Of a DNA stretch of 64,000 nt, positions 1 through 64,000 are shown piece after piece. Where the stretch lies: assembly GCF_023856365.1 (NCBI RefSeq), contig NC_064548.1, positions 3,943,001 through 4,007,000 on the forward strand. Direction: 5' to 3'. The position numbers and the translations under genes were made by a program. The notes below the pieces were generated by a model. It saw nothing but the letters and a program-made list of their open reading frames with translations. It searched no databases and was not told where the DNA came from. The number at the start of each line of letters is the position of its first letter. Within the stretch, counting starts at the first letter, position 1. The DNA comes from Brienomyrus brachyistius. Taxonomy: Eukaryota > Chordata > Actinopteri > Osteoglossiformes > Mormyridae.

Positions 1-1024
1 GTATTTCTGTACCTGACGAGGATGCCAGGGTTTTTCTGAGCAAGCGAGTCAGCTTTATGTGTCAGCTACAGGACGTGATGATTGGAAAGAAGCTCTCCGA
101 GCCTGCATTCATTCCTGCCAAAAATGGTGGTCTTGAGTACTAAATTCAGCCCCAGAGCAGACTGTCATATGACAGTCATTTGATGCAGCCTGTATTGAGA
201 AAAGCCTTCTTCATCTCCTCAAAGGTGCGAATGCTCTCCCTCTGCTGAAGTGGTACCCTCTGTGTCACCCCTGGAATCACCAACATAGATTTTCTCTAGA
301 GGGCTTAAGGTCAACATGAGCTGGTCTTGTTGCTGATCCTGTTTCTGTTACTGCTCTTGCTGATATACCTGCTCTTGCTACTACAGCGGTGTTCGCAGAC
401 CTAAGCACTCAGTCACAGCCATTGGCTAGTTTGACTCGTGTTCAGAGGTCCCTGTCAGTTCATGTGTGGCGCTCCCTTTGTGGAACAACTGTGTTGCCTG
501 CTGACTCAGCAGCTTGGAAAACGTAGCTGGGGTGGGGTGGGGGGGGGGGTTAAATATGTTTTACCATGTCAGTGATGGCTTTGATGGTGTCTCTGTGTCA
601 GACCCTGTGTCATTACAGTAGCCTTTGATACGCATCACAGTCATTAAACATGAGTGAGTATGGCATCCCTTCCAGGATGTCCCTTGCCCTGCGCTGCCTG
701 GATAGGCTCCAGGGTGGAGTTTAGGGTGGATAAATGGATGGATGGTCTTAGAGGTGTGTTAACAGATCCTCGTCTCCTCCCAGGATCAAAGCCTGACCTC
801 CCCTCTGCTCTCCACCCTTCTTTACCCTCCTCTCCTCTCATGTCTTCTCTTCCTCCCTTCCTCTCCCCTCCTTCCCTCCCCTCTTCTCTGCTCTTCTCTT
901 CTATCCCAACCCCTCCCCTCTCATCTCCTCCTCTTTACTCTGCTCTTGTCTCCTCCCTTCCCCTCTCCTCCCCTCCCCTCTCCTCCCCTCCTCTCCTCTC
1001 CTCTCCTTTCATGTCCTCCCTCAG
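1..1024. other. LRCH1 upstream intron sequence
   Basis: I see no exon before the acceptor at 1024. The stretch has a run of G near 538-549 and, from about 838 to 1020, a long pure C/T tract of CCTCT and CTCCC words that runs straight into the splice acceptor. The tract is the polypyrimidine tract of the next exon greatly expanded. Earlier LRCH1 exons (N-terminus and most leucine-rich repeats) are expected to the left of the window. Confidence 0.6.
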
Positions 1025-1161
1025 ATCTGGCAGAGCTTCCCTTGGTGAAATTTGACTTCTCCTGCAACAAAGTGTCCACCATCCCCATCTGTTACAGGAA
1101 GATGGTGCAGCTGCAGTCCCTGCAGCTGGAGAACAACCCACTGCAGAATCCGCCTGCGCAG
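1025..1161 (+). CDS. LRCH1: LRCH1 exon: last leucine-rich repeats
   Basis: The frame opens two bases after acceptor CCCTCAG and reads LAELPLVKFDFSCNKV, then LQSLQLENNPLQNPPAQ. This is the typical leucine-rich repeat spacing, and the NPLQ.PPAQ end caps the repeat domain in this family. The donor is CAG/GTTGGC and the exit phase is 0. Confidence 0.93.
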
Positions 1162-4100
1162 GTTGGCAGAGCCCGCACATACCGCTGTCTGCTTCTCCCA
1201 GTCTCACTGCTGGTGCTATGGCGTGTTTGTCTATGAGATCTGCTCATTATTCCTGCTGCTCCCACATAGATCTGCACCAAAGGGAAGGTGCACATATTTA
1301 AGTACCTGACCATGGAGGCATGTCGCCATGACAAGGGCTCTGAGCTACTCTACCTGCCCGTGATGGAGAGGCTAAATCTGCCCCGGCCGGCAGCTGGAAG
1401 GTTGGTTACCACGGTGATTCCCAAACTGCCGTGACTTACAGAGGGACTGATGGATTGATAGCTGTCACTCAGCTCACCTGTCAGATACCCGATTGGCTCA
1501 CATCTCAGGGAGTGGGCGGGCTCCATGTGTGTCAGCCTTATTGTGTGTGTGCGTGTGTTACAGTGTGTTACGGTGGGTGTGAGTGTGAGGATGCTCCTCG
1601 CAGCCCCTCCCAAGCAGGATGCCTCCTTGCAGTGAGCAGTGAGTGACTGAGCGAGCAGACTAGAGTCAGAGACGCCGTGCTGTTCTCGGAGCTTGGAGGG
1701 AGACCCCGCTCTCCCCCCACTTTCCCCGACCGCGCCTCTGGCTCCTCTGACTAACCTGCAGTCTTCTCTCCCCCATCTAACCCATGGTCTTCTGTGCCTC
1801 ATCCTCTCCAGCATTGAGGACATCGACCAGAATAAGAAACACGACACCGACTCCGGAGTTGGCAGTGATAATGGAGACAAACGGCTATCGACCACCGAGG
1901 TAGGTGTATGAACGCGTGTGTATGTATGTGTGTGGGGGTTGCTCTGTGTGCATGCTTGTGTACGCGTGTGTGTGAGTCTGTGTGCATGCTTGTGCACGCG
2001 TGTGTGTGCACAGACTGGCTGTGTGTCTCTTTCGGGATAGGACAATGTGAAATCACAGAAGCCCGTTACCGCAGACCTGACTGTCTTCCCTGAGTGATTC
2101 CCTGCATGTGATTGTTTTGGTAACACTGCTACAATGCATCGGTGTTTCTCACATGTGTTTGTCTCTAAGCCCCCATGACAGCCTACACCCCCCCCCTCTC
2201 TCTCTCTCTTCAACTCTCTGTCTCTTTTCCCGAACATCATACAACGGAAATGATAATCACTGGATTCCGAGTCGGTGTTTTAAAGGGACGTGCTGGTCTC
2301 TCCTCGGTTGAGCCTTTAACATCTGCGGCACACCAAGCCACATTTAGAAGGTCACACTCCTACCTTCATAGACTTGTGCTTTGATCACTGAGGTTAATGA
2401 AGCGTAAGTGCTGCAGAATGATGCACTATCTGCTCAATAAAAAATTAGTTTACACTGTGAGCACCTCTGAGGGCTTTAAAAAGGTCCCTTAAAACAGCAG
2501 GCACTGTAACCCCATAGGCATAATCATATGCAAAATCTGACCACATGGCGAGCCCTGGGACTGGGTACCGGGGGGCCAGCCTGGCACAAACAGGAAGGTG
2601 GGCGTGGTCTGGATGTTTCCCTATGCATGCTTTAGCTTGACAGTTGTTTCTGTAAGCTTGACCAGCTGAAATGTATCACGTGAAAGGGGAACGGAGCCAG
2701 TGCTGGCGGCTCACAGACACACAGAGACTCCACCTGGGGGTCAGGTCCGTAGAGTATGGTACAGTGCGTTTCTGCTGAGTGCAGCAGCATTTGGTTGTGC
2801 ACACTGAACATGTTGGGTTAGGGCGTTGCTAACATGCCCCGGGGGTCTCATTCCAGCCCTCGGATGAGGACAGCCTGAGCTTGAGTGCCCCCATGTCCCA
2901 CATCACTGAGGAAGACGGCCTGAGCAAAGACGACTCCAGCGAGCACATCAGCGCTCTGACGGGTGAGTCACTCATGCAATCACTTACTTCCCCTACACAC
3001 TGACTGTATCAGTCACTACCCTGCCCTATTAATGGCCTTTGTCATTCCTGTCAACCATGGATGATATGCCCTAGTTGTTGTTTAGGGCCGTGGCGACATC
3101 ACGGCTGAACCAACGTCAGCTGTGGCTGATTAGTCCAGTTCAGGAGTGGCACTCTCTCCTGCATCGAATACAGGTGTGGGTGGTTGCAGAGCTCTCTCTG
3201 CAGGAGTGCACCTTCCGTTTCGCTCTCTTATTTTTTAGCCAGGTTCTCCTCTCGTCTTAAGTTGCCTCTGGAGCCCACTGCTCCATCTGCTGCAGTTTGC
3301 TGCTACATCTTCCCAGCACTCAATGTTTATATCATGTTCCGCTTGCAGGCATCCTTGTGCAGCTGGGGGAGGTCATCAGATCTCTTGCCAGAGGCTAGCT
3401 TGCTGCAGAGGATGTCCTTCTATATACGGCCATCTTTGATTCAGCGCACATGGCCAAGCCAGCACAGCCTGCGTTGTCTGAACTGCTTATCCAGCTTATT
3501 CGAGAACCTGGGCATTTGGTACTACACTCCACGTGATCTCTAGGATACAACGAAGGCAGCACATGTAGAAGCTCTTCAGCTTCTGCTCTTGTTTGGCGTA
3601 TGTTGTCCATGTTTCACTGCCACACTGGAGCTTGCTGATGATGTAGGCATTGTACACTGCCATTTTTGTCAGGATTGTGAGCTTTGGATTCTCCCAGACA
3701 TGGGTGGTAAATCAGTGAAACGTTGTTCCAGCCTTCCCAAAGCGCTGGTTGGTTGTGACATCAAGGGACAAATTCTTGCTGATGGATGCAAGGTAGGTGA
3801 CCTGGTGGAAAACATCTAAATCATAGCTGTCGATGGTGATCTCTGGTGGAGTGTCCACATCTTGACCCAACACGTTGATCTTTTTCAGGCTGATGGTGAG
3901 CCCGAAGTCTTATGACTTATGAGAATCTGTTCATGAGCTACTTAATTTGTTGTTCAGTGCGTGAGGCACATGCAGCATCATCAGCATGGAGCATGTCTCT
4001 GACAAGGACCTTGCATACCTTGGTCTTAGCTCTCGATCTTGCAAGGTTGAACACTCCCCCATCAGATCTGGTGTGTAGGTACACTCCTTCAGTTGAAGTC

Positions 4101-7100
4101 CCAAAAGCATGCTTCAGGAGGAGAGAGAAGAGGACGCACCCTTGCTTCACACCACTCTTGATGTCAAAGGGTTCAGACATGCTGCCCTCATGCAGGATGG
4201 TTGCCTTCATATCACCATGTTGTGTAGCCATGGGGGGCATCCGATTTTCAGAAGGATATTGAAGTGCCCATCCCCAGTAACAATGTTGAATGCTTTTATG
4301 AGGTTGATGAGGGCAATACATAGGGGTTTCTGCTGTCCTCTGCACTTCTCCTGTTAAACGTTCTGCATGACATACACACTGGGATCAGGATAGATGCACT
4401 CAACTAACTTCTGAAGGTGCACTATCATAGAGTTTGCCAAGGAGGAAGATGCTCTTAGAGTTGTTATAGGACTTGTTGTACAGAGTGACAATCTTGGTAT
4501 CTCTCATGTCTTGTGGTACAGCTCCTCTCCAGCACTGGTGAAGGATGTCATGTAGAGGCTGCAGTGTTTTTGCAGAGCTTAATCAAGTCCAACGGGATGC
4601 CATGGATGCCAGGTGGTTTGCCGCAGGCTAACCAGTCAATAGCCGTGCAGAGTTCTTCTAGTGCTGGTTTAGCATCTAGCTCCTCCATGATGAGCAGAGG
4701 TTCGATGGCATCAAGGGCTGAAGTGACAGCAATGTTCTCTCTGGTGTATAGTACTGAGTAGTGTTCTACCCATCTCTCCATATGCTTGCCTATGTCACTT
4801 ATCACTTCCCTGCTGGATGATTTGAGGGGGGCTCTGAGTTGGACCTAAAGCTTTTTCGATCCCCTTGTACATCCTTTTGATGTTTCCTGTTGCTGTTGCA
4901 GTCTGGCTGTCATGGCTGAGCTGCTGCCAGTCTTCTCACCGTCTGTACTTTACTCCTGGCAGCTCTGAGTATTTGGAGGGACTTCTCACTTAGTGAACAC
5001 GCTTCACTTCTACAGATGATGGGAGTTAACATCTTGGACTTGGCTTCAAATCAGTCACAGTTCTTGGAGGTCTTCCTCCCAAAGTTTGCAAAGGTTGTTG
5101 TTTGAATGGTCTCCCAGAGGAATCCTTGTCGCCTAATTCAACCATTGCCAACAAGGAGATCATGATAGCAAATCCTACCCCATGTTCTCTGCATTTCTCT
5201 TCCCTTGTCAGAAGAAGGCCTAGTCTTTCTCCTTGAGCATGCCTGATCCAGCTAGTGGTGTTTCTTGCAGAGCAGCTACCTGTAGTCTGTGTAGCTTTTG
5301 TTGATGATGGCTGTTTTTTTGTGTTGCTGATGGCTTGACGGTTGGTGCTCTGGGGCAAAGCTGGAGTGTCCTCTCCAGGGCACAAGCCAGGGCAGCGTAA
5401 TAAGGAGAACCAACTCTCCACACTGGAGATGGATCCAAAGGAATGGCAAATGCCGGTATGGTTTGGCACCAGCAGTGTTGCAGGAGTTGCCAGAGCATTG
5501 CTGAGACCAGCACCGGGCTGCCTGAGGGACTCCCAGCTCCAGATTATTTCTCAGCATTTACTCCCAAAGACTTTCCCATATATGGGGGTAGTCGCAAGGT
5601 AGCGGAGATGTTGATTTTCTGTCAGTTTACTCCATTAGCCTTTGTCTCTCCCAAGACGACCACGAGGCAGTGGTGCTATTTGCCCATAGTTGATTTGTGG
5701 GCATCAGGCTCCAGGGCATGTCCATACACCAGTGAGCCTGCTTGCAACATGTCTTGGGGCCAACCTTCTCCAAGTCCCTGCCAGTTTGGGCTGGAACCCC
5801 TCAATTGACATCTGTCACCGTGGGGATGCAAAGAATTGGGCTTGCTGTGTAGAGGCTATGTACTGGCAGGGAGAGACTTAGGTACTCAGCTCTCTGTTCA
5901 CGGTGCTGGAAACACCTTTGCTAGCCAGTGGTGAGGATAGAAGTGAAACACTTCACCAACGCACTAGACGCATCCCATAGTCTGTGATAGAGAATAACCT
6001 GCCCTTCACACTGATTGTGTTGAGTCGCTCACCTCTTACACAATGACTGTATCTGTCACTCACCTTTCCTACAAACTGACTGTATCAGTCACTCACCTTT
6101 CCTACAAACTGACTGTATCATCACTCACCTTTCCTACACACTGACTGTATGAGTCACTCACCTACTACACAGTAACTATGTGAGTCACTCACCTGCCATT
6201 CATACTGACCGTATCCGTTACTCACCTTCCCTATACACTAACTGTATAGATCACTCAATACTGCATAATGACTGTATCAGTCACTCACCTTTCCTACAAA
6301 CTGACTGTATCAGTCACTCACCTTTCCTACACACTGACTGTATGAGTCACTCATCTCTCTTGTACACTAACTGTATGAGTCACTCACCTACTACACACTG
6401 ACTGTATCGGCCACTCATCTACTACACACTGACTGTATCCGTCACTCACCTCTCCTACACACTGACTGCATCCGTCACTCACCTCTCCTACACACTGACT
6501 GTATCCGTCACTCACCTGCCCTACACACTGACTGCATCTGTCACTCACCTCTCCTACACACTGACTGCATCCGTCACTCACCTCTCCTACACACTGACTG
6601 CATCTGTCACTCACCTCTCCTACACACTGACTGCATCCGTCACTCACCACTCCTACACACTGACTGCATCCGTCACTCACCTGCCCTACACACTGACTGC
6701 ATCTGTCACTCACCTCTCCTACACACTGACTGCATCCGTCACTCACCTCTCCTACACACTGACTGTATCCGTCAATCACCTGCCCTACACACTGACTGCA
6801 TCTGTCACTCACCTCTCCTACACACTGACTGCATCTGTCACTCACCTCTCCTACACACTGACTGCATCCGTCACTCACCTCTCCTACACACTGACTGCAT
6901 CCATCACTCGCCTCTCCTACACACTGACTATATCCGTCACTCTCCTCTACTACACACTGGCTGCATCCATCACTCACCTCTGCTACACACTGACTATATC
7001 CGTCAATCACCTGCTCTACACACTGAATGTATGAGTCACCCCCCTACTACACAGTAAGTATGTGAGTCACTCACCTGCCCTACACACTGACTGTATCAAT

Positions 7101-10100
7101 CAATCACCACTCCTACACACTGACTGTATGAGTCACTCACCTACTACACAGTAACTATGTGAGTCACTCACCTGCCATTCATACTGACCGTATCCGTTAC
7201 TCACCTTCCCTATACACTAACTGTATAGATCACTCAACTGCTGCATAATGACTGTATCAGTCTCTCACCTGCTACACACTGACTGTATCGGTCGCTCACC
7301 TTCCCTACACACTGTCTGTATAAGTCTCTCACCTGCTACACACTGTCTGTATCAGTTCCTCACCTGCTCTACATACTGTACTGACTGTATCAGTCTCTCA
7401 CCTGCTACACACTGACTGTATCTGTCACTCACCTGCCCTACACACTGTCTCTACAGTCACTCTCCTATTACACACTGACTGTATCAGTCCCTCACCTTCT
7501 CTACACAGTCTCTACAATCACTCTCCTGTTACACATTGACTGTATCAGTCCCTACCTGCCCTACATACTTTTTGTATCAGTCCCTCACCTGCCCTACACA
7601 CTGTCTCTACAGTCATTCTCCTACTACACACTGACTGTATCAGTCACTCACCTTCCACACATTTTCTGTATCAGTTACCCATCTGCTATACACTGACTGT
7701 ATCAGTTATTCTGTGCTACATACTTACATGTGTGGTTTTAGGTTCAGGTCCCAGAGGAGGATCCCCCCAACAAACATCAACACATTGAATTAATTAAGTG
7801 TCAATTTGTCCCTATTTCTGAAAATGTCTTTGAAAAGGCATTAGATAACACACATGGTAATGCTGGCCTTCCCAAACCATTTAAAATATCATTCTGCCCA
7901 GGATTTAACAAGTACTAAGTGTTCGTACAGTCACCATGACGAATGTAACAGGTGTAGCTGTGAGCTCTCTGCAGTCTGTCTGACAGCTGAGTCCTGGTAT
8001 GAAGGAAGTCTGGGTTGGTTGGGGGGCAGCATCCTGTGCAGGGCAGAGCCAGCCTACACTGAGAAGGGAAAACATGGGGGGGGTATAAGTGACAGGAAGT
8101 ACAGATACAGAACAGGAAGAGCTTGTCGACACAAGGAGGATTATGGGAGCTGCCTTTGATAGCCTGTGCTTTTGAGTGAGACTCCAGTTTTCAATTTTTA
8201 AATGTATAAAAACAAACCATTCTGAATTTAACCCATTCCCACAATGAGCTGTGTGTGTTCTAGGGACCTCACCACTTTGTATCTTGTCTCTCTTGGTAGT
8301 ATCTATTGTTTTCTCCTGGAGACTCAGTATGCTGGATGCCTCATTAAGAGGGACTGATTGAGATCGGTGCAAGCACCTCTGCTCAGTTGCTAAAGGCACT
8401 TTAAATAGAGCTGTTGATATCTGTATGGAGGAGGGCGGCAGGGGTTTCCAAGCTGACCCACTTCCACCCCATCCAGGAGCCCAAGCCCCCCCCACAGGCA
8501 GAGACATGCTGCATCCCTAGAGCTGTTTTCTCTCTGCAGGGATTTACTTTCCTCTGTTGTTTAAGTTTCACTGAACATAATTTCTGTATCTATATCCCCA
8601 CCACCCCCCCCCCCCCCAGCGGACCCAGTGAGGCCGAACTCAGATCGCAGCATAGAGAACCTGACAGAGAGGCACGGGTACGAGGACCCATCACTCAGCT
8701 CGCCATTCATCACCTACATCAAGGCAAGTCCCCGCCCCCCGCAGCCTGTTCCATTTCTGGCCTTCCCAGCCCCCCACCTCACGGAGCGTTAGTCTGTATG
8801 CTTAAAATATGATGGAATACACCCAGGACGCTGAATTATTCATATTTTCTGGCACACCCCACTCACATGATTGGTCAGGTCCTGCCGAGGGTTCTTGGGA
8901 AGGACCAGGCGTCTCTAACGCTGCCTGTCCCTCTCACTTCCTGGCATGAGCATCTTTCATGCTGCCTGTCCCTTTTACTTCCCGGCGTAGGCGTCTCTCA
9001 CTCTGCCTGTTCCTCTCACGCTGCCTGCCCCTCTTATTCCCTAGCATGGGTGTCTCTCACGCTGCCTGTCCCTCTCACTCCCTGGCATTGGCGTCTCTCA
9101 CTCTGCCTGTCCTTCTCACTCCCTGGCATTGGCGTCTCTCACTCTGCCTGTCCCTTTCACTCCCCGGCATAGGCGTCTCTCATTCTGCCTGTCCCTTTCA
9201 CTCCCCGGCATAGGCGTCTCTCATTCTGCCTGTCCCTTTCACTCCCCGGCATAGGCGTCTCTCATTCTGCCTGTCCCTTTCACTCCCCGGCATAGGCGTC
9301 TCTCATTCTGCCTGTCCCTTTCACTCCCCGGCGTAGGCATCTCTCACGCTGCCTGTCCCTCTCACTCCCCGGCATAGGCGTCTCTCATTCTGCCTGTCCC
9401 TTTCACTCCCCGGCGTAGGCGTCTCTCACGCTGCCTGTCCCTCTCACTCCCCGGCATAGGCGTCTCTCACTCTGCCTGTCCCTTTCACTCCCCGACGTAG
9501 GCGTCTCTCACTCTGCCTGTCCCTTTCACTCCCCGGTGTAGGCGTCTCTCACTCTGCCTGTCCCTTTCACTCCCCGGCGTAGGCGTCTCTCACGCTGCCT
9601 GTCCCTCTCACTCCCTCCTGTATGCCTCTCTCACTCTGCCTGTCCCTCTCACTCCCTGCTGTAGGCATCTCTCACTTTGCCTGTCTCTCTCACTCCCTGC
9701 TGTAGGCATCTCTCACTTTCTCTGTCCCTCTCACTCCCTGCTGCAGGCATCTCTCACTTTGCCTGTCCCTCTCACTCCCTGCTGCAGGCATCTCTCACTT
9801 TGCCTGTCCCTCTCACTCCCTGCTGTAGGCATCTCTCACTTTGCCTGTCCCTCTCACTCCCTGCTGTAGGCATCTCTCACTGTGTCTATCCCACTCACTC
9901 CCTGCTGTAGGCATCTCTCACTTTGCCTGTCCCTCTCACTCCCTGCTGTAGGCATCTCTCACTTTGCCTGTCCCTCTCACTCCCTGCTGTAGTCATCTCT
10001 CACTTTGCCTGTCCCTCTCACTCCCTGCTGTAGGCATCTCTCACTCTGCCTCTCCCTCTCACTCCCTGCTGTAGGCATCTCTCACTCTGCCTCTCCCTCT

Positions 10101-13100
10101 CACTCCCTGCTGTAGGCATCTCTCACTTTGCCTGTCCCTCTCACTCCCTGCTGTAGGCATCTCTCACTCTGCCTGTCCCTCTCACTCCCTGCTGTAGGCA
10201 TATCTCACTCTGCCTGTCCCTCTCACTCCCTGCTGTTGGCATCTCTCACTCTGCCTGTCCCTCTCACTCCCTGCTGTTGGCATCTCTCACTCTGCCTGTC
10301 CCTCTCACTCCCTGCTGTAGGCATCTCTCACTTTGCCTGTCCCTCTCACTCCCCAGCGTGGACTTCTCTCACGCTGCCTGTCAGTGTCATTAAAAGTGTC
10401 ATCAAAAACAGTTTTCTTTTGCTTCAGAGATGCCCCCTCAGATTTCCCACTCCTTACTGAGTGTGGTGTACAGCTTTCCGGTTATGCGACAGTGGGGGTG
10501 AGAGCGTGTATCCCTCCCGGACTGCACAGGCATATGTATGTGACAGCCACAGGGGAAAAGGAGAGAGAGACAGAGAGAGAGTGGGAGAGAGGGCAAGACA
10601 GAGCTGTAACACCATTGTGTGGATAGATCACTGTGTCTTAGGAGGGGGAGGGGGGTTTGGATGTTAGCAGAGGGGGAGGGGTGGGTTCTCACTGGCCCTC
10701 GCTCGCTGTGGCAGGGTGGAGCGCTGAGTACCAGCCAGTCACAGGCCTCGGGTGGCGGTCAGGTGACCTGGCTGCAGCTGCAGCTCAGAGGGTGACTCTG
10801 TGCTCTCACATCAGGACCGGGCCGCAGGTTTCGACGAGCCCCTCCGGATAGAGGAAGACCCCAGCTGGGCAGCGCAGCGCATGTGGGTATACCGTCCCCA
10901 CCCCCAGCCCTGTCTGTCCAGCCCCCCTCCCTCTCTGTCTTTTTCCTATGGAATATATTGGATGTTAAACAGCTTGTAAACACAGTGTTAACATTTAAAA
11001 AATTTATGGTGATGAATTGTTAATGAATTTTACGAGGTAGCATAAAGGTGTCAATTTATTGAATTTTTTTTTGCCAGCTGCTGATTAAAAATGCACATTT
11101 TATCCCCAAATCATCCAGTTTAATTCCAGTTTGTTATGCATTGTGATAACCATTGCAGACCCCTTGGTTTTATCTCATTCCTGTTGTCATGCAGGTCGAA
11201 GGTCACAGAGGAGAGCCACTTTGGCATGATCAGTCAGCTGAGGGAGGCGGTGGAGCTGCTGCAGCACCCCAACAGGTGCAGGGCTGGGTTCAGGCACAGG
11301 AAGTGTGTCTGTCTGTCTGCCTGCCTGTAAGGTTGCATGAACATGTGCTTTCTGTCTTCGGGACTAGCAGCTACATGACACTTTATCTTATTTTGCACTT
11401 GAGTTGCACATGTGGAATCTACGGTGTATCTCATTTTATAAAGCTGCATTTGTATCTCTGTGTATATTTGTCTCACTATGCTTGTCTTTTATGTCTGGAT
11501 CTCTGTTTTTAGATTTTTTTCTCTTTATATTTTTCCTAATCTTACGGGAACATTTTAGGGTGTTAAATTCTTATAATACGCCTGGTCCCCATGTCCACAC
11601 ACAGGGTGAATATGGAGTCTGCCGAGCTCTCAGAAGTACAGCTGTACCCTGTGAAGATGGTCATGCTGGAGGAGTCATTCAAGTGAGTGTGACTTCCCAC
11701 TTCATTATGGGTAAATGACTAGCCTGCGTACAGACACCATGACTGATTTCTCATGTGGTCCTTTTTCTACAGCGGACAGGACTGTGAGAATGGACAAGTT
11801 ACACCCAAGGTACAGTACAGAGCCTCTTATGTGTGCCGCCTCTGTCTCAAACACACCCACGATACAGCTGCTGAAAACACAGTGCTTTCTAGAAATCTTC
11901 AGGGTACAGCTAGCCAAGCCTTTCCAGATCAGTCTGTGGGTCTGAGCCCTAAAATTCCAGGCTTGTTCATATCGTCTTCCAGTGCCAACTTCATATAAAT
12001 GAAGAGCACACTTTGTGTTTGAGTTAGGCTTTGTATCAGCATTGTGTTTATAGAGTGAATATGCTAGCCATGGCAATATAGAAGCATCTTTGGGTTTGTA
12101 AAAAAGTTATACACAATTTAAGGTATTATTATAGGTATGTAATGATTAGACTGGATATATATAGCATATAGTAAATTGGGTTCACAAAGAAATGGAAAAT
12201 TTCCAGAAACTTTCTATTCCATGGGAAGTCAAGCTGGGGAATTTAGGTTGGAAGTTGGAAAATTTCCATGAGAATTAACGTGAAAATTCCCTGAATTTTT
12301 GCAACTCTGGTAAATGGATGAAAATGTATCTGCTGGACAGCTATATCAGATTTAGGAATCTGGAATGTGAAGTGCACAAGATGTCATAACTTGCTATGCA
12401 GAAATGCTGAAGGGATGCTGCTTTCTAACCTACTGTTTAAGCAGTTGTATTTACTTGAAAGTTGGGGTATTCCTTAAGGTTACTATGCTCTTGTTTCTTT
12501 GCAGTAGGGCTTATAGTTGATCTGTTCAGTGAATGCTCTAATAGTTGCTTTGTTGTAGAGTGAATGCCCTGATTGTTGCTACGGTAGCATCTGCTCTGAT
12601 AGTTGTTATGTTGTAGAGTGTCTGCTCTGTTGGTTATGTTGTAGACGTCTACTGTGATGGTTACTGTTACTGACTGATAGTTAGAGTGAAGGCTTTTTTT
12701 GTGGAGATGTTATGGCTGGTATGTCCTCGAATGAAGGATCTGATGGTTGTCATATTATAGAGTGAAATTTCTGATGGAGGGCTTGAGTTCCAGAAGAAAA
12801 GAGAATTGATTCTAGAGAGGACCAGACTTGAAGCCCAACTTGCATGCCGACAGTTTGAGAGACACGTGTCTCACCAGGTAACCAGCTAACACCCCTTTAT
12901 CACACATCCTTACCATCACTGAGCTGTGTCCATCGCCCACCATGTCCTGTGCATCCAGCTGGTCATGTGATCATGACTGTATTGTCAGTATGTTCTCCCA
13001 TTGAGGCTTTCCAATGTATTAAACCCAAAGCAGACTTTGGTGCTGAACAGCTGGCTCAGAGTAGCACCTAAGTACATGATCCTATGCTCTGTGCAGTTCT

Positions 13101-16100
13101 TGCTATGGCTTTGATCCCGGAGTAGATTTGGAATAGATTTCCTGTCATAGGGGCCTGTAAACATGGTCACATGACTACCTCATTGCTAGTTTGTTACAGC
13201 AGAGTTTGTTGCACAATCTCAAGGACAGCAATATCTCCTAAATGCGAATAGTCTTGCCTGTTGCCTTCATGGTTAAGAAACAGTAGAACAGAATTGTATT
13301 TTGTGATTGATTTAGTTGAAGATTTCATCTGGGCTGCATAGAAGGTGGTGATCATCTGGTGTAGGGGATGCTTACATGTCTTGTCTCCGGAGAGCGTGTT
13401 ATGATATATTTCTGTGAACTAAACCATCTCATCTTCTCACCCCCATCCTCCTGGTCTTGTTGAAACCTACTAGTCATTCAAATAAATCATTCAGAATTCT
13501 TGATTTTATATTATGTTGCTGCCACAGTCACTTCATCGCTATTATTTTGGTTCTGCTGTCTACACTTGCTGCATTCCTTACTTGACATTGACTGATCTCA
13601 TTTTAATACACTGATGAGTGTTGTAGGATATTGTTTAACAGTCAGGACTTGTATATCAAATGTGCATGAATTACCACACAAGCAATCTGCGAAGTTTAAG
13701 TTTAAATCAAAGATGCTTTCATATTTATCTTGTTGACAAACGTGAACACAAAATGCTTACTCAAAATATTGGGACACCACAGTGTACATCCCACCAAAGA
13801 GATGTAAATGTAGCATACATACTCTCAGGGGTGTGTATGTATCATGCATGCTATCAGACAGATGTAGATGTAGCATACATACTCTCAGGGGTGTGTATGT
13901 ATCATGCATGCTATCAGACAGACGTAGATGTAGCATACATACTCTCAGGGATGTGTATGTATTATGCATGCTATCAGACAGATGTAGATGTAGCGTACAT
14001 ACTCTCAGGGGTGTGTTTGTATCATGCGTGCTATCAGGCAGATGTAAATGTAGCATACATACTCTCAGGGGTGTGTTTGTATCATGCATGCTATCAGACA
14101 GATGTAAATGTAGCATACATACTCTCAGGGGTGTGTTTGTATCATGCATGCTATCAGACAGATGTAAATGTAGCATACATACTCTCAGGGGTGTGTATGT
14201 ATTATGTATGCTATCAGACAGATGTAGATGTAGCATACATACTCTCAAGGATGTGTATTTAGCATGCATGCTATCAGACAGATGTAGATGTAGCATACAT
14301 ACTCTCAGGGATGTGTATTTAGCATGCATGCTATCAGACAGATGTGAATGGAGCATACATACTATTAGACAGTTGTGCATGAAGCATAGACATGCACAAA
14401 ACCCTCATACTCACAAATAGATCTGTAAGCCACATGTATACGATCAGGGCAGTAGTTTCATAATTATAAACTTCCCCCTACCTGTCAGTTGCAGAGTCGA
14501 TCCCTCACTTACAGTGACTCCTTTTGCCTGACCTGCTAATGTCACCTCAGCTAACTGCTGTTGGATGCTATATTAGCAGCACATCTGATTGGGGGGGGGG
14601 GAGATCCAGAATGGTCCTCATGTCCGTGTGCTCCACAGATGCACTCAGGTGACCAAAGCGAGAACCAGCAGGATCATGTGGACACGGTGAGTGCAGCCAG
14701 CCTGAGCCCCTCCAGCTCTGCACCTTTAGCACCCCCGCAGTCCTCCAGGGGGCGTGAAGCTGTCTGTGCCGTATCCCACACTCGGGGGGGAGCAGGCTCT
14801 TAACTCCCTCAATGGCATCAACTGCTTCTTTAACTAGTATCCTACCTGTGCTACTCTTGTAACCATGTTATACTTTTAATAATAAAGAAACATATAAACA
14901 TTATCCAAATACCTCAAAGGCTATATTTTTATCTAAAATGCAATATAATTATATAACAAGATTAATGAAGCCAGGGAATTGGTTTTAAATTGGTTTTGTG
15001 TTTCTGTGGCGCCCCCTAGGGGGAAGACAAAAGCTCAGCCTCTTCAACACCAGTGAACTCCCCACCCTTTGGCCTGAAGCCCAGGTCAGGTAGGTGAAGG
15101 ACAGGCCGTGCGGTGGGCTGGGCTGGGGGAGGCCTCACGTTCACTTTCCTAACCCCCACACACGGAGCCAAAACCAACCAGTCCACTTCAGAACCCCCTG
15201 ACAAAGACCCGTGACAAAGACAGTGACGATGCACTTGCGTTTCTGAGAAAACCGTCATGAGTGGCCAGACTAACACAGAATGTTCCAGTGAACCTTTGAA
15301 CAGCCGTGATTGGACGCAACATGCCGGGAGGGCGGGCTGTCCTCCTGTCCTACTTACAAACCCAACCCCCTCTTGGTACTAAAATGAAAAAAAAACACAA
15401 CTTTCCTCTTTGTCTAGAATCGCTGACCTTCACCTAATTGCCCCCAGTGTTACCCCGCCCTCCTCTGCCACCCCTTCCCCCTCAGTGCAGCAGCGGCCTC
15501 TGAGAGAAAAGTCAGGCCTGTGGCCTTACAGTGGAGAACAAAAGAGAAGCCTTTTTTGGCCATTGTGTTCAGAGCAATCTCTCTCCTCAAACAATCAATC
15601 TCTTAGTAGAGAAGACTGGAGCTTTGTTTTTGGAGCAGCTGAAAGCCCCTTTTTGTAGCTAGACCCCACCCTGCCCCCCACCTTGGTTACCTGGCTCACC
15701 TCCAACAGATAATCATCCCTTAATTTCAGAGAAAGGGCTTTGACCTTCATTACTGGCTCAGCCTATCACTGTCCACTAGCATCCTCCTGGCCACACCCCC
15801 AGTCAGGCTATTGGTTCCTCCCCCATGTCCCTTTTTACAGCCAGCTCCTCTAAGCAGCAGCAGCAGTTTGTTATCCAGCTAATATGCAATGTCCTTACAG
15901 CATAACATACAGTTTGTAGAAATATGGACTGTACCCAGGGCCTCCCTCACACAGGTACGATCCAAGCCAGCATCCCCTAAGACGTCTAGAAAAAACCGAC
16001 TGTTCTTAGGCCACCAATTACACATTTACACAGATGATTCCTCGACTGAGTGCATAGCATCTCAGCAAGTGCTGCACTTGGGCAGTGATCGGATGTGTTG

Positions 16101-19100
16101 GACTGACCACGCTGCATGAAAGGCGCTGGGTACAGTCTTCCTTACGCATCGCACATGTCTCTGCACAGCCATGCTTGTACCTCAGGCAAACACCTGTCAG
16201 GCGCAGAATCTGCTGCCTTTACCCCAGCTCTAGCTGACATCTTTAACGCAGCATGTCATGACGAATCAGAATTTGAATTTGCATTAACATTATTTTTCCA
16301 TTCTCCATGTTTTTTGTTTTTTACGGCACTTCCTGTGTCCCTCTCTCTTTCTCTTTACCTCTTTCCCTCTGCCTGCCTCTCTTTGACTTTCTCGCTGCAT
16401 GAATATCCATGTTGTGTCACTGATTTATTCTCTTTAAAAACTGCATATTTGCTTGAGTATATGATCTGCTGCTGCTTGTGCTTCCCCTTCTCCTTTAACT
16501 GTAAAAAAAATTACACAAATATACTTCTCTGTTTATTTTGGGGGTAAAATGGTCCCTGCTTGCTCTGCTCTGCCCTGCCCTGCTGCCCCTGGCCCCGCCC
16601 CTCAGACCCCGCCTTGCTGTCTTGCTATTCCCCGCCCTGTCTCCGCCCCCTCACACAGGCCACTCCTGCTGATAGAGACACCCCCACTAAGGCAGATGAA
16701 GGAGGCATGAGAAACAGTGGTAGGTCCTTTCTCTCAAATGTTGTGTCCAATCCGAGTCCCAATTGGGTTGCATCACAGTCCGCACACTCAGTATGTGTGT
16801 TACATTGGTCTGTTTGAGCGTGTATATGTGTTTTTATGAATATAATGATTACGTACTTTTGTATTGGTGTGTGTGTCACTGTGTTGTCTTTCTGTATATA
16901 AATTTTCTTAACCATAAAAATTATTTCCAGGTAGCACTGTAAAAACCTTTTTTTCAAATGAAGTAGGTTTAATTGTCATTTCAGCCATACACACAGTATA
17001 CAGTGAAACAAAACATTGTTCCTCTGGGACCAAGGTGCACAAAAAACAAAAGGACAGAAATAACACAGGACTACACAGTACAATTTATAGGATGCGACAA
17101 CATACAGTGCAGTCAACAGAAGTAACTGGAGTGGATATAGTATTATTGCAAATACAGTATTGCAACCTATACTGTATTTTGAACAGAAGATCTTGTACGT
17201 GTCCCAAATCATATAAAATGTTTCCTTATAAATATTTTGTTCAGCTTTTTCCAGAACATTTTCTTAATTATTTTTTAAAGGTTTTTTAATTTAAGTGCAC
17301 AAATGCCCCAGAGTGATTGGTAAACAAGCACGTGTATGTTTGTGTATTCACGGCCATTTAAGCATTTCCTGTGAATCCTGGGTCGGACTCTGGATGCCTG
17401 TATGCCCACACTGCCCACACTGCTCACACTGCTCACACTGCTCACACTGCCCACACTGCCCACCACTGCTCACACTGCCCACACTGCCCACACTGCCCAC
17501 ACTGCCCACACTGCTCACACTGCTCACACTGCCCACACTGCTCACACTGCTCACACTGCCCACAGTCATGTGGACGTAATTCCTGTTGTTCCTGAGGGAA
17601 AATATCCCATTAAAACCGACGGGGTGCCTCTGACTACAGGCCACTTTAAGGTGAGAATGGGTGTGATTTTGGGCAAAGGAGGTAATGGGATGGACACTGC
17701 AGGTCAGTTTGGGATGCCTCAGCTGTGCTCTGCAGCACCATGTGGAATCAACCCAGAATATTGTAAGGCTAGAACATTTGAGCCTGAACAAAGCGGGGGG
17801 GGGGGGGGGGGGGGGGCCTTACAGTCCACTGCCTCGTTAAATGCATTATGAGGCGGCTAATCTTACAGGCCTGGCCTTGTTTACTTTGCTGCCCTTTAAA
17901 GAGCATTTGCTATTTATAGACTCTAAGTTATACGCATTAGATAATGGCCCCTGTGTGGGTGTCATACTTCCACTGCAATGGAAACAACTGGAGGAGGCGG
18001 AGGAGGAGGAGGAGGAGGCGGCCGCTGACCCTGGATTTCCCCAGAAATGTTTCCCTTCCTAATGTTCAGGAATGACAAAAATGGTGCATTTCCTTCTTGG
18101 AGACGGTGCCCGTTCAAAACCGAAGGCAGCCTCTTCAGTTGCAGGGAATACTCTGTTCTCGGGATGCCCTTATTAGGAACGGCAGTGCTGCTGCTTTTTC
18201 ACTGTCAGTTGACAGTTCAGGCTCCACGCTAAGGAGTCTTGGCAGGGGCGCTATTAATACGCGGCCCTGAAAGCCACTAGGAAATGAAATCATCAGCACC
18301 TCTCAGACGGTGATGGGAGCGGCGAGTCGGTCTGTTTGTGGACTTGTTACTGGGTGCTTGGACGGCCCCTTAACCCCTTAAGCTGCTGCAGGGCCCCATG
18401 TAAATGGCTGACCCTCAACTCTCTCCCCAAGCTTCACTCTTACAGCTACCTGTGAGTGTTTGTCTCATAGGAAGGCAACATGGTATATGTGAAAACTGAA
18501 ATGACTTATCTCCGGTACAGAGGCAATAAAAGCATTCTGCTGTGTTCTCTTTATCAGTGCTCAGGGGTGCCCCCTGCAGAACAGAATGACAGCAGGAATC
18601 TGCCCTCCTTTTTCACTCCACTTTTCTACATTCATGCTATTTTTCATTCTTCTCCTGTACCGTCACAGGTCCCATAATGCTCCTCCAGGGGCCTGTCAGA
18701 AAGGCTGTCCATGGTGTGCCTGATGAGAAATATGAAATGGTGCTTACTTCTGTCACTCTAGCTTTAGTGTGAGATTTTGTCCTTAAACTCTAATAATCAT
18801 GATAATGCCCTGGTATGTCTTGGGAAATGTGTCTTTAGTAGAGCACCAGAGTCCCACAGGTTTTTGAGTTTCCTGTCAGGGATTTACACCAGGTATTATC
18901 ATTCTGTCGTAATACTGGCCTCTCCAAAGCGCCTAAGAATTGAGGGAGAGTGAAATCGAGTGTCCAGCTGCTATAGCTGGAGCAGGCTTCCCCTCTGCCT
19001 CCATTGTCCTGTCTGATAGCGTAGAACCAGCCTCTGACACAGAGAAGCGTGTTGTTAGCTTTGCTCGAGTCTGCTGGCTTCGCTGAATGGTGTAATGCGT

Positions 19101-22100
19101 GACTCGTGTTGTGCACTTTAAGATGCCATCAGAGAGCGCTGTACAATGATGTCAGCCTCAGCAAACGGGGCTTATCTTGAATTGCTGACAACATCTAGTC
19201 ATACTTCAGCATGGCCTCTTATCCTCCTCTCTTCTGTCCTTTCTGGTATCCCTGCTTGGACCCATGAGTGTGAAGCCCTTCAGTGGCTCAGGGTGGCCTA
19301 GTTTCTCACTTTTATACTCTGCATTAGTCAGGGATCTCAGATCCTCACTGTTGTCCTGAGTCTTGCTTTTTGTGTGGAGTTTGTACAGGACAGAGTTAAT
19401 GTCCCCAGACGTCGGTGCCTGGGACCATGCTAGCTGTCAGAATGGTGTGCAGCCCTGTCACTGTGCCCCACTATCAGTGACTGGCAGGCCGCTCTCTCAC
19501 TGTCTCTGTGGTGATCTTTTGTGAGGTAACGCACATCTGTCTGGCACAGCTGGGTCGATTGGCACCTCACTCTATATAAAACACTTGGCTGAGCCACCAC
19601 TGCTGATATCTTCATGAAAAGACTGTAGAAGCTTCATAATTTTACACCCATAGCCCCTTAACGTCTCTCTGATATCTTCTCATTGGTCCACACCCTAAAT
19701 CTTTAAATCCAGCCGGAATTCAGACAATGGCACACAGCTGTATTGTCACTCTTATACATCTGTTCACTCCATGACACGCATGCACAGTCATAGCATAGAC
19801 GTGAATCACCTGGGTCTGACTGAATAATGACTCAAGCATTCTGCTGGTCGACTATAGGCGCGTGCACAGGCCCCAGTTCCAGCTTCACAGTGGGTCGACT
19901 GGTTGTTTTTCATTGGCTTCTATTTCTTTACTCTGGTACACTGGAAACAATGAAATGGCTTATTTATATTTGCTCAAGATTCCATGCATAATGCCTAGCT
20001 TGCAGCTTTAACAGTAATTGTAGCTGTTTGTGTGTTTTTTCCTGCCTTCTGCTTCCCTGGGTAGCTTCAGTTGATGTTTTTGTCCTCATTTAACTGTGTA
20101 AGACACTAATAACCTGTAATTAAACAGCCACATTTGTCAGTCTGTAAACCTCTGCACTGCATTGTGTGTTACCCAGTATCATAGCCTGACGCAGCACTTA
20201 TGTTGGGCTGTTTAATGGAAAGCCTTGAGCTAAACATGTAATTTGCTTGCCGACTCCTGGGGTCAAAGTTCACTACTATCAGCTCAGTGCCGTCTGGGTC
20301 TCTGGTCAATGCTATTGTTCTGGGAGAACGTTGGGGGGGGGGGTGATTTGGATTGTAGGGGGTTTCCAGTTGTCTCGTTTGGGGTAGTCTGCAGGGGTGG
20401 TGGGTCAAGCCCCACCCAGAAGTGTTAATTAAAGGACAGCATACCGAAATTACCCAGTTTGTGGAAGAGAAGGACATTCTGGGATTGTGGATGAGCTTCT
20501 CCTCCCACACAAAAGCAAGTCAAAAATAACTTATTGGTTTGGTTTGGATCATTTCTCAGACATTGCTGTTCAATCTCAGAGTGAAATACTTAGGCTAACA
20601 AAAATAACTGCCACTGCACTGTTTGCAATGTCTGTGAATAATTTACAATTCCAGATGTATCAGATGTAATCTGAGAATTTTACAATTTCCTAACGCCCTT
20701 TCCAGGAAAGTTTCTAGCTATGATTTTTTTTTTTTTTGGGGGGGGGGAGCAAGATAATATGCCTTGGGGGTGCTACAGGACATTTGCCCCTTAATGGGAG
20801 AGGGAGCCGCAGCAGGAGGCCTGTGGATGCAGCAGGAGTTTGTTGACTGCACCCGGCCCGGTGGCTACAGAACCCCTGCCTCACCTCCGTCATGGCCGCC
20901 TTCAGCTTGAGGGCTATTTTAAGACTAAAGCTCAATGTCACAAATGATAAACTTTCATTTTCTTTTCCGGTAGGATTCGCCAGCTGCTTGTTTAATGTCT
21001 GAGACCTCGCTGTCGCTTTAGGGAGCTCCAGTGCGACTGTCCGCCTGTGGAGTCGTGCCACATGGACGCTCCATTCTCCTTGAAGGAATCTTTCAAGTGA
21101 ACGAAATGATTTTGTTCACTGCGTGCTGATTCATTCAATTAGGTAGCAAAATAAGATTGTTGACCCCGATCTTGATGTGCAAGACCACCTTCTTTTCCTT
21201 CCCGCTGGTGTTATGTTCTAATTCCTATGGTAAATATAACAAATGTGCAGTATTTCATTAAATATAATTGATAAATATACAGTGATTATGGTAAATTGCT
21301 TACCTGCAGTCAGGCTGGTTGGCAGGCTGTCCTCAAACACTGACCCTGTCCAGGAGACCCCACCCTGGCTCCATACCAGCTAAGTGTGCTGGAAGTGACC
21401 GAATCTGAATGTAACTTTTAGAACTCAGGAGAATGAGGTACTTGAAAAGGATCATAATCACTACCTGCCACCGCTTGGAAGCCAGGGCTGCGTCTGCCCC
21501 CTCGCTGAATATCAGGCCCTGGCTTGTCCCACATCGATCTTATGCGGAGATTACTGGGGGAGAAGCCATTCCTGTCATATCTGCTCTAGTTTTACTTTTA
21601 CTTTGTAGCCACTTTAAGTGACGTGCGTACTTCATGAAGTCATTTTTGGACATGGGCACATCTTTTGTCTCTAGTGCCAAACTAGACATCCCTTTTGCAA
21701 TGATATAATTTGATCAGATGTATCTTGGCTCCCCCAAGTGGTCAGGGAGTGAATAGGCGTAGGTAAAAGCAGCCCTTTGCCTGGATTGTCTTACACAACA
21801 TAATGTATTTAAGGAATTCAGTAAACCTGCTACATAGTCATTTGTTGGAATAAAACTGTGTTTTAAAAGAGACGCCTTTTCACAGTCATGAGGTGGGGAA
21901 AGGAAACACTGCATATTTATTCTTGAGAGGTGGAATCTTTCATGGGGGGTCATGTTCAAATACAATGCAGCTTCTTTCGCTATATATAGACTGCAGGAAC
22001 AAAGGGTTGCAGTTAAGTATAAAAGCACCTGGCTGTCGTTTTAATGCTGTTGTGTGGCGTCCACCCTCAGATGCACGTGTCTACTAAACAGGTCCATAAA

Positions 22101-24477
22101 TATTTCTGCTGCTGACGTTTGAGCCGAGCATGAAGTTAGCAGTTAGAGCCAAGCCGCACACAGATGGGGCCTCGGAGCTTCGGGCTGGTCATCTCTTCCC
22201 GGGGTGGGGGGTGGGGGCGCTCGCATGTCCCCATCCTCTGTGCTCTGGAGGTTACTCCAAACCCACTTTTTCTCCCCCCGCCTCAGTGTTTATGCGGAAT
22301 TCCAAGAGTCTGGAGACGCTGGACCCTCAGTTCACCATCCGCCGTAAGATGGAGCAGCTGCGGGAGGAGATGGAGCTGACGGAGCAGCTGAGAGAGGTGC
22401 AGGGCATTCTGGGAACCCGCTCGCTTTCATTAGCTTACGTCTCCTCCAGTGCGTTTTGAATAACAGAGGTTTCAATAACTGACTGCACCACTTTTCCATT
22501 TATTTCGTAATCTGCAGATTATTTATTTTTCTTAAACACTGGATAGTTAAGTGAACAACTATAAATGAATATATAAGTCAAGTAATACAAATGTCCTTTA
22601 TAACATATAAGGAGTATGTAACAGTGTATTCCTGACATCCTGGTTGTGTGGTGATGGCACAGTCAGTTTCTCGACTGTCCTTTAATTTTAAATGGACTAG
22701 TTAACCATTTCATCCCCTGAGACAGAGCAGTATTTAATGTCCCTTGCGGAAAGAATGCCTCAGATTTTCTCTGCTGTTATAACTGCTAGAGGAGGTTACT
22801 TTTGCAGGGGTGCTTTTTTACTAACATACTCAAATAGTGAACATACTGTAAACGTATTTGTTAGCAAAGAATATTGAATGTATTTTTAGTAAATGTTAAG
22901 TGTAGTAATATGCAAGTGTAGAAAATCTCAGTGTGTAAAAACTTCTGACTTGTAGTTTATTGTGTATTTGTTTGTTCTCAGAACATTGAGAGCAGGCTGA
23001 AGATGTCACTGCCCGAAGACCTTGGCTCGTCTCTCATGGACGGGGTGGTCCTGTGTCACCTGGTCAACCACATCCGCCCCCGTGCTGTCGCCAGCATCCA
23101 TGTGCCCTCACCTGCTGTGGTATGTGTGTGTGTGGTGGGGAGGGGGAGGGGGAGGGAGGGGGCAAAGGTTTTTTAGGGTCTGTTTCTGTTGTAACTACTG
23201 GTTTAGGAAACCCTGCATTTCCCTTTTAGTTCTTTAACCAATGCATCCCCCGTTGCTCCATTTCAGGTAGCATTATGAAAATGACTGATGTGTTAAGATG
23301 AAGCACTGAGAACCTTACATATTGTTTTCTCTTCTCTCTTCTCCCTGTCCACCCCCTCGGCAGCCTAAGCTGAGTATGGCCAAGTGCCGACGAAACGTAG
23401 AGAACTTCCTAGATGCCTGCCGCAAGCTGGGGGTACCTGAGGTGGGTGCCGGCCCCTGGAGGGGCCACCAAGCAAATTATGTCTGAGACTGACTGTAACC
23501 CTAATATTAGCTTTGAGATTTGGTTTCAGTGTTTATCCACTTGTAAATGGCATTCAGTCACCACAAAATCAGTGACTAAATAGAATAGGGCTTCCCAATG
23601 ATTGAGCACCCCCCCCCACCACCACCACCACCGCATCCAGTGCCTCTGCCCGCAGGAAGCCCCCCCATCCCATCCCATCATGACTTGGGTGCCTTCCACA
23701 GCCCTGCCATGGGGTCTCCATGCAGTCAGGTCCCTGTGCATCTCCTCCATGTGGCTGAGTCACATTTGCATCATCTACATGCCTGTCGCTCATCTGCGCT
23801 GTAGGCCTCCATGTTGGAGAAGCGAGTTTCTGTAAGCTGAGCTTGTGTGAGGCGAACCTGTGGGTTTCTGATGTCTGAGCGTGCGGCACTGTCACTGGCA
23901 AGCCGCTTTCGCAGTGTTCCGCTCTATGTCTTGTAATGTTCTTAAAGATGAGTGTGGGATTAGGGGCTTTTGAGTTTGCAGTTTCGTGGAGATTTGTTAC
24001 AGAGGGGCGTTTTCGTGAGTGAGAAGCAAAAGGCCCCAGAGTCTTAGAATTGCCGGGGAGGTGGGGGGCTGGGTGGGGCCACGGAAGCCTACTGTGACCG
24101 GCAGCGCTTTGCTGCTGCCATGTAGGGCTGCGAGGGAGCTCTTCCCTTTCGGCAGGGGCAGGCGAACAGAGGAAGCAGAGTTTTATGATGGGAAAGTGCA
24201 CCCGGGCCCCAGACCCCCGGTGGGGGAGCTTTTCTGGAGCTGGGCCAAATCCCGCTCACATCAGTATCTGCTGCTGGCTCTCAGGGACAGAAATGCCATC
24301 CTTAAACACTCACACATTTAAGCCCCCATTGGTGTTTTGCTTTGCTTACCTGGTGTTTATCAGATTTGTGTAACAGGTGGAAAACTACAGTAGATAAGTA
24401 GGATATTTTAGCCTTGGTCCAAGTAGTTTTGTTGGTTGGAATGTTGAGTAACTATAGTAGTATTTTGTTATGGATGT

Positions 24478-24513
<36 letters not shown>

Positions 24514-25612
24514 TGAAACACAAGACATGTTTCTCAGTGTGATATAGTAATGTGCATCACAGACCTGTTACAGTAACTATATGTATGAAGTCTCTAACAA
24601 AACATGTTAGTACTGTATCTACTGAAACTAGTTCATTTAGAACTGAAATTCTGTAGTTACTGCATTGGCCCATTTGTGTTGGGCTGATCATTGCTTGTTA
24701 ATTGCTTACATGGTATATGAACATGGGAAGAGGGTTTAATTTGGGGAGGGGGGGGGATGTTGGGGTGCTAAGCACATTCTAAATGGGCCAGCATATATAA
24801 GCAGCAGTGTCCCCGCCTGACTGGCTGTTAGGTTACTATGGCAACCACATGGCCTATGACATTCCAGCCTTCTGCCCATTGCTGCCTTCATGCCTGCCTC
24901 ACGCCTGTCTGAGAGCCACCCGCTGAACATCGCTTTTCTCGTCTGCGTCCCCAAGTTCAGCTTCGCCGCCCGACCCAAACCGCCCAGTCACGCTTTATGA
25001 AAGGAGACGGACACCCCCCATGTGAAGGGTGCGAGTCCTGCGGGGGAGAGGCAGGTGCTTTGAGCAAACCAGCTGCCTCTTTGACCCCCTGGCTCTCTTT
25101 CACAAAGCAGCAGAGGGCGCTGCTGGTCACCCTGCACCCTGCCACCCCCCCCTCGCCCCCCCCGACGGACGCACAGATACTTTTAAACCTTCTGAACTTT
25201 TGCGACTGTTTAATCTTCTGCCTGGTGTTTCTTTGCTCCCTGATGGATTCCCTTCCTCTAATTCCTCCTTCATGCCTTCATTCTCCTCTTCCTCTCCATC
25301 CTGCGTCTCCATCCTCTTCCTCTCTTCCTCATCCTGTGTCCCGGGCCACAGTCTGCCCTCTGCTCCGCGTACGACATTCTGCAAGGGGACGTGCGGCCCG
25401 TCCAGAAAACAGTCCGCGCCGTGGTGGCTCTCGACACTGACAAAGAGAGCAAGAGTGAGGGCGAGCCTGTGGGTGTGGATGCGCCTGCAAGCCCCGCCCC
25501 TCAGGCTCCGCCCACTGGCTGGCGCATCTGGGACTGGATCAGCTCCAGCTTATTGCACGTGTTCTGTCTGGTCCTGCTCTTTGTGGCATACAACTGGAGT
25601 GAGCTGAAATAA
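1025..25612 (+). CDS. LRCH1: LRCH1, leucine-rich repeat and calponin homology protein (3' part of gene)
   Basis: LRCH proteins carry N-terminal leucine-rich repeats, a long low-complexity linker and a C-terminal calponin-homology domain. They act at the cell cortex, and human LRCH1 is reported to bind DOCK8 and restrain CDC42. The readable coding exons are 1025-1161, 1270-1400, 1812-1899, 2857-2962, 8620-8723, 10815-10882, 11195-11275, 11605-11682, 11773-11809, 12761-12877, 14639-14686, 15020-15089, 22287-22396, 22982-23119, 23364-23441 and 25352-25612. Every junction preserves the frame. Diagnostic peptides include VKFDFSCNKV, DSGVGSDNGDKRLS, DPQFTIRRKMEQ and VVLCHLVNHIRPR. The assignment to LRCH1 rather than LRCH2, 3 or 4 rests on these words plus ESD and HTR2A next door. 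The gene is open at its 5' side. An alternative end lies at 28644-28757 and a possible alternative exon at 16659-16719. Confidence 0.93.
1270..1400 (+). CDS. LRCH1: LRCH1 exon after the leucine-rich repeats
   Basis: It follows acceptor CACATAG and reads ICTKGKVHIFKYLTMEAC, matching the family sequence just after the repeats. It ends with LNLPRPAAG and donor GGAAG/GTTGGT in phase 2. Confidence 0.93.
1812..1899 (+). CDS. LRCH1: LRCH1 linker exon (DSGVGSDNGDKRLS)
   Basis: Acceptor CTCTCCAG and donor GAG/GTAGGT flank a frame containing the strongly conserved word DSGVGSDNGDKRLSTTE. It is serine and aspartate rich, likely disordered, and a likely phosphorylation target (inference). Confidence 0.93.
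1905..2015. repeat. Imperfect GT-rich repeat
   Basis: Directly after the donor of the preceding exon the intron is a degenerate GTGTGTAT and GTGTGCATGC repeat. It gives spurious open frames on both strands. Confidence 0.7.
2857..2962 (+). CDS. LRCH1: LRCH1 linker exon
   Basis: Acceptor CATTCCAG is followed by PSDEDSLSLSAPMSHITEED, matching the family word PSDED..SL. The donor is CTGACGG/GTGAGT, phase 1. The protein stretch is acidic and serine rich. Confidence 0.92.
3070..5900 (-). mobile_element. Decayed non-LTR retrotransposon (LINE), antisense to LRCH1
   Basis: Fragments of one reverse-transcriptase polyprotein occur in order on the minus strand. A possible N-terminal part lies near 5026-5469. 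At 4548-4805 a frame has the pre-RT block LEELCTAIDWLACGKPPGIHG, equivalent to the usual GKAPG.DGIP motif. At 3938-4345 are RT motifs SGVKQGC and MLHADDAA, the latter a changed form of the catalytic FADD box. At 3395-3610 is a C-terminal stretch with RLSMCAE-like basic residues. Stops and frameshifts separate the pieces, so it is inactive. The clade cannot be fixed by eye. Confidence 0.8.
3938..4345 (-). pseudogene. Reverse transcriptase fragment of the LINE relic
   Basis: This 135-residue open stretch contains FDIKSGVKQGC (RT motif B region), then GVYLHTRSDGGVFNLARSRA, then the metal-binding ADD in DMLHADDAA. The order and spacing are those of non-LTR reverse transcriptases. It lacks the rest of the enzyme in frame. 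Confidence 0.8.
6000..7725. repeat. 33-bp minisatellite in LRCH1 intron
   Basis: About 50 imperfect copies of a unit built from CACTCACCTCTCCTACACAC plus TGACTGCATCCGT. The centre (about 6405-6990) is homogeneous, while both flanks contain shorter and mutated units with GTATCAGT. The unit is divisible by three, so a long minus-strand frame of SDGCSQCVGEV repeats appears. It has no independent sign of being coding. Confidence 0.93.
7730..8619. other. LRCH1 intron end, no gene seen
   Basis: Unique sequence between the 33-bp array and the next exon. It ends in a run of C (about 8601-8617) that serves as the pyrimidine tract of the 8620 acceptor. I see no gene or recognisable element. Confidence 0.5.
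8620..8723 (+). CDS. LRCH1: LRCH1 linker exon with a GC splice donor
   Basis: It follows acceptor CCCCCCAG and reads ADPVRPNSDRSIENLTERHG and then SSPFITYIK. The only donor that keeps the frame into the next exon is AAG/GCAAGT, a GC-AG intron with otherwise perfect U1 pairing. Exit phase is 0. Confidence 0.85.
8930..10380. repeat. 41-bp minisatellite resembling splice acceptors
   Basis: About 35 copies of a 41-bp unit with core CTCACTCCCTGCTGTAGGCA and TCTCTCACTTTGCCTGTCC. Two subfamilies lie in blocks: a left one with CCCCGGCATAGGCG (about 9150-9600) and a right one with CCCTGCTGTAGGCA (about 9600-10340). On the LRCH1 sense strand most units are a pyrimidine tract ending in TAG/G. Confidence 0.93.
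10815..10882 (+). CDS. LRCH1: LRCH1 linker exon
   Basis: Acceptor CTCACATCAG is followed by DRAAGFDEPLRIEEDPSW, matching the family word LRIEED..W. The frame of the next exon requires donor CGCAT/GTGGGT in phase 2, and not the nearby TGG/GTATAC. Confidence 0.85.
11195..11275 (+). CDS. LRCH1: LRCH1 linker exon (QLREAVELLQ)
   Basis: Acceptor GTCATGCAG, then SKVTEESHFGMISQLREAVE, then LLQHPN. QLREAV.LLQ.PN is a conserved LRCH1 helix. Donor AACAG/GTGCAG, phase 2. Confidence 0.9.
11605..11682 (+). CDS. LRCH1: LRCH1 linker exon
   Basis: Acceptor CACACACAG, reading VNMESAELSEVQLYPVKMVM and ending EESF. Donor TTCAA/GTGAGT, phase 2. Less conserved, placed by frame and splice sites. Confidence 0.82.
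11773..11809 (+). CDS. LRCH1: LRCH1 micro-exon
   Basis: A 37-bp exon between acceptor TTTCTACAG and donor AAG/GTACAG. It reads NGQDCENGQVTPK when joined to the previous exon, resembling the LNGQ word of human LRCH1. Exit phase 0. Confidence 0.8.
12180..12320. repeat. Possible dispersed repeat with GGAAAATTTCC
   Basis: The palindromic word GGAAAATTTCC occurs twice here with similar surroundings (CCATGGGAAG, GGAATTT). The pattern resembles short dispersed repeats common in fish genomes. Family not determined. Confidence 0.35.
12761..12877 (+). CDS. LRCH1: LRCH1 coiled-coil exon, probable cassette
   Basis: This 117-bp exon has phase 0 at both ends, so it can be included or skipped without a frameshift. 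It reads SEISDGGLEFQKKRELILER, then TRLEAQLACRQFERHVSHQ. The charged heptad-like pattern suggests an amphipathic helix or coiled coil. Acceptor CATATTATAG is weak and donor CAG/GTAACC is fair. I do not recall this segment in the main human isoform. Confidence 0.72.
13790..14360. repeat. 60-bp minisatellite in LRCH1 intron
   Basis: About nine and a half tandem copies of a 60-bp unit beginning GATGTAGATGTAGCATACAT and containing CTCTCAGGGGTGTGTATGTA and the palindrome GCATGC. Copies are over 90 percent alike by eye. Because 60 is divisible by three, three overlapping open frames of about 200 codons appear on both strands; these are artefacts. Confidence 0.95.
14639..14686 (+). CDS. LRCH1: LRCH1 linker exon (48 bp)
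   Basis: Acceptor GTGCTCCACAG, reading MHSGDQSENQQDHVDT, donor ACG/GTGAGT. Phase 0 at both ends, so skipping is also in frame. Confidence 0.78.
15020..15089 (+). CDS. LRCH1: LRCH1 linker exon (PFGLKPRS)
   Basis: Acceptor CGCCCCCTAG, reading GEDKSSASSTPVNSPPFG then LKPRS. PFGLKPRS is conserved in LRCH1. Donor GTCAG/GTAGGT, entry phase 0, exit phase 1. Confidence 0.9.
15090..16658. other. LRCH1 intron, no gene seen
   Basis: Unique sequence. It includes C/T-rich segments and short open frames with no recognisable protein. Confidence 0.5.
16659..16719 (+). CDS. LRCH1: Possible alternative LRCH1 exon
   Basis: A 61-bp segment between a good acceptor (CCCCTCACACAG) and donor (CAGTG/GTAGGT) reads ATPADRDTPTKADEGGMRNS with entry phase 0 and exit phase 1. 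These are the same phases as exon 15020-15089. Including both would hit TGA within a few codons, so the two would have to be mutually exclusive. No homolog is recognised, so it may be a false exon. Confidence 0.4.
17403..17565. repeat. 9-bp repeat CACACTGCC/T
   Basis: About 18 copies of CACACTGCC or CACACTGCT in tandem. It generates open frames reading HTA, TLP or SVG repeats on both strands that are not genes. Confidence 0.95.
17796..17816. repeat. Poly-G run
   Basis: About 21 consecutive G residues, a likely G-quadruplex former and a site prone to sequencing error. Confidence 0.9.
17817..22286. other. Large LRCH1 intron segment, no gene seen
   Basis: It holds a GGA-rich patch (17993-18022), a G run (20333-20343), a T run followed by G (20725-20748) and short frames without known protein similarity. 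No mobile element is recognised with confidence. Confidence 0.5.
22287..22396 (+). CDS. LRCH1: LRCH1 exon before the CH domain
   Basis: Acceptor CCCGCCTCAG, reading VFMRNSKSLETLDPQFTIRR, then KMEQLREEMELTEQLRE. DPQFTIRRKMEQ is a hallmark of LRCH1. The second half is a charged helix. Donor GAG/GTGCAG, phase 0. Confidence 0.95.
22982..23119 (+). CDS. LRCH1: LRCH1 exon: calponin homology domain, part 1
   Basis: Acceptor TTTGTTCTCAG, reading NIESRLKMSLPEDLGSSLMD, then GVVLCHLVNHIRPRAVASIH, then VPSPAV. DGVVLCHLVN is the central CH-domain helix. Donor GTG/GTATGT, phase 0. Confidence 0.97.
23364..23441 (+). CDS. LRCH1: LRCH1 exon: calponin homology domain, part 2
   Basis: Acceptor CCCTCGGCAG, reading PKLSMAKCRRNVENFLDACR, then KLGVPE. 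C.RNVE.FL.ACR.LGVP is the conserved CH helix. Donor GAG/GTGGGT, phase 0. Both alternative last exons (25352 and 28644) fit this phase. Confidence 0.97.
24484..24511. repeat. (GT)n microsatellite
   Basis: About 14 GT dinucleotides. Confidence 0.95.
25352..25612 (+). CDS. LRCH1: LRCH1 last exon A: membrane-anchored C-terminus
   Basis: After acceptor GGGCCACAG the frame reads SALCSAYDILQGDVRPVQKT, a proline-rich stretch, then a hydrophobic segment LLHVFCLVLLFVAYNW about seven residues before stop TAA at 25610-25612. Human LRCH1 also ends in a hydrophobic tail followed by a few residues, so this is the canonical form. The result is a tail anchor with most of the protein in the cytosol. This exon provides only a partial end to the CH domain. 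Confidence 0.93.
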   Translation, partial: SALCSAYDILQGDVRPVQKTVRAVVALDTDKESKSEGEPVGVDAPASPAPQAPPTGWRIWDWISSSLLHVFCLVLLFVAYNWSELK

Positions 25613-25835
25613 CATGACCTTAACTCTTGGCCTGCATGCAGCTGCCACCTCTCCGCCTGTTCTTCCCTCTTTCTCTTCCTCATTTTCTCTTATTGGTAGC
25701 ATCGTTTTAAGTTCCCCACACAGAGGATAAGGTTTAGGTAGAGCTCTCAAAAGATTTGTGCAATTTTAAGGCAAAATCACACCCAAAAACTGGTATGGGG
25801 GTTTTGTCTAAGGTTGGAGGAAGTCCCACAGTGCA

Positions 25836-25862
25836 TACACACACACACACACACACACACAC
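25836..25862. repeat. (CA)n microsatellite
   Basis: About 13 CA dinucleotides followed by CGCGTGTG. Confidence 0.93.
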
Positions 25863-26151
25863 GCGTGTGCACACACACCCAGGGGAACATACATACATGA
25901 TAGCAGCATGGGACAGAGAGTTGGGAGTAGGCACACACAAGCGGACAGAGGGAGCTGTTTGTACTGTATAGCGCTTTTAGACACAGCTCTTTCTAACTGC
26001 TTTTAGGGGCTTCCCCATCTTGTTCCAGGCATCCAGTGCTGCTCAGTCTCATCTCGTCACATCGGGATAACACCGGTGACATAGAGCAGGCTGGAAGAGC
26101 AACACTCAAATAGCCTTAGTCTAGCCAGCAGGGCTCAGCCTTGCTTTAGGT

Positions 26152-26256
26152 CAGTGTTTCTCAATCCAGTGCTCAGGGACCCCCAGATGGTCCACATTTT
26201 TGCTCCCTCTCAGCTCCCTACCAGATAGTCCCTGAGCACTGGATTGAGAAACATTG
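26152..26256. mobile_element. Short hAT-like MITE
   Basis: A 105-bp element with long terminal inverted repeats starting CAGTGTTTCTCAATCCAGTG and ending in the near-complement CACTGGATTGAGAAACATTG. Flanks CTTTAGGT and CTTTGGAC are a plausible decayed 8-bp target duplication. The CAGTG end and 8-bp duplication fit non-autonomous hAT elements. A relative lies at about 57634-57712. Confidence 0.8.
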
Positions 26257-27294
26257 CTTTGGACCGTTGCAAATGCAACACAGGCTTTGAAACTTGAAAG
26301 CCAAGTAGTTCTGCTTACTTATTTTCATGGAAAGGACACGTTAGCAGCTTGGACAAGTACAGTAGCCCTGAGGACCCCTGTAGCCTCGTCGCTAAGCTGC
26401 ACAGTCACATAATGGCTCCACTTGTTATACTCCCAAAGGCTCTGGGGAACTCAGAATGTCAGACTCAGCTACAGGAACTACACGCTCTGTTGTCTTATTG
26501 CTTTGTCACCCAAGACCAAAATGTCACTCTCGATATTGCTAAACCCTCCAGGTATATGACAGTAGCGTATTTTGCCATGAAGTCCAGGTACAGATCAGAA
26601 GACTCACTTGCAACACTGACAGTCCCTCAAGAGATTTGAAGATAACTTTATTTTGGCATAAAGTCAAGTTACCTGCCCAGTTGAGTAGCTGCTGGCCATC
26701 ACTGTGAGCTTGTCGGGTTTTATTCCTGGGCCGAAATAATATTTCTGGGCCTCTGACTCTCTGCCAAGATTTATCCACATGTCTGTGACAAACACATCCC
26801 TGATATTTCCACATGTTCTTTGGGAGAGGCCTCAAAGGGGATGTTTCAGTAGAGCACATCTCCCAAATGATGAATAACATGAAAGACCCATGTTTTGTTC
26901 CTTAATTTCATACAGAGAACATTGAGTAAACGAGTTGAATTGTGTTGTATGACACATTCTCACACCGAACTGTGATAACAACGATATTAGTTTCTGTTCA
27001 GACTTAATACCCATAATTCTGCACTAATGTGAGGCTTTTATAAGGAGCTGTCAGTGTTGTTTTCTGAGCTCAGTAAACTGCCAGATTGTTGTGTAAAGGT
27101 TGTTCTTTTTGTCCCTGCACACACACAACAGATGACCGATATCTGAACGGCTTACAAAGCATCAAATCAAAAGGGCTTTATGGTTCAGAATGTATATCCA
27201 ATACCTGTAAGCTGCCAGATCTGTATTCCTGTTAATTGAGCGATTTTTGGCCTTCCTTTATCTTTATTGCTATGCTCTTTCATTATAATGCAGC

Positions 27295-27300
27295 AATAAA
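27295..27300 (+). promoter_or_regulatory. Candidate poly(A) signal AATAAA
   Basis: AATAAA about 1.7 kb after stop codon 25612 of LRCH1. A second AATAAA lies at 27574-27579. Confidence 0.45.
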
Positions 27301-28045
27301 GTTCTGTCCTCAGACAGTGAGATGACTGTTCCCTGATCAGCTCCTCCTAGTGGCTCATGACCACTACAGGTCATCCTGCTTTCTAATCTGCCCCTGGTTT
27401 TTCCTTATGTTCCACAGGCTCTTAGATATTCTGCTGTTGCCATGCCAACCAGTACAGTGTTTATTTTGGGCTCATTTGCTGCTTCCAGGGCTTTAATTCA
27501 CTCAGCATTGATGTGGATGCTTTTGTGATGCTTGTATTTTTATGACCTATATGGTACTGTATATTGCACAGGTAATAAATGTATAGTTTGGATTACTTTA
27601 CTGCTCTGTGTCAGGCGGTGAGCTCCTGGGGGGGCGGGGTGGGGGGATAAGGAGACGGTGGTGCTGGTTTTTCACCTTGACTGTACATTGTCCCAAATTA
27701 TATTCTTTGAAAAAAGAACAGATGGTCTCTCTTAAGAAAAAAAAGGGATGTGATGAAACTGCAGCATTTTTTTACAAGAGTGACAGTGTAAGTATTTGTA
27801 CCTGGAGCATGAAATGCTGTGATTTGGACAGTCCGTCCGGACATGGATCTGATTCATGCTGGGGACACGTTTGCCATGGTTTGGCATGAAAATGACAGAT
27901 ACCTGCTGAGATTCACAATGCTGTTACGTCACGGCTCTCGGGCTTTAGTAGACATAACACAAAGGGGTTTTTGTATGTTGCGCAGCCTCTGGGTACCTGC
28001 CAGTCAGATAAGCCACGGCTATCATATCTCCTGGACTTGTATTCG

Positions 28046-28310
28046 TTATGATGGGAGCGGTGCCATGCTCGGCCGGTGGCATTAACACGAGGACGGACAT
28101 ACATGGCAAAAATGCCAGCCACCCAAATGAGCTTGGGGGTCCACACTGCCGGGATGCCCCACTCTGCACGCCTCCCTCTGCCTGTGTTCAGTTCAGGGAT
28201 ACTGTCACCAAAGCAAAGAGCGACGGAGTCTCACACTCTGGGCTTTCATTTTAGGGCTTAGAAGCCTGGATGCCAGGTGCTGCCTTCATATTCATATTTA
28301 TTCATTAAAG
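28046..28310 (+). repeat. Upstream copy of the LRCH1 3' UTR duplication
   Basis: This segment repeats 28795-29077 with small indels. Shared words in order include GCCATGCTCGGCCG, CCCAAATGAGCTT, CACTGCCGGGA, GTTCAGTTCAGGGATACTGT, CACCAAAGCAAAGAGCGAC and GGGCTTTCATTTTAGGGCTT. It ends with the same ATTAAA signal. It lies in the intron ahead of last exon B and has no copy of the coding part. Confidence 0.9.
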
Positions 28311-28643
28311 TAATAATTAAATTGTATTTATTTATCTAATTTTTTAAAAGATGCTTTCTTCTGTTTGTCCTCTTGGTGTCTCTCACATATGTAAGTGTCA
28401 ATTTCTGTGCAAACACTGTGTCACACACTAGCGCACGTGAAAGGAACACTCGTGAGAGGGACACTTATACATGTGACAGAGACACGAACACTTATGGCTT
28501 TTATGTTTATGCTCTCAGTTCCCTTCCTGGACAGTCAGATCATATTGACTTTGTCTCTTTTTCGCACTGCCTGCTTTTCCTCCCTCTCCTTCGTCCTCTC
28601 TCTTCCTCTCTCTATCCCTCCTTTCTTCCGCTGTCCATCACAG

Positions 28644-28757
28644 GAGAAGCTATGCCTTCCTCACCACATACTTGAAGAGAAGGGCCTGGTGAAGGTCAGC
28701 GCCACCGTACAGGCGCTGGTGGAGGAAGCGGCCAGCAAGCAGGCCTCGTTTACGTGA
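28644..28757 (+). CDS. LRCH1: LRCH1 alternative last exon B: soluble C-terminus
   Basis: Acceptor TGTCCATCACAG, reading EKLCLPHHILEEKGLVKVSA, then TVQALVEEAASKQASFT and TGA. Joined in phase 0 to LGVPE at 23441, it completes the CH domain (the family word LCLPHHILEEKGLVKV...VQAL) and has no membrane segment. This form should be cytosolic or actin-associated. Confidence 0.9.
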   Translation, partial: EKLCLPHHILEEKGLVKVSATVQALVEEAASKQASFT

Positions 28758-28794
28758 GCGCGGCTGGGCAAGGCTACGGGTGGCGGCGGAACAG

Positions 28795-29077
28795 GCGCCA
28801 TGCTCGGCCGTTGGCATAAAGACGAAGACGGACATACAGGGGAAAAATGCCACCTACCCAAATGAGCTTAGGAGTCCATGCCGCCTCCACACTGCCGGGA
28901 CGCCCCACTCCTCCCTGCACGCCTCCCTGCCCCCCGAGTGGGACTTCCTGTGTTCAGTTCAGGGATACTGTCACCAAAGCAAAGAGCGACCAAAGTCTCT
29001 TACTCTGGGCTTTCATTTTAGGGCTTAGAAACCAGGACACCGGTTGGTGCCTTCATATTTATATTTATTTATTAAAG
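28795..29077 (+). repeat. Downstream copy of the LRCH1 3' UTR duplication
   Basis: Partner of 28046-28310. It starts about 40 bases after stop codon 28757 and ends with TTTATTATTAAA-type AT-rich sequence carrying ATTAAA at 29071-29076. Compared with the upstream copy it has extra bases after GGAGTCCA and around GAGTGGGACTTCC. Confidence 0.9.
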
Positions 29078-29764
29078 AGTCATCCAGCTGGGTGAGGGAT
29101 GTATAATTTGCAGTGTATCCAAGCTATATATTTTAATATTTAATATATGATTCTGGGTGTAGGTCAGATTACTCTGTTCTGTGCATTCTGGTAGGAGGCT
29201 GGTTTAGGCCCAGTCTATGCATGAGCTTTGTTACAGATTCACTGCCCAGAGGTCCAGGCAACCTGACAGCATTGCTGCAGCTTGTGAGGAAGGTTGCGTG
29301 TAAATCAGGGGGCGTGTCTCTCTCAGGATGCTGTGGATCCACTGTGGGGAAGGAGCTCTTCGCCTGCTCTTGTCAATGTGCGTTAGTTAGTGAGTGTGAG
29401 AGAGAGAATTTTTGTAGTTTTCCCCAAGAGGGTCTAACAGGACACAGCGTATTTGGATGATCCTGCAGTGAATGATGTTGAAACACCACATGACCACCCC
29501 ATGTCATTGGTCTACAGGACGTTAGGGAGGCAGAGCATTGCCTGGCCTTCACTGCACATAAAGTGGAGCTGTTGTAGTGCCAATCCGTAAGCTCTGCTGG
29601 GCGTTTGATGAGCTTCAACTCACATTAAACTGTTTTTAATTAAAGTTATTGTTGGAACAGGGGCCACTCTCTCCAGAGGTGGTTCATTGAAAGATGACAT
29701 CAGAATCCACCTCTGCTTGGGGAAAAAGGTAGAAATTTACTCCCACTGGGAAAATACTGAGAAA

Positions 29765-29766
<2 letters not shown>

Positions 29767-29816
<50 letters not shown>
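29767..29816. repeat. (GT)n(GA)n compound microsatellite
   Basis: Eleven GT units followed by about twelve GA units. Confidence 0.95.
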
Positions 29817-29820
<4 letters not shown>

Positions 29821-32139
29821 AATGGGAAAGGTTTATTGTGTAAGAACCCACATTCATAATGCGACTAAGCAAGACGTTTGTCTGACTGATGTTAGCAGAC
29901 AAAACTAAGCTGTCGTTTGATATCCATAGGAAACAAATAAATAACATAAAACTGTTACATTTAAAAACCACACCAAATTCTTTTGTGCCTAATATGATTG
30001 TTAGGATGCGCATTGTAAGATTGACATGGATCCATGATGTACTGATGGTCTGTGTAAGTTGCCGGGGACAGGGTGGAATGTTGCACCAGTGTGCAGAGCC
30101 TGCACAGCTGTTCATTCCATTAGTGTCAGTAACACTGTAGCTGTCAGCTGTAGGAGGTTGTGCTATAGATTAATGGATGGAAAACAAGGATTTGCTGCCT
30201 CGCTGCAGGTCAGCAACTTGGTATTTCATTAGTTTTAAGTCTTTATTGCAGACATCCCACCTTTCCCAGAAGTTCTGGGAGTCTCCCGCAGATCGACAGC
30301 AGCTCCGACACCCGCAAATGATGTGCAATGTCCCGGAAATCAGTCGTTTTGCTATTCAGTTGTGCTAGAAGTTTTACTGCTGCAACCTTGCCCCATATTT
30401 TACACCCACACCCCAGTCGGTAATATATACTATTACAGTAATACCAGCCAAGCACTGGCCAGTACCCCCACCTGCCCAGATGCCCCTCATCTGCCTCCCT
30501 TAAATCAATATCCCTAAGGTGGGATGCTTGTTATTGGTGGAAAATGTCAGGAATAATGAAGGGATGTTTAATGCTTGAACTTGAAGACACTATATAAATA
30601 GGATTGAGGCAAATATACATAAACATATGAGCATCAGTATGTTTCGTCTTTCCATAAAAATTCCAAAGGGAGATTAAATGTAAATATTGTATGTTTATAA
30701 TTACGACAGTTTGGGAAATCACATCTATTTCTGGATATCAAGGCTGACAGCCATGTAGCTTGATGAAGATCCTTATGAACAGCAACTCAGTTTAGATTTT
30801 GTCTTGAAACATCCAGTGACTCATGAAGACCGATGTGGAGGCCATCCTCATTACAAGAAGATGTTCTGTTTTTTGAACTGCTTAGAGAAAATTTATCTGA
30901 AAAAAAGGTTTATATGTTTTACATTGATAGGATGCATGGTTTAGGCTACATTAATTGTGACCACTGTACTTAGGGGACTGGGGCTTCTGCGTATGTTACA
31001 GGAAGCCTAAACACCTTAATGACTCAACAACAAAAGAGACATGAAAGTGTTCATTTCTGGCAGACGCAGTGATTTTTACTGGGCTGCCATGGAAATTTCT
31101 CCTAGTAGGAACTTCCTATATTTTGCTAATATACATCGTTATCCAGTTCCCTTTCAGATATTTAGCCGAGTGTTTTGAATAAGCGCTGATTGATGCTCCG
31201 AGGAATAATCATGACCATGTAACACTATAAGAGGTTAGAGGATGGATGGAGCATTTATGACGGTGTGGTTGCCGTGTTTGTAACACCAATTATAACACCA
31301 ACTAATTATCGATATTCGGTTAGAGTTTATGTGCAGCTGAAGGAGAGTAATCAAGGGCATTTTATGATTTCATTTTGTACATTTTTACTTAAACATTCTG
31401 GCAGGCCAAAAACGTGAAAATTCTCATACAATGGAAGTTGTGTTTATAGATCGCATTTTGTTGAATGCAGACACTTGCTTTAAAATTGAAATAGATTGTT
31501 TTTAATTGAGCAATATTGTAACTGCACTGTAGCGGCACCATGGTGTACAAGCAGCACACTGGCCCCAATAGACCTCATGCCAACGCAGCTGGTGACCTAT
31601 AGTGTTTTAAAATAATAAGATGAAGAATTCTGAAGCAAAATGAATAAATTATTGCTGCAGACCTCAAAATAAAGTGTGGGAAAGTGAAAGAGGAGTGTGA
31701 ACCACAGGGCACATTCACATCTACGTGTATTCACTCCCAATCAGCTGCTGTTCTGATGTTTCTCATGAAAGGAGTGAGGTGGTGGTCAGTGATCCTGGTT
31801 TCGCATTATGTACAGAATTTAACTCACAGATCGCCCTTCAGTCACACACATATGTCACACTGCATATTTATCTCAAGCTGTATTCTGTCACATCTAGAGA
31901 TGTTTCCTCCTTTCTACAAAACTGGATTATAATGACTTTAATTCTACTTATTTTTAAACTAAAGGTCTATGTTTTTCAATACTGAAAAATGAAGTACTTA
32001 ATACTTTATTATACATTCATGTGGCATTTCTAAAGTTATATGATGTACAAACGTTAGATAATGACACAGACATATCCAAACTGTCACCTTAATTGCTGGT
32101 TGCTGTAAATAATGTACATACTTCAAATATTACTTTAAC

Positions 32140-32145
32140 AATAAA
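32140..32145 (+). promoter_or_regulatory. Candidate poly(A) signal AATAAA
   Basis: AATAAA with a GU/U-rich downstream element at 32161-32177. It may end a long LRCH1 3' UTR. Confidence 0.45.
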
Positions 32146-32574
32146 CCCTTGTTTAAAGATCTGTGTGTCTTTTTTGACTGATGCAATTTTATTACTTAGC
32201 AGACAGCCTGTCAACACCGCAGTGGCTAGAGTTGCAGTGTAGGAAATGAGCTTGAGACCACAGTTACCCTAGTTTAGTCCCTGGTGAGGGCTTTCTGAGA
32301 ACAGTGTTGACCTGTAATGGGAAATTTAGCTCAGAAATATGAGAATTGAGCATCAGCATTTTGGCTAACACCAAGCAATGGAGTATAACACCAAATCATT
32401 CCTTTGTGTCTAAGTATCTGCAACTATGCCTGGCAATTTTCGGAAGCAGTTACTCAGGTTTCAGCTTTTAACAATAAAACTGCCTTGCATATTTTCACTT
32501 AGCTTCCAATTTCCCACAAATCCTTGAGTTCAGAAAAATGACCACCGTGATCTTTATATCAGAAGCAAGGATGC

Positions 32575-32954
32575 TTATGACTTTATCCATCCATCCATTT
32601 TCCAAACCGCTTATCCTATCGGGTCGCGGGGGGTCCGGAACCTATCCCGGAAGCAATGGGCACGAGGCAGGGAACAACCCAGGATGGGGGGCCAGCCCAT
32701 CGCAGGGCACACTCACACACCATTCACTCACACATGCACACCTATGGGCAATTTTAGCAACTCCAATTAGCCTCAGCATGTCTTTGAACTGTGGGGGGAA
32801 ACTGGAGAACCCAGAAGAAACTCCACGAGGACATGGGGAGAACATGCAAACTCCACACACATGTGACCCAGGTGGCAACTCGAACCCGGGTCCCAGAGGT
32901 GTGAGGCAATAGTGCTAACCACTGCACCACCATGCCGCCCTGTTACGACTTTAT
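32575..32954 (-). mobile_element. tRNA-derived SINE with target-site duplication
   Basis: On the minus strand it begins GGGCGGCATGGTGGTGCAGT with an A-box-like TGGTGCAGTGGTTAGC and a B-box-like GGGTTCGAGTT. It then has a body found repeatedly in fish genomes and ends in a (GGAT)n tail. It is bounded by TTATGACTTTAT (32575-32586) and TTACGACTTTAT (32943-32954), a 12-bp duplication with one mismatch. The (GGAT)n tail suggests mobilisation by an L2-like LINE (inference). Confidence 0.82.
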
Positions 32955-33249
32955 GAATATGTTAAAAATCATTATCTATAATCTATATTTTAAAATCCCT
33001 TTAACTACTGACAGTTCAGGAGGAGTGACTGTCACCGATTACACTGGTGCTCAGGCATCCCTTAGCAGCCTTTGGAGAGTTTTACTTACACAAAAAATGT
33101 TCTGAGGGCAGAATGAAAAATGATTGATTCCGAGAGATAACCAATCAGATTGTAGATGAAGTGGGACTAATACATCTGATTGGTTGACACCCTGCAAAGG
33201 AAGCTCATAGGTGAGGATAGGACTATAGTTTGACCAGTAAATTGAAAGC

Positions 33250-34910
33250 TTCGAGACAGATTCAGCTTTCTCTTTGCCTAGTCAGAGCAGTACCGCATCC
33301 ACATAAATGGCGACACTGCATGGATCCACCTGTCGAGCTCGCACTCCCTTCTTCCCTCATTCACAAACAAGACCCTGAGATACTTAAACTCCTCCACTTC
33401 AGTTAGTAACTCATTCCCAACCTGGAGAAGGGAATCTACCATTTTCCGGTTGAGAGCCACGGACTAATCTGCATTCTGGCTTCTTGACACTCAGCTGCAA
33501 ACCAGCCCAATACATGGTGGAAGTCCATATCATCCACAAAAAGCAAAGATGCAATCCTGAGGTCACCAACCTGGACACCCTTCACCCCTTGAGTCCACCT
33601 AGAAATTCTGTCGCTAAAAATTATGAACAGCACTGATGGAGGCTAACGCCCACTGGAAACTAGTCTGATTTGGTGCGAATCAAACACTCGCAGCAGTTAT
33701 AAAGGGACCTAAATAGCCCATGACAGTGGGCCTGGCTCCCCATACTTCCAGAGCTTCCCCTACAGGACGCCTCAAGGATCACAGTTGTATGCTTTTTCCA
33801 AGTCCACATCACACATGTAGACTGGGGTTAACTCCTCCTCCCTCCAGCCTCCTTTCTTAATGAGTGGGACCACCACATTCATCTGCCAATCCAAAGGCAT
33901 TGTCCACAATGTTGAAGAGGCATGTCAACCAAGACAGTCCAACAACATCCAGAGCCTTCAACAAGTCAGGAAGGCATGTCAGCAGGATTCACAAAGTCCT
34001 CAAAGTTCTCCTTCTACCATCCAACTATATCCCCAGTTGAGGTGAACAGCACTCGCTCCCTGCTGTAAACAGCATGGTTGAAGCCCTGATTCCTCCTGAA
34101 TTGCCTGTTAGGTTGTCAGAATTTCTTCTGGGCAAACAAAGTAATTTTCCGTGGCCTCACTGAACTCCTCCTACACTCAAATTTTTGTTTCTGCCAACTG
34201 CCAATGCCGCACTCCACCTGACCTGCTGGTACCTGTCAGCTCCATCCAGAGTCCCACAAGCTAACCATGATCGGAAGACCCCCTTCTTCAGCCTGAACAG
34301 CTGCATCAGCAATGGAAGCACAGAACATGGCCCACTCTTGCTGTCCAACACATACTTATGTCATCCTGTATATACCCCAGATCTGAAGATGTGATTACTA
34401 AATTGATCATTGATCTATGGCCTTGGGTTTTATGGTTCCAGGTGCACTTATGAACACCCTTATGCTCAGACATGGTGTTTGTCATGGCCAAACCGTGGTT
34501 AACACAGAAATCCAACAACAGAGCACCACTTGACTTCAGATCGGAGAGCCCGATCCGCCCCAATTTCTCAATTACACCCCTCCAGGTTTCCTTATTACCC
34601 ATGTGGTGTTAAATTCCCCCAATATATGTGTTCCAGCACCCTATCCATGGCCTTCAAGAAGACTGGTAAACGAAGGCTTAATCCATAGTCAGAACCCATC
34701 CCCTGGCTAAGTCACATGGAGTTGACCCTTTTGTTCCCCAGGTTGAACTTCAATGTATTGGCACTGAACCAGCGGCCTCAAGTAGACCCACACCAGCCCA
34801 GCACCATCCATAGTGCATGAGTCCAACTTCCCTCTAAGAGTTTGGTTCCAGAGCCCATGCTGAGTTTTTTGGTCTGAGCCTGGCCTGGCCATACCTAGTC
34901 TTGGGCTTCT
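33250..34910 (-). mobile_element. Second decayed non-LTR retrotransposon
   Basis: Minus-strand fragments follow the order of one LINE ORF2. At 34306-34602 is an endonuclease end with [20 protein letters not shown]. At 33436-33633 is RT with DRISRWTQGV and SLLFVDDMD, a changed FADD box. At 33278-33460 is VEEFKYLRVLFVNEGR, the thumb region. Frameshifts and stops are frequent. It differs from the relic at 3-6 kb, so a different clade is likely. Confidence 0.82.
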
Positions 34911-35118
34911 TTCCCACCAGAGGGGTTATGTTCCATGTTCCTGAAGCCAGTGGATTGGTCCTACCAACTGCTGCCCAATCCACATACTTGTTTTTACAAA
35001 GTGTCAGTGCCCAGCAATGAACTGGTATCCCATCCTGCCTTGGACATAATGTTTCCTAGGACAGGTCTCAGATTTATGGGTGAGATGGAAACAGACGCTG
35101 TTAACCAATGGCTGACCT

Positions 35119-35124
35119 TTTATT
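35119..35124 (-). promoter_or_regulatory. ESD: ESD poly(A) signal
   Basis: AATAAA on the minus strand (TTTATT on +), about 185 bases after the ESD stop codon. It implies a short 3' UTR. Confidence 0.65.
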
Positions 35125-35306
35125 TTTGGAAAATGCAAAGAGAACATCAACCAGGACTGGCACACTCCAGTCAGCAGTTCACACTACCCCCTCAACACAG
35201 CTAACACTGCACCTGGAGTGAGACGGGCGAGCGGTGGACACTGGGTAGGCGGGGCCTTGTGAAAAGGCACTGCGGACATCCGGCTTGTGATCACAAGGTC
35301 GTCACC

Positions 35307-35387
35307 TTAAGCATTCAAGTACTTGGCGTGGTGTTTGATGTGGTCATTGATGAAGGAGAAAACAAAGAAATAACTGTGATCATAGCC
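35307..35387 (-). CDS. ESD: ESD last coding exon (catalytic histidine)
   Basis: Minus strand reads [20 protein letters not shown], then AKYLNA and TAA after acceptor TTCTCCAG. The histidine of YDHSY completes the triad. Confidence 0.97.
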
Positions 35388-38300
35388 CTGGAGAAGGAAA
35401 GAAAATAACACAAAATAAATTTGAGAACAGGCCATGGAAGCAAAACGAAGTGATGTCACAACTCAGTTTGTAAATCTCAATATACTGTCACACAGCTGAA
35501 ATACTAGTTTAAACCTGTACCTCACATTTACAGTAATAAGCAGCTGAATTTCCCAGAAAGTTTCATCAAACCGATACATTCACACAATACATAATACATG
35601 CTAATCTTTGCCTGATGTACTGCATTCCTGTACATTTCTCTGCTCATTTCCTTGCACTATACTAGTAGTATAGCCCATGTTGCAGCCTCATGCTAAAATA
35701 ACTAAAATTCATGTCTCCCCTAATAAATCTACACCCAATACCACATTAATCACAAAGTCAAAATTTCAGAAATTTTTGTTTCTTTACTAAAAATAAAATA
35801 TTGGGACATTACATTGACATAAGTATTCAGATCCTTTGGTGTTATACTTTGACCCACATCTAATGATCATTTTGAGATGTTTCTGCAGCTTGTATGAAGA
35901 CCACTTATGGTTAATTCAATTGATTGGATTTGATTTGCAAATGCACAGAACTGTCTATACTGTATAACGGTGCCACAGCTAACAAGGTATATCAGAGCAA
36001 AAAACAAGTGGAGGGGTTGAAGGAATTGCCTGCAGAGACAGGATTGTATTGAGGCACAGAACTGGGGAAGGTTACAAAAACTGCAGCACTGCAGGTTCCT
36101 AAGAGCGCAGTGGCCACTATAATACTTAAATGGAAGAAGTTTGCAACCCATCCTACAGCTGGCCGCCTGGCCAAACTGCACAGTTAGGAGATGGGTCTTG
36201 GTAAGAGGTGACAAGAATTTAGAGCTGAATTTACAATTAGAATCTAGTGATCAGTGTTCACATACCACAGCACACAATGACAAAATGTGTCCTCTGCATT
36301 TAACCCATATGTGACAATGTGACATAGCAGGGGGCAGCTAATTCAGCGCCCGGGGAGCAGTACTTGGGGGCGGTACCTTGCTCAGGGTACCTCAGTGGTG
36401 CCTTGATGGTCAGAGATTCGAACCTGAAATCTTTCAATTACAAGTGCGCTTCCCTAATCATTAAGCCACCACTGTCCTGGTGGAGAACCTGTGTGGAGAT
36501 AGGAGAAACTTCCAGAAGGACGACCATGACTGTAACACCAATTTCGGCTCAGTAAAAAACACTTTCAGACTGTGAGAAACACAATTCTGTGGTCTGATTA
36601 AACCAAGATTAAAATGTCTGGCTTGAGTTTCAAACATCTGAAGGAAATCAGGCACCAGTCAGCACCTGCACAATACCACTCCAGTGATGAAGCATGGTGG
36701 TCACAGCGTCATGCTGGGAGGTGTTTGTCAGTGGCAGGGACTGGGAGACAAGGCAGGGTCGAATGGAGATGAAGCTGCTGCAGAGCTCGCTGAACCCGAC
36801 TGAGCCGAAGGTTTACCTTCCAACAGGTCAATGACCCTAAGACAGTGCAGGAGTGGCTTAATGTCCTAGAGTGACCCAGCACAGTCCGGACTTGAACGCA
36901 ATCAAATATCTACGGAGAGACCTGAAACCAGCTGTCCACTTACAGACCCCATCCAAAATGACAGAGACAGAGAAGATCTGCAGAGAATAGCAGAAAATCC
37001 CCAAATCCAGGTGTGCAAAGGTTATCATGTCGAACCCAAGAAGATACAAGGGTGTAATCAGTGCAAAGGGTGTTTCAGCTAAGTGCTGAGTTAAAGGTCT
37101 GGGGTCTAGGGGTGGGGAACATACTTTCGCTGACTGGGGCATGGTCACACACTTCATTCAATATCATAATTCATGGCAAATTATTTATTTCTTAATATTT
37201 GTTTTGGCATTAAATTCATTTTAATGTCACTGTACTTTGTAAATATGTCAGATTTATGTGAAATTTCACATCAAAGTATAGACATTGTAAAATGTAGTTT
37301 CGAACACTTGCAGAAACATTAGAAAAGTACACAGTAAGCAATGGTGACAGTTTGTTTTGATCCTAGATATCTGATCACCAAAGTCTTGGCTACATGAAGA
37401 TGATTAAATGGTGTAGTTGCAACGTTCAGTTGGATAAATAAATAAGAAAAACCTAACTAATGTCACTATTTCTGGGCTCCTTTCATTGAATATGTAGGAG
37501 CTCTCATGTGTATGAATGAGCCATTCACACCTGGCCACATCCTCCCCCCTTTTATGGCGCTGATGGGGATGTATCTGGTTCGCATTTCACCATTGCGCTG
37601 TTCATCTAATTACCATGCGAATGCAATTTAAATACACGGAAATGCGGTTAATTATAATGCAAATAGAGATCTTCAGGTGAGGGCGGTACTACACGCTCCT
37701 GATGCAGGTAAAACAAAGTAAGGTGACATGGTTTACTTTTTTGCTGATTTAACCTAATTTTAAAAACTTCAATACTTCTGACAATTGACGTTTTGAAAAG
37801 AAGACAAATTACAGATTTAGTCAGTGTTTTTTCATGCTTCTACAATAAGATTTCAGAGGGTTAAGGGTCTGAATACTTATGTCAGTGTGATGTTTTGTTT
37901 TATTGTTACTAATTCTGCAAAAAAAAAAAAAAAATTTATAAAAAATTTTTGTTTTGTCACAACTGAGTATTGTATGTGAATTGATGAGGAAAAAAATAAT
38001 CTAAATGATTTTAGCATAAGGATGCAACACAAAATTTGATAAAAGTGAAGAACTGAAAAGTTTCTGAATGCACCGTCTTATAAAAATGGAATTTTTCCCT
38101 TTCCGCCACCAGGTGGCGCCACTTACCTGCTGCAGCCGAAACACCACAGGGATCTTTTTTTCGGTGCAGGCTGCAATGAAGTTGTCTGGGAGCAGCTGGC
38201 CAGCTGAGAGGAACTGGTCATCACGACCCTGGTCGATCAGGATGTCCAGCTGGGGCCCAGAGTAGGACCCCACCAGCGAGGTGGCATCATAAGCCTGGAA

Positions 38301-41300
38301 GAGAAACAGCCGCAGTCCCCTATTTACAGGCTTTCACTCCTGAAACAATCTTAATTGATCAGACCACATGAGGTGTTACAAAATTCTGCATACTTTAAAG
38401 TCTGAAACTTTAATTCAAATTTATCTAATCAATCGCCACAGGCAAAAGGTCTTTAAACCGAGGTGCATTTCTACTCTTTGATCTGGCTTATCTCCGTCCC
38501 TCCAGCACAGTTTGGCATAAATTATATTAAACCGAACAATGAGTTACTTGGCTGAGGGCTGTCAGCAATAAAATAACCATTAAATATTTAACCACCTTCG
38601 AAATGACAAATCACTTTAGGATGAGACATAAAAAGTATAAGAACAGTTCAGCTGTATTCTCACTGAGTTTGAGTGTTTCAAACTTCTAACAAACACTACA
38701 TAACAAACAGTTCTGTCAAGCATCTGCCAAAACCTCAGATAAATGATTAATGAGTTCAATGGAAGCAATCGGTAAATTCGACAATGGAGATATAACTGCA
38801 AGCGTATTATAAAGCATAACAGGGTTTTAAAGTGCACCTCAGTCAATTTCTGAATGTCATCACGGCCAATACATAGAATGCAAAGCAGGTGCCAATTAAA
38901 ATGTGCTTCCTTAATTAAGGTTTCCACTTCCGCTTCTGATCCTGTGGAGCCCTTTGTCTGCTGGTTGAATCGACAGGATGATTTCATTCCTATTAAACGG
39001 GCCGTTGGTTACAGACACCCTATAATCTCCCGATAATCCCTGCTTAGTGGGACTAGGGATCCCACGTGCTTCTGGCCCTGGAAGAAACATCTGAAGCATA
39101 ACAAACTGTGGGGGGTCCTTTCCCAGCCACAAAGAGCCACTGCAGGTCCAGGACGGCAGGCAGGGTGCTGACACACGCCCCCCCCACCCTGGCGGTCACA
39201 AGGCCTACCTCCCATTTCGACTTGTCGGGGCCCAGGTAGCCGGTGAAGGCTTTCTGTCCCCAGGCACACTGCATGGGGTTACAGATGGGGGCGAAAGCGG
39301 ACACAGCCTAGGCAGGGAGGCAGGACAATGCGAGTAAGAGCAGCCAGCCCCCAATGGCGAGGGCGGCGAATCAGCAAATTACACCATTCACAGCAGCACA
39401 GGGCCACTCATTACCACTGAAGACATATATGTTATGCTCATTTATAGATGTAAGCAGTGACATGCAGAAAACCTGCCTTGTACTTCCCTGGGTTGTTCAA
39501 GGCGCATATGAGGGCACCGTGGCCGCCCATAGAGTGACCCGAGATGGACATTTTCTCGGGGTCAGCCGGGAAATGGGCGCTGATTAGGCGGGGCAGCTGA
39601 GGGGTGGAGAGAGAGAGATAACAGGATGGCGGGATGCACACCCAACAGATAACCTTTTAATATAGTTTATGCGAGGGATAAAACACGACAAGGTGTGCCG
39701 TTATACAGACATAAGCAACAACAGCTTGGCATAATATGTTTAACAAAAACATTGAAACGCATTAATACAGGACCGTCATTAGGCTGCCAGAACTACCTGT
39801 GCAGTTACACGAAAATACTCAACACCCATGTGTCATCAATGGACCAATACTGTGATAGTATTTATCAAAGTTGGGGTATAAATATAGTTAGAGCCGACTT
39901 CTATAAATCACTTTGCGATAAAAGTGTACTTTACGAACGCCATTCGTGCCATTCTTCCACACTATCTCCCCCTGCAGGGGATTAAGCACAGCTGCATTTA
40001 GAGGCCTGTGTCACTGATCACAGCGTGTTTATCAGCAAGGTGACAAGTCTTCACTTCAGCTGGAACACTTCAGCTCGCCTGCCTGCTGAGTGGCTCGACT
40101 CCCAGTCAGTCACCCGCAGATCATTAACCGTAACCTCAGCAGGTTCAAAGAAAAACAGCTCACTCTTCACTCATAACACAACCCAGGACGACTCCAGACC
40201 TAGTTACATACAACACTGATAGAGTTTTCCAACTATTACGCTGAGTGAGAACAGAACTGAACCAGGCTGGGTTTGTTTTTTCCATTATAATCAGGAAGGT
40301 GACTCAGGCCTGTGGGGTGGAGAGGTAGCCGGCTAGGCCACTGTAATGGCCAGATAAAAGTAGGTATGACTCTACCAGAATAGAGAAAATAATGTATATT
40401 TTTGTTTTTTATTTACTAAAAATCTTGCCTTGGAGAATGCCCTGAAAATGTTCTTCTGTTAGACTCTTGTTGTCTGTAAGACAATGGAGTGTTTAACCCA
40501 TCTGAGAATGTACTGTCAAAACAGACGGCCAAAGGAGGACTCTGGCCTTGATGACAGAAGCCACACCTGGAATGCACCATGGCCAAAATCTTCTTTCTTT
40601 GTCATCATTTATCATTCAAAAGGACAGTAAGGGAAACACAAGCTTAGAGGCTCATCCTGATAATCTGAAAATGGAAGCACACCATAACAGCGGCCTGAGG
40701 CTTCACCCAAACATTGAGACGGTGGTATCGGGGCTTAACGACAGGCCACCGAGACAGACAGTCGGCCTCAGGGAACAAGAGCTACAGGAAGGGCCTCCAA
40801 AGCTGCCTGTCGCCCCAAGGCCTGTCATACTGCGACTGGCGGGAGCTCCAGACGAACCGCTCCTGCACAGACAGATGATAAATTCTAGAAAGTTCTCCCC
40901 GAGGAAAGACAAATTACCCCTATTTTCCTCCAAATCTGATACTATCAAAGTAACAATCCAACAGGCTGACATGCTTTTAATGGTCTAGATACAAGGGGAT
41001 AGTGGGGGCGGGGCCACGGGCTAGACCGGGGAATGGCTGGGGGCGGGGCCACGGGCTAGACCGGGGAATGGCTGGGGGCGGGGCCACGGGCTAGACCGGG
41101 GAATGGCTGGGGGCGGGGCCACGGGCTAGACCGGGGAATGGCTGGGGGCGGGGCTTGTACCTCCTCCGTGACATAGGAGTACATGCGGTAGTTCTGCTTC
41201 CAGGGCTCCTCTGTGGCATTGACATAGAAACCCGCACCAGTCCCAAAGTCCCAGCTCTCCTCCTCCCCCTCGATGTTACAACCACCTGGGAAGCCAAGAG

Positions 41301-43494
41301 GGAGTTAGTGGGGAGGAGAAAGGAGGTATGGGACACTGTTCTGCTCCAAAGTCAGTGATGGACAATCCAGGGCAACAGATACTAATGTTTACTGCTCGTC
41401 TCAAATCACCTGACTGTTGCACTCGAACAGGTAGTGACCATGCAGCTTACACACTCCAGGCCAGGTCTATTTGCAGGGATCAAAAAGCCAGGAAACCTGA
41501 GAGTCTGCAGGTCAGTCTGAAGGAGGGACACCTGTAGTAGCAGACAGGGGGCGTGGCTCACGTACGCGGGCTGGTGTCTGGTGCCACGATGATCAGGCCA
41601 TGTTCAGACGCCATCTGCTGGCTGCCCGCCTTGGTGATGAAGTTCTGCTCGGTGCAAGTCAGTCCTATGTGTCAGGGAGAGCAAACCCACCCTCAGAAGT
41701 GGTCACAGGCAGACAAGCATCATGCTTTTACCCAAAGTGATGAGCTTACTGGCCGATGGACACTATAGTCATGCTGAATTAGCACCCCCAGGCCCCTCCT
41801 TGGACCCCTAATATTAAGCAGTCAATGCCAAGACCACTATGCCCCCTCAGGCTCCTGACATTATAGCATGAGCACTTCAGCAACAAACTATAGCTGCCAC
41901 ATAACGTCGGTCTTCAGGCTTGTACTTCTCATTCAGAAATACCTTAGAAATTCCTTAATACTTTAACACCACAAAGTCGGTTCCCAAGTGTCCCTATTTA
42001 CACAATTTTGAGCCTCCATGTTTAACACATATACACATTCCAACCACTCATTTATGCCTCCAAACCCATTTTAAAAGCCTCTTCTGTTAAGTTAAACATC
42101 CCTTTCAAAACTATAATGAACGCAAAATGAGAGCAGGTGTTTCTCAGACTGAGGTGAGTCCAGTAGGGGTGGGTGGGACTGGGGTTCCTGGTACAATGGG
42201 GGGGGAAGGAACAGGGCGGGAACAGGGCAGGAACAGGCCATACGCCAAACCAGCATAGCTTCCAGTCCCTCTGTGGATGATCCACTAAAGCCCATGAACG
42301 GCTCAGTAAACAGTTTATGCTGAGGGAGCCTGAGGAAGGCTGCAGACCGTAAAGCCAGTGACAGCCCCTTCACCTGCCAAACATCTGAATCGGTCGAGCT
42401 GACAGGACTGATCTCATATTTACCCCCAACTCACCACATCTCCTGGGATATAGGAAATCCTAACCCCAGCCTGAAACAGTGTTCGCAAAGAAAACAAGGG
42501 ATGTGCTCTCTATTCCCATCTCTTCACATCTGGCCTTAGATACGATTACAGCAGAAGAGGTCCATGGCGATATGGACTGGGAGAGTGCCAGGGTCCAGAC
42601 AGTTACTGGTAAAAATTCCGTCATTCGCAGATGAACCACGTCACCGCTGGGCCATTCAACAAGGCTCCTAACCCTAAAACCTGCTCTGGGGATGTTAGAA
42701 AAAAAAATTTAAAAAAATCGCCAACCCTGTGCTCTGACCCCACAGAAGAGCATGATGGGATATGTAAACACCAAAGAAATCCAATGCATCTGTACTTGTT
42801 CTAATGGCAAATAATGGATTATTATGCAACATCATATATACTTCAAATAACATTCTGTACAGGGTCATGGTTATTCTGGAAGCGGCAGGCAAAATGCAGG
42901 GACACCCTAGATGGGAATGTATTCAACAGCCTATTCTTTCAAAGGAATTCATCACCATCCTTACCGTTTATCAACTCCTGAGACTGTTAAGTACTTGGTG
43001 ACAAATAGTTTGTAAAACATTATATATTGTATTGTAGCTGACTGGTTTAATGCCTTTAAAAGCACCAGGCGACCAGTGAGTTAAAACGCCATGCTCTGGA
43101 GTTATCATTTATAAACTGCGTTCTCGCAGGCTGATACTTTAACTCTTTTTTGTAGGTAGTTACCTACCGGACAACCAGTAGAACGCAGGGCATTTTTCGC
43201 TCTCGGCTTTCGGAGGGAGATAGATGGCAAACTTCATTCTACATTTCAGTTCAGTGCTGAATACCCCCCATCGGGAGACAAAATGAGAATTAGACAAGCG
43301 AAAGTGTTTGCAGTCAGTCACAACATGGGTGGATGAAACAGCCGGGAAGTTGCAAATTGCAAGTTCCGATGGCATCCGGGCGGTGAGGACGGAGACGTGG
43401 GCGGTGCGCGTGCGCCCAGGCTGTACCTGTCATGCTCGAAGACCTTCTGGAAGCCGCCGCAGCACTTGTTGGATGAAACCTGCGTCAGAGCCAT
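35307..43494 (-). CDS. ESD: ESD, S-formylglutathione hydrolase (esterase D)
   Basis: ESD hydrolyses S-formylglutathione to glutathione and formate, the last step of glutathione-dependent formaldehyde detoxification in the cytosol. Coding exons in transcript order are 43494-43427, 43256-43168, 41664-41566, 41285-41161, 39596-39477, 39307-39209, 38294-38127 and 35387-35307. Joined, they give 849 bases, or 282 residues plus stop, exactly the length of human ESD. The nucleophile serine is in GHSMGG, the catalytic aspartate lies in the [13 protein letters not shown] region, and the histidine is in GYDHSY. LSGLTC forms the oxyanion loop. The protein ends KYLNA as expected. The alpha/beta hydrolase fold is intact, with no stop or frameshift. 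Start ATG 43494 has a good context (G at -3, G at +4). Confidence 0.97.
35675..38075 (+). mobile_element. Decayed Tc1-like DNA transposon with internal insertions
   Basis: The sequence follows the fish Tc1 layout. A left terminal repeat runs about 35675-35835 (ACATAAGTATTCAGATCC). Transposase remains start near 35980 with the helix-turn-helix region around 36160, continue from about 36477 (TTCCAGAAGGACGACCAT), include GAAGCATGGTGG at 36690, and end near 37085. A right terminal repeat runs 37860-38075 (GGTCTGAATACTTATGTCAG). The two ends are inverted copies of each other. Many indels destroy the frame. DNA at about 36210-36476 and 37093-37860 is foreign to the element. It sits in the last ESD intron. 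Confidence 0.85.
36212..36477 (-). mobile_element. tRNA-derived SINE inside the Tc1 relic
   Basis: On the minus strand it starts CAGGACAGTGGTGGCTTAATG with A-box-like GTGGCTTAATGATTAGGG and B-box AGGTTCGAATCT. A body with GCCCGGGGAGCAGT and GTCCTCTGCATTTAACCC (on +) follows, as in a common fish SINE. It interrupts the transposase remnant. Confidence 0.72.
38127..38294 (-). CDS. ESD: ESD exon (catalytic aspartate region)
   Basis: Reads [20 protein letters not shown], then [20 protein letters not shown], then [16 protein letters not shown]. Donor CAG/GTAAGT, acceptor TCTTCCAG, phase 0 at both ends. Confidence 0.97.
39209..39307 (-). CDS. ESD: ESD exon
   Basis: Reads [20 protein letters not shown], then [13 protein letters not shown]. 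Acceptor CTGCCTAG, donor GAG/GTAGGC, phase 0 at both ends. Confidence 0.97.
39477..39596 (-). CDS. ESD: ESD exon with nucleophile serine; GC donor
   Basis: Reads [20 protein letters not shown], then [26 protein letters not shown] holds the catalytic serine. The frame requires donor AAG/GCAGGT, so the following intron is GC-AG. Confidence 0.96.
41004..41154. repeat. 35-bp GC-rich tandem repeat in ESD intron
   Basis: Four identical or nearly identical 35-bp units starting at 41004, 41039, 41074 and 41109, plus a partial unit at 41144. Each has GGGGGCGGGGCC, an Sp1-type GC box, and CACGGGCTAGACCGGGGAAT. The array stops six bases from the exon boundary at 41161. Confidence 0.97.
41161..41285 (-). 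CDS. ESD: ESD exon
   Basis: Reads [20 protein letters not shown], then [20 protein letters not shown]. This is the highly conserved [11 protein letters not shown] block of the family. Donor GAG/GTACAA directly adjoins the GC-rich repeat. Confidence 0.97.
41566..41664 (-). CDS. ESD: ESD exon
   Basis: Reads [20 protein letters not shown], then [13 protein letters not shown]. Acceptor TGACACATAG, donor CCGC/GTACGT, phase 1. Confidence 0.96.
41665..43167. other. ESD intron, no gene seen
   Basis: Unique sequence. A G-rich spot (42198-42206) and A-rich runs (42700-42718) are the only notable features. Confidence 0.5.
43168..43256 (-). CDS. ESD: ESD exon
   Basis: Reads [20 protein letters not shown], then KCPAFYWLS. 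Acceptor GTATTCAG, donor TCCG/GTAGGT, phase 1. Confidence 0.96.
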
Positions 43495-43499
43495 AGCTT
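43427..43499 (-). CDS. ESD: ESD first coding exon with start codon
   Basis: Start ATG is 43494-43492 and reads [20 protein letters not shown], then HDS across the junction. Acceptor TTTTCGCAG sits five bases before the ATG, so a separate 5' non-coding exon must exist. The donor is GACAG/GTACAG. Confidence 0.95.
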
Positions 43500-43906
43500 C
43501 TGCGAAAACAGGCAAGAACCTTGAAGACCCGCTTCCACTTTCGGGGCAAGTGAACGTTAAAATTACACTGCAATTTGCCATACACTCCACGGGGCCTATC
43601 TAATGACGGTGGCAGTAATAACAGGCTTCACTTAGTGATTCATCTGTGAAAGCGTTATAATAGTTTACAGAGCTTTATAGCATAATAAAATCAGCAAACT
43701 AAATATCAACATGCAATTGAGGAAAAGAAACTTGGGCCAGTAGTGAAACAATCTTGCACATAATTACAGTGGCAAAAAGGCTATCGGGATTGTGCGGAGC
43801 AGCGTTGTGTCGCCCTGCCGATACAAAACGAGTCCGTTCGTTGTATCCAGCGGCAAGAATAAAGCTTAATTTCATTGGAGTACCTTACACTGTCTTCTGC
43901 ACATAC

Positions 43907-44045
43907 CTTTTTTGACGACTGACATGCGTGAAAGTATTTTTAGTGCTGCCTTCTTAACGCACCCCAGCAAGATCAAGGTCTAGTCCACGTCATCGACGAC
44001 GTTTACGCTGGACACGCCTCCCGACCCGGGAAACGAATCAAGCGT
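43907..44045 (-). promoter_or_regulatory. ESD: Probable ESD 5' exon and promoter
   Basis: On the minus strand a plausible first exon ends at 43908 with donor AAAAAAG/GTATGT. Upstream are CpGs and a CRE/E-box-like site (GATGACGTGG, about 43987-43996), and no TATA box is evident. The exact start is not visible. A short in-frame ATG lies in this exon (see findings). Confidence 0.5.
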
Positions 44046-47000
44046 ATGAGCGACAGGTGGCGCTATTTTCAAAGCAATCTACGTCAGAAGGCTATATTGA
44101 TATATTTTAAGTGTGTATAAGGGTTCAGATCGATACGGTAATCAAACGTTACTAATTTAGGACCTATTAACATTTAAAAGTATAAAAAAAGCGCAAATAA
44201 TTATTTTCTTAGAAGGTACAAACAATATTCTCTCAAAAACTTTAAATTCACTTTCATGTTTGCTGTGCTTACACTCAACACACTTATCTACAATGACAGA
44301 CTGTGACGCTAAAAGTCCATGACAGTTATACATATATAAAAGTTAAAAGGGATACGTAAGGGATAGGATATTTGTATATATTAAGCAAATCTTAACAAGT
44401 TTAAACGATAGTTTTGAATTGCATTTTATTTTCATTTTTATAGAGTTTTTATTTTGTAATATACAAAGTTTTTTCCAGCCTTATAATAGAATTTACTTTT
44501 TAAAACAGACAAAATGTTACAGATTAATAATCATAATTTAAAAACAAATATTATCAGTAAAATAGGTCAAAATCATATTGCCATAAAAGTATTTAGTGTT
44601 CGTAAGAATAATAGCTCACAAAACACTCGAATGTGGAATTAAAATGTGTGCAGTCGTCCATCGCTAGCGTACAACACACATTTTGTATAGAAGGATCCGT
44701 AAGTTAAAAATAAAATTGGTTTTCGTAGTGCTTTTAATGTGTTTTAAGAAAGAGGGGAAACTTAACTGGTCTATCATTAAACATTCTTGTATTTCATATT
44801 GATGAAACTAATGAATGTTTGGCGAATTGTTTTCTTTCTGTGTACATTATAAAACCATACTGTCTAGGAAAGGTGTGTTTTAAAAATCTGCGTTGTAACC
44901 CACTTATTATCCATGTGATGTGAATGACAGACACAAGGCAAAATGGGTCCTTAAACCTAAAGATGCTTGACAAGAATGCGATCTCTAAATTATAGGCCTT
45001 CTTTACAGTCCAGTGAGCTTTGTAGCCACGGTAACCATTCAAAAGATTCCCATTGATTATATGAATGCAGTTTTTTTTTTCTTGAAATGGACAGTTTGTT
45101 TATCTGCACATTGTATAAGCCAATGACACAGCGGCTTGTTCAATGAACTATACAAAATATGGTCACAAAATATGTCTATGCTTTCATGCATTTTGAAGAT
45201 TCTCAGGCTGCTTTGATTTGAACCTGAAAATCAAATTGTACGAAATTGTACATGTAACAAGCCTGGCCCAAAGTCATCATGTATCCCTGCCAGTCATAGA
45301 GTCTTGGCATTCAAAACATACGGGCCTAACCATTTATTCTCTATAATTCCTCTCCCCCATTTTAGATTGGCTTCGATTATGAAATAATGAAGACCGAACT
45401 GCAGATCATCTTACAGACTAATTAATTATTTCTGATCCAAAACCCAGGATTCAGTAATGGAGTGAACCACGTCAGCCTGGAGGATCGTATCGGCATTGTC
45501 AAAGCGGGTGAGCAGCCCGATGGTATGACAATCTTTGATTCAACTCAGGCACCATGGCAACAGCAAAAAAGTGAATCCACATCCATTTGTCAGGAGAGCT
45601 ATTATATATTGGTTTTATTACTTAATCATGTGGCAGCTGGTGGTAAAAGGCTATATACAGTAAATCTTTGTGTTTGTGTAAACCCTAAATTTTAATGTTC
45701 TCAGAATTTATTTGGTGAACACTTGAAGATCATGGGTCAGGTCAAGTTTCTTTTATGATTAAGGAGAAGTTTCCTTTTTCCTTTTTGTCCTTTTTGTATG
45801 GGTCAGCAATTTTAAAATCCATTATTATGATTTAAACAATGCCATAACAGCAGAACATGTTTACAAATGACCTAATAATGATTTTTAAAAATTGGTTAAA
45901 GATTTGGTCTTTTTTAGGATTGTTAATCTGTGCAAAAGGACAGGATAATTAGATAAATATCAGTATTTCCAACGTTGACAACGTTGCCTGCACTCACCTG
46001 GCTTTGATGGCCTTTGATCTTCATTGACAATGTCACTGGTGTGTGTGTGTGTGGTTTTGTATTTACCACACTGTGGTAAAACCTTTTACTTTTTAGCTTA
46101 TGGGGACATTTTTCAGGTCCCCAAAATATAAACCTCAACCTAAAATCTGTGACTGCAATCAACTAAAAATGTCTTGTAAAGTCTTATATTTTGTTTGGTT
46201 ACAAATGGTTAAGGTTGGCATTGTTGGGTTGGGATTGGGGTTTTGCCCATAGAAATGCATGGAGAGTCCCCACAAAGGTATGAATACAAATGTGTGTGTG
46301 TGTGTGCGTGTGTGTGTGTGGTCCAGATATACCTTTACTTGTGGGGACGAAATCTCCCCAAAACGTGATGAATACCTGTGTTTTTTACCTTATGGGGACC
46401 AGTTTCCTCATTGCAGGCTAGTGGTGGGACACAACCCTGTATATTAGCAGCCCTGGGAGCCCATTCCTCAACTTTTCATTGCCCGGTCATAACTGATGAC
46501 CGGCACTGAAGCTATGACTTCTGGCATGGATTTGAACAGAAACCACATGACCTGCCTGTTGTTTCAAAAGCCAATATAAACATAAATGTTATGAATAAGC
46601 GAAAGCCGACCTAATCAGTGTAGGGGGTCAATGCTCATTATAAGGTGCAGAATCATTAGAGGAATCCTTCAGACGGACCTGGATATGGAGGCGTGGGGCT
46701 GCGATCTGCTCCTCCTGCCTCCTGCTCGTCAGGTGCCTTGTAATTTAACCCCAGGCTTGGCTCCATTCCCCTCCTCTGGGAGGCCCTGCAGAGCACTGCA
46801 GATGGCACAGATACAGGGCAGGTGTTTGCCCATGGAGGACGTGGGGCCAGTCTGTGCATCAAAGTGGGTGGGGGGCAGGGGGCACTTCTGAGCTGAGTCT
46901 TTCTGGCAAAACCTTGAAACACCATTTAATGCATCCTAACTTGTACAAAACTGTTGAATAGTTATACAAAGAAGTGTTTGCCTGTCAACCTTGAAAAAGA

Positions 47001-47925
47001 AGGTGGTTTACAAGGTTTAAGTGTGAAGACAGTGGACGTTTTGTGTGCCATAAATGTTGTACATGTCCTCCATTTGATTTCCCATGAATAGCAGTGTTGG
47101 TGTAAAAGTGTTGTGCGTGTGTTTTTCCTTCAAAATGTTTACTTATGGAATGCTAGGCTTCAGATGAAGATGAAAATTATTTAAATGCCAAAACAATGCC
47201 CTTTCTCTTGCAAATATCTACTTCAAACAGAACATGGTGTAGTTTAAAGAAGAATATCATCTATCGATTTCTCCACGGTTCAGGAGAGAAATAGAAGGGA
47301 AAAGGATGAGAAGAAAAAGCAGATGAGGCCTGCTGACGTGGAGACGAGGCCCCAGAGGAGAAGGGAGGGGGCAGGGAGACAGACAAAGACAACCAAATTA
47401 TTCACACCTTAACCTGAAAGCAATATCCTCATTGTTGGCGGTGTGTTGAAGTGTGTGTGAGACAGAGATCAAGTGCATTGTCTGATATGTCTGATTTGAG
47501 TGTGAGATCGCGCCCTGGGGAATGTCTGCCTGTTTGGCTTTCAAGTGGCCATTTTGGGCAGCAAAAGTTCTCAAGACACTCAAGTCCAGAGGGATGATGA
47601 TAATGACGATGATGAGGATGAAGGAGTTGAGAAGAAAGTGGTAAGAATCAGACTCATACCAGCATTTGTAATAGTCTTTTTCTATAGGTGTGTCAGGTGT
47701 CTGTGTTGATCTGTTCCACTTGTCCTTATAGCGTACACTGGTGTGTTGTTTTTCGTTTCCAGAAATCCTGGAATAAGACTTCTTGATTCTTGTGCTGAGA
47801 AAGTGTCTTTGGAGGATAAGTTTGTTTCTGCGCCACATTTACCCTGTTCCTGACTATGTGGCTCCTACAGTAGCATATCTGTGTTTGGGTGGTGGTTCAT
47901 TCACAGCACAGTTTATTTCTACAGA
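44046..47925. other. Intergenic DNA between ESD and HTR2A, first part
   Basis: AT-rich unique sequence without recognised genes. Most open frames are short. One dispersed repeat near 46020-46440 is listed separately. Confidence 0.5.
46020..46440. repeat. Dispersed fish repeat with GGGGAC/GTCCCC words
   Basis: Words GGGGACATTTTTCAGGTCCCC, AGTCCCCACAAAGGTA, TGTGGGGACGAAATC and TATGGGGACCAG alternate with TG microsatellites (46039-46053, 46292-46320). The pattern fits an imperfect inverted, non-autonomous DNA element. A second related stretch lies at about 57800-58050. Confidence 0.5.
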
Positions 47926-47928
47926 AGG

Positions 47929-48075
47929 GTAGTTCTGGTCCATAAAGTAAAAATCCAGACCAAGACTTTGTTTCAACCAACCAGTTGAGCAGGAAGAGTC
48001 ACAGTCGCAGAGTACTCAACTGGTTGGTAGAAACAAAGTCTTGGTCTGGATTTTTACTTTCTGGACCTGAACTAT
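47929..48075. mobile_element. Hairpin MITE (near-perfect inverted repeat)
   Basis: The left arm (about 47929-47992) contains AAGTAAAAATCCAGACCAAG then ACTTTGTTTCAACCAACCAG. The right arm (about 48013-48075) is its reverse complement, with CTGGTTGGTAGAAACAAAGT then CTTGGTCTGGATTTTTACTT. The spacer is about 20 bases. Only a few mismatches are seen over roughly 60 bases. Confidence 0.9.
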
Positions 48076-50060
48076 TCACCTCTGTTTATGTGTCAGGTAT
48101 CTGCTCTAGTTTTTTTCCTCATCCAAAAAACTCTGACTCCATCATGGCAAAGAGGAGAACCACATAGCTCTATGTGATTGGAGAAGCAACACAACACACT
48201 GACTTGTGAAAAAGCAGCACAAATTGTGTTTGAACAGCAGGTTCTTAATTTTTCCATTGTTGACAAGGTCCAATTATTGGCATAAAGAGGAGCCACCTTT
48301 TGAAATGCCAGACTCTTTCAATGAGAGAAGTGTGGACCTTAAGTATCGACTCTTTCTGATGCTTTTATGTCAAGTGCTTATCAACAACGGAGTCAGCACT
48401 TTGGAGTCAATCAAAGCCAACACGCCTCGGGATGAACTGAAATCCTGCGGAAATTTGATCATGCAATTTAACAAAAACCATCCCCGGTGGATCTGTGCAC
48501 CCTGGGTCTCTCTCTCTTCTGCTCTGTGAGCTTCACGACCTGTCATGTCTCACTGTACTCAGCCAAGCCTCTTTCCCAGCAACAGACCAACAAACACTTC
48601 CAATGTTTCCGTAAGGCTGCCCCCAGCCGGTCATAGCATGACACTTTTTAATATTTAGTGATGTCCACATATCATTGATATGTCAGCTACAACAATAATC
48701 ACAATGCAGTCGGGTGACCTTCATCTTACAGTGACTGTCATAATCTATGAAACACCTTTTGAAATACTAATGTAGGACACTTTTTTAACTTTGAAACTAA
48801 CCTGGAAGGAGGCTCTTACTTTTGTAATCAGATGGAACAGAAATCAGATACAGCTGACAAGTACATATCAACATACCATTTCTAATTTAATATATATATA
48901 TATATATAATATTAATATAATTTAATGACAGTTCAAGGAAAATATATCAGATATTATTCATTTGATAGGTAAAATGTCCTCTGATAATGATACACTGAAT
49001 ATTTAGTTTAATTATTGAAGGTAAAGTGAAATTCACAGGAGCAGAATCACACTGGTGCCCTGGTTAAAAATCACACATGAAATATGTCATGGGCATATTA
49101 CAGATTTAAGGTTGAGTAAATGGCCATAAGACAATGACTGCATACGCACTGAGGCTGATCCTGTGAGGTGTAAAGGTGGAGAGAGAGTGAAAGATGGAGA
49201 AGGAGAGAGAGAATGTGAGAGGTGAGCGTGTGTGAGAAAGACTTAACAGACGAGGAGCGATAATTAGAGTTTGTGTGTGTTTGTCTGTCAGAGAGAAATT
49301 AAATGGATGAAAGGAGATCTGTGTGGGGGTGTGTGTGAGAAGGAGATTTGTGGGGGGGGGGGTCTAGATGGAACAGGCTTAGTGACTTCTGACAGGCTGG
49401 ATCATTTAAATAACACAGCAAAGCCACACAGGATGCCAACAACAGCCATGCAGCCTCAGCCCGCGCCATTCTCTGGGAGAGAGGGAGATTCACGCGGTGC
49501 AGTGATGCCGCCATCTCCACACGTTCATGCTCTGCAAATGTCTGAGCAAGGACTCCAGAGTGGCCGGACTGGTAACTAACCACAATGCATCTATATCAAT
49601 CATCTCCACAAGGCCTGCCCACCCCTCATCATGCTGATTCCATCCCTAGAACTGACTGAAAAAAGAAATGGATGCAACAAATGCTGGATGCACATGAGCT
49701 GTTTTGCATCAAAACGCTGCACGGTGCAGGATCGACTGCTTGTCTCCTACAAAAATATGTGGTATGGGTTCAGAGGTCAGAGATTCTCTGAGGTCGACCG
49801 GCTTCCGGTTATTTGATATGCTTTCAGTAAAGTACAAGACACTGTCCATAAAGTAGCGGATACTTCTGGTCGTGCCTCTATCGGATTCGTCCTTTTGTCA
49901 TCAATTGCTCCATCGTTAATCGCTCCCTCATCTATCGCTCTTTAACCCAGAGCCTTTATCTTGCAGATAACGGCTATTTGCAGGACTTCCTGCATGGTTG
50001 CCATGGTTCTTATAGTGAGGAAATATACAAGCCCCCCGCCCCCCCCCCCCCAGTCTCCAG
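48076..50060. other. HTR2A 3' side, no further gene seen
   Basis: Probably HTR2A 3' UTR near 50060 and intergenic DNA beyond. It contains a TA repeat (48891-48908), a GA-rich stretch (49175-49350) and a run of C at 50034-50051, close to the stop codon. Confidence 0.45.
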
Positions 50061-50872
50061 TTACACACAGCTGACCTTCTCCTCACCAGCGCACATCCCC
50101 CCGAGCTCAGACAAGCCAAGTTTGTCCTCCCTCGAGGCCACGGGGGCGTAACTATGACGACCAGCCCCACAGTTCCCGTTCCTCAGAGGGGCGATGTCGC
50201 CCAGAGGCAGCTGGCTGTGGCTGAAGGCAACTGGTGGGATGGTGTTGACCAGGATGAGCTGCAGTGGCTTCCTCTCCTCTCGGTATCGGCAGCGGGCGTA
50301 GCGCCAGAAGGCAGAGCGGTACGTCTTGTTGAACAGTGTGTAGACGAGCGGGTTGACGGCTGAAGAAAGGTAGCCCACCCACACGAAGACGTTGAGGAGG
50401 CCGTCCATGATGCTGGCGCTGCAGGCCCCGCCGCATACCACCGCCAGCACGTTAGTGATGAAAAACGGGCACCACATGAACACAAAGAGAAAGAAGACGA
50501 TACCCAGAACTTTAGAGGCCTTCTGCTCATTGCTGATCGACTGCATGGTCCGTCTCCCAGCCTGAGGCCCCGCCTCTCGGCTTAGCGACCGCCGGAAGAA
50601 GAGCTTCTCTGAGGACAGGGAGCCCTGTGGCAGGAAGTTGAGGGGAATGGCCCACTTGGGTTTGGGTACCAGCTGGTCCAAGCAGAGGGTGGCCTCGTTC
50701 TGCAGGGCACCGATGGTCAGGAAGTAGGTGACCACCATGATAATCAGGGGGACGAAAAAGGCCACGAAGGAGCCCACCAGAACAAAGTTGTTGTCCGTGA
50801 GCTGGCAGGTGCGGTTCTTGAAAACTTTCGAGTGATCTCGGAGGCCCAGGACAGGGATGGGCATGGAGATCC
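50061..50872 (-). CDS. HTR2A: HTR2A last exon: TM5-TM7 and C-tail
   Basis: After acceptor ATATCCGCAG it reads [22 protein letters not shown]5 ([17 protein letters not shown]), and intracellular loop 3 with [20 protein letters not shown]6 with [10 protein letters not shown] and TM7 with NPLVYTLF follow. The C-tail ends EEKVSCV and stop at 50061-50063. There is no frameshift. Confidence 0.97.
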
Positions 50873-51748
50873 CTGCGGATATGAAGATGGGGGTATCATG
50901 TTATTAATGTAAGGAGAGATCGCAAGTAGCTACATCTGTGTGTATCTAAGTGCATATCAAAAACTGATACAATCGGTTTATATACACTCACACAACCCTT
51001 AATTATATCATGTATAAAATATGAAACCCAGTTTATTCAATGAGCAAAGACATTTCCACAAACATTGTGCTAAACAAAATGCGTTTTTATACTAAATATT
51101 TTTCCTGCATGGAGATGATTCAGACTAAATCCCTTGTGCACGGAAACAGCATTAACCAGAGCCAACATTCAATTCCAAATACATTTTCCAGTAATAGCAG
51201 CCTTCACAGTGCAGATTCTTCTGCCTGTTCTAGTTATCTAGACCCAAGAATCTTTCAGCAAATCTAAAACCGAATGATGAAGTTATCAAGGCAGACCATA
51301 GTCTGGCCATTGGGAAATCCAAACTGATCGCAAGTCAAACATGGCACCAGGCAGGCGAAGCCAGAAGCCTAAAATATACCTGTGTGACTGACAGGAAAGT
51401 GTGTGCAAACATAAGCGGCGCGGACCAGAAACTGTAGACATAAGTGGTTAAAAAGTAAAACACAGCCCTGAGTGACAAGTGATGGCAGATGAGTAAACTT
51501 ACTTGATGGCAAACCTTGAACCATTTGTAAATGTTGCCATTGGAGGATGTAAGGCTGTATATATGAGAATTTCCTGTATGCAGGAATATGCCCTCTTCTG
51601 ACTACGTACCCTCTGTGGTCAAAAAGACTCAGAACCTTCTTCCTTAAATATTCAAAAACTGCCCTTTTACCCATAATCAGAGCCCCCTAGCTGCTCAAAT
51701 AGGTTTACTCATAATTATCTGTACTGTATATTCTCATTGTCATGTATA

Positions 51749-51833
<85 letters not shown>

Positions 51834-54800
51834 TGTGTGTGTGTGTTGCCCTTACATGGTAAACTGCTGTGAGTAAAATGAATGTGAAATGAATAAACAT
51901 GCACCTAAAAAGAATGCATGAAGCGTGTACTGACTAAATGAAACTGAACCACTTTTGCTTGATACTTATTTCTGTTGGTTCAGGCTGCAGTCACGGACAG
52001 CAATCACAATCATGACTGTGAAATAAAACCGTCCACATTTCACCATCCAATTACGACTTTGTTATTTTAAATGATGACACCGTTGTGCACAGGGGCAGCT
52101 ATCTGGCCCACTGTTTTTACAACGAATTGTCAAGCTCATAGAAAACAATGGTGTCGCTGTCATTACTGCTTTTTCATTGAGTGACATAAATATTTTAGAA
52201 CTGGCTTTATTGTTGAAGGATGAGCTTAAGTGCTGTTTGAACTTCAGGGGTGGACGATTGCATGCAGGCCAATTTGTGTGATGCCCATTAACTGTATTCA
52301 CATCCCAGTTACAAGTGAACACATTATTGTGGAGTCACTTGGTTACCCTCTGATAAATGAGCATCTCAGTCAATTTGCACAGTGTGCATATGCAAAAAGA
52401 ATTAAATAAAACTGTTCCTTACATAAGAAAAATAGCAAGATACATGGGTAGGGTTATTTAACTTCAGAGGTCATGCTAATTACAATGTTTCCAACTCTCA
52501 CGGATCTGGCGTGACAGTCACACTTTCAAACTCTCACGCTCATGCAAAAAGTCCTACGAAATCTATATTATTCCGATATAAACTTACAATCAGCTACATC
52601 AAAGGCATTGGGGTAGTTTGAAACCCTACAGACTATTTACAATGTAATAAAACTGTTACATATGTGAGTGTAGACTTATCTCGAATTGAAAATCTCACTT
52701 CAGCCAGCCGACCAAAGTTGGCAAGCCTATAATTAGCTTTGACGAAGCATTAAACTGTACTAGAGTAGCGAGCCAGTCCTTCTGCCAAGCAGCATAGCAA
52801 TTTCAAACACAGACTATTTAACCAGTCAACCTCCTCACAGGAAACACCAGAGGGAGCTTTAAAAAGCCCTCATATGTCCAGCGCCACAATTATAGCAGCA
52901 CAAAAGTAGGCTGTAGTGGCTCTCCCCAGGACAACAGTTATCAACAACTCTGCCCATAAACAGCGGCTGTCTGTGGGCACACATTAAGAGGGCACTTTCA
53001 AGCACCCATCACCCGACCTCCATTGGCTGCTCTCTAGCCAGTCTGCACACACAGAGGGCCTCTGATTGAGAAGGTTCAGTCTGGCAGCAAGCTGAGTTTG
53101 ACACTAAGACCCCTAATGAGGGAGCTGCTGAGAACTACCAATAGTTTTCCTGCATGTAGGTGTTCTTCCACATGCATTTTCGTTACTCTTATCTGTGCCC
53201 TGCCGACAGATTTCATGTGAGGTTTCATAATACCCAGACCCAGTCGGCCTGTAGCTGGACATGCTGTACATGGTAGATCCCTAGTAAATCAGTTGCTTTT
53301 TCAGAAAATCAATGTGGACAATATCTACTCTAACTGATTTGGCTAACGTTATTTTAGCCATATTTTCAGTCACCTTTTTCTCAATACCTGATCTAAATAA
53401 AGAGAACCAACCAATGCCTGTCATGCTCCAGAAGCCATCGGCATAAGTTAATATGTAAAACCAAGTGGACTAAGTACATCCAGGACCTGGCTTGGAGATT
53501 TTTAATTGAAGACTTGTCATATGAATACATGAACACTCTTTTTGAAAGCAGGGGTCTTCATTTCCATCTGGGAAATTAAGTATGTTTACAAGTGTTTGAG
53601 ATATTTTAACATCCTTAGGTCCATTTCAGACCAATGTTTCTGTTCCACAGTGTTTCCACAATTACAATATTAGAGCTGGTAACTGACTCACAACAGCAAC
53701 AACCGCAGCACAAAGAGCTCATGTGCTGCTGAAACCATGTGGCAAGGAACACCAATAGAGATGGTCCAGACCGCCATGTTAGCACATACCAATAGGGCTG
53801 GTCCAGACCGCAATATTAGCACATACCAATAGAGATGGTCCAGACCGCCACATTAGCACATACCAATAGAGATAGTCCAGACCGCCATATTAGCACATAC
53901 CAATAGAGATGGCCCAGACCACCATATTAACAAATACCAATAGAGATGGTCTAGACCTCCATATTAGCACATACCAACAGAGATGGCCCAGACTGCCATA
54001 TTAACATATACCAATAGAGATGGCCCAGACCACCATATTAGCACATACCAATAGAGATGGTCCTGACCGCCATATTAGCACATACCAACAGAGATGGTCC
54101 AGACCGCCATGTTAGCACATACCAATAGAGATGGCCCAGACCACCATATTAGCACATACCAATAGAGATGGCCCAGACCACCATATTAGCACATACCAAT
54201 AGAGATAGTCCAGACCGCCATATTAACATATACCAATAGAGATGGCCCAGACCACCATATTAACAAATACCAATAGAGATGGTCCAGACCTCCATATTAG
54301 CACATACCAACAGAGATGACCCAGACTGCCATATTAGCACATACCAATAGAGATGGCCCAGACCACCATATTAGCACATACCAATAGAGATGGTCCTGAC
54401 CGCCATATTAGCACATACCAACAGAGATGGTCCAGACTTCCATATTAGCATATACCAATAGAGATGGCCCAGACCACCATATTAGCACATACCAATAGAG
54501 ATGGCCCAGACCACCATATTAGCACATACCAATAGAGATGGCCCAGGCCACCATATTAGCACATACCAATAGAGATGGTCCAGACCACCATATTAGCACA
54601 TACCAATAGAGATGGTCCAGACCACTAAATTAGCACATACCAATAGAGATGGCCCAGACCGCCATATTAGCACATACCAATAGAGATGGTGCAGACCACC
54701 ATATTAGCACATACCAATAGAGATGACCCAGACCTCCATATTAGCACATACCAACAGAGATAGTCCAGACCACTAAATTAGCACATACCAATAGAGATGG

Positions 54801-55063
54801 TCCAGACTACCATATTAGCACATACCAATAGAGATGGTCCAGACCACTAAATTAGCACATACCAACAGAGATGGTCCAGACTGCCATGATCTTCATGAAG
54901 GCCTTCGTCCGGGAGTTAAAGCGGCTGTGCTGGATGGGATTGCGTATGGCGATGTAGCGATCCAGGGAAATGGCACACAGGTGCATGATGGACGCTGTGG
55001 AGAAGAGGACGTCCAGGTAGATCCAGATTGGGCACAGGGTTGGAGGCAGCGGCCAGCTGTATC
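50061..55063 (-). CDS. HTR2A: HTR2A, serotonin 2A receptor (3' part, last two coding exons)
   Basis: A class A GPCR that couples to Gq and phospholipase C in the plasma membrane. Exon 55063-54863 covers TM3 to TM4. It carries the amine-binding aspartate in [10 protein letters not shown], the DRY motif in LDRYIAI, and AVWTISV of TM4. Exon 50872-50061 covers extracellular loop 2 to the C-terminus, with WCPFF in TM6 and [12 protein letters not shown] (NPxxY) in TM7. It ends VSCV, the PDZ ligand typical of 5-HT2A. The junction restores GTT G/GG ATC (V-G-I). The exon with the N-terminus, TM1 and TM2 is not found up to 64000, so the gene is partial here. The order next to ESD and LRCH1 matches human. 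Confidence 0.96.
50873..53742. other. HTR2A intron, unique part
   Basis: No gene seen. It includes a long TA repeat and, near 52480-52740, sequence with CTCTCACGGATCTGGCGTGAC that resembles a dispersed fish repeat. Confidence 0.5.
51750..51826. repeat. (TA)n microsatellite
   Basis: About 36 TA dinucleotides, then CA and TG repeats to about 51846. Confidence 0.97.
53749..54862 (-). repeat. 37-bp minisatellite made of HTR2A exon end plus 5' splice site
   Basis: About 30 tandem copies. On the minus strand each unit is ATGGCGGTCTGGACCATCTC then TATTGGTATGTGCTAAT. The first 25 bases equal the last 25 bases of the HTR2A exon (coding MAVWTISV) and the last 12 equal the start of its intron (GTATGTGCTAAT). 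The array begins at the real donor and extends 1.1 kb into the intron. Confidence 0.97.
54863..55063 (-). CDS. HTR2A: HTR2A exon: TM3-TM4
   Basis: Acceptor GTCCCTCTTCAG, reading [20 protein letters not shown], then [20 protein letters not shown], then [20 protein letters not shown] and VWTISV. Donor TGTTG/GTATGT, phase 1. Its last 25 bases form the first unit of the adjacent 37-bp array. Confidence 0.97.
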
Positions 55064-57633
55064 CTGAAGAGGGACACAAAATGCTGATGCTGCAGGGGAC
55101 AGACTCACAAAGGGGACAGACAGAGATCCACGTGCCTGTTTTCAACAGACACTGAGGGGCCTGGCAGATAATGGGGAAGCTGTTTGGCTGCTTATACCAT
55201 TCACAATGACATCAATCCCCCGGCAGGGGGGACAAGATATCGCAGATCCATGCACAGAGAAAAATAAACGCTGTGCTTAATAGACACTATTCGCATGCTG
55301 TGCTGGACTGCACATACTGAAACAGTGAGGTGTTCAACAGCGAAGCAGGACACATACAGGCAACCATAGACACGTACTGACACACAGGTATACTCGCTCA
55401 CACTCACTGAGGCTCGGGGCTCATGTAGGGGCACAGAAACACTCAATGGACTGAACGCGTCCTAACGTTTCAGCCTCAGCAAGCGTCAGACTCCACTTCA
55501 ATAACTCAATAACTGCTCAGAAAAATCCTTGCTTTCCACAGGGGGTTCAATATGACTTCCGAATGAACTAATGTACCCGATAACAGGACAAAACGCTGGC
55601 TTCCATGCATTTTGTTAGCTGTGGTATAAATAGCTGATACCAAAACTTGATGAATAATTGTAGTAACATTTTTGACCCCCAAAACCACGGTGACCATAAT
55701 TCTTCCATTATCTCTTTCAGTTTTTTGTAATTTGGGGAGGCGGTGCCAGGTAAGCCGTGTGGTCTTAAGTAAGTGCTGTTTTTTTACACTGCAAGTGCAC
55801 TAGGTTGTCATGGCCACTGGATGTTGCCATAGGTGGAGCTGGGCTGGGCCTCCAGCAATCCCAGCATGCTGCTCTTCCACGAGCAAAAGTAACGTGTTTG
55901 CATATTTACACTGAATATATACAAAGAATATATACAGACAATGAACTCTATGAAGGCTTCCATTTGATTTACATAAGTCCATCAGAGACCAACTGTGCTG
56001 TCAGTATCTTTGTAATATCTATCTGTTTTACTCTTAGACTGCTTTCCCTTGAAAAACTCAACATGGCTGGTCAATAACAAATGATATATAAAAGAATATA
56101 CATCTACTGATTTTTGTTTTTAATATCTGAATGCCAATCATATTTCATAAAAGAATGTGTATGGAGCGAAAAATCATATATTAGACATCAGTTTCTGGAG
56201 AAACTTCCTCAGGTAGTTAAAAAACATTGCCCTCATTTCTTTCCAGTAAGCCATGCTATGGGGTGAAATTAAATTAAAATATTAATTTAACATTAAAGGA
56301 AGAAACTTTTATTCAATTTCATTTCAGTTATGGAAAAAGTGAGTCTGATTTTGCTGATTTTTCATCGCCCCTTCATCCTTTCTCCCATGAACAAAAGGCA
56401 GATCATGACATCAAGTTACACAACTCATTTCTAGAGGTGAGCTCGGAGACACGCGGCTCAGTCTGAATGAGTCTGAAAGCACTGAAAAGAGCCGGAGGAC
56501 ATATTCCTGTAACAAATAAAGAAATGTAGCTTTGAAGGACCATCGCAGGTTTGAAAATAGAGAAACCTTCCTGCTGTTTCTGTCTCTGCATTTATAAAAA
56601 TAAAGAGGCATGTGTTCATAAGTTAGAAATATGATGGCGCAAACTGGTCATTCTCAAAAACACTTGAATTGTCTTGCAAATTTCTCCTCTGAGGCTGTAA
56701 CCCAACCCCCTGATGAGACAGGTTCAAAGCCTAAATCCAAGTAAAGCACCGTGAATATTGCAGCCATCGGCTCAGCACCGAAAAATGACATGCAGAAGGC
56801 ATGAGGGGAGTGAGATCTCAGAAGTGCCGAAATCAGCCGTGGGGGCTGCTCTCCCTGCTTCTTCAGAGGGGCGCTTAAATGGAGGCAGACAAAGCAGGTA
56901 TATTAAAAGCGTGACTGCGAATTTTCTGGGAGTAAAATCTCACTTTGACAAAACACTTCAGTCTGAAGGGGAACGGGCCGCTCCTCAGGCAGAAGCTCCT
57001 GCGGCTTCCAGCCCCGTCCTCCTCCGAGTCGGGAAAAAAGACTCCGTGGTTACTTATCGGTAGACAGAAACAAGCCCTGTAGCAAATGCTCTCTTTCATC
57101 AACGCTTCTGTGTCACGCAGAGAAAAAAAAAGGCGTTCTGGAGTTTCAGCAAAGACAAACAACAATGAGCGTGTCTCCCCACTCTTTCATGTATAGTGTC
57201 GTTCCTGGTGTCCTGAACACAAGCTGTCAGGGGTTATACAAAGACCATACACCACTCGATGACTGCTAACAGACATCGGGCAGTGCGCTGTCTCATAACA
57301 GCTCCCACTTCGATGACGATAAAACAATAAGGACAATTAATCTTGCCTGCAGCAAGATGAAAACGGAACAAATAAACTGAAGCTTATATACAACCACAGG
57401 GTTCTTATTATCATGGCAGACCGGAGCAGTGCTTGGAAGCTGGGAAGGCGACGATGGAAAAATCGTGGTTTCATACCCTTCCCTTGACATGTTCTCACAG
57501 ACGCTGCACAGCATGGAAGAGGCTTGGAGACGATCACAGACGAGCCACATGGAAGAAAACTGCCACTCACCTGTTCACTTACCACTTATGAACTCGGGGG
57601 GGGGGGGGGGGGGAGGGGGGGACTTGGGAGGGC

Positions 57634-57712
57634 TAAAACAGTGTTTGTCAAGCTAGGATGGAACAAAATTGTGGACCGTCTGGGGGTCCCCAAGGATAGG
57701 GTTGAGAAACAC
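57634..57712. mobile_element. Short hAT-like MITE, decayed
   Basis: Starts CAGTGTTTGTCAA and ends GGTTGAGAAACACTG with GGGGGTCCCC inside, matching the family at 26152-26256. Flanks are too eroded for a clear duplication. Confidence 0.6.
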
Positions 57713-57799
57713 TGGCCTAGATCGTATCACAGGCTCAGCATAAGGGATAAGGTTACAACCTGGAGGGGTGCATCACAGGACAGACACACAGACACACAG

Positions 57800-58050
57800 A
57801 CACAGGTTTGTGATTATATCATTCCCCAGTGTCTTTGGGGAAACCTCGAATCCCAACCTGATGCCCTTAACCCCTACCCAGCCCTAACTTTAACCATAAG
57901 CAGACAAACAAAGTACTAGAGTTTTGCCATCTTTGATTGCATTTACAGATCTTTGAGGAGACGTGAAAAATTGTCCCCACTATTTTTTTTAATCACATTG
58001 TGGGGGACATTTGGTCCCCACAATGAAATATAAACATAATCCACACACAC
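57800..58050. repeat. Dispersed fish repeat with GGGGAC/GTCCCC words
   Basis: It contains AAATTGTCCCCACT and GGGGGACATTTGGTCCCCAC, the same words as at 46020-46440. It is probably a copy of the same family. Confidence 0.5.
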
Positions 58051-58059
58051 TGATCTATT

Positions 58060-58190
58060 TAGAGAAACCAAACTGCAGGAAGAAGCCAACATGTCAGGGG
58101 GAGAACATGTAAAGTCCAAACCCAGAAAGCAGAGGTGGGATTCAAACTCACAACATGGGAGGTGTGAAGCGACAGTGCTACTCACCTAGA
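58060..58190 (-). mobile_element. SINE fragment
   Basis: GGGAGAACATG..AA.TCC, AGGTGGGATTCAAACTC and GGTGTGAAGCGACAGTGCTA match the tRNA-side half of the SINE at 32575-32954. The 3' half is missing. Confidence 0.6.
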
Positions 58191-59293
58191 TCTACAAGCA
58201 ACATTGATAATGAAAATAAATAAGACTGATCGGTGCCATTCATCATAGACAAAGGCAGTGCGGCTGAATGGCTGTAATTAGGGTCATTACATCCGGATAA
58301 CATTGTGGCACTTTGTTTACAAACACTGATTAAATGAAGGACCTGGAAAGTATTTCCACCATGAATGTTCAAACATCCTTCTGTGTGTATGTGTTTGATG
58401 GTCTGCACATCATTTTATGTGTGTTGTATGCCTATACCCTGTCCTTATATGTGTCTGTGTGATTAATAAAAATGTTTGACACAAACCCCGAAAGCCAGAT
58501 GCTATAATTTGATGAAAACATGGAGCTTCTTGAAAGTTGAAACGCTTTTTAAACTCATTCTCCATGTGCTCTGTGTGAGAATCAGACTCTGGAGACAAGG
58601 ACCATGATTCTCCACTAATCTTCACCAAGGTAGACATGGTATTTAAACGTCTGAAGTGTATTTTTCAAACTACACTGTCCCACATTGGGCTTGAACCCTT
58701 TAATCACAAGTCCGTGGCCTGTCACACCAGCGCTTACATAACCCAAATAAATCAGCACAGAAATTCACAGCCTCAATAGCTCATGCAGCAGCAAATACCA
58801 AAAGCAAGTTTCAGGTGTGTCCTCGTCAGCAGCCATGCTGCACTGCATCTCACGACAGAGAGTGCTGTGACGTTACCAGGATGTCTTCCTGTGGTGAGCA
58901 GTGGCCACAGTGGGAGAGCACCAGTGCTGGAATAATGTCAGAGGTTTTGGGGGGGTCTCCTGGTGGGCAGTCTGACCATGATGTGAAAGTTTGCTTGAAT
59001 ATTGGACAGGGATCTCCAACCTTATTTACTATGACAGCTACCTCTAGAAAATAATTGGGGGAGAGACTTATAATAAGGGTGGCGACAGTAATAGTTATCA
59101 GCCAAGAGGAGAGGTGGCACCAAATCATTCTCTCTTATAGGGGCTCCTATGAATATTCAATTAGATCACTAATGATTGGTTAGATCTGGTCTGTTGGGTG
59201 GGCACTGTACACCCCCTGCCCTCCCTTAGCCATACCCCTGTGATTGGGCAACCTAAGTCGTGTCACGTGACAGATAACGGTTCTCTCACAAAG

Positions 59294-59959
59294 CAGTGAT
59301 GTGGTTATCCGTTGCTTTTGAGTTATCGTTACTACCGAGTACTCGGCAGTCCAGTATTCGTTATTTAATACTCGTTACCTAATACCCGTTGCTACTTGGG
59401 TTGGCTATGCATACAATGAACGCTGCCATCTATACTGTACCATAGTCCGTAAGCCTACAGCGCTTAGCAGCATCGCGTTAGTGTGGGTAATTTGGCGCAT
59501 GATGCTCTTGCTGGTTGTAAGAACTGCAATCACGATTGCTTTCTCAAAATTGAGAGCCCATTTAAAATATGGCCTAGTGAATAAAGATTATAAGAAAGAA
59601 AAATCTGGATGCTGTCATTTCTATTATGAATATTTATGCAATAGGTCTATTGTAACGGTTACGTAACTATATAGGCTTATCATGCAGTCAGTCAACTCAG
59701 TCAATGTGCTGTCAAGCTGCTATTAGCTATTTATCATACAGTTTTGCACAAAGATCGTGGTTTTGTTAAAGAACATGATCATTTGCACTTTTTCAGATGA
59801 GAGCTAAGTCTCTCGTTAATTAGCTGGCCACTCAGAAAATATCCAGTTATTTCGTTACTGTCAGCAACGAATCCTTGAACGGCTGAATACTCGTAACGAT
59901 TCATTACAGCCTGGTATTCGTTACTTACTTACTCGTTACTACTCAAATCTACACCACTA
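59294..59959. mobile_element. hAT-like non-autonomous transposon
   Basis: The left end CAGTGATGTGGTTATCC and right end (complement) TAGTGGTGTAGATTTGAG form terminal inverted repeats. Both arms carry many ACTCGTTAC and ATTCGTTA words. The flanks TCACAAAG (59286-59293) and TCATAAAG (59960-59967) are an 8-bp target duplication with one mismatch. It carries no transposase frame. Confidence 0.85.
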
Positions 59960-60247
59960 TCATAAAGTATGTGAGAACATGACACCCATGACGGAATCTG
60001 CTGCTGTTCCCTGTTTGTACTGAGTTAATTGTTTACAGTAACAATGTACTGTAACTCGATGGTTTTCAAACCGTGCATCACAACCGCCCAGGGACTTCCA
60101 AATAATAGGAGTGGGCGGGGGGTCATAATATGATTTTCTCAATGTGATAAAGGACTTTTTATTTTTTTTCGGTCAATATTTTTTGCGAATCGCTAGTCTA
60201 GTTGATGCTTATATCCAATACATTATTTTTTACTCCTTTCATAACTA

Positions 60248-60622
60248 CAGTAAAATCCCGTTATAAAGGACTAAAGGGGACCTGGCAAAACAGTCCGTTA
60301 TATCCGGAGTTGCTGTATGCCCAGAACACAACTACAGGACACCATTTACTCATGCCACACCCCAGCAGACACACTTGTGGTATGGATTATTATATTGTAC
60401 ATGTAGTAATCCAACTTTACATGACCAGATGCGTAACTATTAATAATCCCGACTACGTATCTGCGTTGGATATCACTGGCATGGCACGCGCTTGTAGGCG
60501 GAGCCTGCGTGTCCGTTATAGCGAACAAAACTACAGCTAAAAGCGGCCCTGGAAACTAAACTGTTTGTCCGTTATAAGCGAAATTCCGTTATATGCGAGT
60601 CCGCTATAACAGGATTTTACTG
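60248..60622. mobile_element. Tigger/pogo-like MITE
   Basis: A 375-bp element with inverted ends CAGTAAAATCCCGTTATA and TATAACAGGATTTTACTG, flanked by TA on both sides as in Tc1/mariner superfamily insertions. GTCCGTTATA and CCGTTATA words recur inside both ends. No transposase. Confidence 0.87.
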
Positions 60623-60624
60623 TA

Positions 60625-63600
60625 TTCACATCAAAGGCATTTCTTCTCAGTCCTGTAGGAGGCGCAATTTTGTGAACAATTATGTTCAAGTTACAAGTCC
60701 ATGATGTCAACTGCGATTCTTCCAGAGACAAGCTGCAGGCACTATGACTGTGATGATGGGGTAAAAGTGGGCGATAACCAAATTAAGTTTATGGGATTAT
60801 GGCAAGGTGTCAATATTGCAGCTCTTCAGCTGACTTATAATTGGTTTACACTAGTGGTAGTGTCTCACAACACACGCCAGTCCCACCCACTGAGCGTTTC
60901 CAAGCCTGGTTCCTCTCCGGATGCAAAGTGATATCGTTGGTGTTTACAGGGCACTCTTGTTTTACCTAGAGACAGCCCTATAACAAGCCCATTACGAGCC
61001 CTCACTTTATCTAATAAAACAGCCAGCTGCGAATTATCAAGAAGTGATGAACCAAGGCGTAATTAAAGCAATATTAATCTGCTATCGAGGTCTCCGTTGC
61101 GGGTCTTGGAAGTGCCGCCTCCTCGGAGCTGGGCGGCTAATTGCGGGCGCTGCGACGAGCAGAAAGTACTGCTTTCCGTGGAGAATCGCGGTTAATTATG
61201 CATCAAACAACATTATTTATACTCCCGTATGCCTGTTTGTACGTCGATCTCAGCTAGAGACCACGATCCTTTGAGGATATTTACCCTAATTACGCAATAC
61301 GAAAAAAGCGCTTTCCCGCTACAAAACTAAGTGTAATTGTAAATTATCATATATTAACACAATCGTCTATACGATCATTTAGTCACTGAAATCTCACTAA
61401 TCTATATATAAATTTCAGCAGCCGTGATGACTAACACATACCTACAGTACACACATTATACATATATTTGAGAGACAAAAAAAGTATCATTGAAATAATA
61501 TTACTTTTTATCAGTATATCAGCAGAGACATAAGACGTGTTCGTGTTAAATGTGAAATCAAGCTTCCGTTTGTGTGAGGACAGGTATTTGCATGGTTTAA
61601 CTTCATGTGCATTGGCCATTCTGTCTTCTCTGGACTTCTTATGTTTAGCGGATTTTTAAGCAGCAGCAGTATTGTTGCAAGACTTCAATGTAACAGATAA
61701 ATCGCTCTACATTTGCATGTGTAAAAGCTTAACGTAGCTTTATGTACCAAAGCAACAATTTAGGGAAACCATGAATGCATTATATTATTAAATGCACGAA
61801 ATTGTATTCCAAAGTCAAAATTATTAAATTCAAAGCAGTGTTTTAATCTATATAGGAACGCATTATATGAAGACAGCGTTGTAATTGTACCATAACTTAA
61901 ACCATATTTTCACGTAAATTAGTGGCCAGAACTATATCCTTTCACCATATGCATTAAACTGTACCCAAATGGCAAAATGATAAAATTCACGTTAAGCCTC
62001 TTCCTCTCGGTAGAAACGCGTTTAAAAAAATACAAAAAAAATCAATTAACCTAGCTTACCGTATGAACCAGCGACCCAGTACAGCTTTTTAAATGCTGTA
62101 CTGGGAAATTAGAGATTACACAGTGGATCTCTAGCTGTCTAACAATAGTAATTTGTACTATTTCATATTGATCGTTGCATGCATGTTTTTAACTGATGAA
62201 ACATGAAAACAAAACTGTTATTTGTATCTTCTGTTATTGTGGTTTTGTGTCTGTTTGTGTGTGTTGGCGCGCCCGTGTGTTGCAGGCTGTCTAGACCCAT
62301 TTCCCAATTTTATAATTTTGTCTTTGAATTATTTTGTCATACTTTTTAAATGGTCAGTGTTTATTACCAGGAAAGTGTGATATAAATTTGATTTGAAGCA
62401 TGGAGTTGTTTTGGTACTAGCTTTCTCTTCGGAAAGTCCCTGGGTACCGACTGGGGGGTTGTTCTGCAGTGATATCTGATTCGTAAACGAAACATTCTTT
62501 TGAACCGATTTATTTCAGTGAATCGATCGAACCGGTTTTCAGATCTAAAAGAATCGAACTTTTTGTAGATCCACACCTTGAGCAGTTAATATTTGGCAAA
62601 TTAACATATAAAAACACACAACAACCATTTAAAATGTACTTGTGCTTTTCGTACACTCTCCGTGGCCATGTTATTCTCCGTTCCCCTCTACATACCCAAA
62701 ACCCACAGTATAGGCCTATAGCCTTTACGAGCAGCGTTTGTAGTATTCTGTATGTTGTGACTTTGATGTTGGTTTTTATCCTTTAATGAAAGCATTTTAG
62801 ATTATATGTTTGCAAAAAGGTACTCCAGATTTTATCAGGCTTTTGGAGGCTGATTGTTCGTTTATATTTAAAACATTAAAGCTTACATGATTGTTTTTCA
62901 CTTTAATTAGACCAGAAGTGATTTACATTCACAAGACTCTGAGAAGACCAATATTTTAATATACATAAGATTTTAATAAACATGCAGTTTCGATTAAAGT
63001 AATTTAACAAAGTACAGCAGAATGTAGTGCGTCACAACAAAGTCTTTGAATCAAAGGTTCGATTCATTTAAACACAGAGACTGGTAGGATCGGCTCTGTA
63101 AATTGAATCGAACTTTGCATCCCTATTGTTCAGGGAGCATTACTGTAGTTACGACACTCTGGCCATGTAGCTCATTTCCCTGAGGACCTGTGTGGCTGGA
63201 CCAGGCGAAGGGGACGCACGCATAACACCTCACTCAGGCAGATACATGGGTATTTCCACAGTTTCCACAGGCTGGAACTGGACTGGCCGGGGGGGGGGAC
63301 ACCAACCGGAATCCCAAGGCTTTGCGTCATGTGTTGGGTGTGGCAACGTGCTATATCACCTGCTCCCCAACCTCACCTGGTTGTTTTGGGGTATTAAACA
63401 ATGCTAACTGTTTGCACGTTATTAAGGCATTCCCTGTCTGTCACGTTGTGTGTAAATTTGCGTAAGGTTGTAAAAGATATTTCCCATCTGGAATGTGAAC
63501 TGCTAATCTGTTTGGTATTAGATACTGCCATGTTTGTCTCTCACATATAGGGAAGAGGGCCCTTTTCTTTACCAAAGGGCATGGGTGTCGTTAGCGCCGA

Positions 63601-64000
63601 TCACTCTGGGCTTATTTTAAGCCTTGCCTCCAGTATTTTAACCCCGATGCCAATCTTCCTTAAAAACAAAAAAAAGGTCTAGTCCTTTTGTTCTGTTAAA
63701 TTATTTGTTCTCACCCCAGCACCAGCCGGTGGCAGTGCAGCCTGGGCTGTACAGGGCTGCTGAAAAACAATTTGTCTATGGGAGAAATGTGCTACTGTAC
63801 CGGACACACCACTCTCAAATGTGGAAAAAATGTAAGCAAAGTTTTACAATCATTTCAGATTAGTTTTAAGTACGTTTTGATAATTTGGTCTGGATAATGC
63901 AAAATAATATTATGTATGGTAGATCAAGGTATTGCAGTAGGGAAGGAAGACAAGCTCACTTGATGGAGAAAACATCGCTCTTTCATTAATCCTTTTAAAG
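60625..64000. other. HTR2A upstream intron end, no gene seen
   Basis: AT-rich unique sequence with a CpG-richer island near 61080-61215. Short stretches rich in GAATCGA and GAACCG words (62460-62580 and 63045-63125) look like pieces of a dispersed repeat. No exon is recognised. Confidence 0.45.

Follow-up and report, generated by a model that had tools for sequence, protein, structure and literature searches.

HTR2A and the Array at Its Exon-Intron Junction

In the genome of Brienomyrus brachyistius, the window (the whole stretch of DNA that was analysed, 64 kb and free of N) carries an intact 5-HT2A receptor gene (HTR2A) on the minus strand, with a joined protein of 465 aa. Exon 1 is located beyond the window, in stretch L009, and the two coding exons inside it both have human 5-HT2A as their top match. 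The TM3-TM4 exon (54863-55063, minus strand; 201 nt) has TTCAG in front of it and leads into the donor TTG/GTATGT, and the last coding exon (50061-50872, minus strand) begins after CCGCAG and is open to the stop codon. Between them is an intron at 50873-54862 (minus strand; 3990 bp by subtraction of the exon borders), with the array described here at its 5' end. The best PDB scores were 484.8 bits for 2A versus 362 for 2C and 284.8 for 2B, and judged by these matches the gene is HTR2A, as the first-pass annotation had named it. In addition, the nearest database protein, from Paramormyrops kingsleyae (98% identity over the 337 aa searched), crosses the exon border at the canonical junction. The exon size is conserved, the human counterpart also being 201 nt (PMC4702415); the corresponding human intron is reported there to contain a 118-bp alternative exon, with reference to another paper, which by its title deals with a truncated variant of 5-HT2A.

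On the minus strand, the TM3-TM4 exon (55063-54863) ends ...ATGGCAGTCTGGACCATCTCTGTTG and passes into the intron with GTATGTGCTAAT. TRF reported a repeat at 53751-54881 with a period of 37, 30.6 copies, 90% match and 0% indels, and cutting at 37-base steps from 54887 (minus strand) gave the exon copy plus 30 more units in register, with no indel, down to about 53751. Both results confirm the 37-bp unit of 25 exon and 12 intron bases that had been claimed to start at the junction. Unit 0 (54851-54887, minus strand) consists of the last 25 bases of the exon and the first 12 of the intron and holds the true 5' splice site, with its GT at 54862-54861; units 1-30 (53751-54850, minus strand) lie in the intron. 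Unit 30 has no intron half and is followed by GTGTTCCTTGCC, which bears no resemblance to GTATGTGCTAAT (window 53753-53741), and the array as a whole comprises 31 exon halves versus 30 spacers. No recurrence of GTATGTGCTAAT was found elsewhere in the HTR2A intron. Either the far edge has lost the original intron start, or the 12-bp spacer never was the original intron start.

Compared with unit 0, each of the intronic units 1-29 has between 1 and 6 differences, the mean identity being 90%. Units differ pairwise at 3.7 places on average, and there are 23 distinct unit types among the 30 intronic units. A nine-unit block is present twice (units 10-18 and 19-27; 53852-54517, minus strand), with 0-2 differences per unit pair. 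The lag-9 mean was 2.5 versus 3.67 in shuffles, none of the 5000 reaching the observed value, and the minimum over lags 1-15 had a p of 0.001. The doubled block and the variants shared among units are marks of turnover inside the cluster. The far edge stays outside homogenisation, in that unit 29 carries three private exon-half changes, every other unit having at most one, and unit 30 lacks the intron half; the near edge does not, unit 1 having the same sequence as unit 7.

Of the 30 intronic copies, 24 have an unaltered donor 9-mer TTGGTATGT (25/31 including the true site). All 25 occurrences of this 9-mer on the minus strand of the 64-kb window fall inside the array, and the plus strand has none. 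In the non-exact donors, the G at +5 is replaced by A in three units (GTATAT) and by T in two (GTATTT), and the last unit, unit 30, has GTGTTC at the donor position and reads TTGGTGTTC. The first-pass annotation had counted about 30 near-identical decoys; the 30 copies in register bear this number out, but just 24 of them keep the identical donor, hence 24 equal decoys. The donor columns vary less than the others (1/9 versus 16/28 in units 1-29; Fisher p 0.023), which is a weak hint against pure drift, and the donors might be kept for some reason. As a donor the 9-mer is moderate, in that 4.3% of the 7507 other GTs in the window score as high with a weight matrix of human frequencies.

Direction of the Amplification

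Of the 120 relatives listed (the best 120 of 1348), 79 have the exon peptide AVWTISVG unchanged and 107 have its core VWTIS, the other 13 not being matched by the peptide expression used. Among the 30 intronic units, unit 21 alone still reads MAVWTISV; the commonest array peptide is MVVWAISI (8/30 units), and one unit contains a stop. Counted in the exon frame, the distinct changes in the array are 15 nonsynonymous and 2 synonymous, versus 55:17 possible, which points to an array without coding constraint. Because the exon keeps the protein sequence of its relatives and the array drifts without such constraint, the exon is the source and the intron array the product. Exon conservation and array drift together support this direction, which had been proposed from the outset.

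By contrast, the accompanying suggestion of gene conversion back into the exon is not supported and is rejected. At the codons that are GTG, GCC and ATT in the commonest unit, the exon has GCA, ACC and GTT, and the replacements most frequent in the array (A to V, T to A, V to I) are thus all absent from it. The split between GTTG and ATTG copies, on which that suggestion was built, is present: GTTG occurs in five of the 30 copies (units 3, 12, 15, 21 and 24) and ATTG in 25. The A of the exon at -20 is kept in 3/5 GTTG copies versus 1/25 ATTG copies (Fisher p 0.009, nominal because units share descent), and the GTTG copies are most readily taken to have kept the ancestral state.

The observation named beforehand as speaking against an exon source was the same array away from HTR2A. 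A genome-wide search with a two-unit query found no second array, all 14 matches being in the HTR2A array. A 22-base pattern allowing up to two mismatches gave 31 matches over 985 Mb. Within the array it matched the true site and each of units 1-29, 30 places in all, and the sole other match, with two mismatches, was on C10, the repeat counts of this search being lower bounds; the reversed pattern, used as a control over the same 985 Mb, had no match. The nearest related exons in the genome are on C10 (87% identical), C15 (76%) and C21 (71%). By similarity, the C10 exon probably belongs to an HTR2A duplicate, and the C15 and C21 genes are HTR2-like. The C10 and C15 introns lie at the same codon position as the HTR2A intron, and neither a junction array nor copies of the exon end were found at C10, C15 or C21 in the 561-base stretches read, which include about 350 intron bases each. 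MVVWAISI presumably resembles HTR2C-like sequence, and an origin of the array peptides from an HTR2C-like paralogue was considered. It is not supported by the three nearest exons, which read AVWTISVG (C10, by eye), VVWLISIG (C15) and TVWLISG (C21, border provisional).

As to the mutational steps, we infer that 37 bp spanning the 3' border of the HTR2A exon underwent tandem duplication and were then amplified into the adjacent intron by slippage or unequal exchange, including at least one nine-unit block duplication, and that purifying selection would hold the exon copy as the intron copies drift. The last unit, which stops at its exon half, counts against a plain head-to-tail 25+12 duplication without later edge change.

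Predicted Consequences for Splicing

Use of any decoy had been claimed to truncate the receptor in TM4, which proved right for all of the extensions checked (8/30): with k = 1, 2, 3, 5, 10, 20, 29 and 30 units retained, each reads ...TISVGMC and then a stop, so that the predicted product has 198 aa and ends in TM4. With one unit retained, there are 26 nt from the stop down to the last junction, and with two or more there are at least 63 nt. Given the usual rule of 50-55 nt for nonsense-mediated decay (NMD), only single-unit retention should escape.

We infer that the spliceosome would mainly take the first, true donor, because this is the earliest to be transcribed and is recognised jointly with the exon and the acceptor upstream of it. 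At times one or two of the closest decoys would be used, giving RNAs with a stop just past the junction, among which those retaining two or more units would mostly undergo NMD and those retaining one would encode the 198-aa receptor truncated in TM4. Such mainly first-donor use with minor leakage is what would be expected from the ABCA7, amphioxus and IFI6 precedents discussed below, and the array is probably largely tolerated by splicing. It is worth noting that 5' splice sites are activated by SRSF1 when intron-proximal and by hnRNP A1 when intron-distal (PMC5585400), so that high levels of SRSF1 could favor the decoys that lie closer to the acceptor. Among the 119 new proteins scanned, of which at least 48 have the VW.IS.G motif and could show such a form, no annotated isoform ends in VGMC; P0151, P0153 and P0158 have M after VW.IS.G but a different sequence. 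An RNA structure opening the true donor was also considered and is rejected, as predicted local folding ranks the openness of this donor 25th and 24th of 31 at two window sizes.

A bolder and improbable prospect is that a 7-codon micro-exon in TM4 could arise from the array. In units 3 and 7, a 21-nt in-frame exon half comes directly after TTTAG, which lies at 90 and 238 nt, respectively, from the true donor and is a possible raw acceptor, by eye without a pyrimidine tract. The same arrangement occurs in three units in all, namely units 1, 3 and 7 (starts 54850, 54776 and 54628, minus strand), the one in unit 1 being just 16 nt from the true donor and too near for an intron.

Comparison with Known Exon-Edge Minisatellites

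Although the first-pass annotation presented the array as new, its kind has already been described in amphioxus mirages, ABCA7 and IFI6, and the HTR2A array is a new, unusually regular case of already known exon-edge minisatellites. No title on such an array in HTR2A was found in the open-licence collection searched with the terms used. Intron gain by tandem genomic duplication offers a further comparison, in which the splice signals of the duplicated segment are reportedly part of the idea. There, too, a gene segment is tandemly duplicated (PMC4974935); unlike in that process, the HTR2A copies lie within an existing intron, and no new intron is shown.

Mirage minisatellites of amphioxus are reported in Adh3 and in the globin genes BflGb6 and BflGb9, where they did not seem to disturb regular splicing; their traits include splice signals in the repeats, concerted evolution, edge copies outside homogenisation and haplotype length instability (PMC3087553). 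The HTR2A unit likewise spans the exon-intron boundary, its first copy is formed by the true edge of the exon, and its repeats carry splice signals (24/30 with the identical donor 9-mer). Both also show concerted evolution or turnover among the copies (PMC3087553). The amphioxus units are given as 150-160 bp in 3 or 6 copies for BflGb6, 157 bp for BflGb9 and 10-72 bp for Adh3 (PMC3087553), whereas the present array lies in a receptor gene of a vertebrate and repeats a 37-bp unit 30 times; the amphioxus work also examined splicing.

The intron-18 VNTR of human ABCA7 (23.7 reference copies) resembles the HTR2A array in being flush with the exon and including the donor (PMC5954066). Retention of one unit was seen there independently of VNTR size, exon 19 skipping being dependent on it, and such retention causes a frameshift and premature stop (PMC5954066); for HTR2A, unit retention is predicted from the reading frame to give a premature stop. 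The two differ in that the ABCA7 unit is 25 bp with the donor GT as its first two bases, whereas 25 of the 37 bases of the HTR2A unit are coding exon, and in that length polymorphism and splicing were measured for ABCA7, with the polymorphism linked to splicing and expression (PMC5954066), the HTR2A case being one of anatomy and reading frame. The human IFI6 (6-16) minisatellite (Turri et al. 1995) also supplies multiple splice donors, two downstream repeat units serving as such and three mRNA species being formed (PMC4526556). Its alternative forms encode isoforms (PMC4526556), whereas the HTR2A decoys tested (8/30) give a stop. MIR137 was set aside as a precedent, as the passage on it puts its donors in exon 3 without saying that they lie in the VNTR (PMC6692358).

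Alternative Interpretations

If the decoys were often used, copy number might set the level of full-length receptor via NMD, with truncated receptor also being made. The identical donor 9-mer in 24/30 intronic copies, the stop and NMD geometry of the decoy extensions, the less variable donor columns (p 0.023) and the 118-bp alternative exon reported for the human counterpart of this intron (PMC4702415) are all consistent with such a working rheostat; however, unit retention in ABCA7 is reported to be independent of VNTR size (PMC5954066), amphioxus mirages seemingly leave splicing undisturbed (PMC3087553), and the scan of 119 proteins (at least 48 of them informative) contained none ending in VGMC, and we consider this reading unlikely. 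Still more doubtful is its fuller form in this weakly electric fish, by which a share of HTR2A transcripts would use decoy donors, one-unit retention would escape NMD and give the 198-aa receptor, longer retention would give less receptor mRNA, and allele length would set serotonin sensitivity. U1 telescripting is the basis on which the decoys might instead be helpful, with 25 clustered U1-binding sites recruiting U1 snRNP in favor of exon definition or the suppression of premature intronic polyadenylation. The intact donors are indeed clustered within a 3990-bp intron, but the 9-mer is just a moderate donor (4.3% of 7507 window GTs as high by the human matrix) and the predicted openness of the sites is below background, and such a role seems very unlikely.

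The array itself might be questioned, as one mirage array appears aberrantly assembled in its genome draft (PMC3087553). An assembly artefact is nevertheless highly improbable here, given 23 distinct unit types among 30, the exact register, and a window without N inside a 29-Mb contig, although the copy number could still err. A pre-existing satellite that inserted at, or overwrote, the exon end would suit a minisatellite-rich region (7.7% of the window versus 2.6% in 20 hand-placed 10-kb stretches), but it is already contradicted by the genome search, which found no second array, and the exon protein sequence is that common to relatives; we give it almost no credence. Overall, we favor, at a probability of roughly 75%, a mirage-type minisatellite in which a segment of the HTR2A exon edge was amplified into the intron, the exon copy is under selection and the first donor is mainly used.

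The locus adds a fish case to the exon-edge minisatellites of lancelets and humans. One transcript here would hold 25 donors that share all 9 bases, have similar surroundings and differ mainly by position, making the HTR2A array a natural test of how the spliceosome settles on one 5' splice site when many are equal, and of whether a receptor gene can be tuned by arrays of this type.

Genomic Setting

Minisatellites, the HTR2A array included, make up about 7.7% of the window. This is roughly threefold the 2.6% in a genome sample of twenty 10-kb stretches placed by hand on C1-C20, six of which contain one. Three neighbouring 10-kb stretches were also read, two with 9.3-9.6% minisatellite and one (L010) with none. 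The other minisatellites of the window are at 6003-7706 (33-bp unit), 8912-10382 (41 bp), 13800-14388 (60/31 bp) and 41003-41154 (35 bp). Beside the HTR2-like exon on C21, away from the junction, there is an 18-bp, three-copy repeat (L034:131-188). Finally, HTR2A intron 1 contains, about 60 bp after the exon 1 donor, a GC-rich minisatellite of about 35 copies of a 19-bp unit (L009:5451-6212, minus strand), which by eye is not exon-derived and has many GGGTGA motifs.
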